From contig NZ_CP019285.1 of the NCBI RefSeq assembly GCF_000226975.2, positions 1,736,001 through 1,800,000 of the forward strand: 64,000 nt of DNA, read 5' to 3'. Below the pieces are notes generated by a model that was not told the origin of the DNA, searched no databases, and was given only the letters and a program-made list of their open reading frames with translations. The position numbers and the translations under genes are program-made. Numbering within the stretch: the first letter of the stretch is position 1; each line of letters begins with the position of its first letter. This DNA is from Halobiforma lacisalsi AJ5 (GTDB taxonomy: Archaea; Halobacteriota; Halobacteria; Halobacteriales; Natrialbaceae). Below are positions 1 through 64,000 of the stretch, piece by piece.

Positions 1-822
1 CTCGAGACCTCGAGTGCGCCCGGGAGCGACGCCCACGCGGTCGTCGTCACCCCGACCTACCAGGCACTACACGCCGTTCCCGACTCCCTCGGGGACGTGA
101 CGCGGGTCCCGCTCGAGCCGCCGACCTGGGAGCTCGACCCCGATGCGGTCGCCGACGCTATCCGGCCCGAAACGCGGCTGATCGTCCTGAACAACCCGAA
201 CAACCCGACGGGACGGTACCACCCGCTCGAGACGGTCGAGGCGCTGTACGACCTCGCCGCGGACAACGACGCGTACCTGCTCTGTGACGAGGTGTATCGT
301 CTCCTCGCCGAGGATCCCCTGCCGCCGGTCGCGAGCATGGGTCCTCACGGGCTCTCGACGGCCAGTCTCTCGAAATCGTACGGTCTGGCGGGGCTGCGCT
401 TCGGCTGGCTCGCCGGTGATCGGGCGGTCGTCGACGCCGCCTGTCGGTGGAAGGACTACACGACCATCTCGCCCGGGCTCTTCGGCCAGCACGTCGCGAG
501 ACAGGCCATAGCGGAGAGCGACGCGATCCTCGCGGAGAACCGCGAACTCGTCGCGCGGAACCACGAGATCACGGCCGAGTTCCTCGAGCGTCACGGTCTC
601 GAGTGGTACGACCCCGTCGGCGTCAACGGGTTCGTGACGGTGCCGGACGGCTTCGAGAACGGCAAGGCGTTCTGTCGGACCGTCCTCGAGGAGGAGAGCG
701 TCGTCCTCGCGCCCGGCGAGTTCTTCGGCCACCCCGATCGGTTCCGGATCGGGTTCGGTCTTCCCACCGACGAACTCGAGGAGGGACTCGAGCGAGTCGA
801 GCGCGTGCTCTCGGACGGGTAG
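1..822 (+). CDS. PLP-dependent class I/II aminotransferase, N-terminus outside window
   Basis: The frame is open from the first base, so the gene begins upstream of the window. The visible 273 residues hold the large domain of a fold-type I aminotransferase. The NNPNNPTG substrate/PLP segment is near nt 190-213. The PLP lysine is in SLSKSYGLAG (lysine codon 373-375), followed by LRFGW and a C-terminal small domain with FFGHPDRFRIGFG. Such enzymes move amino groups between amino acids and 2-oxo acids in the cytoplasm. The exact substrate cannot be read; aspartate- or aromatic-type is typical of this motif pattern. The next gene is convergent. Confidence 0.9.
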   Translation, partial: LETSSAPGSDAHAVVVTPTYQALHAVPDSLGDVTRVPLEPPTWELDPDAVADAIRPETRLIVLNNPNNPTGRYHPLETVEALYDLAADNDAYLLCDEVYRLLAEDPLPPVASMGPHGLSTASLSKSYGLAGLRFGWLAGDRAVVDAACRWKDYTTISPGLFGQHVARQAIAESDAILAENRELVARNHEITAEFLERHGLEWYDPVGVNGFVTVPDGFENGKAFCRTVLEEESVVLAPGEFFGHPDRFRIGFGLPTDELEEGLERVERVLSDG

Positions 823-837
823 CTCCTCTCGCGGCGA

Positions 838-2100
838 TCAGCGGAGACAGCGGCCGAACAGTTCGGTCCGGCACTCGGAAAGCGCCGCGAGCGTGCCGTG
901 CTCGAGCGAGACGTAGAGCAGGTCGTCCGCGAGCGCCGGCGAACCGACCGTCCAGCCGTCCGGTCCCTGCCACTGGAGTTCGCCCGTCGCCCTGTCGGCG
1001 GCGAACAGGGAACTGCCGGTCCCGTACAGGTAATCGCCGCCGACGACCGGTGCCCCGTAGAAGATTCGTTCCGACCCCTGGCCGCCGGTCGTCCAGCGTC
1101 GCTCGCCGGTTGCCGCGTCTCGAGCGACGAGCCGATCCATCGCCGCGTAGTAGACCGTCCCGTCGGCGACGGCGACCCCGAACGGGACGGTCGATTCCGA
1201 GCCGTCCGTCCGCGACCACCGGCGCTCGCCCGTGTCGGTCGACAGGGCGACGACGCCGCTCGGATCGCCGTCCACGCCGACGAATACGGACTCCCCGGTG
1301 ACCGCGGGGACGCCGTAGACGGGAAGACGCTCGCTCCAGCGTTCGGTCCCGTCGGCGGCGTCGATCGCTTTCACTCCGCCGCCGGCGACTGCCGCGTAGA
1401 CGACTCCGTCCCGGACGGCAGGCGCGTAGACGAGCCGTTCGTCCCAGTCGATTTCGAAGCGGAAGCGTTCGGCCCCCTCCTCGAGGTCGATCGCGTAGAT
1501 CAGGGGCCGGCTCTCGGATCGCCCGTGGCGGTAGTAGCCGGCGAAGACGACCCCGTCGCCGACGCCGGGGTGGACGGGCGTCGAGCCGAGCTGTCCGTCG
1601 CCGACGTTGTCGACGTGCCAGCGCTCGCTTCCGTCCTCGACCTCGAGGGCGACGAGCCCGGTCGCGGTCTGGAGCAAGACGGCGTCGCCGGCGACCGCAA
1701 GCGAGTCCGCGTAGGCGTGGGTTCGCTGGATCGGTTCGGCGGTCGTGGCGGCGGTCGTCGACCACCGGCGCTCGCCGGTCGCCGCGTCGATCGCGTCGAC
1801 GACGGCGGCGCGCTCGTCGCTTCTATCCGCCGTGTAAGCGAGGTACACGCGCCCGTCGGCGAGGACCGGCGAACAGTCGATACCGCCGAAGCCCGCGTCG
1901 CCGTCGTAGGTCCACGCGTCGGTAAGCGGCGGTGCGGGACCGCTCGACCGAGTGCCGGTTCGTGTGCCGTCCCGGCCACGCTGGGGCCACGCGGCGTCGA
2001 CGTCCGGCTCCGATCCGCCGCGGAGGTCGCTACAGCCGGCGAGGACCGCGCTCGCACCGGTGCTCGCGCAGGTCGCCAGCAGGGCACGTCTGGAGGGCAT
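838..2100 (-). CDS. PQQ-like beta-propeller repeat lipoprotein (Tat substrate)
   Basis: About 420 residues. The ATG at 2100 gives MPSRRALLATC followed by a lipobox ending LAGC, a haloarchaeal Tat lipoprotein signal; the upstream in-frame start at 2148 would bury it. The mature part repeats a 35-45 residue unit containing A-x-T-G-E-R-R-W at least five times, the pattern of PQQ/WD-type eight-bladed propellers of the pyrrolo-quinoline-quinone-like family. It is probably anchored outside the membrane as a scaffold or binding protein. No dehydrogenase catalytic set is evident, so enzyme activity is not claimed. Confidence 0.82.
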   Translation of the reverse strand: MPSRRALLATCASTGASAVLAGCSDLRGGSEPDVDAAWPQRGRDGTRTGTRSSGPAPPLTDAWTYDGDAGFGGIDCSPVLADGRVYLAYTADRSDERAAVVDAIDAATGERRWSTTAATTAEPIQRTHAYADSLAVAGDAVLLQTATGLVALEVEDGSERWHVDNVGDGQLGSTPVHPGVGDGVVFAGYYRHGRSESRPLIYAIDLEEGAERFRFEIDWDERLVYAPAVRDGVVYAAVAGGGVKAIDAADGTERWSERLPVYGVPAVTGESVFVGVDGDPSGVVALSTDTGERRWSRTDGSESTVPFGVAVADGTVYYAAMDRLVARDAATGERRWTTGGQGSERIFYGAPVVGGDYLYGTGSSLFAADRATGELQWQGPDGWTVGSPALADDLLYVSLEHGTLAALSECRTELFGRCLR

Positions 2101-2197
2101 CGTCGGGTGCGTTCGGACGGTCGCAGGATAAGTCTTCTCGAGGGACATGTCCGGTGTCCCCGTCGAATTCGCCCGTGGGTACGGCGAACCGTGGAGG

Positions 2198-2767
2198 CTA
2201 CTGTCGGGGCTCTCCCCAGACCGTCGCGGTACCGTTGGCCTCGTCGTTTCGCTCCAGCTCCCGCCGCAAGTCGAACGCGCGATACGTCTCCTCTTCGAGC
2301 AGGCGGTCCGCGAATGCGGGCGGGACGGTCACCCGGCGACGCTCGCCATCGACGAGCAGGCCGTCGGGGCCGACGGAGAACTCGACGTCGTAGCGGGCGA
2401 CGGGGGCCTCGTGGTCCTCGAGTTCCGGGTGGATCGCCTCGAGGACGGCCGCGACGTAGTCGAAGACCAGTTCCATCCCCGGCGTGTCGGTCGTTTCGAG
2501 GTCGACCTGGACGACGGGTGCGACTGCGACCGATCGTTCGCCGTGTTCGTCCCGGTCGAGCACATCGATCCGCCGAACTCGCGGCGGGCGCTCGAGGTGG
2601 GTTCCCCGGCCCGCCGGAAGGGTCTCCGTGAGCCGGGACTCGAGGACAGCCTCGAGTTCGCCGAACGGGGCCGACCGTCCCCAGTACCAGGCGGCCGTTC
2701 CGAGCAGGACGACCGCCGCGATTCCGGTGAGTACGAGCGTACCAGCCTCTATTCCGCCGTCGACCAT
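2198..2767 (-). CDS. hypothetical membrane-anchored acidic protein
   Basis: 189 residues. One clear transmembrane helix lies near the N terminus (GTLVLTGIAAVVLLGTAAWYW, about residues 8-28), followed by a long acidic soluble domain rich in Arg-Glu pairs. The soluble part has DVEFSVGPDGLLVDGERRRVTV, which looks like paired beta strands. I do not recognise a family. It follows the propeller lipoprotein gene's orientation with about 97 bp between them, so co-transcription is possible. The function is unknown. Confidence 0.7.
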   Translation of the reverse strand: MVDGGIEAGTLVLTGIAAVVLLGTAAWYWGRSAPFGELEAVLESRLTETLPAGRGTHLERPPRVRRIDVLDRDEHGERSVAVAPVVQVDLETTDTPGMELVFDYVAAVLEAIHPELEDHEAPVARYDVEFSVGPDGLLVDGERRRVTVPPAFADRLLEEETYRAFDLRRELERNDEANGTATVWGEPRQ

Positions 2768-2889
2768 CTCCCGTGAGCGTTCGTCACGAACGGGCGTGAC
2801 GATTTCGTTTCCGCTCCTCGCCCCCGAGCCTCCGTCCGGCCGAGTGACCTGTTAACGGGCTGAATCCGGCGGGAGCGTATTCCAAACGG

Positions 2890-2896
2890 TTTATGA
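2890..2896 (+). promoter_or_regulatory. TATA box of the aIF5A-agmatinase operon
   Basis: TTTATGA centred about 27 bp before the ATG at 2920. This spacing places the transcription start at or next to the start codon, so the message is probably leaderless, as is common in haloarchaea. Confidence 0.5.
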
Positions 2897-2919
2897 CCGT
2901 CGGTTGATTACCCCGGGAC

Positions 2920-3294
2920 ATGGCGAAACAGCAAACCGAAGTTCGCGATCTCCAGGAAGGCAGCTACGTGATGATCGACGACGCGCCATGTAAGATCAAC
3001 TCCTACTCCACGGCAAAGCCCGGCAAACACGGCAGTGCCAAGGCCCGTATCGAGGCCGAAGGCGTCTTCGACGGGAAGAAGCGCTCGCTCTCCCAGCCCG
3101 TCGACGCGAAGATCTGGGTCCCGATCATCGAGCGCAAACAGGGCCAGGTCGTCTCCGTCGACGGCGACGACATGCAGATCATGGACCTCGAGACCTACGA
3201 GACGATCACGATGCGCGTTCCCGAGGACGCCGACCCCTCGCCGGACGAGAACATCGAGTACCTCGAGATGGAAGACCAGCGAAAGATCGTCTAA
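2920..3294 (+). CDS. translation initiation factor aIF5A (hypusine-containing)
   Basis: 124 residues, the usual archaeal length. The N-terminal SH3-like barrel carries the modification loop [12 protein letters not shown]. Lys36 between G and HG is the residue that becomes deoxyhypusine/hypusine in this family. A C-terminal OB-fold domain follows ([28 protein letters not shown]). The protein relieves ribosome stalling on difficult peptide bonds. The stop overlaps the start of the agmatinase gene by one base (TAATG), so the two are translated together. That fits agmatine metabolism feeding the hypusine precursor. Confidence 0.97.
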
Positions 3295-4163
3295 TGTTTC
3301 CCGGGGCGACTGACGAACGCGGGGGGAGCGACACGGCAGGCGACGCTGCCGACCGTGGAGACGTGAACTTCGTGGTCGTCGGTGCGCCCCTGGACGCCAC
3401 GACGACCTTTCAGCCGGGGACCCGCTTCGGTCCCCGACGCATCCGCACGTTCGCGGAGACGTTCGACGATTACGACCGGCGAACGGACCAGTACTTTTCC
3501 GACCTCGGCGTCGCCGATCACGGCGACGTCCGTGCGTGGGACGACGTTTCCGACTACCTCGAGTGGCTCGAGGGAACCCTGCGCGATATCGTCTGGGACG
3601 ACGCCGTCCCCCTGCTTTTGGGCGGCGAACACACCGTCTCGCTGGCGGGCGTTCGCGCGGTCGAACCCGAGGTGTTCGTCTGTCTCGACGCCCACCTCGA
3701 CCTGCGCGACGACTACGACGGGAACGACCTCTCGCATGCCTGCGTGACCCGCCGGATCCTCGAGGAGGAGTCCGTCGAGGAAGCGATCGTGCTGGGCGCA
3801 CGGACGGGCAGCGAAGCCGAGTGGGACCGGGCCGACGCCGACGACGTTACCGTGGTCCCGCCCGAAGACGTCGCTGACTTCACGTTCGGCGACCGACTCG
3901 AGGACCGCGAGGTCTACCTGAGCGTCGATATCGACGGCGCGGACCCGGCCTACGCGCCCGGCACCGGGACGATGGAGCCGTTCGGGCTCGAACCCCGCGA
4001 GATGCGCGACGTGGTTCGCGAGGTCGCACCCCGGGCGACCGGGTTCGACGTCGTGGAGGTCAACGACCGCGACGAGGGACAGGCCGCATCGCTCGCGGGC
4101 AAGCTCCTCCGGGAGTACGTCTACGCGAACGCGGCCGCTGCTGGGGCTTCGGACGACGAGTAA
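3294..4163 (+). CDS. speB: agmatinase / ureohydrolase family protein
   Basis: 289 residues. All manganese-ligand motifs of the arginase-agmatinase fold are present: GGEHTVS (His113), LDAHLDLRDD (Asp132, His134, Asp136) and SVDIDGADPAYAPGTG (Asp212, Asp214). It is predicted to hydrolyse agmatine, or an aminopropyl-agmatine-like or modified substrate, releasing urea. Overlap with aIF5A by one base argues for a role in the polyamine branch that modifies aIF5A. From memory, an agmatinase-like protein was implicated in aIF5A modification in Haloferax. The exact substrate is inference. Confidence 0.93.
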   Translation: MFPGATDERGGSDTAGDAADRGDVNFVVVGAPLDATTTFQPGTRFGPRRIRTFAETFDDYDRRTDQYFSDLGVADHGDVRAWDDVSDYLEWLEGTLRDIVWDDAVPLLLGGEHTVSLAGVRAVEPEVFVCLDAHLDLRDDYDGNDLSHACVTRRILEEESVEEAIVLGARTGSEAEWDRADADDVTVVPPEDVADFTFGDRLEDREVYLSVDIDGADPAYAPGTGTMEPFGLEPREMRDVVREVAPRATGFDVVEVNDRDEGQAASLAGKLLREYVYANAAAAGASDDE

Positions 4164-4221
4164 GGCGGGTCCGATCCAGCGCAGTACGTTCTCGACCCTT
4201 TCGCGACTTTCTCGACCCGAG

Positions 4222-5721
4222 CTACAGCAGCGCGTCGAACACCTTCCCCTGGGCTTTCCGGAGGTGCTGGTGGAACGTCGGCGCGGCGATCTCGAGCGAG
4301 TCGGCGACCTCCTCGCCGGTCGCGTTCCGGGGCCACTCGAACAGGCCCGCATGATACGCGGCCTCGAGGACCGTCCGCTGGCGCTCGGTAAGTTCCGTCG
4401 TCACCGTCTGTCGGACCTGCTCGGGTTCGTCCTCGTTCCGCGTGATCTGTCGGCGTGCGACCATCTCCGCGGTGGGATACGTCGACTGAACGGCGTCGAT
4501 GACGGTCCTGACCTCGACGCTGGGCGAGAGGTGAAGCGTCATCCGGAAGTCCCCGTTTTCGAAGACCGCGCGTTCGACGGATCCCCCGACCGAGGCGACC
4601 GCCGACAGCACCGGCGGCTCGGAGAGCCGGAGTTCGAACGGGACCGGTCCGTCGTCCTCGGCCCGGAACGTCACGTCCGTCCAGTGGGGCAGCTCCGCGA
4701 CGAGCCCTCGTAGCCGCTCGGTCGACTCCGTGGCAGCGGTCCCGTAGACGAGGTACTCCTCGTCCTCGATGGGAAGCGTATGCTCGAGTGCGACGAACCC
4801 GTCCGATCGGTCCGCTTCATCGGCGGCGCCGACCGCGAGTGTTTCGTACACGTCGTGGATGCGGAACTCGAGTTCGACGACCTCGTCGGCCATCAGCGCT
4901 TGCTTGCGTTCGGCGGCGACGATCGCGTGGCCGACGATCTCGCCTAGCTGGCTGATCACCGCGCCTTCGTCGCCCTCGAAGGCACGTGGGCGATCGGCAT
5001 AGACGTTCAACACCCCGTAGACCGTGTCCTCGTGGACGATGGGGATCGCCGCCGACGAGCGGAAGCCGTACGCTTCGGCGACGTCGCGCCAGGGTTCGTA
5101 GCGGGGGTCGTTCTGGATGTCCTGTGTCGTCTGGGGTTCTTCGGTTCGGAGCGCCCGTCCCGTCGGACCTTCGCCGTGTTCGTCGTCCGGATCGACCGAA
5201 ATGGAGACCTCCTCGAGGTAGCCGTCCGTGTCGGCCTCGGCTCGCATATTCACGGTCTGCGTGCCGACGTCGACGTCGCCGACCCAGGCGAATTCGTAGG
5301 ACTCCGCCGCGGCGAGCCGTTCACAGAGGATCCGCTCGATCTCCTCCCGGGTCGGTCGCTCGATGACCGCTTCCGTGACGTCTTGCACGATGCCGTTGAG
5401 GTTGTTGAGCGCGACCAGTTGCTCGCGGTGGCGTTCGAGGCGTCGCTCTCGGTCCCCTTCCCGCTCCCGTCCGCGCTCACCTCCACGGTTCGCCTCGTCC
5501 GCCGTCGCCCGCGGTCGCCACCACACCCGCGCGCTCGCGCCGACTTTCTTCGTCTCGAGTTCGCCGCGATCGACCAGGCGCTCGAGCCGACTGTAAGTGC
5601 TACGCCGGCCGAGGTCCAGTCGGTCGGCCACTTCCGTCGTCGTGTGGGGCACGCCGCTGCCATCGAACACGGCGAGCGTCTCGCTCAGGGGGGCGGTCAG
5701 CGATTCTGTTCCGCCGGTCAT
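4222..5721 (-). CDS. Bat-type transcriptional regulator (HTH, GAF, bacterio-opsin activator HTH_10)
   Basis: 499 residues from the ATG at 5721 (MTGGTES); a longer in-frame extension to 5838 is low-complexity and unlikely. The order is: an N-terminal winged helix (VADRLDLGRRSTYSRLERLVDRGEL), a charged linker of about 40 residues, a GAF domain (about 100-260, EFAWVGDVDVGTQTVNMRAEAD through AERKQAL), and a Bat-type ligand domain. It ends in the HTH_10 helix-turn-helix (LTERQRTVLEAAYHAGLFEWPRNATGEEVADSL). Proteins of this class sense small molecules, light or redox and activate opsin or carotenoid genes in some haloarchaea. It is divergent from the small wHTH gene at 5939. Its target here is unknown. 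Confidence 0.9.
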   Translation of the reverse strand: MTGGTESLTAPLSETLAVFDGSGVPHTTTEVADRLDLGRRSTYSRLERLVDRGELETKKVGASARVWWRPRATADEANRGGERGREREGDRERRLERHREQLVALNNLNGIVQDVTEAVIERPTREEIERILCERLAAAESYEFAWVGDVDVGTQTVNMRAEADTDGYLEEVSISVDPDDEHGEGPTGRALRTEEPQTTQDIQNDPRYEPWRDVAEAYGFRSSAAIPIVHEDTVYGVLNVYADRPRAFEGDEGAVISQLGEIVGHAIVAAERKQALMADEVVELEFRIHDVYETLAVGAADEADRSDGFVALEHTLPIEDEEYLVYGTAATESTERLRGLVAELPHWTDVTFRAEDDGPVPFELRLSEPPVLSAVASVGGSVERAVFENGDFRMTLHLSPSVEVRTVIDAVQSTYPTAEMVARRQITRNEDEPEQVRQTVTTELTERQRTVLEAAYHAGLFEWPRNATGEEVADSLEIAAPTFHQHLRKAQGKVFDALL

Positions 5722-5938
5722 ACCCGTCGAACGTGCTCCAGACGCATGAAGACTCCGCCGGCGGAAATATCGGCGGAGAGTGCCTGAATCGGCCTTTAGA
5801 CCGGGATACCGTGGGGCATTCTCACGGTCAGTCCCCACCGGAGCGGTGGCTGGACCTAATTTGTGTCACCTTCTGCTTACGCTTCCACGGAGTCTCTGTA
5901 CTGGCAGCGACACGCGACCGCGTTCGCGACATCCACTC

Positions 5939-6325
5939 ATGTCCGAGTCCACGCACCACCGCCCGCCGACGGACGCCGACGCCGAATCGGAAGCCCTCTC
6001 CGAACGGGAGTATCACTACTTGCTCGCCCCGCGACGCCGCAGAATGACGCTCGACCTGCTGGCCGGCCGCCGGGAGGCAGTCGACCTCGAGCCCCTCGCC
6101 TCGGCGATCGCGGCCCGCGAGTGCGGGCTCGAGGGGAGGGACGAGGAGACGGTAGAGACCATCGCGATTTCGCTTCACCACGTCCACCTTCCCGCGATGG
6201 CGAACGCCGGTGCCGTCGACTACGATCCGCAGGCGAAACGCGTCACACCCCAACCCTGCCTGCTCGAGTACGATCTGCAATTCGACCGGGAGGTGGCGGT
6301 CGGAGTGAACGATCGGCGACGATGA
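5939..6325 (+). CDS. small winged-helix (DUF7344-like) haloarchaeal regulator
   Basis: 128 residues from the ATG at 5939. The core LAPRRRRMTLDLLAGRREAVDLEPLASAIAARE and the following helix and wing (SLHHVHLPAMANAGAVDYDPQAKRV) match the short winged-helix proteins found in many copies in haloarchaea, usually annotated as DUF7344. They are presumed DNA-binding regulators. It is divergent from the Bat-type gene, with about 217 bp between the starts. The family assignment is from recognition of the sequence pattern, not a search. Confidence 0.72.
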   Translation: MSESTHHRPPTDADAESEALSEREYHYLLAPRRRRMTLDLLAGRREAVDLEPLASAIAARECGLEGRDEETVETIAISLHHVHLPAMANAGAVDYDPQAKRVTPQPCLLEYDLQFDREVAVGVNDRRR

Positions 6326-6544
6326 TCGCAGTTGCCGATCGGGTCGAACGGTACGCGATACGCTCCTCTCACGGTGGTAATCTCTGTACGGACGCGCCGG
6401 TAATTCACTTTCTCGAGGCCGAAATCGAGGCCGAAATCGACGGTCGACGAACATAAACACCGTGTGACGGACGAGGGGGACGTCCTCACGGACCGAAACG
6501 ACAGTGTTATTCACTACCGGGCGACCCACACCTAACTGATACTG

Positions 6545-7051
6545 ATGATCGTCAGACCGTACGATCGCGAGTCGGATGCCGACGCCCTCTGGGACCTGAA
6601 GCGGGCCTTCGAGACCGGGCTCGGAACCGGAACCGGCGGCGAGGAGAAGGCCGAAAAGTACACCGCGAAACTCACCGACGACTACCGCGAGGGCTACCTC
6701 GAGTGGGTCGATCGCTGCGTCGACCGCGACGAGCGCAGCGTCCAGGTGGCAGTCGACGACTCGGACGACCACGGGTCGGGCGACCTGGTCGGCTACGTCT
6801 TTCTCTTGCCGGACTCCCACGCCTACATCTGGGACGCGGCCGTCCTGAACGAGATCTACGTCCGCGAGAGGGTCAGGGGAACGGGCGTCGCCGACGACCT
6901 GATGGACGCCGCCGTCGCCGCGGCCCGGGACCAGAACCTCCCGCTCGAGCGCCTCGTCCTCGACGTCGACCGGGAGAACGACCGCGCACAGGCGTTCTAC
7001 GACCGCCACGGGTTCGAGGGCTGGGGCGAGATGGTCGCTCGGGACCTCTAA
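6545..7051 (+). CDS. GNAT-family N-acetyltransferase
   Basis: 168 residues. It shows the GNAT fold in order: an N-terminal strand-helix (MIVRPYDRESDADALWDLKRAF), a beta-4/acetyl-CoA loop of the Q/R-x-x-G-x-G/A type (RERVRGTGVADDLMDAAVAAA, about 111-131), and a C-terminal LDVDRENDRAQAFYDRHGFEGWGEM motif that closes the acetyl-CoA site. It transfers an acetyl group to an amine; the acceptor cannot be read from the sequence. It is monocistronic, with the next gene convergent. Confidence 0.9.
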   Translation: MIVRPYDRESDADALWDLKRAFETGLGTGTGGEEKAEKYTAKLTDDYREGYLEWVDRCVDRDERSVQVAVDDSDDHGSGDLVGYVFLLPDSHAYIWDAAVLNEIYVRERVRGTGVADDLMDAAVAAARDQNLPLERLVLDVDRENDRAQAFYDRHGFEGWGEMVARDL

Positions 7052-7203
7052 CGGCGCAACGCGGTCCGGAGCGACGCGTGGGGTGGTCGTTCGACAGGGG
7101 TCGTCATCGAACTGGGTAGCTCAAATCCCTCTTCGACCTTGGAGTAGCTATTGACGCGTTGCTGTTTGATTTCCTACCATACTACGTGAACACCTGACGA
7201 CTG

Positions 7204-8121
7204 TCAGAACGGGTCGGAGAGGTACGCCTTGGGAACCGCGTTCTTGACAGTTACGAGCGGATCGACCACCTGGCTGATCTCGAGGCCGCCGACCAGGCTC
7301 GAGAAAATGTAGGCGTCGGTTTCGTCGACGCCGTGCTCGGCCGCCAGGAGGTCGATCGCGTCGCGGTTCGCCAGCTGGCAGGCCTCCTCGAGGGTGTCGG
7401 CGCTGGCGACCGGCTTCCAGGCGTCGTCGGTCTCCAGCAGCGGGCGCTCGAGCTCGACGGCGGGGTCGTCGATCACCTCGACGGTGACGTCGATATCGGT
7501 CGCGATTTCGGCTCCCGTCCCGCACATCTCGCCGTCGGCCATGGCGGCCTTGGAGTCGCCCATCGCGAGCATCGCACCCTCCTGGAACACCGGGAAGTAG
7601 ATCGTGTTTCCGCCGGTGACCTCCGTCGTGTCGAGGTTGCCCCCGTGGTCGTGTGGGAACAGCGTCGTGTACGACTCCTCGGCGGGTGCGACGCCGATGG
7701 TCCCGACGACGGGTTCGATCGGGACCTCGAGTTCCCCCTCGGGAGTATCGAAGGTGATCGAGCCGTCCTCGACCGGCGTGATCCGCGTTCGCGGGGCTTC
7801 GATCTCGTCGTACTCGTCGAGCAGGCCGAAGCCGTCGATGGTGACCGCGCGGCCGCGGTCCTCCGTGACCCGGACGTCTTCGATCTCGACGCGCAGGACG
7901 TCGCCGGGTTCGGCCCCTTCGACGGCGATCGGGCCGGTCGCGGCGTTGACCTCGTCCGGGACGGCGTCGATGACGTCCGACTCGGACTGGACCGCGCCGT
8001 CCAGGCTGTCGCGGGTGTCGATCGTCAACTCGGCGCCCGACTCGACCGTTTCGATCGGCTCGAGATCGGGGGTGAACTCGTAGATCGCTCCGTCCTCGTG
8101 GGAGACCGTTCGGCGTGGCAT
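7204..8121 (-). CDS. acetamidase/formamidase family protein
   Basis: 305 residues, the length of the FmdA/AmdA family. The first residues MPRRTVSHEDGAIYEFTP and the segments ATGPIAVEGAEPGDVLRVEIEDV, GNLDTTEVTGGNTIYFPVFQEGAMLAMGDSKAAMADGEMCGTGAEI and VDVTVEVI-like strands are family signatures. Cytoplasmic hydrolysis of formamide or acetamide to ammonium and the acid is expected. Residues around GDSKAAMGDGE and the CGT segment are the conserved metal/active region in relatives. The gene stands alone between convergent GNAT and divergent Nif3-like genes. Confidence 0.92.
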   Translation of the reverse strand: MPRRTVSHEDGAIYEFTPDLEPIETVESGAELTIDTRDSLDGAVQSESDVIDAVPDEVNAATGPIAVEGAEPGDVLRVEIEDVRVTEDRGRAVTIDGFGLLDEYDEIEAPRTRITPVEDGSITFDTPEGELEVPIEPVVGTIGVAPAEESYTTLFPHDHGGNLDTTEVTGGNTIYFPVFQEGAMLAMGDSKAAMADGEMCGTGAEIATDIDVTVEVIDDPAVELERPLLETDDAWKPVASADTLEEACQLANRDAIDLLAAEHGVDETDAYIFSSLVGGLEISQVVDPLVTVKNAVPKAYLSDPF

Positions 8122-8265
8122 GCGCGAGGGTTCGTCGCGATGGGAAGTAAATCGATGTGTCGCGGGTGGTACTTCCGTTTTCGGCCGCCGGCCGATTCGT
8201 AGGGCCTGCGTGTCGGTGCGGATCGCAAGCTTACAAGCCGCCGGCCCCGCAAGTGCTCCCTACCC

Positions 8266-9045
8266 ATGACCGTCCGACTCACCGAACTCGTCGACCGGCT
8301 CGACGAGGAACTGCGAACCGACGACTACGCCGACCTCGACGCCAGCGCGAACGGGCTCCAGGTCGGCCCCGACGACCTCGAGGTCGACCGCGTCGCCTTC
8401 GCCGTCGACGGCGTCGAGGCGACGTTCGAACGGGCGATCGAGGCCGACGCTGACGTCCTCGTCGTCCATCACGGGCTCTCGTGGGGCGGCTTCGACCGCG
8501 TCACCGGCCGCACCTACGACCGGCTCGCGCCGCTGATCGAGAACGACGTCGCGCTGTACGTCTCTCACCTCCCGCTGGACGGCCACCAGGACCTGGGCAA
8601 CGCCGCGGGGGTCGCCGACGTCCTCGGCCTCGAGAACCGTGCCCCGTTCGGCGAACTCGGCCCCGAGTACGTCGGCCAGCGCGGAACCGCAGTCGAGGCC
8701 TACTCGCCCGGGAAACTCCAGGATCGCCTCGAGTCCGAACTCGAGACCGGCGGCGAGTCGGTTCAGGTGCTCGACTTCGGCCCCGAACGGATCGAGGACG
8801 TGGCGATCGTCACCGGGAGCGGCACCGACTGGCTCGACGACGCCGTCGACGCGGGCGTCGACGCGCTGGTGACGGGCGAAGGCAAGGGGAAGGTCTACCA
8901 CGAGGCCCGGGAGGCCGGCATCCACGTCTTCCTGGCGGGCCACTACGCGACGGAGACGTTCGGCGTCCGGGCGCTGCAGGATCTGGTCGAGGGGTGGGAC
9001 GCCGACCTCGAGACGACGTACTTCGAGGTCCCGACGGGACTGTAA
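8266..9045 (+). CDS. Nif3-like dinuclear metal centre protein (GTP cyclohydrolase I type 2 family)
   Basis: 259 residues. Metal-binding signatures are VVHHGLSWGG near residue 66, HLPLDGHQDLGNAAG near 104, and the C-terminal GHYATETFGV with an upstream TGEGKGKVYHEA. Members form hexameric toroids with two metals per subunit; the reaction is not established, although the family name refers to GTP cyclohydrolase. The gene is separated from the transducer operon by about 255 bp, so it is probably independent. Confidence 0.9.
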   Translation: MTVRLTELVDRLDEELRTDDYADLDASANGLQVGPDDLEVDRVAFAVDGVEATFERAIEADADVLVVHHGLSWGGFDRVTGRTYDRLAPLIENDVALYVSHLPLDGHQDLGNAAGVADVLGLENRAPFGELGPEYVGQRGTAVEAYSPGKLQDRLESELETGGESVQVLDFGPERIEDVAIVTGSGTDWLDDAVDAGVDALVTGEGKGKVYHEAREAGIHVFLAGHYATETFGVRALQDLVEGWDADLETTYFEVPTGL

Positions 9046-9239
9046 CCGGACCCAGCCGATCGTACTCGGCGGGACTCGACCGGATCGACGTTCGGCCCGG
9101 ATCGAGCATGGTGGTCTCGAGCCGGGATCGTTGAACGATGTTGTCAGAAACAATAGTTTATCGCTCCCCTGTGACGGGTCTATATTACGGGGGAGAGAAT
9201 CGGCCCTCGAGCGGCAATAAGGGTTATTTAGGCGGAATG

Positions 9240-9260
9240 ACGATCTTATTATCAGATCGT
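9240..9260. promoter_or_regulatory. inverted repeat upstream of the transducer/opsin-like operon
   Basis: A perfect 7-bp inverted repeat ACGATCT ... AGATCGT with a 7-bp spacer, ending 40 bp before the ATG at 9301. A TTTATC-like box lies further upstream (near 9156-9162) in an AT-rich 255-bp gap. It could be an operator or a 5' hairpin. The sequence shows only the symmetry. Confidence 0.4.
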
Positions 9261-9300
9261 ATGTGTGTAACCGATAGGGGAACGGTCGGGGTGCAGGTGC

Positions 9301-10938
9301 ATGAACATAGCTAGTGTCGTCCCGAACAGGGTCCGACGACGGTACAGCGCGAAAATCGCCGCGGCACTCGGCTGTGTCGTCGTCGTGACGCTTGCCTTTG
9401 GTCTGCTCTTTGGAACGTACATTCACGCGGGGCCGGAGGCCGAGGCTGCCGATCGGGCGACTGCCGCGGTGACCGGGCTTCTGGTCGTCTTCTTCATGAA
9501 CCTCGGCCTGTTCGGGATCGTCATCGGGGGCAACACCGCACTCGCCCTCGATCGACTCGGCGGTCGGGCCGAGCGGATCGGGGACGGCGAGTTCGACGTC
9601 GACCTCGAGACCGGCCGGATCGACGAAGTGGGGCAACTCTACGACTCCGTCGCGGACATGCGGGATTCCCTCGAGGAGTCGCTCGAGGAACTCGAGGTCG
9701 AACAGGAACGCGCCCAGGAGGCCCAGCGGGAGGCCGAACGCCGTGCCGACGAACTCGAGGAGGAACGACAGCGCGTCCAGGAGGCCCGCCGCGAGGTCGA
9801 GCACAAGAACGAACGGCTCGTCGCGGAGGCCGAACGGTTCTCCGAGGTGATGGACGCCTGTGCCGACGGCGAACTCGACCGCCGACTCGAGCCGGAGATC
9901 GAGGACGAAGCGCTCGAGGCGATCGCGGACTCGTTCAACGAGATGCTCGACCGGATCGGCGACCTCGTCGCCGAAGTCCAGACCTCGGCCGAGACCGTCG
10001 AGGACGTCGCGACCGACCTCCAGACCTCGAGCGAGCAGATCCGGACCGCGAGCCAGGACGTCGCGGAGTCGGTCCAGGGGATCGCCGACGGCGCGGCCGA
10101 ACAGACCGACGACCTCGACGCGGCGGCAAGCGAGGTCAGTGACCTCTCGGCGGCGACCGAGGAGGTTGCGGCGACGACCTCCGAGATCGCCGAGCAGTCC
10201 GAGGAGGTCGCCACCCTGGCCGACGAGGGGCAGGCGATGGCCTCCGAGGCAGCGCACAACATCGGCTCGCTGGTCGATACTACCGAGACCGTCGCGCAGA
10301 CGGCCGAGCAACTCGAGCGCGAGACCGAACAGATCGGCGAGATCATCGCCCTGATCGACGATATCGCGGACCAGACGAACTTGCTGGCACTGAACGCCTC
10401 GATCGAGGCTGCGACGGCGAACGCCGACGGTGACGGGTTCAGCGTCGTCGCCAACGAGATCAAGTCCCTCGCGGAGGAGACGATGGACGCCGTCGACGAC
10501 ATCGAGGCGACCCTCGAGTCGATCCGCGAGCGGACAGCGACGACGGCCGACGAGATCGCGACCGTCGACGAAGAGATGAAAACCACGGCGACGCTGGTCG
10601 ACGACCTCGAGTCCAAACAGGAGACGATCGCCGACGGGATCGGTCAGGTCGACGGCAGTATCCAGGAGATCGCCTCGACAGCCGACGATCAGGCGACCGC
10701 CGCCGAAGAACTGGCGACGATCGTCGACACCGTTGCCGACGTCTCGATGGAGACGAGCGACGAGGCCGAAGGGGCCGCCGCCGCAGCCGAGGAGACGACC
10801 GCGACGATCGACGAAGTGTCGACGACCGCGACGGACCTCGAGGACGATGCCCGGGAACTCCGTGAACTGATCGGTTCGTTCACCATCGGCGGCAGCCGAT
10901 CCGGCGCGCGAACGGCCGCCCCGTCGGGGGGTGATTGA
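9301..10938 (+). CDS. methyl-accepting, rhodopsin-transducer-like chemotaxis protein
   Basis: 545 residues. Two transmembrane helices (about 17-41 and 55-84) are separated by only about 15 residues. A HAMP linker follows (about 82-135), then a long coiled coil, a second HAMP-like stretch (about 180-235) and the signalling hairpin (IADQTNLLALNASIEA near residues 355-370, then GFSVVANEIKSLAEETMDA). The short extracytoplasmic loop has no room for a ligand domain, the layout of sensory-rhodopsin transducers of the Htr type. The stop overlaps or abuts the opsin-like gene, as in htr-sop pairs. It probably signals to CheA/CheW encoded elsewhere. Confidence 0.9.
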   Translation: MNIASVVPNRVRRRYSAKIAAALGCVVVVTLAFGLLFGTYIHAGPEAEAADRATAAVTGLLVVFFMNLGLFGIVIGGNTALALDRLGGRAERIGDGEFDVDLETGRIDEVGQLYDSVADMRDSLEESLEELEVEQERAQEAQREAERRADELEEERQRVQEARREVEHKNERLVAEAERFSEVMDACADGELDRRLEPEIEDEALEAIADSFNEMLDRIGDLVAEVQTSAETVEDVATDLQTSSEQIRTASQDVAESVQGIADGAAEQTDDLDAAASEVSDLSAATEEVAATTSEIAEQSEEVATLADEGQAMASEAAHNIGSLVDTTETVAQTAEQLERETEQIGEIIALIDDIADQTNLLALNASIEAATANADGDGFSVVANEIKSLAEETMDAVDDIEATLESIRERTATTADEIATVDEEMKTTATLVDDLESKQETIADGIGQVDGSIQEIASTADDQATAAEELATIVDTVADVSMETSDEAEGAAAAAEETTATIDEVSTTATDLEDDARELRELIGSFTIGGSRSGARTAAPSGGD

Positions 10939-10940
10939 GC

Positions 10941-11684
10941 GTGTTCGAAGCAATCCAGACGCTGGTCGTCGGAACGTCGGTCCTCGCGCTCGCAGCGGTC
11001 GCCTTTTTGTTCGCCGCGCGGCGGCTGCCCGCCGCCGGTCGTTCGTATGGCTATGCTGCCGCCGTCGCAGCCGGAGCGATGGCGGCCACGTACGTCGCGA
11101 TGACGGCCACCGAATCGATGGCAGCCGGCGCCGGGACCGACTTCGCCAGGTTCGTCGGCTACACGGTCATCTGGTCGGTGATCTGTACCGTCGTGGCGGG
11201 TGTCGCTGGCGTCGGTCGGCGTCTCGCAGCCGCGCTGCTGGCGGTCGTCGTCGTGCGCCTCTGGATCACTTACGGAAGCTGGCAGGTCGAGGGGACGGTC
11301 GGTTCGGCGCTAGCGATCGTCCCGTTCGCGCTCCTCCTCGTCGCTATCTACCTGCTGTTCGGCCCGTTCATGCGAGCGGTCTCATCGACCAGCGGGGAGC
11401 GACAGTTGCTGTACGCGAAACTCCGAAACTTGGTCGTGCTGGGCTGGCTGGCGCTCGTCGTGACTGGCCTCCTCGGCGAGGCGTTCGGACTCACGACGGA
11501 TTTCGTCGCCATAGTCGCTTCGACGTACATCGAGGCTGTACTGCTCGTCGGCTTCGGCGGCATCGTCGTCCGGAGCGGCCGCGCCCTCGCAGCGACCGCC
11601 GCGTCCGGCGACCTGAACCCGTTTATGAGGGACGGAACCGCTTCCGGCGAGGGGCTCGAGGATCGCGCCGGATCGCCGTCCTGA
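10941..11684 (+). CDS. opsin-fold (microbial rhodopsin family) protein lacking the retinal lysine
   Basis: About 247 residues and seven hydrophobic helices. I chose GTG 10941, 2 bp after the transducer stop; TTG 10935 is also in frame. Numbering here uses the TTG start. Helix C has ARFVGYT (Arg72 at bacteriorhodopsin Arg82), helix F has LRNLVVLGWLAL (Trp171 at Trp182). Helix G reads STYIEAVLLVGFGGIVVRS. Glu200 falls at Asp212, but the Schiff-base Lys216 position is Leu204; Asp85 is Gly and Pro186 is Val. It therefore should not bind retinal covalently. Coupling to a two-TM transducer suggests a membrane sensor using another ligand or stimulus. The loss is seen directly; the role is inference. 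Confidence 0.82.
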   Translation: MFEAIQTLVVGTSVLALAAVAFLFAARRLPAAGRSYGYAAAVAAGAMAATYVAMTATESMAAGAGTDFARFVGYTVIWSVICTVVAGVAGVGRRLAAALLAVVVVRLWITYGSWQVEGTVGSALAIVPFALLLVAIYLLFGPFMRAVSSTSGERQLLYAKLRNLVVLGWLALVVTGLLGEAFGLTTDFVAIVASTYIEAVLLVGFGGIVVRSGRALAATAASGDLNPFMRDGTASGEGLEDRAGSPS

Positions 11685-12240
11685 CCGGCCGCTCGCGGGT
11701 CCCAGCGCGTGCGGTCGTCGGAGCCCGCCTTCGTCCGAATACGCCCCCGACCGCGCGATCCCGTCCTCTTCGTACCCGACGACGCGCCGCCGACTCGAGC
11801 GATGGCTGCGCTCGAGACCTGTCCCGTAGCCACGTCCGCCACGAACGGCCCGATCGGATTCCCTCGCCGACCAGTCGGGACCGACTCCGCCGAAGGGACT
11901 CGACTCGATACGCACCCTCCTCGAGTCGCCCGTCGTCGCCCTCGAGTACAACGCGGTGAGACGGTGTTGTCCTCGAGGGCGATCGCGATCGCGATCGTAT
12001 CCAGCAGTTCGTGACTGGACCATCGATCGAGATGACTCGGCGGCCGTCCCTTCGGACGACGTCCCGGGGGACCCGGGTCGTCGAGTCCTTGGACGGGATC
12101 GGTTCGCTGTCGTGTTTCGCGACCGGGTACTCACTCGATCTACCAGTAGTACCACTTTCGTTAGTATAATTGGAATAGAACAGATCCATCCGGAACGGAC
12201 GATCGGCTCGAGGGCTACGACTCGAACGTCGGTCGTCGAA
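11685..12240. other. 556-bp gap without a convincing gene
   Basis: Frames open here on both strands have arginine-rich shadow composition. CTCGAG is present, so this is native DNA. The end near 12,150-12,180 is AT-rich. No repeat or RNA gene is recognised. Confidence 0.5.
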
Positions 12241-12873
12241 TCACTCGCCGGTCGACTGACAGTCGCACCCGCCCTGGTCGAGCAGGTCCCTGATCGTGTA
12301 CTGGGTCTTGCAATCTTCACAGGTGATCGTGACGTTGACGAGGACGTTGAACTCGCCGACCTCGAGCACGCCGCTGCGCTCGAGCTGTTCGACCGTGTCC
12401 TCGGTGACCGCGGCGGTTCGGTTCCGCAGTGCCCCGAGTTTGTCCCTGCTTCGCTCGAGCCGTTCCTCGTCGCTCGGACTCTCGAGCGACGCCTCGAGGC
12501 AGTCCGTCAGGTGGTTGTAGACCGTCTGGTGGGAGACGAAGTCGCTCTCGACGTCCTCCACGGGGACGGCATCGCGCTCGAGTTCCTTGCGGGTCTGGAC
12601 TCGAGTCCCGCTGCTGACCTCGTCGTCCGTCAGCAGCCGGTACGTGTTCTCCACTTCGCCGTCCTTGTAGCCCAGTCCGGCATCGTCGAGCGCGGCGGCG
12701 AGCACCCGCTTGTTCACGTGTTCCGCGAGGTCGCGGGTGCTGTATCGCTCGTCGGTCTCGTCGGTCCAGCGGCGAACGAGGTCGGCGTCGAGGTCGGCGA
12801 GCCCGTACCGGTCTGCGACGCGCCCGACCTTGCATCCGCACGTCTCGCTCGACCCCTCGTCGGATTGGCTCAC
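12241..12873 (-). CDS. rdfA: rod-determining factor RdfA-like protein
   Basis: 210 residues. The N terminus ETCGCKVGRVADRYGL and the layout are those of haloarchaeal RdfA-type proteins: a helix-turn-helix-like RDLAEHVNKRVLAAALDDAGL, a central domain with VYNHLTDCLEASLE, a coiled region and a C-terminal CEDC...CDC metal-ribbon. The family is linked to rod-shape development in Haloferax; several paralogs per genome are usual, so this copy may have another regulatory role. The C-terminal cysteines suggest zinc binding. It has its own TATA box. Confidence 0.75.
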   Translation of the reverse strand: MSQSDEGSSETCGCKVGRVADRYGLADLDADLVRRWTDETDERYSTRDLAEHVNKRVLAAALDDAGLGYKDGEVENTYRLLTDDEVSSGTRVQTRKELERDAVPVEDVESDFVSHQTVYNHLTDCLEASLESPSDEERLERSRDKLGALRNRTAAVTEDTVEQLERSGVLEVGEFNVLVNVTITCEDCKTQYTIRDLLDQGGCDCQSTGE

Positions 12874-12894
12874 CCTCGAGGGTCGTCGCTCGCC

Positions 12895-12902
12895 AGTAAA
12901 AA
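12895..12902 (-). promoter_or_regulatory. TATA-like box of the rdfA-like gene
   Basis: TTTTTACT on the minus strand, centred about 25 bp before the ATG at 12873. This is the spacing expected for a leaderless haloarchaeal transcript. Confidence 0.4.
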
Positions 12903-13046
12903 GGTTCGGGGTTTACAGTGATACGTTCGTAACGGGCCGGCGGTCGTCCAGGACGGTGGTGTGGACGACAGATTCATACACTATCGGATAGTTTCGCAGA
13001 AAGATTTGAACGGTTATGTGTGGGGCTGCGGTCGAATCAGGCGCTT

Positions 13047-14435
13047 TCACCCCTTTCGATTGCGACCGGAGTCGGCCGGGGAGGCGACCACGATCGCCCG
13101 CAGATCGTTGACGTTCGTTCCCGTCGGTCCAGTTCGGACGACGGCCTCGGCCTCCTCGAGCACGGAAAGCGCGTCGTTGCCCTCGAGAGCGGATCTCCCC
13201 GTCCGCTCGGGGACCGCCGTCGCGTCGGCGATCGCCCCCGCGACGTCGGTGGCGCCGTCGATCCCGTCCGTGTCGACCGCCGAGACTACGACCCCCCCGT
13301 CGTCACGATCGAGTGCGAGCGCGCCGGCGAGGACGAACTCCTGATTGGGGCCGCCCCGGCCGTGGTCGTCGGCGAGGGTCACCGTCGTTTCGCCTCCCGA
13401 GAGAAGTACCGCGGGCGGTTCGACCGGCGAGCCGTGTTCCCGACACTCCTCGGCGATCGCGACGTGGGTGAGCGCGGCCTCTCGGGCCTCGCCGCGGACG
13501 CCCGAGGCGAGCACCAACGGCTCGTAACCTCGTTCGGCCGCGACGTCGGCGGCCGCCTCGAGTGCAGTCCGACCGTTGCCGAGGATCCTGACGTCCGTCC
13601 GATCGAAGGCTGAGTCGTCCGCGGTCGGCGTCTCGGGGTGGTCGCCGTCCGATCCCCCATCGAGGTATTTACGTACCGAATCGGGGACCTCGAGGTCGTA
13701 GCGATCGAGGACCGCGAGCGCGTCGGCGTAGGTCGAAGGATCGGGGACGGTCGGGCCGCTGGCGATCACGCTCGGATCGTCACCGACGACGTCGCTGATC
13801 GGCAGGGTGAGGACGGTCGCCGGTGCGGCGACGCGTGCGAGGCGGCCGCCCTTGATCGCCGAGCAGTGTTTGCGGACGGCGTTGATCTCGTCGATCGAGG
13901 CACCGCAGGCGAGCAGTTCCTCTGTCACCATACGGAGGTCGTCGATCGACAGCGGCTCGGCCGGAGCCGCAAGCAGCGCGCTGCCGCCGCCGGTGATGGC
14001 GGCGACGACCAGGTCGTTCGCTCCCGCGTTTCGGGCGTGCTCGAGGACCGTCCGGGCACTCTCGACGCCTGTCGGGCTCGGAACCGGGTGGTCCCCCTCG
14101 AGCACGTCGACGACGGAAGTCTCGACCGGGTCGTCGGTGACCACCGCACCGCCCGTCAGTCGATCGCCGAACGCCTCCTCGAGCGCCGCGGCGAAGTGGC
14201 CAGCGGCGTTCCCGGCACCCACGAGGACGACGTCGTCGTACGCCTCGAGGTCGTGTTCGGTGCAACGGCCCTCGACGTCCGTGACCGAGAGGGTCCCCGC
14301 CGAGACCGAGAGTCGGCGTTTCACGAGGGTTTCGGGTCGAGCGGCTTCGATGCCTCGCCGCAGACACTCGAGGGCAGTGTCGTAGGCGTCGGGGTCGTCC
14401 GTCGGGATTCGTTCCGGGCGGTCGATCTCGAGCAT
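13047..14435 (-). CDS. gckA: glycerate 2-kinase (GckA / MOFRL-type)
   Basis: 462 residues from the ATG at 14435 (MLEIDRPE). The N-terminal DUF4147 domain contains VVLVGAGNAAGHFAAALEE and ITGGGSALLAAP, followed by INAVRKHCSAIKGGRLARVAAPATVLTLPISDVVGDDPSVIASGPTVPD. The C-terminal MOFRL domain contains VLLSGGETTVT, GRGGPNQEFVLAGAL and TDGIDGATDVAGA. It phosphorylates D-glycerate to 2-phosphoglycerate with ATP, joining glycerate or sugar-acid breakdown to lower glycolysis. It faces away from the IclR gene and is close to the hydroxy-acid catabolic region, which fits that role. Confidence 0.93.
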   Translation of the reverse strand: MLEIDRPERIPTDDPDAYDTALECLRRGIEAARPETLVKRRLSVSAGTLSVTDVEGRCTEHDLEAYDDVVLVGAGNAAGHFAAALEEAFGDRLTGGAVVTDDPVETSVVDVLEGDHPVPSPTGVESARTVLEHARNAGANDLVVAAITGGGSALLAAPAEPLSIDDLRMVTEELLACGASIDEINAVRKHCSAIKGGRLARVAAPATVLTLPISDVVGDDPSVIASGPTVPDPSTYADALAVLDRYDLEVPDSVRKYLDGGSDGDHPETPTADDSAFDRTDVRILGNGRTALEAAADVAAERGYEPLVLASGVRGEAREAALTHVAIAEECREHGSPVEPPAVLLSGGETTVTLADDHGRGGPNQEFVLAGALALDRDDGGVVVSAVDTDGIDGATDVAGAIADATAVPERTGRSALEGNDALSVLEEAEAVVRTGPTGTNVNDLRAIVVASPADSGRNRKG

Positions 14436-14543
14436 GTCTGGGGGTGCGGCGACGACGATCATGTATCTACTGGGCCCACGGCTGGATGGACTCGCTCGAG
14501 GGGGATAGTTGGCGTCCTGAAAACACCGACGATCTACTCTCTA

Positions 14544-14572
14544 TCTGATATTGTGGGATATACTATATCAGA
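14544..14572. promoter_or_regulatory. inverted repeat upstream of glycerate kinase
   Basis: Perfect 8-bp arms TCTGATAT and ATATCAGA with a 13-bp spacer, 109 bp upstream of the glycerate kinase ATG. It is a candidate operator for the neighbouring IclR-type regulator or another dimeric factor. Confidence 0.4.
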
Positions 14573-15024
14573 AACGGGGAATGGCTTCCAAAGGAGTATT
14601 CGACCGACAAAGCGGAAGAGAACTACATAACTAATTCGTGTTAGTTCTGGATCGGCTACGAACAGTGAAACGTTCTGGATCCTCGATCTCGTTCGTTACA
14701 CCGGTAATGAACCGTGATTTTCTTACGTAGGTACGGTTGTAATCCGCGTGCGATCAGCGAAATCCGAGTATGCCGGATACGATTTCGAGTCATAACCAGC
14801 GCTTCGATAGTGTTTCGAGCAGCAAATACACTGAGATATCCGATATCGGCGTCTCCGACCTGTCCGGAAACATTACGTGGAACCGACTCGAGCGACGCGG
14901 TACTGCTCGAGCTCGGAATCGACTCGGTCCCGATCCAACCGCTGATTTCGGCGTCTTTGTACCGTAACGACGATCGGTTCGATTCTCACCCGCCTGAATT
15001 CGAAGCGCGAGTAGTCGACTTTAT

Positions 15025-15038
15025 CGGAAAAATTTCCG
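15025..15038. promoter_or_regulatory. short palindrome 45 bp upstream of the first IclR gene
   Basis: CGGAAA-AA-TTTCCG, two perfect 6-bp arms. It lies just upstream of the probable promoter of the IclR gene at 15083, a typical autoregulatory position. Confidence 0.4.
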
Positions 15039-15082
15039 GCAAAGCCGAAACACTTCTTAGCCCGTGGACGCGTGTCGTTTTC

Positions 15083-15832
15083 ATGACGGACGCACCGAAC
15101 CGGTCGGTCGAGCGCGGGTTCGCCATCGTCGACGAGCTCGCCGAAAACGGTGGCGGGCGGGTTTCCGAACTGGCCGAACGCCTCGAGATGCCGGTCAGTA
15201 CCGTCCACGACTACCTGCGGACGCTGGTCGCGACTGGCTACGTGACCAGGGAGGGCAAGGAGTATCGGACGACGACCCGGTTTCTCGAGGTCGGGCACCG
15301 TCACCGCCACCGGCTGGAGATCTACAAGGCCGTCCGGGACCAACTCGAGACGGTCGCCGCCGAAACCGGCGAGCACGCGACGCTGCTGATCGAGGAGGAC
15401 GACCAGGCCGTCATCCTCGCCGTCGAAGAGGGACCCGACGCCATCAATCTGTTCGCGTATCCCGGGGCACGGATGCCCTTACACGTTACCGCACCGGGAA
15501 AAGCGATGCTCGCACACATGCCCGAGGAGCGGGTCGAGTCGCTCCTCGAGGGTGACCTCGTGTCGGTGACCTCCCAGACCGTTACCGACCCCGACCGGCT
15601 GCGCGAACAACTCGAGGCCGTCCGCGAGCGCGGGTACGCGGTCGACGAGGGCGAGCGCATCGCGGGAATGGTCTGTGTCGCCGCGCCGGTGCTGGACAAG
15701 GACGACCGACTGCGCGGGGCGATCTGCCTCTGCGGACCGGAGAGTCGACTCGACGAGTCGCGGCGGGCCGAGATCGGCGAGGTCGTCGAACGGGCAGCGA
15801 ACGTGACGCAAGTCAACCTCGACTACGTGTAG
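15083..15832 (+). CDS. IclR-family transcriptional regulator
   Basis: 249 residues from the ATG at 15083. The N-terminal winged helix (about 8-62, VSELAERLEMPVSTVHDYLRTLVATGYV) is followed by the IclR effector domain (about 75-249) with LHVTAPGKAMLAHMPEERV and EGERIAGMVCVAAPVLD. IclR proteins bind small carboxylic or phenolic acids and control nearby catabolic genes. The acyl-CoA dehydrogenase gene starts about 50 bp downstream in the same direction, so co-transcription or control of that gene and the mutase is likely. Confidence 0.93.
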   Translation: MTDAPNRSVERGFAIVDELAENGGGRVSELAERLEMPVSTVHDYLRTLVATGYVTREGKEYRTTTRFLEVGHRHRHRLEIYKAVRDQLETVAAETGEHATLLIEEDDQAVILAVEEGPDAINLFAYPGARMPLHVTAPGKAMLAHMPEERVESLLEGDLVSVTSQTVTDPDRLREQLEAVRERGYAVDEGERIAGMVCVAAPVLDKDDRLRGAICLCGPESRLDESRRAEIGEVVERAANVTQVNLDYV

Positions 15833-15883
15833 GGCGTCGGACGCCGTCGGCAACTTTACTATCCTCCTCCCGGAAACCCCGGT

Positions 15884-17029
15884 ATGGAACTTTCAGACGA
15901 ACAGGAACTCGTCCGGGAGAGCATCCGGGAGTTCGTCGCGGAGGAGGTCACCCCCGTGGTCGACGAGGCCGACGAAAACCAGGAGTTCCCCGAGGAGGTC
16001 TGGGACGGCCTCGCTGAACTCGGTCTCACCGGACTCACGGTCCCCGAGGAGTACGGCGGTTTCGATGCCGATCGGCTGACCTACAGCATCGCCAACGAGG
16101 AAGTGGCGTACGGCGATCTTTCGCTGGCCACCGCGCTGTCGGTCCATTGCATGGCGGCGTCGTGCATCCGCGAGTTCGGCTCCGAGCAACACCGCGAGGA
16201 GTGGCTGCCCCAGATGGTGGACGGCCGCCCCGTCGGGGCGTTCGCCCTCTCGGAGCCCGAGGCCGGGTCGAACCCGGCGGAGATGAGCACCCAGGCCCGA
16301 CTCGACGAGGAAAACGGCGAGTACGTCATCAACGGCAAGAAGCAGTGGATCACGAACGGGAAACGGGCCGGCGTCGTGATCCTGTTCGCCAAGACGGACC
16401 GCGACGACCCCGACACCGTCACCCAGTTCCTCGTCCCGAAGGACGCCGAGGGCCTCGAGGTCGGCAAGAAGGAGGACAAACTCGGCCTGCGAGCCAGCGA
16501 CACGACGACGCTGATTTTCGACGACGTGCGGATTCCGGAGGAGAACCGCCTGACAGAGGTCGGTAGGGGACTCAAGGCTGCCTTCTCCATCCTGACGGTC
16601 GGTCGGATCGCCATCGCGAGCCAGGCCGTCGGGCTGGCCCAGGCGGCGCTTGACGACGCCGTCGCCTACAGCGAACAGCGCGAGCAGTTCGGGCAGCCGA
16701 TCGCGGACCACCAGACGATCGGTCACAAGCTTGCGGACATGCAGACGAAGGTCCAGGCCTCGCGGCTGCTTGCCCGCGACGCCGCCCGGAAGAACGAGGA
16801 CGGGGTCGATCCGATGGCCGCCAGCATGGCGAAGTACTTCGCGAGCGAGGCCGCCGTCGAAGTCGCCAACGAGGCCGTCCAGATCCACGGCGGCTACGGC
16901 TACACGACCGACTTCGATGTCGAACGCTACTACCGGGACGCCAAGATCACGACGATATACGAGGGGACCACCGAGATCCAGAAAGAGATTATCGCGCGAC
17001 ACGTCCGCGAATCGGGCGGAAGTCGCTAG
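15884..17029 (+). CDS. acyl-CoA dehydrogenase
   Basis: 381 residues, normal for the short/medium-chain family. The helical N-terminal domain (MELSDEQELVRESIREFVAEEV), FAD-binding middle domain (GAFALSEPEAGSNPAEMSTQA, KQWITNG) and C-terminal domain (GQPIADHQTIGHKLADM, EVANEAVQIHGGYGYTTDFDVERYYRDAKITTIYEGTTEIQ) are complete. Glu360 in YEGT is the expected catalytic base. It oxidises an acyl-CoA to the enoyl-CoA and passes electrons to ETF. It sits between the IclR gene and methylmalonyl-CoA mutase, which suggests branched-chain or odd-chain acyl-CoA breakdown. Confidence 0.95.
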   Translation: MELSDEQELVRESIREFVAEEVTPVVDEADENQEFPEEVWDGLAELGLTGLTVPEEYGGFDADRLTYSIANEEVAYGDLSLATALSVHCMAASCIREFGSEQHREEWLPQMVDGRPVGAFALSEPEAGSNPAEMSTQARLDEENGEYVINGKKQWITNGKRAGVVILFAKTDRDDPDTVTQFLVPKDAEGLEVGKKEDKLGLRASDTTTLIFDDVRIPEENRLTEVGRGLKAAFSILTVGRIAIASQAVGLAQAALDDAVAYSEQREQFGQPIADHQTIGHKLADMQTKVQASRLLARDAARKNEDGVDPMAASMAKYFASEAAVEVANEAVQIHGGYGYTTDFDVERYYRDAKITTIYEGTTEIQKEIIARHVRESGGSR

Positions 17030-17132
17030 ACTGGGCTGTCTCGAAAGCCAGGTTCGACGGTCGGTCGGTCTTTCCCCGGATTCTCCCGTAACCACACAAG
17101 ACTTTAGAAACCCGGCGTACACGTATTTACCA

Positions 17133-18833
17133 ATGTTCGATCAAGGAGACCTCGAAGGAATCCGCGAGGAACGGGAACGGTGGGAAGCGGAGACGCTGGA
17201 GCCCGTCCTCGAGGCCCACGGGGAGCGCCAGGATCGGTTCGCGACCGTATCGAATCACGAGGTAGACCGCCTCTACACGCCGGCGGACATCGCGGACCTG
17301 GACTTCGAGGAGGATCTGGGATTCCCGGGCGAACCGCCGTACACGCGGGGACCGTACCCGACGATGTACCGCGGTCGAACGTGGACGATGCGGCAGTTCG
17401 CCGGGTTCGGGACCGCCGAGGAAACCAACGAGCGGTTCCACTACCTGATCGACGAGGGCCAGACCGGGCTCTCGACGGCGTTCGACATGCCGTCGCTGAT
17501 GGGGATCGACTCCGACCACCCGATGAGCGAGGGCGAGGTCGGCAAGGAAGGGGTTGCCGTCGACACCCTGCGCGACATGGAGATCCTGTTCGACGGGATC
17601 GACATCGGCGAGGTGTCGACCTCCTTCACCATCAACCCCTCCGCGCCGGTCATCTACGCGATGTACATCGCGCTGGCCGACCAGCAGGGCGTCCCCCGCG
17701 AGGAGGTCCGGGGAACCCTCCAGAACGACATGCTCAAGGAGTTCATCGCTCAGAAGGAGTGGGTGATTCCGCCCCGGCCCTCGCTGGACATCGTCACCGA
17801 CACGATCGAGTTCGCCGTCGAGGAGACGCCGAAGTTCCACCCCGTCTCGATCTCGGGCTACCACATCCGCGAGGCCGGGTCGACGGCCGCACAGGAGGCC
17901 GCGTTCACCCTCGCTGACGGGTTCGCCTACGTCGAAGACTGTCTCGAGCGCGGCCTCGACGTCGACGAGTTCGCGCCGCTGCTTTCGTTCTTCTTCAACT
18001 CCCACAACTCCATCTTCGAGGAGATCGCGAAGTTCCGCGCCGCCCGTCGCATCTACGCCCGCGTCATGGAGGACTGGTACGGCGCCGAGAAGGCCGAGTC
18101 AAAGCGGATGAAGTTCCACACCCAGACCGCGGGCCAGTCGCTGACGGCCCAGCAGCCGCTGAACAACATCGTCCGCGTGACCATCCAGGCGCTTGCCGGC
18201 GTCCTCGGCGGCACCCAGTCGCTTCACACCAACAGCTTCGACGAGGCGCTCGCGCTCCCCAGCGAGAAGGCGGTCCGCGTCGCGCTTCGCACGCAGCAGA
18301 TCATCGCCGAGGAGTCCGGCGCGGCCGACATCGTCGACCCGATGGGCGGGAGCTTCGCCATCGAGAAACTCACCAACGAGATGGAGGCCGAGATCATGGC
18401 CTACATCGAGGAGATCAAGGAGAACGGCGACGGCTCCGTCCGCGACGGCGTCCTCGACGGGATCGACCAGGGGTACTTCCAGCGCGAGATCCAGGAATCG
18501 AGCTACGAGTACCAGCAACGCGTCGAACGCGGCGAGGAAGTCGTCGTCGGCGTCAACGAGTACACGATCGAGGAGGACACCTCGCCCGAGATCCTCCACA
18601 TCGATGAGACCACTCGCGACCGCCAGCTCGAGCGCCTCGAGGAGGTCAAGGAGGAACGCGACGACGAGGAGGTCGACGCGACGCTCGAGGCGCTGTCGGA
18701 CGCGATCGAAGCGGACGAGAACGTAATGCCGTACGTGGTCGACGCCGTGAAAGCCTACGCGACGATGGGTGAGATCATGCAGGTCTTCGAGGACTACCAC
18801 GGCGCGTACCGGGAGGAACTGAGCCCGGTCTGA
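17133..18833 (+). CDS. mcmA1: methylmalonyl-CoA mutase, catalytic (large-subunit) chain
   Basis: 566 residues from the ATG at 17133; longer upstream frames belong to the previous gene's shadow. It is the TIM-barrel catalytic domain without the C-terminal B12 domain, the split form usual in archaea. Signatures are YTRGPYPTMYRGRTWTMRQFAGFGTAEETN, LSTAFDMPSLMG, SISGYHIREAGSTAAQE, KFHTQTAGQSLTAQQPLNN and GGTQSLHTNSFDEALALPSEKA. It interconverts methylmalonyl-CoA and succinyl-CoA with a separate cobalamin subunit not in this window. It follows acyl-CoA dehydrogenase by about 100 bp. Confidence 0.95.
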   Translation: MFDQGDLEGIREERERWEAETLEPVLEAHGERQDRFATVSNHEVDRLYTPADIADLDFEEDLGFPGEPPYTRGPYPTMYRGRTWTMRQFAGFGTAEETNERFHYLIDEGQTGLSTAFDMPSLMGIDSDHPMSEGEVGKEGVAVDTLRDMEILFDGIDIGEVSTSFTINPSAPVIYAMYIALADQQGVPREEVRGTLQNDMLKEFIAQKEWVIPPRPSLDIVTDTIEFAVEETPKFHPVSISGYHIREAGSTAAQEAAFTLADGFAYVEDCLERGLDVDEFAPLLSFFFNSHNSIFEEIAKFRAARRIYARVMEDWYGAEKAESKRMKFHTQTAGQSLTAQQPLNNIVRVTIQALAGVLGGTQSLHTNSFDEALALPSEKAVRVALRTQQIIAEESGAADIVDPMGGSFAIEKLTNEMEAEIMAYIEEIKENGDGSVRDGVLDGIDQGYFQREIQESSYEYQQRVERGEEVVVGVNEYTIEEDTSPEILHIDETTRDRQLERLEEVKEERDDEEVDATLEALSDAIEADENVMPYVVDAVKAYATMGEIMQVFEDYHGAYREELSPV

Positions 18834-19234
18834 CTCCTGTCGTCCAGTCACGTTTCGCATTCTCGAGATTTCGGCCGAGCGGTCGTTCCCGGACCAGTAC
18901 CGTAGCTCAGCGGATTCGACGGTGGCGTTCTCCCGACGCGGACTGTCAACTTCGCCTGACGATCGATTCACGATTAAATTCTAGTCGTGGCGGAAGACGG
19001 GAGACGTATCGAACAGACGAAACGACGATCACGGTGTCTCGACTGCCAGGGACGGATTCGATCCACCATTCGTACTCGAAGCCAGTCTCGACGAGTAGTA
19101 CAGTCGGCCGATACGTAATCGTTCTTGGCTCAATTTAATTACAAATATAGTGTTAATACTAAGAAAAAATACATTCACGGGGAACGATACGGATCGAGCA
19201 CGAAGTTTAATATTATTCGTGATGAACTCGCGGT
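18834..19234. other. 401-bp gap, AT-rich at its 3' end
   Basis: No gene is recognised. The stretch at 19,120-19,215 is strongly AT-rich and holds the promoter of the following small gene. A TAGCTCAGCGG string near 18,903 resembles a tRNA D-arm, but no tRNA can be completed around it. Confidence 0.5.
19206..19213 (+). promoter_or_regulatory. TATA box of the small membrane-protein gene
   Basis: TTTAATAT centred about 25 bp before the ATG at 19235, matching leaderless spacing. Confidence 0.45.
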
Positions 19235-19441
19235 ATGTCCTCGGAGAACGCTCCGGACCGCTCGCTGGGGGATCGGGTCGTCGACCTGTTGTCGGGGCTG
19301 CACGGCAGGTACAACAGTGCCGAGGCGACGGTACGCCGGTATACGCCGTACGTCGTTCGGGTGATCGAGGTCGTGGTGGCGATCGGACTGCTCGCGGGCC
19401 TGGCACACTGGCTCTACTGGGTGTACATCGCGGGTCCCTGA
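19235..19441 (+). CDS. small one-TM protein linked to TAXI-TRAP locus (copy A)
   Basis: 68 residues. A soluble N-terminal half (GDRVVDLLSGLHGRYNSAEATVRRYTPYVV) is followed by one transmembrane helix (about 44-65). It shares RV-x-D, H-x-RYN, TV and YTP-x-VV with the 61-residue protein at 29252-29437, which sits at the mirror position beside the second TAXI-TRAP system. I do not recognise a named family. It is too short for the usual four-TM DctQ subunit, but the paired occurrence suggests an accessory subunit or regulator of the transporter. Confidence 0.7.
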   Translation: MSSENAPDRSLGDRVVDLLSGLHGRYNSAEATVRRYTPYVVRVIEVVVAIGLLAGLAHWLYWVYIAGP

Positions 19442-19584
19442 GCCCGGATCGGCCGCGTCTTCCCGACACGGGGAGTCGTCGATCGATCGCCTCGAGCGGC
19501 CCGTCGTTCACGAATTATTGAATATCATATATCAAAAAAGGTCTCTACGTACACCGATTCCGATATGACACCTCACCTTCAAAG

Positions 19585-19593
19585 AATATATAT
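19585..19593 (+). promoter_or_regulatory. TATA box of the first TAXI-TRAP operon
   Basis: AATATATAT lies about 34 bp before the ATG at 19623. It is overlapped by a short symmetric element with arms ATGGT and ACCAT (19592-19603) that could be a regulator site. Confidence 0.45.
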
Positions 19594-19622
19594 GGTGTAC
19601 CATTGGAGTGGATATTGTTACC

Positions 19623-20762
19623 ATGTCATATGGTAGTTCGGACCGACGACGGTTCCTGACGGTCGTGGCCGTTACGGGGACCATGGGGGTAGCAGGGTGT
19701 ATTGGCGACGAAGAAGTCGACCCGGAAGAGGAGGATCCGCTCGACGAGGACGACGACGACGGTGCCGGCGGCGGCGATACGGACGAGGATCGCGAGCATC
19801 ACATCGACGTCGGGACGTCGGCCGGTGGGACGATGGACGTCGGCCTCGCGGTCGAACAGGGCGTCGCCGAAGAGAGCGACATGCTCAGCTACTCGACGGT
19901 CGAGAGCCCTGGGTACGTCGGCTCGACGTACCGGATGAACGAGGACGCCTTCGACGCCGCGTACATCGACACCAACACGATGAACAAGGCCCAGCAGGAG
20001 GTGGACATGTTCGCCGAGGACCCGGTCGACCAGCTCCCCTGGCAGGGGATGACGGCGTTCCCCTACAGTATCTACATGATGGCCCGCGACGGAACGGGGA
20101 TCGAGACGTTCGACGACCTCGCCGGTGCGAGCGTTTACCCGGCGGAACCGGGGTACTCGACCCGTGCGACGACGCTCGACGTCTTCGAACAGGATCCGAT
20201 CGCCGACGTCTACGACGAGATGGAGATCGTGGACGCCGACGTCGCCGACGCGCCGGGCCTGATGGAGGAAGAGCAGATCGACGCGGCGATCGCCTACGGG
20301 ACGCCCGGCGTCGGGAACACCGGCTGGGTCGTCGAGTACGACGCCCGGGTCGACGTCCACTACGTCCAGCATACGGATGCACTGATCGAGGCGATCGAGG
20401 GGTTCCCCGGGGCCGGCCTGTCGATCTACGACGACGATCCGGCAGAGACGTTCGCCTGGGACCAGGATATCGATACCGACGAGATCGCCGCCTGGGACCT
20501 CACGGTTACCGTCGCGTTCCATCCGGAAACCCCGGACGAGGCAGCCTACGAACTGTGTCGCGTCGGCGGCGAACACGGCGACACTATCCGTGGTGCAGAG
20601 GAACGGTTCACTCCCGAGGGCCCCGAGGACCTCGTTCAGGGAGCGCTCGAGGAGTATCCGTTCCATCCCGGTGCGGCCCAGTACTACCAGGATGAGGGCG
20701 TCTGGGACGACGAGAACTGGGTCGTCGGCGACCGGGACCAGGTCGGGGAGTACTTCGGCTAG
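19623..20762 (+). CDS. TAXI-family TRAP transporter solute-binding lipoprotein (copy A)
   Basis: 379 residues from the ATG at 19623. A Tat lipoprotein signal SSDRRRFLTVVAVTGTMGVAGC precedes an acidic linker (about 27-55). The TAXI domain begins HHIDVGTSAGGTMDVGLAVEQG, followed by ESPGYVGSTYRMNE, FDDLAGASVYPAEPGYSTRATTLDV and DAAIAYGTPGVGNTGW. It captures a small organic acid outside the membrane and hands it to the permease encoded 50 bp downstream. The closest relative in the window is the copy at 26702-27751. The substrate is unknown; TAXI proteins often bind glutamate or dicarboxylates. Confidence 0.93.
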   Translation: MSYGSSDRRRFLTVVAVTGTMGVAGCIGDEEVDPEEEDPLDEDDDDGAGGGDTDEDREHHIDVGTSAGGTMDVGLAVEQGVAEESDMLSYSTVESPGYVGSTYRMNEDAFDAAYIDTNTMNKAQQEVDMFAEDPVDQLPWQGMTAFPYSIYMMARDGTGIETFDDLAGASVYPAEPGYSTRATTLDVFEQDPIADVYDEMEIVDADVADAPGLMEEEQIDAAIAYGTPGVGNTGWVVEYDARVDVHYVQHTDALIEAIEGFPGAGLSIYDDDPAETFAWDQDIDTDEIAAWDLTVTVAFHPETPDEAAYELCRVGGEHGDTIRGAEERFTPEGPEDLVQGALEEYPFHPGAAQYYQDEGVWDDENWVVGDRDQVGEYFG

Positions 20763-20812
20763 ACGGCCCCGGCGACCGCCGTCTTACGAGAACGAAACGA
20801 GATCATGCAACG

Positions 20813-22966
20813 ATGAGCACCGAAACGGCGAGCCACGAACCGAGCACCGGGCGGGATCGATTGAGCGTTACCGCACTCGACTACGCCGTCACGGCGGGTG
20901 CACTCGTGCTCTGGGCGATCGTTCTCTGGTGGGCCTGGACCCAGGGGATCAGTCGCGCCCAGTACGGAGTGTTGTTCCTCGGCGCCGTCCTGTCGGTATA
21001 CGTCATCGAGGAAATCAAAGAGTCGGTCGAGAAGGAAGACTACGTCGACCTGTTGATACTCGTCGCCTGCGGGGCCGTGATGGTCGTCGCGACCGTCTAC
21101 ATCTACACGGACTTCGACGCGTTCTACATCCGCCGCCAGGGGTGGGCACCCGATCACGAGTACCGTCTCGCCTGGCTCGTGATCGCGGTGATCCTCTATC
21201 TCACCTGGCGCTCCTACGGTAACGTCTTCCTCGCGCTCATCGGCGGCGCGATGCTGTACGCGATGTACGGCTACTACGTCCCTGGTCTGTTCGGCCACAG
21301 TGGGCTGGACACGATCCACATGCTGCAGATGCTGATCACGGATCTTGCCGGCTTCTACGGCTCCTTGACACAACTTACGGCAGCGTGGATCGCACCGTTC
21401 CTGCTGTATGCGGGACTCCTGTTCGCGTTCGGAGCGTTCGACCTGATACTGCGGTTGGCCATCGTCAGTGCGAGGTACATCGAGTCCGGCGTCGCCCAGA
21501 CCGCGGTGCTATCGAGCGCGATCATCGGCTCGATCAACGGGAGTTATGCCGCGAACGCCGGGATGACCGGGTCGTTCACCATCCCGACCATGATGGACGC
21601 TGGACTCTCCGGCCGCACCGCCGCGGGGATCGAAGGCACCGCCTCGACGTCCGGCCAGGTGCTTCCGCCGGTCATGGGCGCGTCGGCGTTCGTCATGGCG
21701 TCGATGCTCGGAATTCCGTACTGGAACATCATCGTGGCCGGACTCATTCCGGCCGGCATCCTCGTCGCGAGCATCCTCGTGGCGGTCCACTACACGTCGA
21801 TCAACGAGATCGGCGAACAGGAGATGGACTTCCAGGACTACTTCGACGAGGAGATGACCCGAAACGACAAACTCGTACAGGGGGTCCGGTTCGGCGTTCC
21901 CTTCGCCGTTCTCCTCTTCACCCTGGGATACCTTCAGTACACGGTCATGACGTCGGCCCTGTATACGATCGTTATGATGGTCACGCTCGGGATCGGAATG
22001 CCGGTGGTTCGATCGGGGTACGAGGTCGTCGCTCGATCGGACCGACCGACCTACGTCGACGATGTCGGCGGCCTCTGGTCCTCCCAGTGGTGGACTCGAG
22101 GACGCGTCCGACCGGTCCTCCGATCCGTTGGAGGTCGCGGGCCGATCGGCGCGGTTGTCGGGGTCGGACGATCGATCCGGCGGTTCCGTCCCGTCGATAC
22201 CTTCCTCGACGAGGTCCGGAACGCGGTCCACGGCTTCCGTCGCGGCGCGGTGATCCTCGCGCCGATCGCGATCATCCTCGCGGCGGTCAACGGCGTCGTC
22301 GACCTCCTGATGACGACCGGGGTCCCTTCGCGGATCGCGATCATGTTGATGCAGCTGTCGGGGGGGATTCTGCTCATCGCAGTGCTGTTCGGAATGGGCG
22401 TCTGTATCATCATGGGGGTCGGGATGCCGACGGTCGCGGCGTACGTCATCGTCTCGACGCTGGTCGCACCGACGTTCGTCAACGTCTTCGAGGTGCCCGA
22501 ACTGGCGGCGCACTTCATGGTGTTCTACGCCGCGGTGATGGCCGGCGTGACGCCGCCGGTCGCGATCGCCGTCGTCGTCGCCTCGGGGATCGCGGGCTCG
22601 AACTTCTGGCGCTCCTGTGGGACGGCGATCACGATCGCCGCACCCCTCTTCGTGTTGCCGATCTCGTTCATCTACCACCCCGAGATCGTCTCGACGGCGA
22701 TCGATCCGCAGTCCATGTTCAGCGGTGTACGGATCCTCTTCGGCGCGTTCGCGATCATCTACGGCCTCAACTACGCCTTCGGGATCCGGCGTCGGTTCGC
22801 GTTCCCGCTTCGGTTCGGCCTGTTCTGGCTCGGGGCCTTCATCATGGTCTACCCGGGATGGATGCTCCAACTGGCCGGTATCGCCGTCTTCGCCGTCGTC
22901 TTCGTCGGTGAGAAGTACGTCGCCAACGGGCACGCGCTCCCGCTGCCCTCGGCGATCGAACGGTGA
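20813..22966 (+). CDS. TRAP transporter fused permease (DctQM-type, copy A)
   Basis: 717 residues with about 16-18 hydrophobic helices: an N-terminal four-helix DctQ-like part, then the large DctM-like part. Family segments are DLAGFYGSLTQLTAAWIAPFLLYAGLLFAFGAFDLILRL, SSAIIGSINGSYAANAGMTGSFTIPTMMDAG, GQVLPPVMGASAFVMAS and GVGMPTVAAYVIVSTL. It is a secondary, sodium-gradient-driven importer working with the binding protein just upstream. A hydrophilic stretch around residues 400-460 separates two membrane halves. Confidence 0.94.
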   Translation: MSTETASHEPSTGRDRLSVTALDYAVTAGALVLWAIVLWWAWTQGISRAQYGVLFLGAVLSVYVIEEIKESVEKEDYVDLLILVACGAVMVVATVYIYTDFDAFYIRRQGWAPDHEYRLAWLVIAVILYLTWRSYGNVFLALIGGAMLYAMYGYYVPGLFGHSGLDTIHMLQMLITDLAGFYGSLTQLTAAWIAPFLLYAGLLFAFGAFDLILRLAIVSARYIESGVAQTAVLSSAIIGSINGSYAANAGMTGSFTIPTMMDAGLSGRTAAGIEGTASTSGQVLPPVMGASAFVMASMLGIPYWNIIVAGLIPAGILVASILVAVHYTSINEIGEQEMDFQDYFDEEMTRNDKLVQGVRFGVPFAVLLFTLGYLQYTVMTSALYTIVMMVTLGIGMPVVRSGYEVVARSDRPTYVDDVGGLWSSQWWTRGRVRPVLRSVGGRGPIGAVVGVGRSIRRFRPVDTFLDEVRNAVHGFRRGAVILAPIAIILAAVNGVVDLLMTTGVPSRIAIMLMQLSGGILLIAVLFGMGVCIIMGVGMPTVAAYVIVSTLVAPTFVNVFEVPELAAHFMVFYAAVMAGVTPPVAIAVVVASGIAGSNFWRSCGTAITIAAPLFVLPISFIYHPEIVSTAIDPQSMFSGVRILFGAFAIIYGLNYAFGIRRRFAFPLRFGLFWLGAFIMVYPGWMLQLAGIAVFAVVFVGEKYVANGHALPLPSAIER

Positions 22967-23513
22967 CGCAGGGTTCGTCCGCCCTTTCGTCGTCTCCTTC
23001 GAGTCGCCGATTGCCGTCCCATCCGTAATGCGGGATCCCGTTCCAGTACTCGACCGGATCCGTGCAGATGCGGTGTCCTCCCTCGAGTTCGCGTCGCCTA
23101 TTCGAGCGGTAACTGTTCACGAAACCGTATAATTCACCTGTATCATAATAAATTTGATTGGTATTCTGTGTTTGCAGCGGACTTAGACTCGCATCGGTTT
23201 CTGATACTAATATTCTAACACTATTACTTCCGTGGAGTTTATTCGTCGATTAATACCGTTAGTAGGTGGTCAGACGATCCCTTCCGATACGATTCGACCT
23301 ACATCCGTGCTGTATAGCCGTTCGGTCCGCTGGGAGTTCAGGCCAGCCGAAGTTATGGCTTGGAGAAATAATCATCTACTATCAAATTCGATACTATATT
23401 TTGAAACTAACGTGATCTGCTGAATCCGGTCGGAAAGCGAGACGCGATGCGTTCTTTGCGCGTTCGGTCGTTCCCGTCGAAAACGAGACACGAGGGTCGA
23501 CGCGGTCGCGCCG
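22967..23513. other. 547-bp AT-rich gap at the centre of the mirrored TRAP loci
   Basis: Much lower GC than the flanks between 23,130 and 23,420. It has no recognisable gene, RNA or terminal repeat, and may be a decayed insertion or the scar of the duplication that produced the mirrored transporter sets. Confidence 0.45.
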
Positions 23514-24476
23514 TCAGAACGCGTCCCCGTTGATCGCCGACTCGGGCACGCCGCCCTCGTAGACGGTCCGGACGTTCGCCGCCGCCTCGAGACTGGCGTC
23601 ACGCAGCGCCTCGGTCGTCTGTGCCCCCACGTGCGGGGTGGCGACGACATTGTCGAAGGGCAGCAGCGGGTGGTCCCGCCCGGGAGGTTCGGGCGAGAAT
23701 ACGTCGAGGCCGGCCCCCGCGAGCGTCCCGTCCTCGAGGGCCGCGCCGAGTGCGTCCCGATCAACGATCTCGGCCCGGGCCGTGTTGATCAGGAGACCGT
23801 CGGGACCGAGCGCCGCGAGTTCGTTCTCGCCGACCGCGCCGCGGGTTTCGGGCGTCAGCGGCGTGTGGACGGAGACGGCGTCGGCCCGTTCGAACAGTTC
23901 CCCGGGATCCTGGACGGTCGAGACGCCCGCGGGAAGGGTACCTTCGTCGACGTACGGATCGTACGTCAGAGGGTCCATCCCCAGTCCCGTCGCCAGGTCG
24001 GCGACCTCGAGGCCGATGTCACCGCAGCCGAACAGCCCGAGTACGTCGCCGAGCAGTTGGTCGGTCGCGACGTCGTGATCGTCCCATCCGCCCCCGCGAA
24101 CGGCCGCGTCGGCTTCCCGGAGCCGTCGCCTGACCGCGAGCAACAGCGTGATCGCGTGCTCGGCGACCGCGCGCGAGTTGACGCCGGGCGTGTTGCTGAC
24201 GATCACGCCGCGTTCGGTCGCCGCCTCGACGTCGATGTTGTCGACGCCGACGCCGTGTTTGGAAACGATCTCGAGGCTCGAGGCCCGCTCGATCAGTTCC
24301 CGGTCGATCCGTTCGGTACGCGTAATGATCGCGTCGAAACGGTCGACGTCCTCGAGGAGCGCGTCACGGTCCTCGTATTCGTCGATGCTCGTGGTCGCAG
24401 TGAACTCCGAGACCCGTTCCGGTCCGGCCGGATCGATCTCTGCGGGGAGGAGAAGCTCCCACGTGGTATCGGACAT
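23514..24476 (-). CDS. D-isomer-specific 2-hydroxyacid dehydrogenase
   Basis: 320 residues. The Rossmann core contains VLGLFGCGDIGLEVADLATGLGMDPLTYDP. Catalytic residues sit in INTARAEIVD (Arg), LDVFSPEPPG (Glu) and VVATPHVGAQTTEAL (His). The N-terminal half includes SKHGVGVDNIDVEAATERGVIVSNTPGVNSRAVAEHAITLLLAVRR. This is the phosphoglycerate/hydroxypyruvate/glyoxylate dehydrogenase group, reducing a 2-oxo acid with NAD(P)H or the reverse. It lacks the C-terminal ACT domain of biosynthetic SerA, which favours a catabolic role. It lies between the two TRAP systems. Confidence 0.92.
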   Translation of the reverse strand: MSDTTWELLLPAEIDPAGPERVSEFTATTSIDEYEDRDALLEDVDRFDAIITRTERIDRELIERASSLEIVSKHGVGVDNIDVEAATERGVIVSNTPGVNSRAVAEHAITLLLAVRRRLREADAAVRGGGWDDHDVATDQLLGDVLGLFGCGDIGLEVADLATGLGMDPLTYDPYVDEGTLPAGVSTVQDPGELFERADAVSVHTPLTPETRGAVGENELAALGPDGLLINTARAEIVDRDALGAALEDGTLAGAGLDVFSPEPPGRDHPLLPFDNVVATPHVGAQTTEALRDASLEAAANVRTVYEGGVPESAINGDAF

Positions 24477-24590
24477 ATCCTAAACAGACGGCGTCTCGGT
24501 TATAGTATCTTGGATAGTGGTACCGTCGAACACTACCGTAGCCGATGAGCGGAAGTCGGCGAGAAGGGACGAAGAAAGGGCGAACGGCCG

Positions 24591-26654
24591 TTAGTTCGTG
24601 CCGGTTCTCACGGGGCTACGCCAGCCTTTCGTCACGACCTTCTCGGTGAAGAAGACGAGGGCGAAGATCGCCGCGCCGGCGAGTTGTGCGGTCCAGCCGG
24701 GGTAGACCATCACGAAGGCACCGAGCCAGAACAGCACGAATCGTACCGGAATCCGGTACTTACGCTTGAACTCGAACGGGTAGTTGAGGCCGTAGATGAT
24801 CGTGAACGCGCCCAGCAGGATAATTCCGGCCGAGATCAGTGAATCGGTCCCGATGGAGGTCGAGACGATCTCGGGGTGGTAGATGAACGACAGCGGGAGG
24901 ACGAAAAGCGGCGCGGCGATCGTGATTGCGGTCGCGCAGGTCTCCCAGAAGTTGGACTCCGCGATGCCCGAGGCGACCACCACGGCGATGGCGACCGGCG
25001 GCGTGACGCCGGCCATCACCGCCGCGTAGAACACCATGTAGTGGGCAGCGACCTCGGGAACGCCGAAGTCCGTGACGAACGCCTGTGCCACGAGCGTCGA
25101 GGTGATGACGTACGCCGCGACCGTCGGCATCCCGATGCCCATGACGATGCAGACGCCCATCCCCAGGATCGCGGCGATCAACAGCACGCCGCCCGAGATG
25201 TCCATCAGCATCAGGGCGATTTTCGAGGGAACGCCGGTCGTCATCAGGAGGTCGACGACGCCGTTGACCGCTGCGAGGATGATCGCGATCGGCGCGAGGA
25301 TCACCGCACCGCGCCGGAACCCGCCGATCGTGTTACCGATTTCCCCGATCAGCGTGTCGACGACCGCGTGACGACGTACCGGTCTGAACGTCGACCGGAC
25401 GCCGCTTTCCCACGACTCGCCGAGCTCGACGTGGCTCGGGCGCTTGCCGGTGGCAGTCGCGTAGACCGACTGGAGTACGGGCGTCGTGATACCGAGCGTG
25501 ACCATCACGGCGACGGTCCAGAGAGCAGCCGTCGGAACTGTCCACTGGTAGACCCCCAGAGTGACGATCAACACGACGAACGGCACCCCGAAGCGGGTCC
25601 CTTCGACGATCTTGTCCGCTCGAGTCAGTTCCTCGTCGAAGAAGTCCTCGAAGTGCATCTCCTGGCTGCTGACCTCCTTGATCGAGGTGTAGTGGACGGC
25701 TACGATGATGCTCAGGACGAGGATTGCAGCGGGCAACAGCCCCGCGATAATGATGTTGATGTACTCCGTCTGGAGGAACGAGGCCATGACGAACGCCGAG
25801 GCACCCATAACCGGCGGAAGCACCTGGCCGGACGTCGAGGCAGTCCCCTCGATCGCGGCCGCGGTCCGCGGTCGGAGGCCGCTGTCTATCATCGTCGGGA
25901 TGGTGAACGAGCCGGTCATCCCGGCGTTGGCGGCGTAGCTTCCGTTGATCGAGCCGATGATCGCACTCGACAGCACCGCGGTCTGGGCGACGCCGGACTC
26001 GATGTACTTCGCACTGACGATGGCCAGTCGGAGGATGAGATCGAACGCGCCGTAGGCGAACAGGAGCCCTGCATACAGCAAGAACGGCGCGATCCACGCC
26101 GCAGTCAGCCCGGTCAACGAGCCATAGAAACCGGCCAGGTCCGTGATCAGCATCTGCAGCATGTAGTTCGTCCCGATCCCCGCGTGGCTGAAGATCCCGG
26201 GAACCATGAAGCCGTACAGCGCGTACAGCATCGCGCCGCCGACGAGCGCGAGGAACACCTTGCCGTAGGAGCGCCAGGTGAGATAGAGGATCACCGCGAC
26301 GACCATCCACGCCAGGTGGTACTCGTGCTCGAGGGCCCAGCCCTGGCGCTGGATGTACATATCCTCGAAGTTCGTGAATATGTAGACCGTCGCGAGGACC
26401 ATCACCACCCCACAGGCGACCAACAGGAGGAGGTCGACGTAATCCTCCGCTGCCATCGACTCGACAGCCTCGTTGAGCAGATAGACGATGAGGATGCCGC
26501 CGAGAAACAGGATCGCGTACTGCGTTCGTCCGACCCAGCGCGTGGAAGACCAGGCGAGGACGAGGGCCCACAGCAACAGCGCTCCCACGGTCACGGCGTT
26601 GTCGAGTAACCGCGTTCTAAATCCTTGCAAATCGGTTGCCGATCGTGTACTCAT
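24591..26654 (-). CDS. TRAP transporter fused permease (DctQM-type, copy B)
   Basis: 687 residues. It can be aligned over its length with copy A: DLAGFYGSLTGLTAAWIAPFLLYAGLLFAYGAFDLILRLAIVSAKYIESG, AIIGSINGSYAANAGMTGSFTIPTMIDSG, GQVLPPVMGASAFVMAS and GIGMPTVAAYVITSTL. It is transcribed after the copy B binding-protein gene, about 47 bp away. Both copies being complete argues for two transporters with different substrates or regulation rather than a decaying duplicate. Confidence 0.94.
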   Translation of the reverse strand: MSTRSATDLQGFRTRLLDNAVTVGALLLWALVLAWSSTRWVGRTQYAILFLGGILIVYLLNEAVESMAAEDYVDLLLLVACGVVMVLATVYIFTNFEDMYIQRQGWALEHEYHLAWMVVAVILYLTWRSYGKVFLALVGGAMLYALYGFMVPGIFSHAGIGTNYMLQMLITDLAGFYGSLTGLTAAWIAPFLLYAGLLFAYGAFDLILRLAIVSAKYIESGVAQTAVLSSAIIGSINGSYAANAGMTGSFTIPTMIDSGLRPRTAAAIEGTASTSGQVLPPVMGASAFVMASFLQTEYINIIIAGLLPAAILVLSIIVAVHYTSIKEVSSQEMHFEDFFDEELTRADKIVEGTRFGVPFVVLIVTLGVYQWTVPTAALWTVAVMVTLGITTPVLQSVYATATGKRPSHVELGESWESGVRSTFRPVRRHAVVDTLIGEIGNTIGGFRRGAVILAPIAIILAAVNGVVDLLMTTGVPSKIALMLMDISGGVLLIAAILGMGVCIVMGIGMPTVAAYVITSTLVAQAFVTDFGVPEVAAHYMVFYAAVMAGVTPPVAIAVVVASGIAESNFWETCATAITIAAPLFVLPLSFIYHPEIVSTSIGTDSLISAGIILLGAFTIIYGLNYPFEFKRKYRIPVRFVLFWLGAFVMVYPGWTAQLAGAAIFALVFFTEKVVTKGWRSPVRTGTN

Positions 26655-26701
26655 TTTTTAACTCCGTAGATGTCTCTAAAAACCCGTGAGGGTTCGGTTC
26701 G

Positions 26702-27751
26702 TTAGTTGTAGTCGCCTGCTTCGTCGGGGTCACCGATGACCCAGTCGTCGTTCCAGGCACCCTGGTCCTGGTAGTACTCGGCCGCGCCGGGGTGGAACGG
26801 GTAATCCGCGATCGCCGAGGACGTGAGATCCTCGAGCGTGTCGGGTGTGAACCGCGGTTCGGCGTCGCGAACGGTGTCGCCGTGTTCGTGGGCGATTCTG
26901 GTGAGTTCGTAGACTTCGTCCTTGGGGGCGTCGTGGTGGAACGTGAACGTGACCTCGAGGTCCCAGGCCACGACCTCGTCGGTGCCGATGTCCTGTTGCC
27001 AGCCGAAGTCGTCGCCGACGTCGTCGTACTCGGTGTAGCCGGCCCCGTTGTACTCCTGGATCGCCTCGACGAGGTCGTCGGTGTGCTCGACGTAGCGGAC
27101 GTCGGTTCGTGCGTCGTACTCGACGACGAAGCCGGTGTGTCCCACGCCGGGCGTCCCGTAGGCGATCGCGGCGTCGATCTCTCCTTCCTCCATCAGGCCG
27201 GGGGCGTCGTCGACCTCCGCGTCGACGATGTCCATCTCCTCGTAGACGTCTTCGACCTGGGGCATCGACCAGACGTCGAGCGTCGTCGCGCGGGTGGAGA
27301 AGCCGGGTTCGGCCGGGTAGACGCTCGCACCGGCGAGGTCGTCGAACGTCTCGATGTCCGTGTCCTCGCGGGCGACGAGGTAGATACTGTACGGGAACCC
27401 GAGGAAGCCCTGCCACGGGACCGTATCGATCGGGTCGTCGGCGAACATGTCTTCGCCGTTCATCGCCTTGGCCATCGTGTTGGTATCGACGATCCCGCCG
27501 TCCATCTCGCCCGCATCCAGGCGACGAGCAGTCCCGACGTAGCCCGGACTCTCGATCGTGGAGTACTCGACGTCGTCGCTGTGTTCGGAGACGGCCTGTT
27601 CGAACGCGAGGCCGACGTCCATCGTTCCGCCCGTTGAGGTGCCCATACGGAACGGACCCCCTTCGTTGCCAGTACATCCCGCCAACCCGAGCGCCCCGAG
27701 GGCTGCACCGCTCTGGAGCACACGGCGTCGGCTGATGTTATCAGCAGCCAT
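26702..27751 (-). CDS. TAXI-family TRAP transporter solute-binding lipoprotein (copy B)
   Basis: 349 residues. The Tat lipoprotein signal ISRRRVLQSGAALGALGLAGC is followed almost directly by FRMGTSTGGTMDVGLAFEQAV. The remaining TAXI segments parallel copy A: ESPGYVGTARRLDAGEMDGGIVDTNTMAKA, FDDLAGASVYPAEPGFSTRATTLDVW and DAAIAYGTPGVGHTGFVVEYDAR. It lacks the acidic linker present in copy A. It is first gene of a transporter operon with the permease, with its own TATA box upstream. Confidence 0.93.
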   Translation of the reverse strand: MAADNISRRRVLQSGAALGALGLAGCTGNEGGPFRMGTSTGGTMDVGLAFEQAVSEHSDDVEYSTIESPGYVGTARRLDAGEMDGGIVDTNTMAKAMNGEDMFADDPIDTVPWQGFLGFPYSIYLVAREDTDIETFDDLAGASVYPAEPGFSTRATTLDVWSMPQVEDVYEEMDIVDAEVDDAPGLMEEGEIDAAIAYGTPGVGHTGFVVEYDARTDVRYVEHTDDLVEAIQEYNGAGYTEYDDVGDDFGWQQDIGTDEVVAWDLEVTFTFHHDAPKDEVYELTRIAHEHGDTVRDAEPRFTPDTLEDLTSSAIADYPFHPGAAEYYQDQGAWNDDWVIGDPDEAGDYN

Positions 27752-27776
27752 GGTAGACTCACCAATGAACTTTTAC

Positions 27777-27784
27777 TATATATA
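27777..27784 (-). promoter_or_regulatory. TATA box of the second TAXI-TRAP operon
   Basis: TATATATA on the minus strand, centred about 29 bp before the ATG at 27751. Confidence 0.5.
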
Positions 27785-27972
27785 CTCTTTGGAGATGATG
27801 AATATCAAGTGAATGAACTCACTCGAGCGGTGGTTTCGGACGGGTATTCGGTGGTATCGGTGATTTCCGTTCGACACCCGACATCCAGTTCGTGAGTCCT
27901 GAGTTATACGTTCGCTCTCCCCGCGGTATCGGGTTCCCCCACCAGCGAATTCACCGTCCCGAAACCGCGCGC

Positions 27973-29169
27973 TCACTCGCCCTCGAGAACCCGCAAGAGA
28001 GCATCCTCGGGCAGCACTTCCCCGAGGACGTCCTCGGAGTGTTCTCCGAGCTGGGGCGGTTCGTGACCCGACCGCGTCCCGGCGGCGGAGAAGTCGATCG
28101 GGCAGACCGGGAACGGCAACTCGACGCCGTCGATCGTGAGGTCCTCGAGTGTGCCGCTCTCCCGGAGGTGCTCGTCCTCGAAGACCTCGACCGTGTCCTG
28201 GACGGGTGCGCCCGGGATCCCGTGTTCGCGGAACAGGTCGAACCACTCCTCGTTCGTCCGTCGCTCGAGGATCGGCACGAGTTCGGCCGCCAGCGCGTCC
28301 CGGTTGGCGACCCGGTCGTCGTTCCGGGCGAAGCGTTTGTCGTCGGCGAGATCGGGTCGATCGATGGCCTCGCAGAAGCCCTGCCAGGTGTCCTCGCTCC
28401 CGATGGCGACGGCGAACCAGCCGTCGGCGGTCTCGAACGCCCGGTACGGGGCGAGCGAGGGGTGGACGGTCCCCTGCCGGGGGTAGGGTTCCTCGGTGAC
28501 GAACGTCCGCCCGGCGCGTTCGGTGAGCCAGGAGACCAGGCCCTCGAACATCGGCACGTCGATGTACTGCCCTTCGTCGGCGTACAGCGCCGTCGTGATC
28601 CCGATGACGGCGTACATCCCGGCGCAGATGTCGCCGATGGGGATCCCCGGCCGGGCCGGCGGGCCGTCGGCCTGCCCGGTGATACTCATGCTGCCGCCCA
28701 GGGCCTGGACGACCATGTCGAACGCCGGCAGGTCGCGGTAGGGTCCCTCGAGGAACCCAGAGATCGAACAGTAGACGAGGTCTTCGTTGACCCGCCGGAG
28801 GTCCTCGTACCCCAGCCCCCACTTCTCCATCGTTCCGGGGCGGTAGTTCTCGACGAGTACGTCCGCGGTTTCGACCAGCGCCTCGAGCGCGGCGGCCCCG
28901 TCCTCGATGGACATGTCGAGTTCCACGCTTCGTTTGCCGCGGTTCAGCGACGCGAAGTAGGCGGTAAGCCCCGAGTCGCCGATCTCGGGACCGACGCTCC
29001 GGGTGATGTCGCCCCGGTCAGGTCGTTCGATCTTGACGATCTCGGCGCCGAGGTCGGCGAGCAACTGCGTCGCGAACGGGCCGGACAGCATCTGCGTGCA
29101 GTCGATCACCCGGACGCCCGAGAGCGGCGTTGAGGACGAAGCGGTGGTCGTCGATCCGGTCGGTGTCAT
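27973..29169 (-). CDS. family III CoA-transferase (CaiB/BaiF/formyl-CoA transferase type)
   Basis: 398 residues. The N-terminal Rossmann part PLSGVRVIDCTQMLSGPFATQLLADLGAEIVKIERPDRGD, DVLVENYRPGTMEKWGLGYEDL and SISGF are typical. Asp151 in PAFDMVVQALGG is the expected catalytic aspartate that forms the acyl anhydride. The C-terminal part has LVPILERRTNEEWFDLFREHGIPGAPV. It moves CoA between carboxylic acids. Placed behind the one-TM gene and near the TRAP set, it probably activates the imported acid. Confidence 0.94.
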   Translation of the reverse strand: MTPTGSTTTASSSTPLSGVRVIDCTQMLSGPFATQLLADLGAEIVKIERPDRGDITRSVGPEIGDSGLTAYFASLNRGKRSVELDMSIEDGAAALEALVETADVLVENYRPGTMEKWGLGYEDLRRVNEDLVYCSISGFLEGPYRDLPAFDMVVQALGGSMSITGQADGPPARPGIPIGDICAGMYAVIGITTALYADEGQYIDVPMFEGLVSWLTERAGRTFVTEEPYPRQGTVHPSLAPYRAFETADGWFAVAIGSEDTWQGFCEAIDRPDLADDKRFARNDDRVANRDALAAELVPILERRTNEEWFDLFREHGIPGAPVQDTVEVFEDEHLRESGTLEDLTIDGVELPFPVCPIDFSAAGTRSGHEPPQLGEHSEDVLGEVLPEDALLRVLEGE

Positions 29170-29251
29170 CGTACGGGCACTCTCGGCTGCGGGAACCTAA
29201 AACCGCTAGTCGGGGGTGGTCACAAACCGCACTCGAGAACCGTCCGGCCGA

Positions 29252-29437
29252 TTACAGGTACAGGACGAACCAGTACGCCGTCATCGCGAAAAGGGCCACG
29301 GCGAGTATCGCTTCGGCCGCCTTGACGACCCGTGGCGTGTACGCCCCGACGGTTCCCGCTGCTCGATTGTATCGCTGGTGAACGCGCTCGATCGCATCGA
29401 GGACTCGCCGTCCGAACGTTCGTTGTTCCGAGGACAT
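29252..29437 (-). CDS. small one-TM protein linked to TAXI-TRAP locus (copy B)
   Basis: 61 residues from the ATG at 29437 (MSSEQRTF); an ATG three codons earlier (29446) is possible. I prefer 29437 because it matches the MSSE start of copy A and puts the TATA box at the usual 28-bp distance. Shared features with copy A are RV-x-D, H-x-RYN, TV, YTP-x-VV and a single C-terminal helix (AILAVALFAMTAYWFVLYL). It is the first gene of a probable unit with the CoA-transferase. Confidence 0.7.
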   Translation of the reverse strand: MSSEQRTFGRRVLDAIERVHQRYNRAAGTVGAYTPRVVKAAEAILAVALFAMTAYWFVLYL

Positions 29438-29461
29438 ACGTGACATATCGTGCCAAGGTCG

Positions 29462-29468
29462 TTAAATA
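29462..29468 (-). promoter_or_regulatory. TATA box ahead of the small protein (copy B)
   Basis: TATTTAA on the minus strand, centred about 28 bp before the ATG at 29437. Confidence 0.45.
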
Positions 29469-29591
29469 GCTTCGTCTTCTCGAGTCCGATCGCATCCCTC
29501 GGTCGACGACCTCGAGCACTACGTAGCGCCGGTGTTCGGCCGGAGCACGGCGCTACCGGGACTGGCGGTGCCGGAGACGACGGAACGGATA

Positions 29592-30809
29592 TCAGAACCC
29601 GGACGTTCCCTCGAGTCGGTGCTCTTCGGCGACGCTCTCGTCGAGTTCGACGCCGATGCCCGGCTTCTCGGGGACCTCGATGTAGCCGTCCTGGATGAGC
29701 GGTTCGTCGCGCTCGAGGAGGTCGTCCCACCAGTCGACCTCGAGAGCGTGGTACTCGAGGACGTCGAAGTTCGGGATCGCGGCCCCCAGATGGACACAGG
29801 CCATCGTCCCGATCGGGCTACAGACGTTGTGCGGCGAGATCGGCATGTAGTTCTCCTCGGCGCGGTCGGCGATGCGCATCGTCTCCTTGAGGCCGCCGAC
29901 GGTCGTCGGATCGGGAGTGACGATGTCGACGCCGTGGTCGTAGATCAGGTCGGAGAGTTCGTGGACGCGGAACCGGTTCTCGCCGGTGGCGACGGGCGTC
30001 TTCGTCGCCGAGGTGACTTCCTTCTGGGCGTCCATATTCTCGGGCGGGATCAGATCCTCGAGCCACATCAGGTCGTACTCCCGGAGTTCGTCGGCCAGGC
30101 GCTTCGCGCTCTCGACGCTGTAGTCCCAGTGGCAGTCGAACGCGAGGTCGATGTCGTAGCCGATTTCGTCGCGAACCGCTTCGACGATCTCCCGCTTGTA
30201 CCGGACGGCCTCGTTGCTCAGCCGACCGTTGAACGGATCGGGGTCGTTGTCCATCTCGAGATCGAGGTCGAACTTGAGCGCGGTAAAGCCCATGTCGACG
30301 ACGCGGCGGGCTTCGTTGGCGTAGGCCTCGGGCGAGTAGGCCTCGGCGTCGGCGTACTCGGTATAACCGTCGTCGACGGCGTAGGCCTCGCCGGCGTGGC
30401 AGTCGCAGTAGATGCGGACCTCGTCGCGGAACTTGCCGCTCAGCAACTGGTAGACGGGGACGTCGAGGATCTTCCCGGCGGCGTCCCAGAGCGCGATCTC
30501 GATGCCGGAGGCGGCGGTAACGACCTTGCCGGTCGTCCCGCCGTGGCCGGACATCTCCTGGATGATCCGGCGGAACAGGCGCTCGACGTCTAGCGGGTTC
30601 TCGCCGATCAGGAAACGTTTGGTGTACTCGACGAGTTCGGGGACACCGCCGCCCCGGTAGGACTCGCCGATCCCGGTGACGCCGGCGTCCGTCTCGATCT
30701 TGATCAGGTTCCACTCGAAGTTCCCGTCGACCACGCAGGTCTCGATGTCGGTTATTTCGACGTCTCGATGCTCGTCGCGGTTCGTGATTTGGTTGGAAAA
30801 GTCCTTCAT
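29592..30809 (-). CDS. enolase-superfamily sugar-acid dehydratase (galactonate-dehydratase-like)
   Basis: 405 residues from the ATG at 30809; the open frame continues upstream only as an antisense shadow of the next gene. The capping domain (about 15-130) precedes the barrel. Metal ligands fit Asp225 (FDCHW), Glu251 (WLEDL) and Glu277 (TGENRF). His227 two residues after the first aspartate and His327 in SPHNVCSP form the acid/base pair seen in galactonate/mannonate dehydratases. The barrel strand-2 motif is KFD, not KxK. It should dehydrate an aldonic-type acid to a 2-keto-3-deoxy acid; the actual sugar acid is not determinable. Confidence 0.88.
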   Translation of the reverse strand: MKDFSNQITNRDEHRDVEITDIETCVVDGNFEWNLIKIETDAGVTGIGESYRGGGVPELVEYTKRFLIGENPLDVERLFRRIIQEMSGHGGTTGKVVTAASGIEIALWDAAGKILDVPVYQLLSGKFRDEVRIYCDCHAGEAYAVDDGYTEYADAEAYSPEAYANEARRVVDMGFTALKFDLDLEMDNDPDPFNGRLSNEAVRYKREIVEAVRDEIGYDIDLAFDCHWDYSVESAKRLADELREYDLMWLEDLIPPENMDAQKEVTSATKTPVATGENRFRVHELSDLIYDHGVDIVTPDPTTVGGLKETMRIADRAEENYMPISPHNVCSPIGTMACVHLGAAIPNFDVLEYHALEVDWWDDLLERDEPLIQDGYIEVPEKPGIGVELDESVAEEHRLEGTSGF

Positions 30810-30837
30810 GATTGTGTGGTTGGTAGTTTCGTGCCCG

Positions 30838-31950
30838 TTAGTTCTCGATCGCGAACTCCTGTACCGCGTCCTCGTCCAGTTCGACGCCGTGGCCCGGATC
30901 ATCGGGCAGCGGAATCCGGCCGTCGTCGTCCGGCTCGAGCGGATCCGCGACGACGTCGTCGAAGACCTTGACGTCCATGTCGCGGTAGAAGTACTCGACC
31001 CAGAGGGCGTTCTCGATCGAGCCCACCAGCGACGCGTGGAGGTTCCAGTTGTAGTGCGGTGCGATCCGAACGTCCAGCGCGGCCGCGTGGTGGGCGATCT
31101 TGAGCCACTCCGTAATTCCGCCACAGACGGTCGCGTCCGGCTGCAAAACCGTCGCCGCCCCGTCGCTGTAGAGCCGCTCGAAGTCGTAGCGCGGCCCCTC
31201 GAGTTCGCCCGTCGCGACCGGGTACGAGATGGCCTCGTTCACCTCGCGCATCGCCCCGACGCTGTCGATCATGACGGGTTCCTCGATGAAGTACGGGTCG
31301 TAGGGTTCGAACGCGCGACAGGCTCTGATCGCCTCGGTCCCGCTGTCCCACGCGCCGTTGGCGTCGAGCAGCAGGGTACGCTCGTCCCCGATCTCGTCGC
31401 GGACGGCGGCGACGCGCTCGACCTCTTCCTCGACCGGCAGTCGGCCGACCTTCATCTTGACCACGTCGTGGCCTTCCTCGAGGTAGCGACTCATCTCGCC
31501 CCGCAGGGCGTCGTGGCCCTTGTCGTCGCGGTAGTAGCCCCCGCTCGCGTAGGCCGGAACGTCCTCGGCGTAGCCGCCGAGCAACTTGTACAGCGGCTGG
31601 TCGGCGGCTTTCGCCTTGAGGTCCCACAGCGCGATATCGACGGACGAAATCGCCCGCAGGAGTAGTCCGGAGCGGCCGATCTGGACCGTTCCGTCGAACA
31701 TCTCGCGCCACAGCCGTTCGGTGTCGCGGGGGTCTTCGCCGACGAGGGTCGGCTCGAGCAGCGACTCGACGGCCTCGGAGATCAACTCCGCGCCCTCGTA
31801 GCCCAGCGAGTAGCCGACACCCTCGTGCCCGTCCGACGTTCGGACGTAGGTGATCGCGTGATCGCGGTACGTCAGGGTTCGGTTCGAGAACGAGACCGGT
31901 TCCTCCAGGGGAATCGCTATCGGCACGCTCTCGACGTCTGTGATCTCCAC
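30838..31950 (-). CDS. mandelate racemase/muconate lactonizing-type enzyme (KxK subgroup)
   Basis: 370 residues. The barrel shows Lys165-x-Lys167 (VKMKVGR), Asp196 (LLDANGAW), Glu223/224 (IEEP), Glu249 (TGEL), Asp272 (QPDATVCGG) and His299 (APHYN). This is the mandelate-racemase subgroup pattern with a His-Asp dyad opposite two lysines, covering racemases and acid-sugar dehydratases such as rhamnonate or tartrate dehydratases. It is followed 28 bp downstream by the second enolase-superfamily gene in the same direction, so the pair likely forms one operon. Confidence 0.9.
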   Translation of the reverse strand: MEITDVESVPIAIPLEEPVSFSNRTLTYRDHAITYVRTSDGHEGVGYSLGYEGAELISEAVESLLEPTLVGEDPRDTERLWREMFDGTVQIGRSGLLLRAISSVDIALWDLKAKAADQPLYKLLGGYAEDVPAYASGGYYRDDKGHDALRGEMSRYLEEGHDVVKMKVGRLPVEEEVERVAAVRDEIGDERTLLLDANGAWDSGTEAIRACRAFEPYDPYFIEEPVMIDSVGAMREVNEAISYPVATGELEGPRYDFERLYSDGAATVLQPDATVCGGITEWLKIAHHAAALDVRIAPHYNWNLHASLVGSIENALWVEYFYRDMDVKVFDDVVADPLEPDDDGRIPLPDDPGHGVELDEDAVQEFAIEN

Positions 31951-31999
31951 AGCGCTACCACGACGAACGACAGTAAAAAGGGTTCACTACGGGGCAATA

Positions 32000-32026
32000 T
32001 CCCCCGGACGAGTCCCCGCCGGGGGA
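32000..32026. promoter_or_regulatory. GC-rich inverted repeat between divergent genes
   Basis: Perfect 8-bp arms TCCCCCGG and CCGGGGGA with an 11-bp spacer, midway between the divergently oriented enolase-superfamily operon and the LarA-like gene. It is a possible shared operator or a hairpin. Confidence 0.35.
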
Positions 32027-32071
32027 CCGCTATCCGGTGGCCGGTGAGTCGAGACGATCCCTGGAACGCGA

Positions 32072-32088
32072 CCCTATATATGATAGGG
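32072..32088 (+). promoter_or_regulatory. TATA box embedded in an inverted repeat upstream of LarA-like gene
   Basis: CCCTAT-ATATG-ATAGGG: the CTATATATG box sits inside perfect 6-bp arms and is centred about 25 bp before the ATG at 32105. A dimeric repressor binding here would block TBP. Confidence 0.5.
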
Positions 32089-32104
32089 CTCGGTACACAC
32101 GTCC

Positions 32105-33409
32105 ATGCACTTTCCCGACCGAACCGAGGTCGAGGATCTCATCGGGCCCCAGCCGGCCCCGACGTTCGCGCGCGTCGAGTACGACCCGCCGACCGAAACG
32201 CTGGCCGATCCCCTGGCGGAGACCCGATCCGAACTGGACGTTCTCCCGCTCGAGGAACTCGACGACGGGGCCACCGTCGCCGTCGGCGTCGGCAGCCGCG
32301 GCATCCACATGATCGACGAGATCACGGCCGAGGCAGTCACCGCGCTCGAGGACCGTGGGTTCGAACCGGTGCTGGTCCCGGCGATGGGGAGCCACGGCGG
32401 GGCGACCCCCGAGGGCCAACTCGAGATCCTCGAAGCGCTCGGCATCACCGAGGAGCGGATGGGCGCGCCGATCGAGGCGACGATGGACGTCGAGCGACTG
32501 GACGAGGTCGAGATCGGCGGGACGGAGACGCCGGTCTACTTCTCGGCGGCCGCGCTCGAGGCCGACGCCGTGCTGGTGATCAACCGGGTCAAGCCCCACA
32601 CGAACTTCTCGGGACGGCTCGAGAGCGGCCTCTGCAAGATGCTCACCGTCGGCCTGGGCAAACAGCGTGGCGCGCAGGCGTTCCACTCGACGGCGCTCAA
32701 GGAGGGATACGTCCCCACCATCGAGTCGCTGACCGCGGCCATCCGCGATTCGGTCCCGTTGCTCGGCGGGATCGCCCTCGTCGAGAACTTCCACGAGGAG
32801 ATCGGTCACCTCGAGGCGATCCCCGCGGACGACCTCGAGGAACGGGAACCCCCGCTGCTCGAGCGGGCCTACGACGAGATGGCGACGCTGCCGACCGACG
32901 AACTCGACCTGTTGGTCGTCGACGAGATCGGCAAGGAGATCTCCGGTGCGGGGATGGACACCAACGTCATCGGCCGGTACCGGGTCGTCAACGCGCCGGA
33001 TCCGGAGACTCCCGAGGTCAAACTCATCTACGTCCGTGGACTCACGAAGAAGACGAAGGGCAACGGCAACGGGATCGGGCTGGCCGACGTCACTCGCCGG
33101 GCGGCAGTCGAGCAACTCGACCTGCAGAAGGTGTACGCCAACGCCCTCACGAGCGGCTCGCTCGCCAAGGCGAAACTCCCGCCGGTCGCGCCCGACGACG
33201 AACTCGCCATGCGGGTCGCGCTGAACGGCCTCGGTGGCTACGACCCCGAGACCGTCCGGATCGCCTGGATCGAGAACACAGAGCAACTCGAGGAGTTCCG
33301 GATTTCCGAGGCGTTGCTCGAGGAACTGGACGACGTCGTCACGGTCCTCGAGCGGGAAGAACTCGTCTACGAGGACGGCACCGCGCGGTTCGAACCGGTC
33401 TCGGAGTAG
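32105..33409 (+). CDS. lactate-racemase-domain (LarA/DUF2088-like) protein
   Basis: 434 residues. Recognisable blocks are GATVAVGVGSRGIHMIDEI, VPAMGSHGGATPEGQLEILEALG, and VLVINRVKPHTNFSGRLESGLCKMLTVGLGKQRGAQAFHS, with IGKEISGAGMDTNVIGRY later. These resemble the LarA N-terminal family and its DUF2088 relatives, including the His of SHGG and Lys-Pro-His. LarA proper epimerises 2-hydroxy acids with a nickel-pincer cofactor made by LarBCE, none of which is visible here. A hydroxy-acid epimerase role would fit the neighbours but is inference. Confidence 0.75.
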   Translation: MHFPDRTEVEDLIGPQPAPTFARVEYDPPTETLADPLAETRSELDVLPLEELDDGATVAVGVGSRGIHMIDEITAEAVTALEDRGFEPVLVPAMGSHGGATPEGQLEILEALGITEERMGAPIEATMDVERLDEVEIGGTETPVYFSAAALEADAVLVINRVKPHTNFSGRLESGLCKMLTVGLGKQRGAQAFHSTALKEGYVPTIESLTAAIRDSVPLLGGIALVENFHEEIGHLEAIPADDLEEREPPLLERAYDEMATLPTDELDLLVVDEIGKEISGAGMDTNVIGRYRVVNAPDPETPEVKLIYVRGLTKKTKGNGNGIGLADVTRRAAVEQLDLQKVYANALTSGSLAKAKLPPVAPDDELAMRVALNGLGGYDPETVRIAWIENTEQLEEFRISEALLEELDDVVTVLEREELVYEDGTARFEPVSE

Positions 33410-33413
33410 CCGG

Positions 33414-34208
33414 TTACTCCACGATGTGGTCGTCGGCGCTCTCCGGGGTGGCGTAGGTCACGTTCAACTCGAGTTCGTTGGCGGCCGCGAGCATCATGTC
33501 CGGTACCTCCTGTTCGAACTCGTCGCCGGTCAGCCGGTGAGATGGCCCGGCGACTGCGAGCGCACCCAGCACCTCGCCGTCGCGTCTGACGGGGACGGCG
33601 GTACCGTTGATCCCGTCGACGTGTTCCTTGCGGTTGAACGCGACGCCGCGTTCCCGGACCGCCTCGAGTTCGTCGTAGAGTTCCTCGCGGTCGGTGATCG
33701 TGTGGTCGGTCAGGGCCGGCAGCCCCCATCGGTCGATGATCCCGTCGACGCGCTCCCGCGGATAGTTCGCGAGGATGGCTTTCCCCGCGGAGGAACTGTG
33801 CAGGTGGATCTGTCGCCCGACGCCGAAGCCGGCCCGGACGGCCCGGCTCCCGGTCTCGACGTGGACGTAGATGCCGAGTCCGTGGTCCTCGACGACGAAC
33901 TGGGACCGTTCGCCCGTTTCCTCGGCCAACTCCTGGACGTGGGACTGGGTCATCTCGTAGGCGGGATCCCTGGTTCGGGCGGCCCGGCCAAGTCGGGTAA
34001 ACCGGAGTCCGAGCTGGTACCGGTCCCCGTCCCGCGAGACGTACCGGAGGTCCCGCAGCGTCTGGAGGTGGCGGTGAGTGGTGCTCTCGGCCATGTCGAG
34101 TCGGTCCGCGATCTCCGAGAGTCGGGCGGGACCGATCTCCTGGAGCGTATGGACCACTTCGAGGCTCGTTTTCGTGGTCTGGATCGTCTCGTCGTTCGGT
34201 TCCCCCAT
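33414..34208 (-). CDS. IclR-family transcriptional regulator
   Basis: 264 residues. The N-terminal winged helix (ARLSEIADRLDMAESTTHRHLQTLRDLRYVSRDGDRY) is followed by an effector domain with LHSSSAGKAILANYPRERVDGIID and HVDGINGTAVPVRRDGEVLGALAVAG. Its gene is divergent from the SDR-cupin-FAH operon across a 458-bp region that carries three perfect inverted repeats, two of them the same motif. It is therefore the best candidate regulator of that operon and of itself. Its stop lies 4 bp from the LarA-like stop (convergent). Confidence 0.93.
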   Translation of the reverse strand: MGEPNDETIQTTKTSLEVVHTLQEIGPARLSEIADRLDMAESTTHRHLQTLRDLRYVSRDGDRYQLGLRFTRLGRAARTRDPAYEMTQSHVQELAEETGERSQFVVEDHGLGIYVHVETGSRAVRAGFGVGRQIHLHSSSAGKAILANYPRERVDGIIDRWGLPALTDHTITDREELYDELEAVRERGVAFNRKEHVDGINGTAVPVRRDGEVLGALAVAGPSHRLTGDEFEQEVPDMMLAAANELELNVTYATPESADDHIVE

Positions 34209-34240
34209 ACGCGCCTTCTCGAACGCACCCTACTTATGGA

Positions 34241-34255
34241 TTCCGTTCTGCGGAA
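34241..34255. promoter_or_regulatory. candidate IclR operator 1
   Basis: TTCCG-TTCTG-CGGAA, 33 bp upstream of the IclR start codon. The same TTCCG-N5-CGGAA arrangement recurs at 34549-34563 on the operon side. Confidence 0.5.
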
Positions 34256-34432
34256 CAACTGCTCGCGCAGTTCTTTCCGTTTCTCCGCCCGGTAGAACCT
34301 CCTATGGCCGTCGACGGGTGGCTCACTCGTGATTCCGTCGAATTTCGAACCCGGTTTGGTAACCGATTCCATTCCACTCGCTGGAACTCGACTCGTCGAT
34401 GGGGAGTCGAATCGCATAGCTGTTCGTGTCGT

Positions 34433-34454
34433 ATTACAGAAGTACTTCTGTAAT
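34433..34454. promoter_or_regulatory. perfect 22-bp palindrome in the IclR-SDR control region
   Basis: The 11-mer ATTACAGAAGT is followed directly by its exact reverse complement with no spacer. Chance occurrence of a 22-bp perfect palindrome in a 458-bp gap is very unlikely. It is a strong candidate binding site for a dimeric regulator, different in sequence from the TTCCG-N5-CGGAA pair. Confidence 0.55.
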
Positions 34455-34547
34455 TTGATGGCCCCCGTTGTTCGCTTCGCACGCGGAGAACGGCCCGTAA
34501 TGGGCTGTACGTAGGGAGAAATCGATCCTGGGACGAGCGCGGGCCTG

Positions 34548-34564
34548 GTTCCGTACAGCGGAAC
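34548..34564. promoter_or_regulatory. candidate IclR operator 2
   Basis: GTTCCG-TACAG-CGGAAC, 103 bp upstream of the SDR start. It repeats the arms and 5-bp spacing of the site next to the IclR gene, extended by one base pair. Confidence 0.5.
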
Positions 34565-34666
34565 GAAACCGATCTATCGACCGCGGGCCGAGTCCGGTGT
34601 CGAGTGTCACACAACCTTACCGGTACGGCAACCTTTTTCGTCCTTACCTCTGGGCATACGAACGAT

Positions 34667-35455
34667 ATGGATCTCCAGATCGAAGGCAACACCGCGGTGG
34701 TAACGGCTTCCTCGAGCGGCCTCGGCAAGGCCTCGGCGAAGGCGCTCGCTCGAGAGGGCGCGAACGTCGTCATCAACGGCCGGGACGAGGACCGACTCGA
34801 GGAGACACGCGAGGAACTCGAGGAGGTCGGTTCCGGGAGCGTCCTCGCCCAGCAGGGGGACCTCACGGAGAAAGACGACATCGAGGCGCTGATCGAGGCG
34901 ACCGTCGACGAGTTCGGCGGCATCGACCACCTCGTGACCAGCGCGGGCGGCCCGCCGTCCGGCCCGTTCCTCGAGACCGACGACGAGGACTGGTACGAGG
35001 CCTACGATCTGCTCGTCATGAGCGTCGTCCGGCTCGCCCGCGAAGCGGAACCGTACCTCACCGAGAGCGACCACGGGACGATCGTCAACATCACCTCCCG
35101 CAGCGTCAAGGAGGCCATCGACTCGCTCGTCCTGTCGAACTCCGTCCGGATGAGCGTCATCGGCCTCGAGAAGACGCTCTCGAAGGAGTTCGCGCCCGAC
35201 GTGCGCGCGAACGCCGTCCTGCCCGGCCCCCACGAGACCGAGCGCATCGAGAACCTGGTGAACCAGGCCATCGACCGCGGCGACTACGACTCCTACGAGG
35301 AGGGCCTCGCCGACTGGGCGAACAACCCCCTCGAGCGCGTCGGCGACCCGATGGAGCTTGGCAACACGGTCGCGTTCCTCTCCTCGCCGCTGTCGGGGTA
35401 CATCAACGGCGAGAGCATCCTCATCGACGGCGGATCCACGGGTGCGAACCTATGA
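34667..35455 (+). CDS. atypical short-chain dehydrogenase/reductase (no YxxxK)
   Basis: 262 residues from the ATG at 34667. The nucleotide-binding TASSSGLG, the NGR after beta-2 and the central SAGG are present, and the C-terminal LSSPLSGYINGESILIDGG is standard. The catalytic Tyr-x-x-x-Lys is not: the aligned segment LSNSVRMSVIGLEKTL has Ser157 and Arg161 in those places, while Ser144 remains. It belongs to a divergent FabG-like group; it may use another mechanism or be a non-canonical oxidoreductase. It overlaps the cupin gene by 4 bp (ATGA). Confidence 0.88.
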   Translation: MDLQIEGNTAVVTASSSGLGKASAKALAREGANVVINGRDEDRLEETREELEEVGSGSVLAQQGDLTEKDDIEALIEATVDEFGGIDHLVTSAGGPPSGPFLETDDEDWYEAYDLLVMSVVRLAREAEPYLTESDHGTIVNITSRSVKEAIDSLVLSNSVRMSVIGLEKTLSKEFAPDVRANAVLPGPHETERIENLVNQAIDRGDYDSYEEGLADWANNPLERVGDPMELGNTVAFLSSPLSGYINGESILIDGGSTGANL

Positions 35456-35802
35456 AGCCGGTCGAGTTCGACGACGCCGAGACCTACGAGCCCGACGAGG
35501 GCTGGCAGCGCCGCGCGCTGGCCGGCAGCGACGAGTTCAGCTTCGAGTGGTTCGAGAAGCCGCCGGGCCACAGTTCGCCGATGCACCACCACGAGAACGA
35601 GCAGGTCTGTCTCTGCCTCGAGGGCGAGTTGACCGTCACCACCGAGGACGGCGACGCCGTCACCCTCGAGCAGTACGACTCGGTGTGGCTCGAGTCCGAC
35701 GAACCGCACAAGGTCGAGAACACCGGCGACGAGCGCGCGGTCGGCCTCGACGTGTTCGCCCCCGGCCGCTCGTTCGACTTCTGGACCGATCGGGAGGACT
35801 GA
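35452..35802 (+). CDS. cupin-domain protein
   Basis: 116 residues. Cupin motif 1 is GHSSPMHHHENEQVCLCLEGEL (metal-ligand histidines and glutamate), and motif 2 includes ESDEPHKVENTGDE. The single conserved barrel is typical of small isomerases, lyases or binding proteins of sugar-acid pathways. It overlaps the SDR stop by 4 bp and ends 7 bp before the FAH-family gene, so the three genes are one operon. The substrate is unknown. Confidence 0.88.
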   Translation: MKPVEFDDAETYEPDEGWQRRALAGSDEFSFEWFEKPPGHSSPMHHHENEQVCLCLEGELTVTTEDGDAVTLEQYDSVWLESDEPHKVENTGDERAVGLDVFAPGRSFDFWTDRED

Positions 35803-35809
35803 GACTGAT

Positions 35810-36637
35810 ATGCAGTACCTCGCACGCACCGCCGACGGCCGGGCGCTGCTGGGCGACGACGAGGGATACGTCCCGCTCTCGGCGGCCGCACCGGACCTCG
35901 AGACGGTCGCGGACGCGCTCCCGCTCGCCGCGGCCGGCGACCTCCCCGACGTCGGGGACGCGCCGGCCGACCGGATCGACCCCGACCACGTCCAGTTCGG
36001 CCCGCCGCTGGCCGAGTTCGGAACGCTCTGGGGGATCGGGCTGAACTACGAGGACCACGCCGGCGACCTGGGCGAGGACCGCCCGGAGGAGCCGGCCAGT
36101 TTCATGAAACCCTCGACCGCGGTGACCGGCCCCGGCGGGCCGATCCGGCTCCCGCCGGCCGACCGGACCGACGGCGTCACGGCCGAGGCCGAACTCGCGG
36201 TGGTCGTCGGCCGCGAATGCACCGATCTCGAGGACGGCTCCGAGGCGGTCGACGACGTCATCGCGGGGTACCTGCCGGTCATCGACATGACCGCGGAGGA
36301 CATCCTCCAGCGCAACCCGCGGTTCCTGACGCGGGCCAAGAGCTTCGATTCGTTCCTCGTCGTCGGGCCGGCGATCGCCGTCCCCGAGGAGCCGCTCGAC
36401 CTCGAGGAGTTGACGGTCCGGACGATCGTCGACGACGAGGTCGCGGCCGAAAACGAGATCCGGAACATGCTGTTCCCACCCCGCGAGATCGTCTCGTTTC
36501 ACTCCCGCGTGAAGACACTCGAACCGGGTGACCTGTTCAGCACGGGGACGCCCGGCGCGGAGCCGATCGATCCGGGCGACCACGTCCGGGCCGAGGTCGA
36601 GGGGATCGGGTCGGTCGACGCGCCGGTCGTCCGCTGA
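35810..36637 (+). CDS. fumarylacetoacetate-hydrolase-family protein
   Basis: 275 residues. Family motifs are GIGLNYEDHAGDLG, PASFMKPSTAVTGPGGPI, EAELAVVVGRECTDL (Glu-x-Glu metal ligands), VIAGYLPVIDMTAEDIL, RAKSFDSFLVVGPAI and the C-terminal LEPGDLFSTGTPGAEPIDPGDHVRAEVEGIG. Members hydrolyse or decarboxylate 2,4-diketo acids. In oxidative fucose/rhamnose pathways a diketo-acid hydrolase of this family follows a sugar-acid dehydratase and an SDR, the same enzyme classes as here. That assignment is inference only. Confidence 0.92.
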   Translation: MQYLARTADGRALLGDDEGYVPLSAAAPDLETVADALPLAAAGDLPDVGDAPADRIDPDHVQFGPPLAEFGTLWGIGLNYEDHAGDLGEDRPEEPASFMKPSTAVTGPGGPIRLPPADRTDGVTAEAELAVVVGRECTDLEDGSEAVDDVIAGYLPVIDMTAEDILQRNPRFLTRAKSFDSFLVVGPAIAVPEEPLDLEELTVRTIVDDEVAAENEIRNMLFPPREIVSFHSRVKTLEPGDLFSTGTPGAEPIDPGDHVRAEVEGIGSVDAPVVR

Positions 36638-36704
36638 CCGGCTCGAGGTGGCCGGTCTTCGGTTGCAGATACACTAAACTACCTGGAAACGGTAATGTCC
36701 CCGT

Positions 36705-36926
36705 ATGACCGCAAACGGCGGGGACCGAACCGGGCTCGGGTTCGCTGGCCGGGGGAACGAAAACTGGTTCCGGTTCGGGATCTACCTCGCGTTCCTGTAC
36801 GCCACCTTCACGCTCGCGATCGTCTATCTGCTCAGTCTCGATCAGACGTTCGGGCTCGTCGCCGCCGTCGTCGGCGGTATCGCCTTCGGCCTCGCCATCA
36901 TGATCTACGTGTTCTATTTCACCTGA
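36705..36926 (+). CDS. small two-TM membrane protein
   Basis: 73 residues with two transmembrane helices (about 23-44 and 50-72) after a short polar N terminus (MTANGGDRTGLGFAGRGNENW). I do not recognise a named function. The start at 36705 follows an AT-rich stretch that can serve as a promoter. Confidence 0.65.
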   Translation: MTANGGDRTGLGFAGRGNENWFRFGIYLAFLYATFTLAIVYLLSLDQTFGLVAAVVGGIAFGLAIMIYVFYFT

Positions 36927-36968
36927 CGCGCGACACCGCCGACCGTGCGAGAAGGGGTTCCGAGGCCG

Positions 36969-37391
36969 TCAGTCGATCGCGGACACGACCGGACAGTCCG
37001 CCGAAAGCAGTACCGACTGCATCACGCTCCCGAACAGCGCCTTCCCGGTCGGACTCCGCTCGCGGCCGCTCATGACGATGAAATCGGCGTCGATCTCGTC
37101 GGCCACCTCGAGGATCGTCTCGGCGGGGTCGCCGTGTTCGCGTCGCTTCTCCACGGTCGTCCCCTCGGCCTCGAGGTCGGCGATGATCGCCTCGGCGCTT
37201 TCCGGGAACTCGCGTTTCTCGAAGACCTCGTCGGAACTGAATTCGCCCTCGCCGGTTACGTCGAACTCCCTGACGACGTCCAGGGCGACGACCTCGAGGT
37301 CGGCCGGATCGCCGGGAAGCGACGAGAGGACCTCGGCCGCCCGTTCCGTTCGCTGTTCGTCCAGCCCGACTGGAAGCAGTATCCGGGACAT
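36969..37391 (-). CDS. universal stress protein (UspA family)
   Basis: 140 residues from the ATG at 37391 (MSRILLPVG). The alpha/beta UspA fold ends with the nucleotide-binding signature MSGRERSPTGKALFGSVMQSVLLSADCPVV (G-x2-G-x9-G-S type). A longer frame to 37499 is not protein-like. It is a cytoplasmic stress or ATP-sensing protein. A second, similar USP is encoded at 48897. Confidence 0.9.
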   Translation of the reverse strand: MSRILLPVGLDEQRTERAAEVLSSLPGDPADLEVVALDVVREFDVTGEGEFSSDEVFEKREFPESAEAIIADLEAEGTTVEKRREHGDPAETILEVADEIDADFIVMSGRERSPTGKALFGSVMQSVLLSADCPVVSAID

Positions 37392-37497
37392 TCTCGTTTC
37401 CCTATCGCTCGCCACACTACTTAATACGTCCGTCCGTTCGCGGGGATGAGCGGACCGCTCGTATCGCCAAAGGTTTTGCCGCTCCGGCGAGACGAGC

Positions 37498-38745
37498 ATG
37501 CCAATGACCCGACGGCTGCGTTGTTACGGCTGTGGGCGGACGTACTCGATCGTGGAACGGAAGCGTTGTGAGTGTGGGGAACCGCTGTGGTTCGACACGC
37601 TCGGCGAAACCGGCGCGGACGACGGTGAAGATACGAACGGCTTCGAATTCGACTGGCCCGACGAGGACTGGACCGCCGGCATGTGGCGATACGCGGACGC
37701 CCTCCCGGTGTCCGACCCGCCCTCGAGCGGCCCGGGCCCGATCCCGGGGACGACGCCCCTGTTCCGCGCCGAGGGCCTCGACGAGTTCGCCGGCTGTCGC
37801 CTCTCGCTGAAACCCGAAGGGCAGAATCCCACCGGGAGCTTCAAGGATCGCGGGACGGCCGTCGGCGTCGGTTACGCCGCGGCGGCCGGCCACGACTGGA
37901 TCGGGACCGTCTCCCACGGGAACATGGCCCTGAGCACGAGCGCCTACGCCGCGGCGGCCGGCCTCGAGTGTGCCGTCTTCGTACCCGCGGACACCCCGCC
38001 CGAACGCCTCGCGTTGATCGCGCGCCACGACCCACACGTCTTCCGTGTCGAGGGGGACTACGGCGCGCTCTACCACGATACGCTCGCCATAGAGCGCGAG
38101 AGCGACCTCGACGTGACGTTCGTCAACTCCGATACCCCGCTTCGGGTGGCCGGCCAGAAGACGGTGGCGTACGAAATCGTCGAACAGTACGGACCCGACG
38201 GGCCGGACGCGATCGTCCTTCCGCTCAGCAGCGGCGGGCACGCCAGCGGCGTCTGGAAAGCCGTCCGCGAACTCGAGGCGGCGGGGCTACTCGAGACCGT
38301 GCCCCAGCTCTACTTCGTCCAGGCTGGCCCCTGCGATCCGGTCGCGACGGCCTACCGGGCGGACCGCGACGAGGTGACCGCGGTCGACTCCGGGGAGACG
38401 ATCGCCGTCTCGATCGCCAACAGCGATCCGCCGAGCGGCACCCGCGCACTGCGGGCGGCCCGCGAGACCGGCGGCGGGGTCGTCTCGGTTCCCGACGACG
38501 CGACCCGCGAGGCGATGGCGCGGCTGGCCGAGACCGCGGGCGTCTCCGTCGAACCCTCGAGCGCGGTCGCGGTGGCCGGCGTCCGTCAGCTCTCGGAATC
38601 GGGCGAGTTGGCCCCCGACGACGACGTGGTCACCGTGCTGACCGGTTCCGGATACAAGGAACGGTACGACGTCGACGTCGACTCTCGCGCACGGACGATC
38701 GCTCTCGAGGACCTCGAGGACGAACTCGCGGCGATCACCGACTAA
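37498..38745 (+). CDS. threonine synthase-like PLP enzyme
   Basis: 415 residues. An N-terminal zinc-ribbon (Cys9, Cys12, Cys24, Cys26) precedes the fold-type II PLP domain. The PLP lysine is Lys116 in NPTGSFKDRG, and the glycine loop is PLSSGGHASGVWKAV. The arrangement is that of archaeal threonine synthase (O-phosphohomoserine to threonine) and of the related threonine dehydratases; the ribbon favours the synthase group. It is the last native gene before the foreign island. Confidence 0.88.
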   Translation: MPMTRRLRCYGCGRTYSIVERKRCECGEPLWFDTLGETGADDGEDTNGFEFDWPDEDWTAGMWRYADALPVSDPPSSGPGPIPGTTPLFRAEGLDEFAGCRLSLKPEGQNPTGSFKDRGTAVGVGYAAAAGHDWIGTVSHGNMALSTSAYAAAAGLECAVFVPADTPPERLALIARHDPHVFRVEGDYGALYHDTLAIERESDLDVTFVNSDTPLRVAGQKTVAYEIVEQYGPDGPDAIVLPLSSGGHASGVWKAVRELEAAGLLETVPQLYFVQAGPCDPVATAYRADRDEVTAVDSGETIAVSIANSDPPSGTRALRAARETGGGVVSVPDDATREAMARLAETAGVSVEPSSAVAVAGVRQLSESGELAPDDDVVTVLTGSGYKERYDVDVDSRARTIALEDLEDELAAITD

Positions 38746-39109
38746 CCGGCGACCGTCGCTGCAGACGGGTTCGTCGACTGCTGCCGTTCTCGGTCCCCTC
38801 GAGGTTCGTCGCCGGATAGCCGAGCCTGAATATATTATCAAGGTGACGTTACTGACGAACCATAGTCGAGCCGATACAACAGAGGAAGCACCCCGGGAGA
38901 ACGACTGTTTCCCGTTCAAAGGGATGGAGAAGCATGATGGAGGCGCTCGGGAATAATAACAGTAGTTGAAAACACGGCGATTCTATTCAGCAACGGCCCC
39001 CGAGAATCAGTCGGCGTCTGAGGTGCTCCAACCGGCCCCAAGAACGTCGCCAAAGACCTGTCGGGTTTCTGGTGGTTCGGTTGGGATTCGGAGGTCGCGC
39101 GGGTCGTCC

Positions 39110-39167
39110 TCGATGGCCTGCATCAGCTCACCAGCAGTTCGATGGCCTGCATCAGCTCACCAGCAGT
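39110..39167. repeat. 29-bp perfect tandem duplication in transposase 3' end
   Basis: Positions 39110-39138 and 39139-39167 are identical and adjacent. The unit begins TCGATGGCCTGC and ends CACCAGCAGT. As 29 is not divisible by three, the duplication changes the transposase frame and creates its stop at 39123. Confidence 0.95.
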
Positions 39168-40916
39168 CAGTTGCTTCCCCTCGCTCAAGGATTCACCCGT
39201 CTCCTCAGCACGGAGGATGTTCGCCACCGTCCAGATGTTGAAGAGGTGCGCCGCGAAGTTGAAATAGAACGCCCGAAGCGCCGGGTTTCGAGACCCACAC
39301 TTGGCGAGGAACTCCTCCTTGATCACGCGGAAGTCCGTTTCGATGCCCCACCGACGGCGGTACGCCTCACCCAACTCTTCCGGCGGGACCTCTTCGGGAT
39401 GCAGGTTCGTGTAGAAGTACGTGTAGTCGTCCATCGGCTCATCAGCGTCTGACTTCCGCAGTTTCACCGTCTTGTCCGACTTCAGCCCGACCGCGTAGTA
39501 GCTGTCTTCGTCGAGGGAGCCGACGCCGTAGGGGTAGTACGACGACCGCAGATCGGCGCGCGCCATCCCGTTCAGGAAGTGCTTGATCGTCTTCACCGAC
39601 TTGCGGCCCTGCATCACCAGTTCCAGCCCCTGCTCGGTGATGGTCGAAATCGTGTCCGAGTTGTAGAACTCCGTCCCTGCGTCAAGGTAGACGCGGCCGA
39701 TATTCAGGTGTTGTCGGCTCAGACGGAGCATCCGACGGATGTACTTCGGCGTCTTCGTCTTGTCATGGACCGGTAGGATCACCAAGATGAGTGGTGTGTC
39801 AGTCCCGACAAGAGCGAGCGTGATGTACTTCCATGCCCACGAGTAGTTCCGCCCCGGCTTCGTCCCGCGAATGAACTCGCTGCTCTCTGAATCACCGTAG
39901 AACGGCCAGTCCGTGATGTCAATAGCGACCTCCGCATTGTCGGGAAAGTAGCCGTGTCTGGCGGCGATCTCGAACAGTCGCTCGTTCGCCTCACGGAACA
40001 TCTGTACGACATTCTCCCGCGAGGACTTCCGAAGGTGGTGAGTGAGGTTCTGGCCAGTCGGAATATCTCCATCGTCGTAGAACCCCTTGTACTTGAGATT
40101 CTTTGCGGCGTCGTTGACGAAGCCGTTGCCGTTCGCGGCAGCGATGAGCACCCGAAGCGCCGCGTCCTTCGTCACTTCGGTACTGCTGTCGCGCTTCAGT
40201 CGGAGGTACTTGAACGTCTTCGAGCGCAGTTCTCGGGCGATGACCTGGACTGGCGGGAATCCCTCACCGTCTGTGACTATCGTGTCCGGCGTCGGGTCAC
40301 GGAACCAGTGTTCGAGCTTCGTGTCCTGCAACTGCCGAACCAGCGTTTCAGTCTCGCTCGCGTAGTAGTGCCGCGTTTCTTCGTCCATCCGCCCCGGCAT
40401 TCGGTTCAGTGTCGGCTGACTCACCGAGTTCTCGATGCCCAACGCCTCCCGGATGTCAGGATTCTTGATCGCACGAGCGACGCCCGACTGGTTGAGTGCC
40501 GAGAGGTCGAAGAACAGATACAGCCGCGTCGCGTCCTCTCCGTCCAGATTCTCCGTGAGGTTCTCGTTCGTCCCTTTCGACCAGTAGTAGTGCCGAAGCT
40601 GGACCTTCCCGAGTGCCTTTGCGAGTCGATGCTCGGGAGACTCCAGGCCGTCGTACCGATCACGTTCCACCGACCAACGGTAGACGCGGTAGGCCTCTGA
40701 TTTGATGGCTTCCCACAGCGGCGGCGTGATGTTCTTGGCCGGATTCCGGCTCAGGAGACCCGTGTACGCCCAAGGATCAGTCCGCGGGTCGTCCGGCAGT
40801 TTGCTCTTGGCCTCGGTGTACCGGCTTGAAATCTCTCCCTTCCTCTCCCACCGCTCGTGGATCTCGCCCTTCGACTCGGGATCACGGTCAGCGTCTTCGT
40901 CTTTCTCCTTTGCCAC
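39123..40916 (-). CDS. IS4-type DDE transposase, C-terminally frameshifted
   Basis: 597 residues from a GTG at 40916 with a strong GGAGGTGA ribosome site 6 nt away. The DDE core has Asp333/Asp336 (DITDWPFYGD), Asp412 (YLDAGTEF) and the IS4 signature Tyr519-x2-Arg522-x3-Glu526-x6-Lys533. A 29-bp tandem duplication shifts the frame after Glu593; removing one copy restores an open frame to the TGA at 39007-39009, adding 33 residues ending STSDAD. All catalytic residues survive. The gene starts 13 bp after the toxin stop and its ribosome site overlaps that stop, so it is read as the last gene of the toxin-antitoxin unit, not as an ordinary isolated IS. Confidence 0.9.
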   Translation of the reverse strand: MAKEKDEDADRDPESKGEIHERWERKGEISSRYTEAKSKLPDDPRTDPWAYTGLLSRNPAKNITPPLWEAIKSEAYRVYRWSVERDRYDGLESPEHRLAKALGKVQLRHYYWSKGTNENLTENLDGEDATRLYLFFDLSALNQSGVARAIKNPDIREALGIENSVSQPTLNRMPGRMDEETRHYYASETETLVRQLQDTKLEHWFRDPTPDTIVTDGEGFPPVQVIARELRSKTFKYLRLKRDSSTEVTKDAALRVLIAAANGNGFVNDAAKNLKYKGFYDDGDIPTGQNLTHHLRKSSRENVVQMFREANERLFEIAARHGYFPDNAEVAIDITDWPFYGDSESSEFIRGTKPGRNYSWAWKYITLALVGTDTPLILVILPVHDKTKTPKYIRRMLRLSRQHLNIGRVYLDAGTEFYNSDTISTITEQGLELVMQGRKSVKTIKHFLNGMARADLRSSYYPYGVGSLDEDSYYAVGLKSDKTVKLRKSDADEPMDDYTYFYTNLHPEEVPPEELGEAYRRRWGIETDFRVIKEEFLAKCGSRNPALRAFYFNFAAHLFNIWTVANILRAEETGESLSEGKQLTAGELMQAIELLVS

Positions 40917-40929
40917 GTCGTGTCACCTC

Positions 40930-41229
40930 CTACTCGTCGTCTCTCCAGCTCCCCCACACTTCTCGGTACTTGCCGAGTTCGCGGTACTCCTTCTTCCGCT
41001 CGAAGGCGTCGATGGCGTAGATCACCTCGTTGTCCTTGTCCCAATCGATCAGTACGCGAAAGTCGCCGACGCGAAGCTTGTAGCCGGGATGGTTCTTCAA
41101 CCGGTCGAGAAAGTGGTCCGGGAAGTCGCCGATGTCCTCCAGCTTGTTGATGATCCGCTCGGCATCATCGGTCTCGAACTGTTCCAGCGTTTCGACCAAC
41201 GTCTCCGTCAGAACGACCTCGTGAGCCAC
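40930..41229 (-). CDS. RelE/ParE-type toxin
   Basis: 99 residues from a GTG at 41229. The compact RelE fold shows a helical start (LVETLEQFETDDAERIINKLEDI), then the strand pair YKLRVGDFRVLIDWDKDNEVIYAIDAFERKKEYREL with basic/aromatic residues near the C terminus. RelE-type toxins cut mRNA on the ribosome; ParE relatives act on gyrase. It lies 10 bp after the RHH antitoxin gene, the standard antitoxin-toxin order. The transposase gene follows in the same unit. Confidence 0.85.
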   Translation of the reverse strand: MAHEVVLTETLVETLEQFETDDAERIINKLEDIGDFPDHFLDRLKNHPGYKLRVGDFRVLIDWDKDNEVIYAIDAFERKKEYRELGKYREVWGSWRDDE

Positions 41230-41239
41230 CGTTCAGCCC

Positions 41240-41512
41240 TCAGTCGTCGATACCGAGGCGTTCGCGGGCCTCGTCCGTGGACATCGTTCGCCCCGCTGCA
41301 ACGTCCGCGTAGCCCTCCGAGACACCCTCCTGCGCGCCGGGCGTCAGAATCGGTTCCGTGGTGTCGCGCAGCACCTCACGGATGAACTCCGACCGGTTGG
41401 TGTACTCCAGTTCCTCCGCCAGTTCGTCGATCTCCTCCAGAAGCCGCTTCGGGACCTTCACGTTCAACTTCACCATGTCCCCGTCACCGTTGTCGCCCGC
41501 GTCCGTGCTCAT
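41240..41512 (-). CDS. ribbon-helix-helix antitoxin
   Basis: 90 residues from the ATG at 41512; a TTG nine codons upstream is less likely. The RHH core VKLNVKVPKRLLEEIDELAEELEYTNRSEFIREVLRD is followed by an acidic tail (SEGYADVAAGRTMSTDEARERLGIDD) that would wrap the toxin. It should bind its own promoter as a dimer and neutralise the RelE-type partner. The winged-helix gene ends 38 bp upstream. Confidence 0.87.
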   Translation of the reverse strand: MSTDAGDNGDGDMVKLNVKVPKRLLEEIDELAEELEYTNRSEFIREVLRDTTEPILTPGAQEGVSEGYADVAAGRTMSTDEARERLGIDD

Positions 41513-41550
41513 ACGCCGTGGTACGCGGGTGGTACTCAAAGAACTGTCGC

Positions 41551-41805
41551 TCAGTCGTCCCGCGGATCGTCAACCAGTTCGTAGAGACCGCCGCGATTCA
41601 GTTGTTTGACCCACCCTGCATTTTTCAGATTCCGAAGCGCGTACTCCACCTGCCCCTTGTCCAAATCGGAGTTCTCGCGGAGATACAGCGGGTTCACACG
41701 CCCCCACGGCTCTCCGGATTCCTTCCCTTCTTTGAACAGCTCCAGAACGGTTTCTTCCCGCTCGTTCGGTTCGTAGTTCTCGTTGACCATCTGTTGTTCT
41801 TGCAT
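41551..41805 (-). CDS. small winged-helix regulator
   Basis: 84 residues. Helix-turn-helix and wing: NEREETVLELFKEGKESGEPWGRVNPLYLRENSDLDKGQVEYALRNLKNAGWVKQLNRGGLYELVDD. It is the first gene of the minus-strand unit and is divergent from the RAMP operon. The 187-bp gap between them contains a perfect GCTAAGC-N5-GCTTAGC operator-like site. It is the natural candidate to control both directions. Phage and plasmid regulators commonly have this size. Confidence 0.78.
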   Translation of the reverse strand: MQEQQMVNENYEPNEREETVLELFKEGKESGEPWGRVNPLYLRENSDLDKGQVEYALRNLKNAGWVKQLNRGGLYELVDDPRDD

Positions 41806-41861
41806 TCTACGTCACAGGGCATAATTCTCAGCCATACGCCTAATGCTTTTCCCAACATAAC

Positions 41862-41880
41862 GCTAAGCATTTTGCTTAGC
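41862..41880. promoter_or_regulatory. operator-like inverted repeat in divergent promoter region
   Basis: GCTAAGC and GCTTAGC with a 5-bp ATTTT spacer. A third CTAAG half-site follows at 41888-41892 and a related CTAAT at 41840. It lies directly upstream of a weak TATA-like GCATAAAG (41879-41886) for the plus-strand operon. Confidence 0.5.
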
Positions 41881-41920
41881 ATAAAGACTAAGTAGTACCC
41901 CTTCGTAGAGGGTAGTAAGA

Positions 41921-41992
41921 AGCGCGGGACGCCGGTCAGAAACTGGCCGGGGCGTGTTTGGACCACGCCCGACCGCGCTTCCGGAAGGAAGC
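41921..41992 (+). ncRNA. predicted branched RNA in the leader of the RAMP/RuvC operon
   Basis: A closing stem AGCGCGG (41921-41927) with CCGCGCT (41973-41979) encloses two hairpins. One is CCGGTCA-GAAAC-TGGCCGG (41932-41950, one G-U pair). The other has arms GGGCGTG and CACGCCC (41950-41970) with a 7-nt loop; they share one base at the junction. A third stem GCTTCC-GGAA-GGAAGC (41977-41992), capped by a GNRA-type loop, ends exactly at the ATG at 41993 and contains the GGAAGG ribosome-site purines. It partly competes with the closing stem, as in an attenuator or riboswitch. A smaller hairpin (TACCC/GGGTA) lies at 41896-41914. Pairing is by eye only. Confidence 0.45.
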
Positions 41993-42205
41993 ATGTCAAT
42001 GAAGACATCCGCCGGACTTCAGACTTCCGGCACGACGGACGAATCGAATGACGAACCGACCATCGAAGGCCCGATCCCGGAGTTCGACAAGTACGGCGAC
42101 TACACCGGCTACGACTACTTCCGGTGTACCGGCTGCGGCATCGAAGCGATGCGCCGCCGCGACCTCCGCGACGGCGGGTGCAAGTGCAACGGCGGGTGGG
42201 AGTGA
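41993..42205 (+). CDS. small zinc-ribbon-like protein, first gene of RAMP operon
   Basis: 70 residues from the ATG at 41993, with GGAAGG just upstream; an ATG at 41999 is also possible. The acidic N terminus leads to YDYFRCTGCGIEAMRRRDLRDGGCKCNGGWE, a C-x2-C ... C-x-C metal-ribbon. The stop overlaps the next start by one base (TGATG). Small zinc-ribbon proteins of this kind bind nucleic acid or act as adaptors; I do not recognise this one. Confidence 0.72.
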   Translation: MSMKTSAGLQTSGTTDESNDEPTIEGPIPEFDKYGDYTGYDYFRCTGCGIEAMRRRDLRDGGCKCNGGWE

Positions 42206-42672
42206 TGCACCGACGAACGTTCCTCGGCGCTGCGGCGGCGCTCACGACGCTCCCGACGGTCGAAGCGGCCAGCACCGACGACGAAGCCCTGGACACGCAG
42301 GTGTGTGACATCTGTGACGCCGAAAAGCCCGCCGAGATGGTCGAACGGACGACCGTCGAAACCATCGCCCCGCTCGAAGCTGACATCTGCCGGGCGTGCC
42401 AGCACGTCCAGAACCACGACAACGGCGACGGGCAGTGCATGCAGTGCGGTGACGAGGTGTCGCCTGGCTTCTACTTCGAGGTAGAGTTTCCGCTCGGGGC
42501 CGCCGGCCTCCCCGGCATGCTCGCGGGGCAGTTGTGTGGTGACTGTGCTGGTTGGCTGGCGACTGACATCAACTACAACGGCATCGATGCCGACGAAGAC
42601 GCCAGCGACCAGCTGACCACCATCATCGACGAAGAGACGCGGCGGATGAACGAACTGGAGGAGTCGGAATGA
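42205..42672 (+). CDS. four-CxxC zinc-finger protein with Tat-like N terminus
   Basis: 155 residues. It has four CxxC pairs (CDIC, CRAC, CMQC, CGDC), enough for two zinc fingers, in the region about 34-115. The first 25 residues, MHRRTFLGAAAALTTLPTVEA, look like a twin-arginine signal with an AxA-type end, which is unexpected in an operon of nucleic-acid proteins. A GTG or ATG further in would remove it, but translational overlap supports the start at 42205. The C-terminal helix is acidic. The stop overlaps the next gene by 4 bp. Confidence 0.7.
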   Translation: MHRRTFLGAAAALTTLPTVEAASTDDEALDTQVCDICDAEKPAEMVERTTVETIAPLEADICRACQHVQNHDNGDGQCMQCGDEVSPGFYFEVEFPLGAAGLPGMLAGQLCGDCAGWLATDINYNGIDADEDASDQLTTIIDEETRRMNELEESE

Positions 42673-42986
42673 CGCTCCCCGACCCGACCGACGTGATCGC
42701 GCCGCGTGGCGACGATCTCCCCTACGAGACCTCCGACTTCCTCCAGGAGATGATGGAGGGCGCGTACCCGGACGGCGTCGTCCTGGACTACCACGGCCTG
42801 AAGCTGTACAGCCGGTGCCAGTACGAGAACGGCGTCCGCGTCTACGACGTCTACACCGCAGACGAGAACTACGTCGAAACGGTCAACCTCAACGCCTTCC
42901 GGACGATCACCGAGGTCGAACAGTTCCTTGACGAGATAGTGGCCTACGACCCGACCGACCGCGACGAGTGGGTGAGTAGCCGATGA
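42669..42986 (+). CDS. hypothetical protein of the RAMP operon
   Basis: 105 residues, alpha/beta and acidic (ETSDFLQEMMEGAYPDGVVLDYHGLKLYSRCQYENGVRVYDVYTADENYVETVNLNAFRTITEVEQFLDEIV). No family is recognised. It overlaps both neighbours by 4 bp (ATGA type), so it is an integral member of the operon. It could be a small subunit of the complex; this is only position-based. Confidence 0.68.
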   Translation: MTLPDPTDVIAPRGDDLPYETSDFLQEMMEGAYPDGVVLDYHGLKLYSRCQYENGVRVYDVYTADENYVETVNLNAFRTITEVEQFLDEIVAYDPTDRDEWVSSR

Positions 42987-43645
42987 GCAGCACCCCACTC
43001 CCGACGACGGTCGGCCAGCGCCACTCGGTCGGCGTCACGCCGGTCGGCGTGGACGTCGGCGTGAAGAACCTCATCGCGGCGGCCCCGGCGGACGGCGACG
43101 TGGAGTCGGCGTTCACCATCGAGGGCGGCCACATCCGGACGCGCCACGAGGCGCTCGTGGAAGCGATGCGGGCGCTCCAGGGTGCGAAGTTCGACAGCAC
43201 CGAGGGACAGATCCAACTGTTCGCGGCGCTCTGGCACCAGATCCGCCCGCAGGTCTACGACGCGGCTGTCCGCGTTGTTCGGTACGCTCAGGAGTTCGCC
43301 GGGCCGATGCTGGTGCTCGAAGACCTGTCGTTCTGTGGGGCGTCGTTGTGGGAGCGGCGGACAGCCGACGACGTCGGGACGTGGTTGCTCCCGGCACTCC
43401 AGCACGCCATCGCGGTGAAGGCCCGCGACGCGGGTATCCCGGTGAAGCACGTCGATCCGAAGTACACGACGCAGCAGTGCCACGTCTGCGGCGAACTCGG
43501 TTCCGTCAGCCAGGACGCCGTGGAGTGCACTACCGAGGACTGTCCCGTCGGCACGGTCTCCCGGGACGAGAGCGCCGCCCTCAGTATCGCACAGCGCGCG
43601 AATCTCGCTGAACCAACTGAACTGACCTACTATGCAGATGATTGA
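42983..43645 (+). CDS. minimal TnpB/Cas12-like RuvC nuclease
   Basis: 220 residues. RuvC-I GVDVGVKNL gives Asp24, RuvC-II MLVLEDLSF gives Glu113, and the TnpB-type VDPKYTTQQCHVCGE leads to a four-Cys zinc finger (Cys166, 169, 182, 187). RuvC-III SRDESAALSIAQR gives Asp195. All three catalytic acids are present. TnpB and Cas12 have about 150-200 further N-terminal residues (guide and DNA recognition); here only 22 precede RuvC-I, so recognition must come from partners or be lost. It is read in a 4-bp overlap with the gene before and an 8-14-bp overlap with the Cas7-like gene after it. Confidence 0.85.
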   Translation: MSSTPLPTTVGQRHSVGVTPVGVDVGVKNLIAAAPADGDVESAFTIEGGHIRTRHEALVEAMRALQGAKFDSTEGQIQLFAALWHQIRPQVYDAAVRVVRYAQEFAGPMLVLEDLSFCGASLWERRTADDVGTWLLPALQHAIAVKARDAGIPVKHVDPKYTTQQCHVCGELGSVSQDAVECTTEDCPVGTVSRDESAALSIAQRANLAEPTELTYYADD

Positions 43646-44495
43646 AGACATCGACCGCGACGTGTTCGTGCGAATCCAGACCGACCTGCTGGTGGTCGGC
43701 GATAGCATCATGACCGACAGACACCACGCGTCGAACGGCAACTACGAGGACAACGATCCGCAGAACCAGATCGGCGGCATCATCCCGGCGTTCAGCCTCT
43801 CGGGCTGGCTCCGCCACGGGATGGAGAAGGCCATCCAAGAGCGCGGCGGCACCGCCTGTCACCCCGGCGAGGCCAACGCGAACTTCCGGAAAGACGGCGT
43901 CTACAACCGCGACCTCGACGCCGGGTACCACCCGAAAGGCGACTGCCTCGAAGACGAAGACGGCAACGGGTGCGTGATTCTCGACCTCTTCGGAGGCTTC
44001 GGGAATCGCCCCGGCAAGGTGATGCGGCGGCCCATCAAGTTCTCGCCCGTCCGCTCCAGCGTGGACTACACGCGCGGACAGGCCGAAGGCCACTATCGCC
44101 GACTCAACCGGAACGTCGTCTCGCGGAACGAGGAAGACAACCGTGAGCCGCTGCGGAACGCCGAACTGGACGCCGTCGGGAACCTTGACGGCTGCTGGCA
44201 CCTCTCCTTCCGGGAGACCAAGCCCGAGTTCGTCGCGCTGCTCGCTGAGGCCATCGACTACCTGGACGCGCACAAGACCGACTTCATGCACCAGCTCGGC
44301 GGCGCTCGGAACTTCGGCGGCGGGATCGTGGACTGCGAACTCGTGAACCCGCTCTACAACGAGACCGAACTCCGCCGCGTCTTCGACCGCGGGAAGGGCA
44401 ACACGAACAAGATGGACGACAAAGACGAGAAGTGGGAGGACGAGTACCTGCCGGAGTTCCAGACGGCGCTCGCAGAGCGCGTGGAGGAAGTATGA
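43632..44495 (+). CDS. Cas7-like RAMP protein
   Basis: 287 residues (ATG 43632; ATG 43638 is also possible). The N-terminal strand VFVRIQTDLLVV, then GGIIPAFSLSGWLRHGMEKAIQ (about 48-69), matches the IPGSSLKG-x-LR helix of Csm3/Cmr4/Csf2-type Cas7. CVILDLFGGFG (about 114-124) matches the D-x2-FG segment. QLGGARNFGGGIVDCELV (about 221-238) is the glycine-rich RAMP loop. Cas7 proteins polymerise along guide RNA to form an effector backbone. No CRISPR array is nearby. It overlaps both neighbours. Confidence 0.8.
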   Translation: MQMIEDIDRDVFVRIQTDLLVVGDSIMTDRHHASNGNYEDNDPQNQIGGIIPAFSLSGWLRHGMEKAIQERGGTACHPGEANANFRKDGVYNRDLDAGYHPKGDCLEDEDGNGCVILDLFGGFGNRPGKVMRRPIKFSPVRSSVDYTRGQAEGHYRRLNRNVVSRNEEDNREPLRNAELDAVGNLDGCWHLSFRETKPEFVALLAEAIDYLDAHKTDFMHQLGGARNFGGGIVDCELVNPLYNETELRRVFDRGKGNTNKMDDKDEKWEDEYLPEFQTALAERVEEV

Positions 44496-45232
44496 GCGGC
44501 GAGATGCTCACTGCCTTCCGGCACGACGTCCACAAGTTCACCGGCGAGAGCCACGAGGACGCCCGTGAGGAGTTCTCTGGTGTTCCCGTGAACCAGTCGG
44601 TGCCCGAGGGCGCGGACGGCGATGCGGCGGCGCTCTCGCGGCCTCAGCAGAAGCAAGAGCAGACCGTCCCGACCCACGATGATCACTACCGGCTCTCGCT
44701 GCTGACCGGTGAGACCGCCTACGACCCGGGTGAGTTCTCCCGGGCGACCACCGAGAGCAAGGTGTCAGACCTCATCGGCATCGAGGACGCACAGACGGCC
44801 CACGAGCGCTGGCTCACAAGCGACGTGGCCGCCGCGTTCAACGAGTCGGTGTATCACCCCTACACCTCGCTGAAGTACCACACGCTCCTCGTGGCGGCGC
44901 TGCTGGACAACTACCGTGCCGGTCACGAGTTCGCCGGTCTCCGGCTCATCGTCGATTCGGCGGGCGACATCGTCCCGTTCCGCACCGTCTTCGACGGCGA
45001 CCGCTTCGCGCTCCGAATCGACGAGAGCGCGGACGGGAATCCGTCGGCCAGGCTCGGGAGTCGCCCGTGGCGGTCGTGGGCGTCGGCGTGGAATCGCCTG
45101 ACGGCGCACCCGCTCGATACCGACCACGACAAGTACGACATGACGCTCGATGCCAACCTTCGGCGGATGCAGTCGTGGAGCGCGGCGCTCCAGTACATCG
45201 AGGACTACGCTGAATGGAGGCCCGACCGATGA
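44492..45232 (+). CDS. unknown protein between two RAMP genes
   Basis: 246 residues from the ATG at 44492, overlapping its neighbours by 4 bp on both sides. The N-terminal third is polar and low in structure. The remainder is mostly helical, with YHPYTSLKYHTLLVAALLDNYRAGHEF and RPWRSWASAWNRLTAHPL, and a short strand pair (RLIVDSAGDIVPFRTVFDGDRFALRID). I recognise no domain. By position it could be the large (Cas8/Csf1-like) or small helical subunit of a RAMP complex. It lacks the cysteines of Csf1-type zinc fingers. Confidence 0.7.
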   Translation: MSGEMLTAFRHDVHKFTGESHEDAREEFSGVPVNQSVPEGADGDAAALSRPQQKQEQTVPTHDDHYRLSLLTGETAYDPGEFSRATTESKVSDLIGIEDAQTAHERWLTSDVAAAFNESVYHPYTSLKYHTLLVAALLDNYRAGHEFAGLRLIVDSAGDIVPFRTVFDGDRFALRIDESADGNPSARLGSRPWRSWASAWNRLTAHPLDTDHDKYDMTLDANLRRMQSWSAALQYIEDYAEWRPDR

Positions 45233-46134
45233 CGGCGATTCAGCAAGTCCTGTGGGAGCTGCGGATGGACTACATCGGCCACCCGTACTACGTCTCGGGG
45301 AACGCCATCCTGCACGCCCTCGGCCAGCACCTCGATCCCGAGACGCACGCGGCGGTGTCGGCCAGTCACGGCGTCTTCGTCCCCGGCCAGTTCGGGACTT
45401 TCCCGGAGGAGCACACGCAGTCGGGCATCCGCCCGTACCTCGGGAGCGGTCTCCCCGACGTGGAGGCGTACGACGACCTCTTCCTTCAGAGGGAGGCGAT
45501 GCATCCGTGGCTGCTGGATACTCGCGCCCGGGACGCACTGAACACGCACGATCTCCGCGTCCAGGGCGGCCACCCGGCGCTCGCTCACGAGACCATCATG
45601 GGCCGCCGGGAAGACCAGCGAAAACAGCAGCAGACCACGAAGTGGTACGTCCACGCCTACCTCCATGCTGATGACCCGGCGGTGCTCCCGCTCGGCGAGG
45701 ATGTGCTGGAGGGCCTCCAGTTCGGCGGCAAGCGCAACTACGGCTACGGCGAGGTTCAGCTGAAGGACACGCAGATGGTGGACCTCGATGAACTGGACTA
45801 CTCGCGGCTCGAAGGCGCGGAGACGTACCTCATCGAACTCGTGACGCCGTTCGTCCTGGCGTCGGAGTATCCAGAGGCGAACGACCGTACTATCCCGTGG
45901 TGGTGGGCGGAGAACCGCGACGATCTCCGGCTCCGCCAGGAGAAGATCCTCGAACAACGCGAGGTGTTCCGGCTGGAGACGGTTGATCACGGACAGGTCG
46001 TGAAGTACCTCGGTGACCGCCCGGTGGAGACCGCGAAGAACGGCCTCCAGCGGGTCGGGTCTCACTCCCGATACGGCTTCGGAGAACTGCGGCTGAAGCC
46101 CCTCGGCGAACAGTATCAAGAATCAGAGAAGTAA
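45229..46134 (+). CDS. double-G-loop RAMP protein (Cas5/Cas6-like)
   Basis: 301 residues from the ATG at 45229. There are two RAMP halves: the first ends FGGKRNYGYGEVQL (about 165-178) and the second ends GSHSRYGFGELRLKPL (about 277-292), both classical glycine-rich loops of RRM-fold RAMPs. Strands ELRMDYIGHPYYVSG and LIELVTPFVLASEY start each half. Double-RRM RAMPs serve as Cas5/Csf3 (guide 5' end) or Cas6 (crRNA-cutting). His35 and several other histidines exist but a catalytic one cannot be fixed by eye. It is the last gene of the operon. Confidence 0.78.
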   Translation: MTAIQQVLWELRMDYIGHPYYVSGNAILHALGQHLDPETHAAVSASHGVFVPGQFGTFPEEHTQSGIRPYLGSGLPDVEAYDDLFLQREAMHPWLLDTRARDALNTHDLRVQGGHPALAHETIMGRREDQRKQQQTTKWYVHAYLHADDPAVLPLGEDVLEGLQFGGKRNYGYGEVQLKDTQMVDLDELDYSRLEGAETYLIELVTPFVLASEYPEANDRTIPWWWAENRDDLRLRQEKILEQREVFRLETVDHGQVVKYLGDRPVETAKNGLQRVGSHSRYGFGELRLKPLGEQYQESEK

Positions 46135-46529
46135 CGACTAACTGGCCACCAATGCAACACCAGAATCAGGATGAATCGGGCGAGAAAAATACAGCGGTGC
46201 GGCTGAATAAAGAAATCGTATTACCAACAACTGATAAGTGACTGCTGTCGGGGCTATCGAGTATAATTGGGAATTACGGGAGAAATAGTCTCATACGGAG
46301 GGACTCGACTCGAGTGTCGATTCGTCCCGAGAAAACACGATATCCAAGATACACTATAGATATGTTGTCATATAGGTGGAAGACAGGGACACTCGGGACC
46401 GGTAGCGCGGGCCGTCCCTTCGACCGGACCGCAGTCGACTGATCGCTGCTTACGCATTCCGGGCGAGCGCCGAAGTGCGGGGAGAGAGAACAGGACTCGA
46501 GAGCAGCGAGGACGCTCCCGGAGATCACA
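46135..46529. other. 395-bp gap at the right edge of the island
   Basis: AT-rich from 46,180 to 46,380. It contains no gene, direct-repeat array or convincing terminal repeat. CTCGAG reappears at about 46,309, which marks return to native DNA. Confidence 0.5.
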
Positions 46530-47492
46530 ATGACGGCAATCGGCTACCACGCATCCCACGAACAGTTCGCGCCCTCCGAACTGCTGGATCTGGTCGAACT
46601 CGCCGAGGAGAACGGCTTCGACCACGCACTGGCGTCGGACCACTTCCATCCCTGGAGCGAGCGACAGGGCGAGTCCGGCTTCGTCTGGTCGTGGCTCGGA
46701 TCGGCGATGGAACGGACCTCGCTGTCTTTCGGCACGGTCAACGCGCCGGGCTACCGGTACCACCCGGCGATCGTCGCCCAGGCGGCCGCGACGCTGCGGG
46801 AGAGCTACCCCGGTCGCTTCTGGCTGACGATCGGCAGCGGCCAGTTGCTCAACGAGGGGATCACGGGCACCGACTGGCCCGTCAAGGACGAGCGCAACGC
46901 CCGTCTCGAGGAGTCGGCCGAGGTCATGCGCCGGCTCTGGGATGGCGAGGAGGTTACCCACCACGGCCGGATCACCGTCGAACGCGCACGCCTCCACACG
47001 CGGCCCGAGACGCCCCCGCCGCTGATCGGCGCGGCGCTGTCCGAGGAGACCGCCCGCTGGCTCGGCCGCCGCGACTGGACCGACGGTATGATCACCATCG
47101 GGACGCCGGATCGGGACGCTCTCGAGGACCGCATCGAGGCGTTCCGGGAGGGGTCGCCGGACGGCGACGTCTACCTGAAGGTGCAACTCTCCTACGACGC
47201 CGACGAGGAGGCCGCGCTCGAGGGTGCCTACGACCAGTGGCGGACGAACTGCGTGCCGGGGCCGGTCACCCAGGAACTGCGGACGCCCGCGGCGTTCGAC
47301 GAACTCGGCGAGGAGATAAGCCGAGAGCAGGTGGCGGACAACGTCCGCGTCTCCGCGGACCTCGAGGAGCACCGCCGGTGGCTCGAGCGGGACCTCGAAC
47401 TCGGGGTCGATCGGCTCCTGTTGCACGACGTCAACCGGGAGCAACGGCGGTTCATCGAGGACTTCGGTGAGTCGGTGCTTCCGGAGTTGTAG
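46530..47492 (+). CDS. LLM-class (non-F420 flavinoid type) oxidoreductase
   Basis: 320 residues. The luciferase-like TIM barrel shows TAIGYHASHEQFAPSELLDLVELAEENGFDHALASDHFHPW, VNAPGYRYHPAIVAQAAATLRESYPGRFWLTIGSGQLLNE and RLEESAEVMRRLWDGEEVTHHG. The pattern GTVNAPG and the Q of SGQ resemble the group annotated as probable non-F420 flavinoid oxidoreductases. The substrate is unknown. It starts about 220 bp after the right edge of the CTCGAG-free island. Confidence 0.88.
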   Translation: MTAIGYHASHEQFAPSELLDLVELAEENGFDHALASDHFHPWSERQGESGFVWSWLGSAMERTSLSFGTVNAPGYRYHPAIVAQAAATLRESYPGRFWLTIGSGQLLNEGITGTDWPVKDERNARLEESAEVMRRLWDGEEVTHHGRITVERARLHTRPETPPPLIGAALSEETARWLGRRDWTDGMITIGTPDRDALEDRIEAFREGSPDGDVYLKVQLSYDADEEAALEGAYDQWRTNCVPGPVTQELRTPAAFDELGEEISREQVADNVRVSADLEEHRRWLERDLELGVDRLLLHDVNREQRRFIEDFGESVLPEL

Positions 47493-47561
47493 CGATCGGT
47501 GGATCCCGACGGCGGCGAACGGCGAGCGAGACTTATTAGGCTGATCGTGGTTCGTTCTGAC

Positions 47562-48137
47562 ATGGTCGACAGCAGAACCTACGCGTTCGAGGAATCGAGG
47601 CCCGAAATCCACGCGGATGCGTCGGTCAGTCGCGACGCGGTCGTCGTCGGCGACGTCGAGGTCGCGGCGGACGCGAGCGTCTGGCCCGGCGTCGTGCTCA
47701 GGGGCGACGTCGAACCCGTCCGGATCGGTCGGGGAACCCACGTCGGCGACAACGCGACCCTGCACGCGAGCGCCGTCGCGGATCGGGTGATGATCGGCCA
47801 CGGCGCGGTACTCAACGAGGCGACCGTCGAGGAGGGGGCGCTCGTGGGATTCAACGCGACGGTAAACGCCGACGCGACGATCGGGGCCGGTAGCATCGTC
47901 GCCTCGGGTACCGTCGTTCCGGACGGGTACGAGGTCCCGCCGGAGTCGTTCGTCCGGGGCGTCCCGGCGGAAGTCACGCCGCTCGAGGAAACCGGCATCG
48001 ACCCCGAGACGGTGTTCGAGGAGTACTCCTCGGGCGAGTACACGAACCTGGCGCAGCGACACGGCGAACTGTTCGACGGCGAAGGCGGGAGAAGCGGCGA
48101 CGGGAGTGGCCGGGAGACCGGCGGTCGACACGACTGA
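47562..48137 (+). CDS. gamma-class carbonic anhydrase family protein
   Basis: 191 residues from the ATG at 47562. It is a left-handed beta-helix with hexapeptide repeats (DASVWPGVVLRGDVEPVRIGRGTHVGDNATLHASAVADRVMIGHGAVLNEATVEEGALVGFNATVNADATIGAGSIVASGTVVPDGYEVP). The zinc-ligand histidines fit HVGDN, TLHAS and MIGHGA. It either hydrates CO2 or is one of the many gamma-CA-like proteins without proven activity. The last 25 residues are a Gly/Arg-rich tail. Confidence 0.92.
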   Translation: MVDSRTYAFEESRPEIHADASVSRDAVVVGDVEVAADASVWPGVVLRGDVEPVRIGRGTHVGDNATLHASAVADRVMIGHGAVLNEATVEEGALVGFNATVNADATIGAGSIVASGTVVPDGYEVPPESFVRGVPAEVTPLEETGIDPETVFEEYSSGEYTNLAQRHGELFDGEGGRSGDGSGRETGGRHD

Positions 48138-48147
48138 GGAGCGGGTC

Positions 48148-48651
48148 TCAGCGGGTCTGCTCCGCCGACGCGCCGATCTCGAAGATCTCCTCGTACAGCG
48201 TCGCCGCGAGTCGATCCACGTTCTCCGCGGCCTCGTCGGCGTCCATCGTGTCGCCGACGCCCTGCCACTCTACGGAGAGACGCGCCATCGGGACGAGCGG
48301 AATCCCACCGACGGTCACGTCGCCGTTGGGGGTGTGGACGATCCACTCCGTTCGCATCCCGTCACCCGTGCGGGTGACGCCCTCCACCGTTCCGCCGGCC
48401 GCAGTCCAGCGCTCGACGAGTCCGTGCGTGAGTCGCCGTAGCTTGCGTTCGCCAAGCAGGTGGACACCGATCCCACCGGCGGTCAGCACCGCGAACGCGA
48501 CCGCGGCCATCGAAACCCCGCCGTAGGGTACGTTCACCGACGCGGCGAGCGCAGCCGTCGCGAGGACGAGTCCGATTACCCTGGCGTCGAACGCCGTCGG
48601 AACCGTCCCGCTCCAGTCGCGTGCCCGTTCGGCTGACTCCTCGAGTTGCAT
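48148..48651 (-). CDS. hypothetical two-TM membrane protein
   Basis: About 167 residues from the ATG at 48651 (MQLEESAERARDW); a GTG four codons earlier is possible. Two hydrophobic helices lie near residues 24-42 and 46-65. They are followed by a soluble domain with KLRRLTHGLVERWTAAGGTVEGVTRTGDGMRTEWIVHTPNGDVTVGGIPLVPMARLSVEWQG. The family is not recognised. It is convergent with the carbonic anhydrase gene. Confidence 0.65.
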   Translation of the reverse strand: MQLEESAERARDWSGTVPTAFDARVIGLVLATAALAASVNVPYGGVSMAAVAFAVLTAGGIGVHLLGERKLRRLTHGLVERWTAAGGTVEGVTRTGDGMRTEWIVHTPNGDVTVGGIPLVPMARLSVEWQGVGDTMDADEAAENVDRLAATLYEEIFEIGASAEQTR

Positions 48652-48896
48652 CTCGACGGTCACTCGCTACGACGGAGGGATAGCGGTTGGCCTGTCCGAT
48701 TGGACGCTTTATACGCTCGTCGCAACCTTCACTCGAGATCGAGATTCCGATTCGAGGCCGTTCGATTCGGCTCGCTCGAGGACGGCGGGTCCCGACCACT
48801 CGACCCGGGTCTGATACCGGTGGTAGCGGGAACAAACGCACAATACCGGCGAAACCGGGAGTCGATTTTATTGTCACGCTACGCGAACTATCGGAC

Positions 48897-49319
48897 ATGT
48901 ATCGCGTACTGATGCCGATCGACACCAGCGAAGAACGGGCCCTCGCCCAGGCCGACTACGTCGCGTCGCTTCCCGGCGCCGCCGAGCGCGTCGAGGCATA
49001 CCTGCTTTTCGTCTTCGACGAGGAGACCGGCGACGTCCCCGCGGAGTTCGACGGGGCCAAGTCGGTCTCCCGGATCGCTTCGATCCGGACCGCCCGCGAC
49101 CGCCTCGAGGAGGCCGACGTCGAGACGACGCTGTTCGAGGACAGCGGCGACGCCGCCTCGGACATCCTGGACGCGGCCGAGGCCCACGACGTCGATTCGA
49201 TCGTCCTCGGCGGTCGGAAACGGTCGCCGGTCGGGAAGGCGCTGTTCGGGAGCGTCACGCAGTCGGTCGTGCTCAACACCGACCGACCAGTGGTCGTCAC
49301 CGGGAGCGAGTCGGAGTGA
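48897..49319 (+). CDS. universal stress protein (UspA family)
   Basis: 140 residues from the ATG at 48897. UspA fold with MYRVLMPIDTSEERALAQADYVASLP at the start and VLGGRKRSPVGKALFGSVTQSVVLNTDRPVVV at the nucleotide-binding end. It resembles the USP at 36969-37391 (same GKALFGSV-x-QSV block) and is probably an ATP-binding stress protein. Confidence 0.92.
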   Translation: MYRVLMPIDTSEERALAQADYVASLPGAAERVEAYLLFVFDEETGDVPAEFDGAKSVSRIASIRTARDRLEEADVETTLFEDSGDAASDILDAAEAHDVDSIVLGGRKRSPVGKALFGSVTQSVVLNTDRPVVVTGSESE

Positions 49320-49403
49320 GGTGGCGGGTTCGCGCCGGGTCTTAAAGCGATCACGCGTGAAGTCCGGTTCACTTCCGCAGTGAGGCCGAACGACGCGACC
49401 AGC

Positions 49404-49619
49404 ATGGCTCGACGCTACGCCGGCGACGTCCGGTGGGGGTGGACCTGTCCGCGCTGTAACGCCGAGACGACCGTCACGCGGGACCCGTCTTCGGAGACGT
49501 TCCGCTGGGAGTGCGACCGCGAGGATTGCGAGACGCTCGGGTTCGGCTTCCGCTCGAGGCGCGCAGCCAGAATCGCACTCCGGGAGTCCGCCGAAGAGTG
49601 CCGGGACGTCTACCGCTAG
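49404..49619 (+). CDS. small CPxC zinc-finger protein
   Basis: 71 residues from the ATG at 49404. WTCPRCNAETTV and WECDREDCETLGFGFRSR form a two-half zinc ribbon (C-x2-C and C-x4-C). Small zinc-finger proteins of this kind are abundant in haloarchaea and mostly uncharacterised. Its stop region overlaps the end of the convergent spermidine-synthase-like gene by 4 bp. Confidence 0.75.
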   Translation: MARRYAGDVRWGWTCPRCNAETTVTRDPSSETFRWECDREDCETLGFGFRSRRAARIALRESAEECRDVYR

Positions 49620-51289
49620 GGACTCGCTCGTTCGGCGGCCGCGCTCGATCGCGCGGCTTCGACCGGTCCGGCGGCCACGGCGGGTTCACCCGGCCCCGGA
49701 TCGACGTGCTCGACGCGCTCCCGTTGCTCGCCCGGCCCGCCGGACTCGCTCGACTCCTCGATGACGTACCGCTGGCCCAGCATCGGGTCCAGCAGGCCCT
49801 CGACGCCGCCACGGTCGTCGCGCAACACCGGCGCATCGTCCGTCTCCGGCTCCGACAGGCGGTTGGCGACCGCGTCCTCGAGGTCGACGCCGAGATCACG
49901 CCGCTGCTCACGCTGCTCGAGTTCCGCCGTCGAGACGACCCCCTCCCCGTTCGTTGCCACCAGCTGGACGTTCTGGATGGCGTCCGTGTCGGAAGTGCGG
50001 AACGCGTACGTCTCCGGGAAGACCTCCGCGATGGTCTTGTGCTGGGCGTGGTAGAACGTAGAGCCCGCGCCGCTGGGCGAGGCGATGACGTTCGCGTGGA
50101 GGATTCCGTCGTCGGCAAGCCGATCCGAGACGAGTTCCATGAACTCGACCGTCGTCAGGTGGAACGGGACCTGCTCCTGCTTGTAGGCGTCCAGTACGAT
50201 CACGTCGTAGGTCTCGTCTGTCCGCTGGAGGTACTGCCGGCCGTCCCCCGTGTGGACCTCGAGGTCGTCGTTCGTCTCGTGCTCGAGGCCGAAGTACTCG
50301 CTCGCGGCGTCGGTCACGTCGGGATCGATCTCGACGACGTCGACGGTGACGTCGTACCGCCGCTCGAAGTCCTGTGGGCCGGTGTAGCCGCCGCCGCCGA
50401 TGAACAACACCTTGTCCACGTCGTCGGGATCGTCGGCAAGCAACATCGGGAGATGGAAGTACCGCGTGTAGGTGAAGACGTGCCGGTCGGGGTCGTTCAG
50501 GTCCGTCGCGCTGTGTCGCGCGCCGTCGAGGTACATCGTCCGGACGTCGCCGTCGTCGACGATCTCGAGGTGCTGGTAGGGCGTCTCCGTTTCGTGGACG
50601 ACGTCGCCACGGTAGTCGTAGACGGCTGGGCCGCCGACGGCGGCGACGAGCAACAAGGAGACGACGCCGATCGCGGCCAGGGTCCGGCGCGAAGGACGCG
50701 GGAGCGAGATCGCGAGCGCGGTGGCGACGAGGGCCAGCCCGAACAGGATCCCGATCCGGTCGACGGTCAGGGCGGGAATGAGGACGAACGTGGTTGCGGC
50801 CGAGCCGACGATGCTCCCGATAGTGCCGAGCGCGTAGACGTGGCCCGACGCCTCGCCGGTGCCGACCTTCGCCGAGAGTTCGGCGGCGTAGGGGCTGATG
50901 AACCCGAGCAGGTAGGTCGGCGGGCCGAAGAGGAGGATCACTGCAGGTAACGAGGCGTACCGCGGCGGGAGCGCGAGCGTCGACGTGTAGGTCAACAGGA
51001 GGTCGCTGGCGTAGACCACGACGGCGACGTAGACCGCGGTCCCGAGCAGGATCCAGGCCATCTCGCGATTGGTCGCCGTCGCCGCCCGCTTGCCACCCTG
51101 CCAGTACCCCAGGCTCAACGCGACGAGGAAGACCGTCAGAATTCCCCCGACGGTGTAGATGTGGCTGCCGAACTGGGGTGCGACGATCCGGACGGCCAGA
51201 ATCTCCAGTCCCATGCTGGCGACGCCGGAGACGAAGACCGCCAGTTCGGGTTTGCTCGGCCGATACGATCGGATCGTTCGCCCGTCCAT
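49616..51289 (-). CDS. fused membrane / spermidine-synthase-like protein
   Basis: 557 residues. The N-terminal half has about seven transmembrane helices (VFVSGVASMGLEILAVRIVAPQFG, then FGPPTYLLGFISPYAAELSA). The C-terminal half is a Rossmann methyltransferase/aminopropyltransferase domain with KVLFIGGGGYTGPQDFERRYDVTVDVVEIDPDVTDAASEYFGL, GDGRQYLQRTDETYDVIVLDAYKQEQVPFHLTTVEFMELV. The tail of about 60 residues is acidic and Pro/Glu-rich. Such fused MFS/SpeE-like proteins are common in archaea with an unproven substrate; polyamine synthesis is possible, not certain. Confidence 0.9.
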   Translation of the reverse strand: MDGRTIRSYRPSKPELAVFVSGVASMGLEILAVRIVAPQFGSHIYTVGGILTVFLVALSLGYWQGGKRAATATNREMAWILLGTAVYVAVVVYASDLLLTYTSTLALPPRYASLPAVILLFGPPTYLLGFISPYAAELSAKVGTGEASGHVYALGTIGSIVGSAATTFVLIPALTVDRIGILFGLALVATALAISLPRPSRRTLAAIGVVSLLLVAAVGGPAVYDYRGDVVHETETPYQHLEIVDDGDVRTMYLDGARHSATDLNDPDRHVFTYTRYFHLPMLLADDPDDVDKVLFIGGGGYTGPQDFERRYDVTVDVVEIDPDVTDAASEYFGLEHETNDDLEVHTGDGRQYLQRTDETYDVIVLDAYKQEQVPFHLTTVEFMELVSDRLADDGILHANVIASPSGAGSTFYHAQHKTIAEVFPETYAFRTSDTDAIQNVQLVATNGEGVVSTAELEQREQRRDLGVDLEDAVANRLSEPETDDAPVLRDDRGGVEGLLDPMLGQRYVIEESSESGGPGEQRERVEHVDPGPGEPAVAAGPVEAARSSAAAERASP

Positions 51290-51380
51290 CAGCGGAATCG
51301 ACGGCGTCCGTCCGTGAGTACCTGTCGCCTCGCTTCCGTCACCGGGTCACGGGATCGGGTCGGGTCGGCGAGCCGGCGAA

Positions 51381-51623
51381 TCAGCTCTCGGCGATCACGA
51401 GCGCGAGCACGAACAGTCCGATGGCGACGACGGCCACGTTCCTCGTCGTCAGTGCAACCGCACCGATCAGATCGCCTGCCCAGACGAGCAACCAGGCGAA
51501 CGTCGCCGATAGTACTGCGTTGAGCACGAGCACGACGCGTGGATCGCCGCTCGAGGACTCGAGCCCCTCCCGGAACCCCTCCCGATCCTGGCGTCGATCT
51601 CTTCCACGGTCGGAGCCGGCCAT
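51381..51623 (-). CDS. small two-TM membrane protein
   Basis: 80 residues from the ATG at 51623. A charged N terminus (MAGSDRGRDRRQDREGFREGLESSSGDP) leads to two helices (VVLVLNAVLSATFAWLLVWAGDLIG and NVAVVAIGLFVLALVIAES). The frame open further upstream is an antisense shadow of the SRPBCC gene. The function is unknown. Confidence 0.65.
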   Translation of the reverse strand: MAGSDRGRDRRQDREGFREGLESSSGDPRVVLVLNAVLSATFAWLLVWAGDLIGAVALTTRNVAVVAIGLFVLALVIAES

Positions 51624-51731
51624 GCGTCGATACGCGTGCGGTGAGCACTTAGGGATTTCCGTGCCTGCAGTTCCGTGCCCGTAGTCCCGGATGGCCCCGA
51701 TCTTTACGTCGAACCGCGCGAACGTGACGGT

Positions 51732-52193
51732 ATGCGGGAGGTTTCGGTAGCACGGACGATCGACGCGACCGAGCGGGAACTCCGGGCGTGGCTCGAACCG
51801 GCCAGGATCGTCGAGGCCGAGGGGAGTTTCGACGTCGCGGCGGTGGAGCCGGCAGACGAGCGGGACGTGGATGGTGACGTGAACGTGACCGGAGAGGCAG
51901 ACACGGACTCGACGATCGTCGTCGCCAGCGGCCCCGGAATGCAACTTCCGTTGCGCTTCGAAGACCGGGGCGGGACGATCTACTACACCCAGGAGGGCGA
52001 GCGCGGCCCGTTCGACCACATGGAGACGTGGATCGAACTCGAGCCGACGACGGACGGGAGACGAACGGAACTGCGGATCCGCTCGTCGGTCTCGCTCGCC
52101 GCACCGCTGCCGTTCGGTGACCGCATCGCAGCCTGGAAGCGGAAAGGGGAGCTGAACCGTGCGCTCGAGGCGGCAGAAGAGGCGTTCTCGTAG
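51732..52193 (+). CDS. SRPBCC (START/Bet v1-like) family protein
   Basis: 153 residues from the ATG at 51732 (MREVSVARTIDA). The start-helix-strand pattern VARTIDATERELRAWLEPARIVEAEG and the amphipathic C-terminal helix (GDRIAAWKRKGELNRALEAAEEAF) fit the polyketide-cyclase/SRPBCC fold, a hydrophobic-ligand cavity. No ligand can be named. It is convergent with the CobW-type gene. Confidence 0.78.
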   Translation: MREVSVARTIDATERELRAWLEPARIVEAEGSFDVAAVEPADERDVDGDVNVTGEADTDSTIVVASGPGMQLPLRFEDRGGTIYYTQEGERGPFDHMETWIELEPTTDGRRTELRIRSSVSLAAPLPFGDRIAAWKRKGELNRALEAAEEAFS

Positions 52194-52234
52194 CTGCCGG
52201 CGGTAGGAAGAACACGCGACCGGACGGGACGGCG

Positions 52235-53494
52235 CTACGGTGCCCTGATCGTCGCCTCCTCGCCCTCCTCGGTCGGGAACGGTTCGGCCTCGAGGTCGGT
52301 CGCGCGGGACCACTCCTCGTCGGTCACCAGACACTCCTCCATGCGTTCCCGGAGCCGTTCCTCGTCGTACTCGCTGCCGATGACGACGAATTCGGTCCGC
52401 CGGTCACCGTGCTCGTCGTGCCACTCGAGGTCGGGTCGGTTCGACCGGTACAGTTCCCGGTCGAGTTCCGGGAGGGCCGCGATCCACGGGCCACGGACCG
52501 TCGCCCGTACGGAGGGGCCGGCCTGTGAGACGTCGACCCGCACGTCGCTGCCGGCGAGCCAGACGAGCCCCTTCGATCGGACGACACCCGCGGGCAGGTC
52601 CCGGAGGAAGGCGGCGAACCGCCCGGGGTGGAAGGGACGGCGCTGCCGGAAGACGAAGGAGTCGACGCCGTAGACCGCGTCGGGATGGCGGTGCTCGTGA
52701 TCGTGATCGTGATCGTGATCGTGGTCGTGGTCGTGTCCACCGTCACCGTGATCGTAGTGACCGCCGTCGTCGGCCTCGAGTTCCCGATGCCAGCCCGCCA
52801 ACTCGCCCAGTCGGTCCGGGTCGAACAGGTCCACGCCGAGGAGGTCGTCGGGATCGACCGCCGAAAACTCCGTTCGACGGATCTCCGCGGACGGCTGGAG
52901 CGCCTCGACCAGCGCCTCGGCCTCCTCGAGTTCCGCCTCGTCGCAGAGATCGGCCTTGTTCAGCAGGACGACGTTCGCGACCTCGACCTGTTCGATCCAC
53001 AGGTCCGAGAGGGGACGGTCGGCCGCTCCTTCCCCCTCCCCGCGGCGTTCGGGCGTCCCCTCGCCCGCAAACGCGTCCAGGAACCGCCGGGTATCGAGGA
53101 CTGTCACGAGGGCGTCGACCTCGTAGAGCGCGGCCACGCGCGAGGTCGTCGTGAACAGCCGGGCCACGGGCTCCGGCTCCGAGATGCCGGAGGACTCGAC
53201 GATCAGGTGGTCGAACTCGCGGTCGCGGGCCAGTCGGACGACCGCGGTCTCGAGGTCGTCCTGGAGTTCACAGCAGATACAGCCGTTCGAGAGTTCGGCC
53301 ACGCCCCCTTCGACCTCGAGGTCCGAGCCCTCGGCGACGAGTTCCGCGTCGACGTTGACCGCGCCCATGTCGTTGACGAGGACGGCGATGTCCCGGTCCC
53401 CGGCGTTCGACAGCAGGTGGTTGAGCAGCGTCGTCTTGCCGGCTCCGAGCCCGCCCGAGAGGACGGTGACGGGAGTCGTGCTCGTCGGTGACAT
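52235..53494 (-). CDS. CobW/COG0523-type GTP-dependent metal chaperone with His-rich insert
   Basis: 419 residues. It has Walker A GGLGAGKTTLLNHLL, the family metal motif NGCICCELQDD, the Walker B region HLIVESSGISEPEPV and NKAD in LLNKADL. A long linker (about residues 250-275) is a run of alternating Asp/His, expected to bind zinc, cobalt or nickel. The CobW C-terminal domain follows (VDSFVFRQRRPFHPGRFAAFLRDLP). It probably delivers metal to a client apoprotein under GTP control. The run is encoded by a GTGATC-type hexamer repeat. Confidence 0.93.
   Translation of the reverse strand: MSPTSTTPVTVLSGGLGAGKTTLLNHLLSNAGDRDIAVLVNDMGAVNVDAELVAEGSDLEVEGGVAELSNGCICCELQDDLETAVVRLARDREFDHLIVESSGISEPEPVARLFTTTSRVAALYEVDALVTVLDTRRFLDAFAGEGTPERRGEGEGAADRPLSDLWIEQVEVANVVLLNKADLCDEAELEEAEALVEALQPSAEIRRTEFSAVDPDDLLGVDLFDPDRLGELAGWHRELEADDGGHYDHGDGGHDHDHDHDHDHDHEHRHPDAVYGVDSFVFRQRRPFHPGRFAAFLRDLPAGVVRSKGLVWLAGSDVRVDVSQAGPSVRATVRGPWIAALPELDRELYRSNRPDLEWHDEHGDRRTEFVVIGSEYDEERLRERMEECLVTDEEWSRATDLEAEPFPTEEGEEATIRAP
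52691..52732. repeat. hexanucleotide repeat (GTGATC-type, about seven units)
   Basis: Four perfect GTGATC copies flanked by GTGCTC and two GTGGTC variants, inside the CobW gene. They encode the alternating His-Asp run on the minus strand. Slippage would change the number of metal-binding residues without shifting frame. Confidence 0.9.
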
Positions 53495-53544
53495 ACCGAA
53501 CGGGTTGTCGCTCGAGGGGTAAGAAGCGTTGCGTCGCGGCGAGG

Positions 53545-54306
53545 TCAGTCGGCCGCTTCGCCCGGGTTCCTGTTGGCGGTCTCGGATTCGTCACCATCCC
53601 CGCCGCTTCCGCCACCGAAGAACGGGAACACCGTCGTCGAAGCCGCGGTCTTCTCGAGCGCGGCGACGTTCCGGAGCACGAGTCCGCCGAACCCGAGCAA
53701 CAGCACCAGGTCGACGTACGTCGCGCCGATTTGCCCGACGAAACTGTCGGTCAGCGCGAGGTTCTGCTCCGAGACGATGCCGAGGACGATCAGCCCCGCC
53801 CAGGCGAGCAACACGAGGTACTCGAGTTTCCGGTAGAGCAGCGTCCGGCGCTCGTCGACGCCCGCGGCCGACTGCGCGACTGGGCCGACGAGCAGGGAAA
53901 CGAGGCCGACGAACGAGGCGACGATCACCAGCGAGGCGATCGACCCCGCCGTCCCGCTCAGGATCCAGCTCGCGAACGTGGCCCAGAGGGTGCCCATGCT
54001 ACACGCGAAGACGGCGACCGTTCGTTTCGGCCCCGCGTCGGCGACGGCCCCGAGTACGTAGCTGATCCCCGCCCAGGCAACCGTGTAGCCGACGAACCTG
54101 ACGACCGATTCTTCGTTCGTGGTGACGGTACCGATCTCCGCCCGCATGAGCAGGTAGGTCACGCTCATGGCTCCGCAGGCGAGCACGGTCGCGTAGCCGT
54201 ACCGGCGGATCGACGGCTCGAGGCGTCGCGTCGCAACCAGCAGGCCGACCGCGCCGAGGCCGAGCAGTGCACTCGAGACGAGGTAGATCGTCGCGTGTGA
54301 GATCAC
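53545..54306 (-). CDS. opsin-fold protein lacking the retinal lysine (second copy)
   Basis: 253 residues and seven helices. Arg70 (VVRFVGYT) fits helix-C Arg82, Trp169 (LLAWAGL) fits Trp182, and helix G reads ATYVDLVLLLGFGGLVLRN. Asp199 falls at Asp212 but Leu203 replaces the Schiff-base Lys216. Spacing between the Arg and Leu positions (133) matches bacteriorhodopsin (134). It is clearly related to the copy at 10941-11684 but stands alone, without a transducer gene. The tail is Gly/Asp-rich (FFGGGSGGDGDESE). It is not expected to bind retinal by a Schiff base. Confidence 0.82.
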   Translation of the reverse strand: MISHATIYLVSSALLGLGAVGLLVATRRLEPSIRRYGYATVLACGAMSVTYLLMRAEIGTVTTNEESVVRFVGYTVAWAGISYVLGAVADAGPKRTVAVFACSMGTLWATFASWILSGTAGSIASLVIVASFVGLVSLLVGPVAQSAAGVDERRTLLYRKLEYLVLLAWAGLIVLGIVSEQNLALTDSFVGQIGATYVDLVLLLGFGGLVLRNVAALEKTAASTTVFPFFGGGSGGDGDESETANRNPGEAAD

Positions 54307-54664
54307 TGTCCATCACCCCGGTCGGGGAGTTCGGCGCTCGCGTTGGCCGTCGATCGCGGCCCCCGTCTCCGCGTCGTTCGATCGCCCGTCCGATGCAGCC
54401 GTTCGTGTCGCGGGTCGTCGATCATCGTGTCCTCCTGTCTCCCGAAAGCGATGCGGCGCGGCCGTTCGGTCGCCGAGTCGTCCTGTCGACCCGGCTCCGC
54501 GGCAGCCGCACTGCCCCCTTCGTATCTCTAGCACCCGAACGGCCGTACAAAACTATTATTGCCGACATTCCGGGAGTGCGGCCCGGCGGCTCGTCGCCGC
54601 CCGCGTTCGGAGATGGCCGCGGGACGCGACATCTTTTTGTCCCCGCCGACGAGCATGATGACTG
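54307..54664. other. 358-bp gap, no gene seen
   Basis: It is divergent between the opsin-like gene and the small gene at 54665. The stretch ACTATTATT near 54,550 may be part of a promoter for the downstream pair. No repeat or RNA is recognised. Confidence 0.5.
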
Positions 54665-54961
54665 ATGACACTTGCCGAGCGGATCGACGCGTTCCGCACC
54701 GCGCTCGAGGAGTGGCTCCGGGGGCTCTACCACGGGATGATCACCCACCCGGCCTACGAGAAGATCGAGTCGGAAGCCGAAGACCTCGAGGACGCGTTCA
54801 TGCTCGCGTGTTTCCCCGACGCCTTCGGGGTTCCGTCGCCCGTCTCCTACTACACGTCGGAACTGCTGCCGTACCTCGAGGACGAGTTCGAGGCCTGGGA
54901 GCGGCGGCTGTGGGACCGGAGCACGATCGTCGAGAGCAAGGGTCGCCAGTACCACTTCTGA
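54665..54961 (+). CDS. small hypothetical protein coupled to the ArsA-like ATPase
   Basis: 98 residues, acidic and helical (MTLAERIDAFRTALEEWLRGLYHGMITHPAYEKIESEAEDLEDAFMLACFPDAFGVPSPVSYYTSELLPYLEDEFEAWERRLWDRSTIVESKGRQYHF). I recall no name for it. Its stop shares one base with the ATPase start (TGATG), so translation is coupled. It is plausibly a partner or adaptor of the ATPase. Confidence 0.72.
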   Translation: MTLAERIDAFRTALEEWLRGLYHGMITHPAYEKIESEAEDLEDAFMLACFPDAFGVPSPVSYYTSELLPYLEDEFEAWERRLWDRSTIVESKGRQYHF

Positions 54962-55923
54962 TGGACCGACACGTCTTCTTCGGGGGGAAAGGCGGCGTCG
55001 GCAAGACGACCGTCTCGGCGACCTACGCCTACAAGTGTGCGGAGTCCGGCCTCGAGACGCTCGTTGTGTCGACCGATCCGGCCCACTCCCTGAGCGACCT
55101 CTTCGACCAGTCGTTCGCCGACGAACCGCGATCGGTGGCCGACGTCGAGGGCCTGTCGGCGATGGAGATCGATCCCGAGGAGGAGGTCTCGCGCCACCTC
55201 ACCGACGTCAAGCGGAAACTCTCGGACCAGGTGTCTGCGGCGATGGTCAACGAGGTCGACAGACAGATCGAGATGGCCCACGGCACGCCCGGCGCGTACG
55301 AGGCCGCGCTGTTCGACCGGTTCGTCGAGGTGATGCGCGAGAACGACGGGTACGACCGGATCGTCTTCGACACCTCGCCGACGGGCGGCACCCTGCGACT
55401 GCTCTCGCTGCCGGACTACCTCGAGGGGTGGATCGACCGGCTGATGGCCAAGCGCCGCCAGAGCATCGACCTCTACGAGCGCGCCGCCCTCGGCGATCGG
55501 GAACCCCGACGGGTCCTCGAGGGCGACCCCGTCCTCGCCCACCTCCAGGAGCGCAAGGAGTTCTTCGAGTACGCCGGCGAGACGCTGCGCGAGGAGGCGT
55601 CGTTCTTCCTAGTGTTCAACCCGGATTCGCTGTCGATCCGGGAGACCGGCCGCGCCATCGATCGACTGGCCGAACAGGACCTCCAGGTGCGGGGACTGGT
55701 CGCCAACAGGCTCACGCCGTCCCCCGACCCCGACGAGGAGGGGCGGGGCGCCCGATACCTCCGTGCGCGCGTCGAGACCGAACGCGAGCGCCTCGAGACC
55801 GCGCGAACGGAACTCGAGCCGCCCGTCGTCGCGGAAATCGAGAGCCGCGTTGAGGAAATCCGCATAGATCGGCTGGACGAGGTCGCCGAGGACCTCGCAA
55901 TCGAGGTTTCGACCGAGGCGTAA
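54961..55923 (+). CDS. ArsA/GET3-family ATPase
   Basis: 320 residues. The deviant Walker A FFGGKGGVGKTTVSATYAYK, switch STDPAHSLSDLFDQSF, IVFDTSPTGGTLRLLSLPDYLEGW and LVANRLTPSP (A-loop side) are present. Single ATPase domains of this kind form dimers; relatives drive arsenite export or insertion of tail-anchored proteins. No ArsB/Acr3 or metal-binding cysteine set is visible here, so the GET3-like role is as likely. It is coupled to the upstream 98-residue protein. Confidence 0.92.
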   Translation: MDRHVFFGGKGGVGKTTVSATYAYKCAESGLETLVVSTDPAHSLSDLFDQSFADEPRSVADVEGLSAMEIDPEEEVSRHLTDVKRKLSDQVSAAMVNEVDRQIEMAHGTPGAYEAALFDRFVEVMRENDGYDRIVFDTSPTGGTLRLLSLPDYLEGWIDRLMAKRRQSIDLYERAALGDREPRRVLEGDPVLAHLQERKEFFEYAGETLREEASFFLVFNPDSLSIRETGRAIDRLAEQDLQVRGLVANRLTPSPDPDEEGRGARYLRARVETERERLETARTELEPPVVAEIESRVEEIRIDRLDEVAEDLAIEVSTEA

Positions 55924-56045
55924 CCCGCTCGGGATTCGGTCGTCCCGTCGTTCCCGTCCACTACGTTATTCTCTCTCAACCGTGTTGGTCGGACACATCC
56001 CACATGATTTATGTACCTATATGCTGATCCCTCGAGTGGAAATCC

Positions 56046-57890
56046 ATGACAGGGGTAATATGGATCGTGGTTCTGGTGGTCGGGTTGTTCTCCGCCGGGT
56101 ACGTCGGGTACGGACGATACCTCTCACGGTTCGTCGAACTCGACGACTCGCGGGACACGCCGGCTCACAAGTATCAAGACGGACAGGAGTACGTACCGGC
56201 GAAGAAACCGGTGTTGTTGGGGCATCACTTCTCGAGTATCGCGGGCGGCGCGCCGATCGCCGGCCCGATCACGGCGGCGTTCATCTGGGGCTGGGTCCCG
56301 GCGGTGCTGTGGGTCGCCATCGGCAACCCGCTGATGGGTGCCGTTCACGACTTCATGGCGCTGTCCTCGAGTATTCGCCACGAGGGCAAGTCGATCGGGT
56401 TCATCATCGGGGAGTACATCGGCAGGCGGGGGAAGAACATGTTCCTCCTGTTTGCCTTCCTCGTGATCATCCTCGTGGTGGCGGTGTTCGCCCTGCTGGT
56501 GGCGATCATTCTGGACGCCTACCCCCAGGCGGCGACCGCGAGCCTGATCTACATCGGGCTGGCGGTGGTCTTCGGGGTCTGGCTCTACCAACTGGACCTG
56601 CCGCTGTCGGTCGGGACCCTCCTCTTCGTCGCCGGGATCTTCGGTAGCGTCTGGGCGGGCCTGCAGTTCCCCGTGGCGCTGTACGAGCCGAGCGGCTTCG
56701 CCGACGAGGCGTTCGTGTTGCTGTCGGGCAGCGGCGAGTGGGTGCCCGGAGCGGGCCTGTTCGGCGCGAACACGGCAATGTGGATCCTCGTATCGCTCGT
56801 CTACGCCGCGCTCGCGAGCGTCCTCCCGGTGTGGGTGTTGCTCCAGCCCCGGGACTATCTCTCGTCGTTCCTCCTCTATACGGGGGTCGGCGGGACCCTA
56901 CTCGCGATCGTCGTCGGCACGATCCTGGGGACGACCGAGGGTGGCGCGAGCGCGCTCCAGATCGAGGTGCCCGCCTACACGAGCTTCATGGGCGGCCCAC
57001 TGGTCGACGTCGCGATGCCGCTTTTCCCGCTGCTTTTCATCACGATCGCCTGCGGGACGATCAGCGGGTTCCACTCGCTGGTCTCCTCCGGGACGACCGC
57101 GAAACAGCTCAACAAGGAAAGCGACGCACGAACGATCGGCTACGGCGGGATGCTCGCCGAGGGCCTGCTCGCGGCGACCGCGCTCTCTGCCGTCTCGGTG
57201 ATCGCGGTCACCGAAGGCGGCGTCAGCGGCATCGGCGCGGCGCTGCCGAACTTCGCGGAGGGCGGCGGCCTCATCCTCACGAGCTTCGGAATCCCGCTGC
57301 TCACCGGCGAGGTGTTCATGGCGCTGGTGTTCGTCAGTTTCCTGCTGACGAGTCTCGACACTGCCCTGCGGCTGGGCCGGTACATGGTCGAGGAACTGGT
57401 CGGAACGCCCGAAACCCCGGTCGAGGAGACCGCGGCGAACAAGTACGTCAACACCGGGATCGCGACGTTCGCGGCGTTCCTGCTGGTCTCGAGCGGACAG
57501 TGGGAACAGCTGTGGCCCCTGTTCGGCGGTGCGAACCAGCTGCTGGCCGCACTCGCCCTGCTGGCTGCGACGGTCTGGCTGGCCAACTGGAAGGACACGA
57601 AACAGCTGCTGACCACGGGCGTACCGGTCATCGTGATGACGTTCATCACGATCTGTGGCCTGCTGTGGCTGGCGTTCGTCGAGAACCTCCAGCGGACGTT
57701 CCTCAGCAGCGAGTGGATGGCCGAGGCTTCGGCCCTCGAGATGGGCTCGAGCGCGATGCGACTGGTGCTCGCGCTAGTGCTGGTCTGGCTCGCGCTGTCG
57801 ATCATCAAGATGGGCTACGACAACGTCCAGTCGGCGCGTGATAACCTGCTGACGACCGACGAACCGGCGGTCGGAACGGACGACGACTGA
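56046..57890 (+). CDS. cstA: carbon starvation protein A (CstA, peptide/pyruvate-type transporter)
   Basis: 614 residues with about 16-18 membrane helices. Typical CstA blocks are VGYGRYLSRFVELDDSRDTPAHKYQDGQEYVPAKKPVLLGHHFSSIAGGAPIAGPITAAFIWGWVPAVLW, GAVHDFMALSSSIRHEGKSIG and GTISGFHSLVSSGTTAKQLNKESDARTIGYGGMLAEG. Bacterial members import peptides or pyruvate. The gene stands alone with a promoter-length upstream gap and a T-tract after it. Confidence 0.93.
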   Translation: MTGVIWIVVLVVGLFSAGYVGYGRYLSRFVELDDSRDTPAHKYQDGQEYVPAKKPVLLGHHFSSIAGGAPIAGPITAAFIWGWVPAVLWVAIGNPLMGAVHDFMALSSSIRHEGKSIGFIIGEYIGRRGKNMFLLFAFLVIILVVAVFALLVAIILDAYPQAATASLIYIGLAVVFGVWLYQLDLPLSVGTLLFVAGIFGSVWAGLQFPVALYEPSGFADEAFVLLSGSGEWVPGAGLFGANTAMWILVSLVYAALASVLPVWVLLQPRDYLSSFLLYTGVGGTLLAIVVGTILGTTEGGASALQIEVPAYTSFMGGPLVDVAMPLFPLLFITIACGTISGFHSLVSSGTTAKQLNKESDARTIGYGGMLAEGLLAATALSAVSVIAVTEGGVSGIGAALPNFAEGGGLILTSFGIPLLTGEVFMALVFVSFLLTSLDTALRLGRYMVEELVGTPETPVEETAANKYVNTGIATFAAFLLVSSGQWEQLWPLFGGANQLLAALALLAATVWLANWKDTKQLLTTGVPVIVMTFITICGLLWLAFVENLQRTFLSSEWMAEASALEMGSSAMRLVLALVLVWLALSIIKMGYDNVQSARDNLLTTDEPAVGTDDD

Positions 57891-57909
57891 CAGCGCCGAC
57901 CCGATTCGG

Positions 57910-57915
57910 TTTTTT
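57910..57915 (+). terminator. T-tract after cstA
   Basis: Six consecutive T shortly after the cstA stop, the kind of tract that ends archaeal transcripts. There is no obvious stem. Confidence 0.35.
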
Positions 57916-57928
57916 CGCCGCGTTACAG

Positions 57929-58675
57929 CTACAAGGAGACGAGCCCGCGAACGCGGGCGAGCAGCCCATCGTCACCGTCCTCGAGGTCCTCCCACAGGGC
58001 GAACGCCCCGTCGATCTCGGTCCGGTCGCTCGCGACGATCTCCTCGCGGTCCGGCGCGACGACACAACAGTGGATCTCGTAGTGGCCGTGGAAGCCAAAG
58101 CGGAGTAGGGTCCGTTCTTTGAAGCCGTCGACAAAGGAGCGGACGTCCGCGGGTATCTCGGGAACGACGAGCACGAAGGTAAACTCGGTCGCCCGGTGCT
58201 CGTCGTTCGGTTCGACCCGCTGGTCCGCCAGTTCGTGGCCCAGTTCGACCAGTTCCTCGAGGTCGGCGACCGAGACGCTCGCCCGACGGTCGGCGTAGAG
58301 GAACTCCCGCATGTGGTGGTTCGCGTACTGGACCGACGGGTGGAACATGTGTTTGCTGCTCTCGACGCGGAGTTCGCCGCGCATGGCGAACCGGTCCTCG
58401 TGCCCACGGGGTCCGCCTCCGCCCGCGGTGGGATCCACGTGGACGTCCTTCTCGAGGTCGTACGCGTGCATGAGTCGGTCGGCGACCCGGTCGAAGTACT
58501 CGTCGTCCCAGTCGGGGACGGCTTCCCGAACCTCGGGCGGGAGGTCGGGGAGATCGTCCCCGCCGTCCCCGCTATCACCGGTTCGATCGCCGTCCGGCCG
58601 GGTTGCCGTCCCGGCCGCGTCGTTCCTGGTCCCTGTCGCCTCCCCGGTGTCGATCTCGTCGTTCCCGTGTGCCAT
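57929..58675 (-). CDS. hypothetical acidic haloarchaeal protein
   Basis: 248 residues from the ATG at 58675. The first 45 residues are low-complexity (Gly/Thr/Asp). The rest is a folded domain with DEYFDRVADRLMHAYDLEKDVHVDPT, VSVADLEELVELGHELADQRV, EFTFVLVVPEIPADVRSFVDGFKERTLLRFGFHGHYEIHCCVVAPDREE. I recognise no family. It is convergent with cstA; whether it is related in function is unknown. Confidence 0.68.
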   Translation of the reverse strand: MAHGNDEIDTGEATGTRNDAAGTATRPDGDRTGDSGDGGDDLPDLPPEVREAVPDWDDEYFDRVADRLMHAYDLEKDVHVDPTAGGGGPRGHEDRFAMRGELRVESSKHMFHPSVQYANHHMREFLYADRRASVSVADLEELVELGHELADQRVEPNDEHRATEFTFVLVVPEIPADVRSFVDGFKERTLLRFGFHGHYEIHCCVVAPDREEIVASDRTEIDGAFALWEDLEDGDDGLLARVRGLVSL

Positions 58676-58854
58676 AGTCTCGAGTTTTCGTCCGTTCCGA
58701 TGGGAGCGGTCGTCCCGTCTCCCCGTCCTCGCGGTCGCTCGTGTGGATGAATACCACGGCCAGATCAAAAGTCCGTCGGACGGCCCGTTCGGGGTCGGGC
58801 GGGACATCCCTGACCCCGATCGCCGACACACTTTGCTCCTCTCGGACCGGCCTC

Positions 58855-59508
58855 TCAGTCAAAAGCAGCGACGAGCGTTCCGCTCTCGAGCGGATCGGGG
58901 GCGTTCGATTCGAACTCGTCCCGGTTCCGCCGGTCCGCTTCGGGGAAGGAGGCTCGAGCGACCCCGCTCTCGTCGACTGCGTACACGACACCGCCGGGCG
59001 CAACGTCCGATTGCCAGAGGGTCCCGGTCCCGGTCCCGTCGCTTCCCGAGGTCGCTGCTCCGATCCTGAGGAGAAACACGACGACGATGTCGTCGTCCCG
59101 ATCGAACGTCTCGCGTTCCAGCACGCTGTAGGAGATACCGAAAACGTGTCCGGGCCCGTCGCGGCCGCACAACACGTCCTTTCGTACGTACGCCTCTTCG
59201 AACGTCCGGACGTAGGCGAGGATTTCGTCGCGAGCGAACGTGGTAGGTCGATCGGGGTACGGGACGGTTTCTGCGGTCTCGAACACTTCGGCGTCACCGC
59301 TTCTCTCGATTTCGACAGTTTTCGATTTTTTCGCACAGCCCGGTCCGGTGACTCCAGTGGCAACGGGCTCCACAACCGTCTTTTCGTCCGTGCCGTTCGT
59401 CTTCGAACTGGTATCGTCCTGCTCCGAGCTGTTGGCGGGGGAGGCCACACAGCCTGCAGCCGCGACAGGGACCGTTCCGAGGGCACCGAGTAACCTTCTC
59501 CGTTTCAT
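58855..59508 (-). CDS. Tat-type lipoprotein, unknown function
   Basis: 217 residues from the ATG at 59508. MKRRRLLGALGTVPVAAAGC is a twin-arginine lipoprotein signal with a lipobox ending AAGC. A Ser/Thr-rich linker follows (about 21-50), then an alpha/beta domain with a Cys in GPGCAKK and another in DVLCGRDG. No family is recognised; it is probably attached outside the membrane. Confidence 0.72.
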   Translation of the reverse strand: MKRRRLLGALGTVPVAAAGCVASPANSSEQDDTSSKTNGTDEKTVVEPVATGVTGPGCAKKSKTVEIERSGDAEVFETAETVPYPDRPTTFARDEILAYVRTFEEAYVRKDVLCGRDGPGHVFGISYSVLERETFDRDDDIVVVFLLRIGAATSGSDGTGTGTLWQSDVAPGGVVYAVDESGVARASFPEADRRNRDEFESNAPDPLESGTLVAAFD

Positions 59509-59821
59509 CGCCTGAATCGAGTATTCGGACCGCCATAAAGCGCGGTGCAAGGTAAAATCGCTCTTTGGACGGCGTCTCCCAGCCCTGTCTCTGTGTCTCG
59601 GACCGAGCAGTGAGGCGATCTCACGAATCAACACATATATAATCCATCCATCAGTTCGTACTGACGAGTGGTTCTATGATTTGCCGGATTACGGTTCGTC
59701 CGGTGTTCGATCCCCGTTCGCCGCCGGCGGCCGAGCGGACCCGATAGCAGCAGCATTCGGGTCCGTTTCGCTACCTCCTCGGTAGCTGCAGTTCCTCTCG
59801 ACAACGCATACGCACACGCAC
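59509..59821. other. 313-bp gap, no convincing gene
   Basis: A CATATATAAT-type box near 59,633-59,642 could be a promoter for the small gene and transporter that follow, although it is about 180 bp from the first ATG. Confidence 0.4.
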
Positions 59822-59971
59822 ATGCCGACATTCGCCGAGTCTCCGGTGTCTCGCCGGGGCTCGTACGACCACGACCACATCCACGTACTCGCACTCGAAT
59901 CGGAACCGGAATCGAACCACTCGCACGCACCGCTCGAGAATTCGGCGCTCGACGGGGGTGAGCCGCGATGA
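59822..59971 (+). CDS. possible 49-residue His-rich leader gene of the MFS transporter
   Basis: ATG at 59822 to TGA at 59969-59971, overlapping the transporter ATG by 3-4 bases (ATGA). The residues include YDHDHIHV and ESNHSH, giving metal-binding character. It is too short to judge by family. The exact coupling is its main support; it could also be a non-coding leader. Confidence 0.4.
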   Translation: MPTFAESPVSRRGSYDHDHIHVLALESEPESNHSHAPLENSALDGGEPR

Positions 59972-61263
59972 TCGCCGGCGAGCGCTCGCTGTGGCACAAT
60001 CGTGACTTCCGGCGGTTCTTCGCCGGGCAGTTCGTCACGAACGCCGGGGACAGCCTCTACACGGTAGCCGTCCTCTGGCTCGCGTTCGAACTGAGCGGCT
60101 CGAGTCTCGTCACCGGCGCGCTGAACGCCATACTGCTGCTTCCGTGGCTGTTGCAGATACTCGCCGGGCCGCTCGTCGATCGGCTGCCGCTCAGGTCCGT
60201 CCTCGTCGGATCGCAGGTAGTTCAGGGGCTCGTCGTGCTCGCCCTGCCGGTTACGGCGGTAACCGGTCATCTAAGCGTCGGCGTGTTGTTCGCCGTCGCA
60301 CCGATCCTCATGCTCGCGACGCTGCTGATGGCCCCGATGGAGTCCGCCCTCCTCCCGCGGATCGTCACCGAGGAACGGCTCTCCGACGCCAATTCGGCCC
60401 TGGCGACGGTGACGCTCGGACTGGACATGGTGTTCGATGCCCTCGGGGGCGGCTTCATCGCTCTGTTCGGGGCGACGACGCTGTTCCTGACCGACTCGAT
60501 CACGTTCGCCGTCGCTGCACTGCTGTTCGCCGGCATCACGATCGGGACCCCCGCCGACCGGGAGGGGACGGAAGACGCCGACGACTCCGCACCGTCCGTC
60601 GGATCCGTCCTCCGGTCGTACCGGTCGGATTTGCGGGCGGGTGTCGACGTCCTCCGGGGGACCCTCTTCGTCGAACTGATACTGACGACCGCCGTCGCGA
60701 ACTTCACGACCGGCGTCGCGCTGGCGATCCTCCCGGCGTTCGGCGACGGTCTCGGCGGGCCCGCTGTCTACGGTCTGCTACTCGGGGCGCTCGGTATCGG
60801 CCGCCTGGTGGGTTCGATCGTCGCTCCCTACGTCGAAGGCGTCCCCTACGGAACGGTGCTCGTCTCCCAGGGGGTAGGTGCGGGGTGCTGGCTCGCAGCG
60901 GTGTTCGCGCCCTCCCCAGCGGCTACGGTCGTCCTGTTCGGTCTCGCGTGGGTGCCCGCCGGCGCCTCGGGCGTGCTCACGGCGACGCTGAACCAGCGCG
61001 TGTTCCCGTCCGACCTGCTCGGGCGGGTCTCCGCGACGAAGGGGACCGCGTCCGGGGCGACGCTCCCGCTGGGCTCGCTCGTCGGCGGCCTCATCGCCGA
61101 GTCGTTGGGCACGACGACGACCATGGCCCTGGCCGCGAGCGGCTTCGGCTTTACAGCCGTCTACGTCCTCTCGCGGCCACGACTTCGACGGCTTCCCCCG
61201 GTCGACGCGGCCACGCCCAGCGACTTCGGGCTGGAACTCGAGTCCGATCGGTCGACGGAGTAG
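59968..61263 (+). CDS. MFS transporter (enterobactin-exporter/DHA3-like)
   Basis: 431 residues with twelve predicted helices. FFAGQFVTNAGDSLYTVAVLWLAFELSGSSLVTG, LLPWLLQILAGPLVDRLPLRSVLVGSQ (motif A-like), TDSITFAVAALLFAGITIGTP and GRVSATKGTASGATLPLGSLVGGLIAESLG are of the DHA3/EntS drug or siderophore export group. The substrate is unknown; the direction is probably export. The upstream small His-rich frame overlaps its start. Confidence 0.9.
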   Translation: MIAGERSLWHNRDFRRFFAGQFVTNAGDSLYTVAVLWLAFELSGSSLVTGALNAILLLPWLLQILAGPLVDRLPLRSVLVGSQVVQGLVVLALPVTAVTGHLSVGVLFAVAPILMLATLLMAPMESALLPRIVTEERLSDANSALATVTLGLDMVFDALGGGFIALFGATTLFLTDSITFAVAALLFAGITIGTPADREGTEDADDSAPSVGSVLRSYRSDLRAGVDVLRGTLFVELILTTAVANFTTGVALAILPAFGDGLGGPAVYGLLLGALGIGRLVGSIVAPYVEGVPYGTVLVSQGVGAGCWLAAVFAPSPAATVVLFGLAWVPAGASGVLTATLNQRVFPSDLLGRVSATKGTASGATLPLGSLVGGLIAESLGTTTTMALAASGFGFTAVYVLSRPRLRRLPPVDAATPSDFGLELESDRSTE

Positions 61264-61445
61264 CGGGGAGTCGCCGCCACCGCTCTCTCGAGCCGCTTTC
61301 GGGTGGGTTCCTGAACCTCGAACCGGTCAGCCGCGGCCACACGGCCCGGCGAACCGGGACTCGAGGAACCGGCTACTCCGACCATCGGCCCGGTCGGCGG
61401 GACCGTTAAGGGACTCGGCCCCGTAGCTCCGTGCGAGACACCACC

Positions 61446-61667
61446 ATGGAAGAGGAACGGGAGGCCTGCGGCCGCTGTTCCATGTCGACGGCGGTCGACG
61501 TGGCACGTTCCGGCCGCGAGGCGGACGACGCCGAGCGGGACCCGTTCGGCGAGGCCCGGATCGAGGTCGACGCCGACGAACTCCGGACGCTCTCGCCCGG
61601 CACGTGGCTGTCAGGGGTCTCGAGTCGGCTCAACGACGCCATCGATCGGTTCACGTGGGGCCGATAG
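61446..61667 (+). CDS. small CxxC protein
   Basis: 73 residues from the ATG at 61446. ACGRCSMS near the N terminus is a single CxxC; the rest is acidic and ends SRLNDAIDRFTWGR. One CxxC suggests metal or redox pairing between two chains. The function is unknown. Confidence 0.55.
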   Translation: MEEEREACGRCSMSTAVDVARSGREADDAERDPFGEARIEVDADELRTLSPGTWLSGVSSRLNDAIDRFTWGR

Positions 61668-61743
61668 CGATCGGCACTCGAGGAGCGAGTCCTCGGTAAC
61701 CGGCCTCGAGCCCGGAATCGCGTCCCCGGAGCCGCGCCCGGCG

Positions 61744-62943
61744 TCAGTTCGTCGTGACGACTTCGATCACGTCCCGGGGTTCGACCGTGTAGTCTTTCCC
61801 GAGCTGGCGGTTCGTCCGACAGTCGATCGCGTGAAGGAAGCCGTCGCCGATATCGGAGTGGAGGCTGTACGCGAAGTCCTCCGCGGTCGATTCCGGCGGA
61901 ATCAGGTAGCAGTCTGGCAGCACCTCGCCGCGTTCGTTCCCGAGCCCGTTTGCGCCGCCCGGGAAGACGGGTGTCACGCCAAGCACGTCGAACAGCGCGG
62001 TCTCGAGCGCCGCCTGGACGCCGGTCGCGCCGTACTCGCCCAGAAACTCGCGGATCTGCTCGAGGCCCTGTTCCTGGTCGTCCGAGACGTCGCCGACGAT
62101 CTCGAAGTCGGCGTCGCCGGGACGGTAGTCGACGACGCCGGCCTTGTCGGCGGATTTGAGCGCCTTCTCGGCGTGGGCGCTGCAGGGGACGAACGTGAGG
62201 TGATCGTAGTCGGGATCGGCCGTGATCTCCTCGTAGTTGTCCTGGGCCTCGGGGAGATCCATCTTGTTCGCCGCGATGACGATCGGCTTGGTCTCCGTGC
62301 GGATCTCGCGGGCGAGTTCGAGTTCGTCCTCGTCGTCCCACTCGCCGGGGTCGAACCCGACGTCGACCCGGCGGATCAGGCGCTTGATCTCGTCTTCGTT
62401 CGTCCGGAACGCGCTCATCTGTTCGGCGAGTTCCTCCTCGATATCGTCGTCCGCGGTCGTATAGCCCGACTCGTAGCGCTCGATCCCCTTCTCTAAGACG
62501 TCGAGGTACCACTGGTCGAGTTCCTCCTCGAGGAAGTCGATATCCTTGCGGGGGTCGTGGCCCTCGGTCGGTTCGCCCTCGAGGTCCGTCTTGCCCGAGA
62601 AGTCGACGACGTGGACGAGCACGTCGGTCTCGTTCAGGTCGGTCAGGAACTGGTTGCCCAGGCCTGCGCCCTCGTGTGCGCCCGGGATGAGGCCGGCCAC
62701 GTCGACGAGTTTGGTCGGGACGAACCGCGTGCCGTGGTCGCAGTAGCCGACCGATGGGGTACACTCTTCGTCGAACTCGGGGGCCGCACAGTCGACGCGG
62801 ACGTAGGCTTCGCCCACGCTGGGGTCGATGGTCGTGAACGGGTAGGCCCCTTCGGGCACGTCGTTCATCGTCGCTGCATTGAAGAAGGAGGACTTGCCGA
62901 CGGAAGGTTTGCCGACGAGTCCGATCCGGTAACTCGTACTCAT
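61744..62943 (-). CDS. ychF: YchF/OBG-family redox-regulated GTPase/ATPase
   Basis: 399 residues from the ATG at 62943 (MSTSYRIGLVGKPSVGKSSFFN); a 19-residue upstream extension is not needed. G1 GKPSVGKSS, G3 DVAGLIPGAHEGAGLGNQFL, G4 NKMD and the C-terminal TGS-type domain (LPDCYLIPPESTAEDFAYSLHSDIGDGFLHAIDCRTNRQLGKDYTVEPRDVIEV) are present. It binds ribosomes and translation factors in relatives. An insert between helices (about 145-200) is normal for archaeal YchF. Confidence 0.95.
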   Translation of the reverse strand: MSTSYRIGLVGKPSVGKSSFFNAATMNDVPEGAYPFTTIDPSVGEAYVRVDCAAPEFDEECTPSVGYCDHGTRFVPTKLVDVAGLIPGAHEGAGLGNQFLTDLNETDVLVHVVDFSGKTDLEGEPTEGHDPRKDIDFLEEELDQWYLDVLEKGIERYESGYTTADDDIEEELAEQMSAFRTNEDEIKRLIRRVDVGFDPGEWDDEDELELAREIRTETKPIVIAANKMDLPEAQDNYEEITADPDYDHLTFVPCSAHAEKALKSADKAGVVDYRPGDADFEIVGDVSDDQEQGLEQIREFLGEYGATGVQAALETALFDVLGVTPVFPGGANGLGNERGEVLPDCYLIPPESTAEDFAYSLHSDIGDGFLHAIDCRTNRQLGKDYTVEPRDVIEVVTTN

Positions 62944-63176
62944 TGGTCGTTGCAGGAGCGATTCGATTAAACCGGTTTCCTTCCCGCGCGGGAGTGCCAT
63001 GAGAAACCGTATCTTGGAGTCGAAAACCTGAACGGAGAGCGGTCGGATCCGACGGCGACGGTCACGGGGCCGACTCGCTCGAGACTAGCGGCTCCCGTCG
63101 ACCCCGTACCCTCGCGGCGAGGGAAAGACTGTCACACCGATACATATCAACGAGGGGCACTAACTGATTCCCTATC

Positions 63177-63947
63177 ATGTCCGACAACCGGCGGGAGAAC
63201 CGACGGCTGTGGAACGAGTGGAGCGACGATTTTCAGGCCCGGTGGAACGCCGACACGGCCGACGGGGAGCTACCGCCGGCCCCGTCCCCGTTCGCGCCGG
63301 ACGCCCCGGGCGGTCCACAGCCCGAAATTCTCGAGACCGTCGAGGGGAAAGACTACGTCGAACTGGGATGTGGCGGCGGTCAGGGGAGCGTCGGAACCGC
63401 CGAACTCGGGGCCGAGACCGTCGTCGGGGTCGATTTCTCCGGCGAACAACTGCGACACGCGAGGCACCTACGGGAGTTCTACGGCGTCGACGCCCGGTTC
63501 GTCCAGGGCGACGTCACGAACCTGCCGCTGCCGGACGACCGCTTCGACGTCGCCTCCTCCGAAGCGGTGTTCCAGATGATGGAAGACCTCGAGGAGGCGC
63601 TCCACGAGGCGCGTCGCGTCCTGTGCGAGGGCGGCGTCCTCGTGCTCAGCGTCCCCCATCCGCTCCACGAAATCCTCGATTCCGAGGCGGGCACCCTCGA
63701 GCGGAGCTACTTCGATACCGGCCGCCGGGAGATCACGATCGACGAGGAGTACGAATCGGACCTGGTCGTCTTCGACCGCACCGTCGCCGACCTCCACAAC
63801 GCCCTCGTCGACGCCGGGTTCGACGTTCGACGGCTCGTCGAACATCGGCATGGAAAGTTCGAGGCGAACGATCCGGAAGATCTCGACCTCCCGGAGGTCC
63901 TGTGGAAGGTTCCACAGAGCGTTCGCTTCTGGGCCGTCGCGCGGTGA
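63177..63947 (+). CDS. class I SAM-dependent methyltransferase
   Basis: 256 residues. Motif I YVELGCGGGQGSVGTAELGAETVVGVDFSGEQL, motif II QGDVTNLPLPDDRFDVASSEAVFQMMEDLEEALHEARRVLCEGGVLVLSVPHPL. The short N-terminal helix-rich segment ENRRLWNEWSDDFQARWNADT is typical of UbiE-like small-molecule methyltransferases. The acceptor is unknown. It is the last gene in the window. Confidence 0.92.
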   Translation: MSDNRRENRRLWNEWSDDFQARWNADTADGELPPAPSPFAPDAPGGPQPEILETVEGKDYVELGCGGGQGSVGTAELGAETVVGVDFSGEQLRHARHLREFYGVDARFVQGDVTNLPLPDDRFDVASSEAVFQMMEDLEEALHEARRVLCEGGVLVLSVPHPLHEILDSEAGTLERSYFDTGRREITIDEEYESDLVVFDRTVADLHNALVDAGFDVRRLVEHRHGKFEANDPEDLDLPEVLWKVPQSVRFWAVAR

Positions 63948-64000
63948 GCCGGGCCCGTAGCGATGGCGGTCGTCCTTCTCGGGCGATTGTAACGGCAGAT

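Follow-up and report, generated by a model that had tools for sequence, protein, structure and literature searches.

A lysine-less opsin-related protein encoded with an HtrII-like transducer in Halobiforma lacisalsi AJ5, a probable retinal-free receptor pair

What might a protein of the sensory rhodopsin family be sensing if the lysine that binds retinal is missing, while its gene directly follows that of an HtrII-like transducer? The question is raised by a gene pair in the window analysed here, a stretch of 64,000 nucleotides (C1:1736001-1800000) of the 4.38-Mb genome of the haloarchaeon Halobiforma lacisalsi AJ5 (NZ_CP019285.1). The features to which we refer are listed below. Residue numbers of the target protein count from the TTG at 10935; R108, E201, D69 and Y199, when used as labels for the clade, follow the numbering of sensory rhodopsin II of Natronomonas pharaonis (NpSRII), and of these, Y199 and E201 correspond to Y198 and E200 of the target.

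9301..10938 (+): HtrII-like transducer, P0001, 545 aa, with two TM helices, a short external loop, a HAMP region and an MCP signalling domain
9499..9501 (+): codon of Asn67 (TM2 of the transducer); in its motif FMNLGL the residue lines up with N74, the Asn of INLGL in NpHtrII
10941..11684 (+): opsin-related protein (ORP, group B), 247 aa from GTG 10941, 249 aa from TTG 10935
11139..11141 (+): codon of Asp69, a residue present in every sub-branch member
11148..11150 (+): Arg72 codon, helix C (NpSRII R72, BR R82)
11157..11159 (+): Gly75 codon, primary counterion place (NpSRII D75, BR D85)
11256..11258 (+): Arg108 codon, helix D, ring end of the retinal pocket (NpSRII V108, BR M118), invariant in the sub-branch
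11418..11420 (+): Lys162 codon, sole lysine, cytoplasmic start of helix F (NpSRII R162)
11526..11528 (+): Tyr198 codon (NpSRII Y199, transducer contact)
11532..11534 (+): Glu200 codon (NpSRII D201, BR D212), Glu invariant in the sub-branch
11544..11546 (+): Leu204 codon, Schiff-base lysine place (NpSRII K205, BR K216)

The transducer carries MCP (PF00015, E=1.3e-35) and HAMP (PF00672, E=3.4e-10) domains in Pfam, and its residues 6-147, both membrane helices included, align with NpHtrII, the transducer of SRII in N. pharaonis (PDB 2f95_B, E=8e-26), HtrII being the closest solved relative of the membrane part in the PDB. The external loop between the helices is shorter than that of NpHtrII, and neither the domain search nor the NpHtrII alignment revealed an external sensing domain. 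With two TM helices, a short external loop, HAMP, an MCP tip and an Asn in TM2, P0001 is of the HtrII type, and the opsin-related gene is encoded with such a transducer, as is the case for sensory rhodopsin II. The opsin ORF spans 10935-11684 (+); GTG 10941, 2 bp past the transducer TGA, is the likely start since a homolog from the same genus (L059) begins at the aligned Val, and TTG 10935 is the alternative. A first, sequence-only reading of this DNA had described an htr-sop-like pair in which a two-TM, short-loop transducer is followed within 2 bp by the opsin, and both points stand, the former through the alignment with NpHtrII and the latter with GTG 10941 as the likely start. The order transducer then ORP is kept in 12 genomes, the target counted; this and the conservation of the ORP gene in other genera speak clearly against a chance finding. 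As part of the non-retinal receptor–transducer reading set out below, the two genes probably make up a two-gene receptor operon.

The seven-helix protein matches PF01036 (Bac_rhodopsin) at E=9e-6 and 25.7 bits, narrowly over the 24.6-bit cut-off, its best PDB match by phmmer is NpSRII (E=6e-6), and the profile of its sub-branch aligns to a canonical haloarchaeal opsin profile with a probability of 98.7%, helix G being free of gaps. An AlphaFold2 model built from three sequences was weak (mean pLDDT 57.5, pTM 0.51), too weak for the placement of side chains, and the Foldseek ranking obtained with it, topped by SRII at TM-scores of ~0.5, carries little weight. In the phmmer, MAFFT and profile-profile alignments alike, Leu204 takes the position of the retinal lysine and E200 that of D201/D212, and MAFFT places R72 on R72 of NpSRII and R82 of BR. 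The helix-C Arg, the carboxylate at the Asp212 place (a Glu) and the Leu in place of the Schiff-base Lys, all proposed earlier, are thereby confirmed, and the retinal-binding lysine of helix G that belongs to a sensory rhodopsin II is absent. That proposal also depended on there being no different lysine in the binding pocket, and one is excluded by the sequence: K162, at the cytoplasmic E-F end where helix F starts, is the only lysine among 249 residues and lies outside the pocket, so that an alternative pocket lysine was rejected and no retinal Schiff base is possible there. Relative to NpSRII, D75 is replaced by Gly, W76 by Tyr, Y174 by Leu, P175 by Val and W178 by Gly, the pocket residue F127 is likewise replaced, and W171 and Y51 are retained. 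With no lysine for the Schiff base, no primary counterion and most pocket aromatics missing, sensing by retinal of the usual kind is not possible.

The implied novelty of a transducer-coupled lysine-less archaeal opsin did not survive, this being a kind known since 2016 and no new class. Becker et al. 2016 (PMC4915679) named 48 lysine-less haloarchaeal opsins 'opsin-related proteins' (ORPs), just under 30% of the haloarchaeal opsins then counted, and distinguished a group A with Arg at the lysine site from a group B in which the residue there is hydrophobic, Leu among others. The same paper reports HAMP/MCP transducer linkage for 17 of 32 group B ORPs, finds for two purified ORPs, relatives of the target, no bound retinal and no absorbance across 480-580 nm, and proposes for ORPs the role of a receptor that acts with a transducer on another ligand or stimulus. 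No functional study of ORPs after 2016 was found among the citing papers, as judged by title and the beginning of the abstract in a coverage that leaves out most subscription journals. The target shows the group B features: its K216/K205 site is hydrophobic (Leu204), Y51, R72 and Y199 are kept, and W178 and Y174 have become Gly and Leu. Asp189, highly conserved in ORPs, is Thr in the target and in two sub-branch relatives, and Asp in 18 of the 21 members.

It could be that the protein is a photoreceptor still, with retinal or another chromophore held non-covalently, given that two Brp/Blh-type retinal genes and canonical opsins occur in the same genome, so that retinal should be present, and that W171 and Y51 have been retained. 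However, with K205, D75, W76, Y174, P175, W178 and F127 all replaced, an Arg at the ring end, and no absorbance at 480-580 nm in the two purified ORPs, neither of which is the target, we regard this as very unlikely.

A search of 125 genomes of the target's family gave a match at 1e-8 in 56, some of them to canonical SRII only; 80 loci were retrieved for a tree, and a second tree included 20 further loci. These were quick trees with SH-aLRT support only, and the lysine column was left out of the alignment. The lysine-less haloarchaeal opsins, the target included, form one clade apart from the canonical ones (100% SH-aLRT), and a single loss of Lys suffices on the tree, with the 20 added loci as without them. 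The target's sub-branch has 21 members (100% SH-aLRT), across which D69, R72, W80, R108, T112, L174, G178, Y199 and E201 are invariant. R108 and E201 together are found in all 21 and in no other sequence examined, a distant protein outside the sub-branch having E201 but Gln108. Because the clade may have a single origin, the combination counts as one shared innovation and not as repeated covariation. Apart from that distant protein, no sub-branch member from outside the target's family was seen among the hits examined in a class-wide sample, and no relatives were found in a plasmid collection.

Other lysine-less groups were also observed. A 23-member clade (L099-L121, genera g10, g16 and g23) has Arg at the lysine site, keeps D/E75, D201 and Y174, always lies directly behind a large transducer (757-886 aa) with a long region before HAMP, and is the deepest branch among the lysine-less proteins; it falls outside groups A and B as these are worded in the 2016 paper (PMC4915679). 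His occupies the place of the retinal lysine in four opsin relatives (L098, L159, L162 and L171).

Is the target a functional gene? With its lysine gone and little of the retinal pocket left, it might be a decayed, functionless copy of SRII, but the frame is intact, and pairwise dN/dS within the sub-branch is about 0.15-0.50, well below 1, against 0.21 for a bacteriorhodopsin pair. Together with conservation in other genera this shows a functional gene under purifying selection, and the well-supported clade has invariant residues of its own; a pseudogene was rejected on these grounds, and decay seems extremely improbable. At another locus (L018) the genome also has a canonical pair of SRII and transducer, which argues in the same direction and implies that the ORP is an additional receptor and no replacement of SRII. 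In a separate locus of the genome (L016, 5810-6553 and 7710-8453 (-)), two bacteriorhodopsin-type genes lie 1.9 kb apart, their proteins identical over the aligned part.

The coupling of the two proteins can be followed on both sides of the expected interface. In SRII, Y199 contacts HtrII, where its partner is the Asn of the INLGL motif, N74 in the usual numbering. This Tyr does not vary in any of the lysine-less groups examined, and the TM2 Asn is kept in 11 of the 12 partner transducers of the sub-branch. These partners are encoded directly upstream in 12 of the 21 members; for the other 9, no transducer gene was detected within the ~6 kb fetched per side. A second group B ORP in the window, P0003 (53545-54306 (-), 39% identical to the target), has no transducer gene nearby either, and a third ORP of the genome (C1:2703286-2704011) lies ~0.95 kb from a large MCP gene. 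The members without a nearby transducer gene, and P0003 with them, count against the receptor reading, so that the receptor may also work another way. Across the sub-branch, no conserved neighbours hinting at a ligand were found, only rdfA recurring, near five pairs. In the window, the gene for RdfA (rod-determining factor A, PF21811, E=7e-77) adjoins the pair at 12241-12873 (-); homologs lie within ~6 kb of four related pairs (L059, L060, L062 and L063) in two different arrangements, and a second rdfA copy exists elsewhere in the genome.

We consider it probable that the ORP and the transducer form a retinal-free receptor that drives the transducer as SRII does and whose remodelled pocket responds to a different stimulus, a judgement that concerns the non-retinal receptor–transducer reading and leaves the ligand class aside. 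The sequence-only reading had likewise suggested a rhodopsin-derived, transducer-coupled receptor for another ligand or stimulus, which is supported by the lysine loss, the gene pairing and the conserved contacts. The ORP would sit beside the two membrane helices of the HtrII-like transducer, like SRII with HtrII; a conformational change of its helices F and G would be passed to the transducer, from which the signal would travel by way of HAMP and the MCP tip to reach CheA and, in the end, the archaellum. CheA-type and archaellin-family genes are present in the same genome. Since an external sensing domain is absent from the transducer, the ORP is most likely the place where the stimulus acts. 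Against the reading stands that Y174 and T204, the steric-trigger pair of SRII, are lost in the ORP, from which it follows that the switch inside the ORP must differ.

What the stimulus might be is best approached through the charges of the pocket. The buried charges of canonical sensory opsins are R72, D75, the Schiff base and D201; only R72 and D201 are left in most group B proteins, and in the target's clade R108 has been gained, D201 has become the longer Glu, and D69 lies one turn from R72. Two readings fit, an anionic ligand on R108 or a network of D69-R72 and E201-R108 that switches without a ligand. In the preferred though unproven version, a small amphipathic, probably anionic molecule would enter the former retinal cavity, disturb the R108/E201 network and shift helices F and G. 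The Arg/Glu-lined cavity would then be a site for anionic amphiphiles and the SRII-HtrII contact would be used for chemotaxis, a GPCR-like chemoreceptor on the rhodopsin fold, a specific proposal that we put forward tentatively and hold to be rather doubtful. The charge-balance argument for an anionic ligand is weakened because D69 is specific to the sub-branch too, and R108, E201 and D69 could be plain internal salt bridges.

Another possibility is that a property of the membrane (potential, tension or pH) is what the 7TM protein detects, through its buried charges, or that the protein is a mere assembly partner of the transducer, no ligand being involved. R72, R108, E201 and D69 can indeed be written as two internal salt bridges of zero net charge, and a transducer devoid of a sensor domain would be compatible with this. 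Such roles have, however, no obvious need for an emptied aromatic pocket with clade-specific residues, and it is in the former retinal pocket that the ORP groups differ most from each other; neither point is decisive, and we judge this alternative unlikely. For the retinal-free receptor that we favour, the charged pair fixed throughout the clade at the former retinal site and the sensor-less transducer offer a concrete protein, and concrete residues, for light-free sensing by a rhodopsin fold.

Among known systems, the SRII-HtrII pair of N. pharaonis shares with the target pair the gene order, the two-TM, short-loop transducer, the Y199/TM2 Asn contact pair and the helix-C Arg, whereas the target has no Schiff-base lysine, D75, Y174/T204 trigger pair or ring-side aromatics and cannot bind retinal covalently. 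As a sensory-opsin-related homolog with a hydrophobic lysine site and a frequent HAMP/MCP neighbour, the target agrees with ORP group B, from which its sub-branch stands out by Arg108, Glu201 and Asp69, and the target itself by Thr instead of Asp at 189. Becker et al. 2016 (PMC4915679) do not appear to set this sub-branch apart, and attribute fungal and other lysine-less opsins to independent losses of the lysine. New here are the delimitation of the sub-branch by R108, E201 and D69, the examination of the interface from the transducer side, and a hypothesis on the pocket that can be tested. A structural precedent for the putative anionic ligand on R108 is retinal-free proteoopsin, a microbial-opsin fold with an anionic amphiphile, decanoate, in the retinal pocket (PDB 8cnk; PMC11322631). 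There, the decanoate carboxylate pairs with the retinal lysine, and the molecule is interpreted as standing in for retinal (PMC11322631), whereas the pocket of the target has no lysine and carries an Arg at its ring end.
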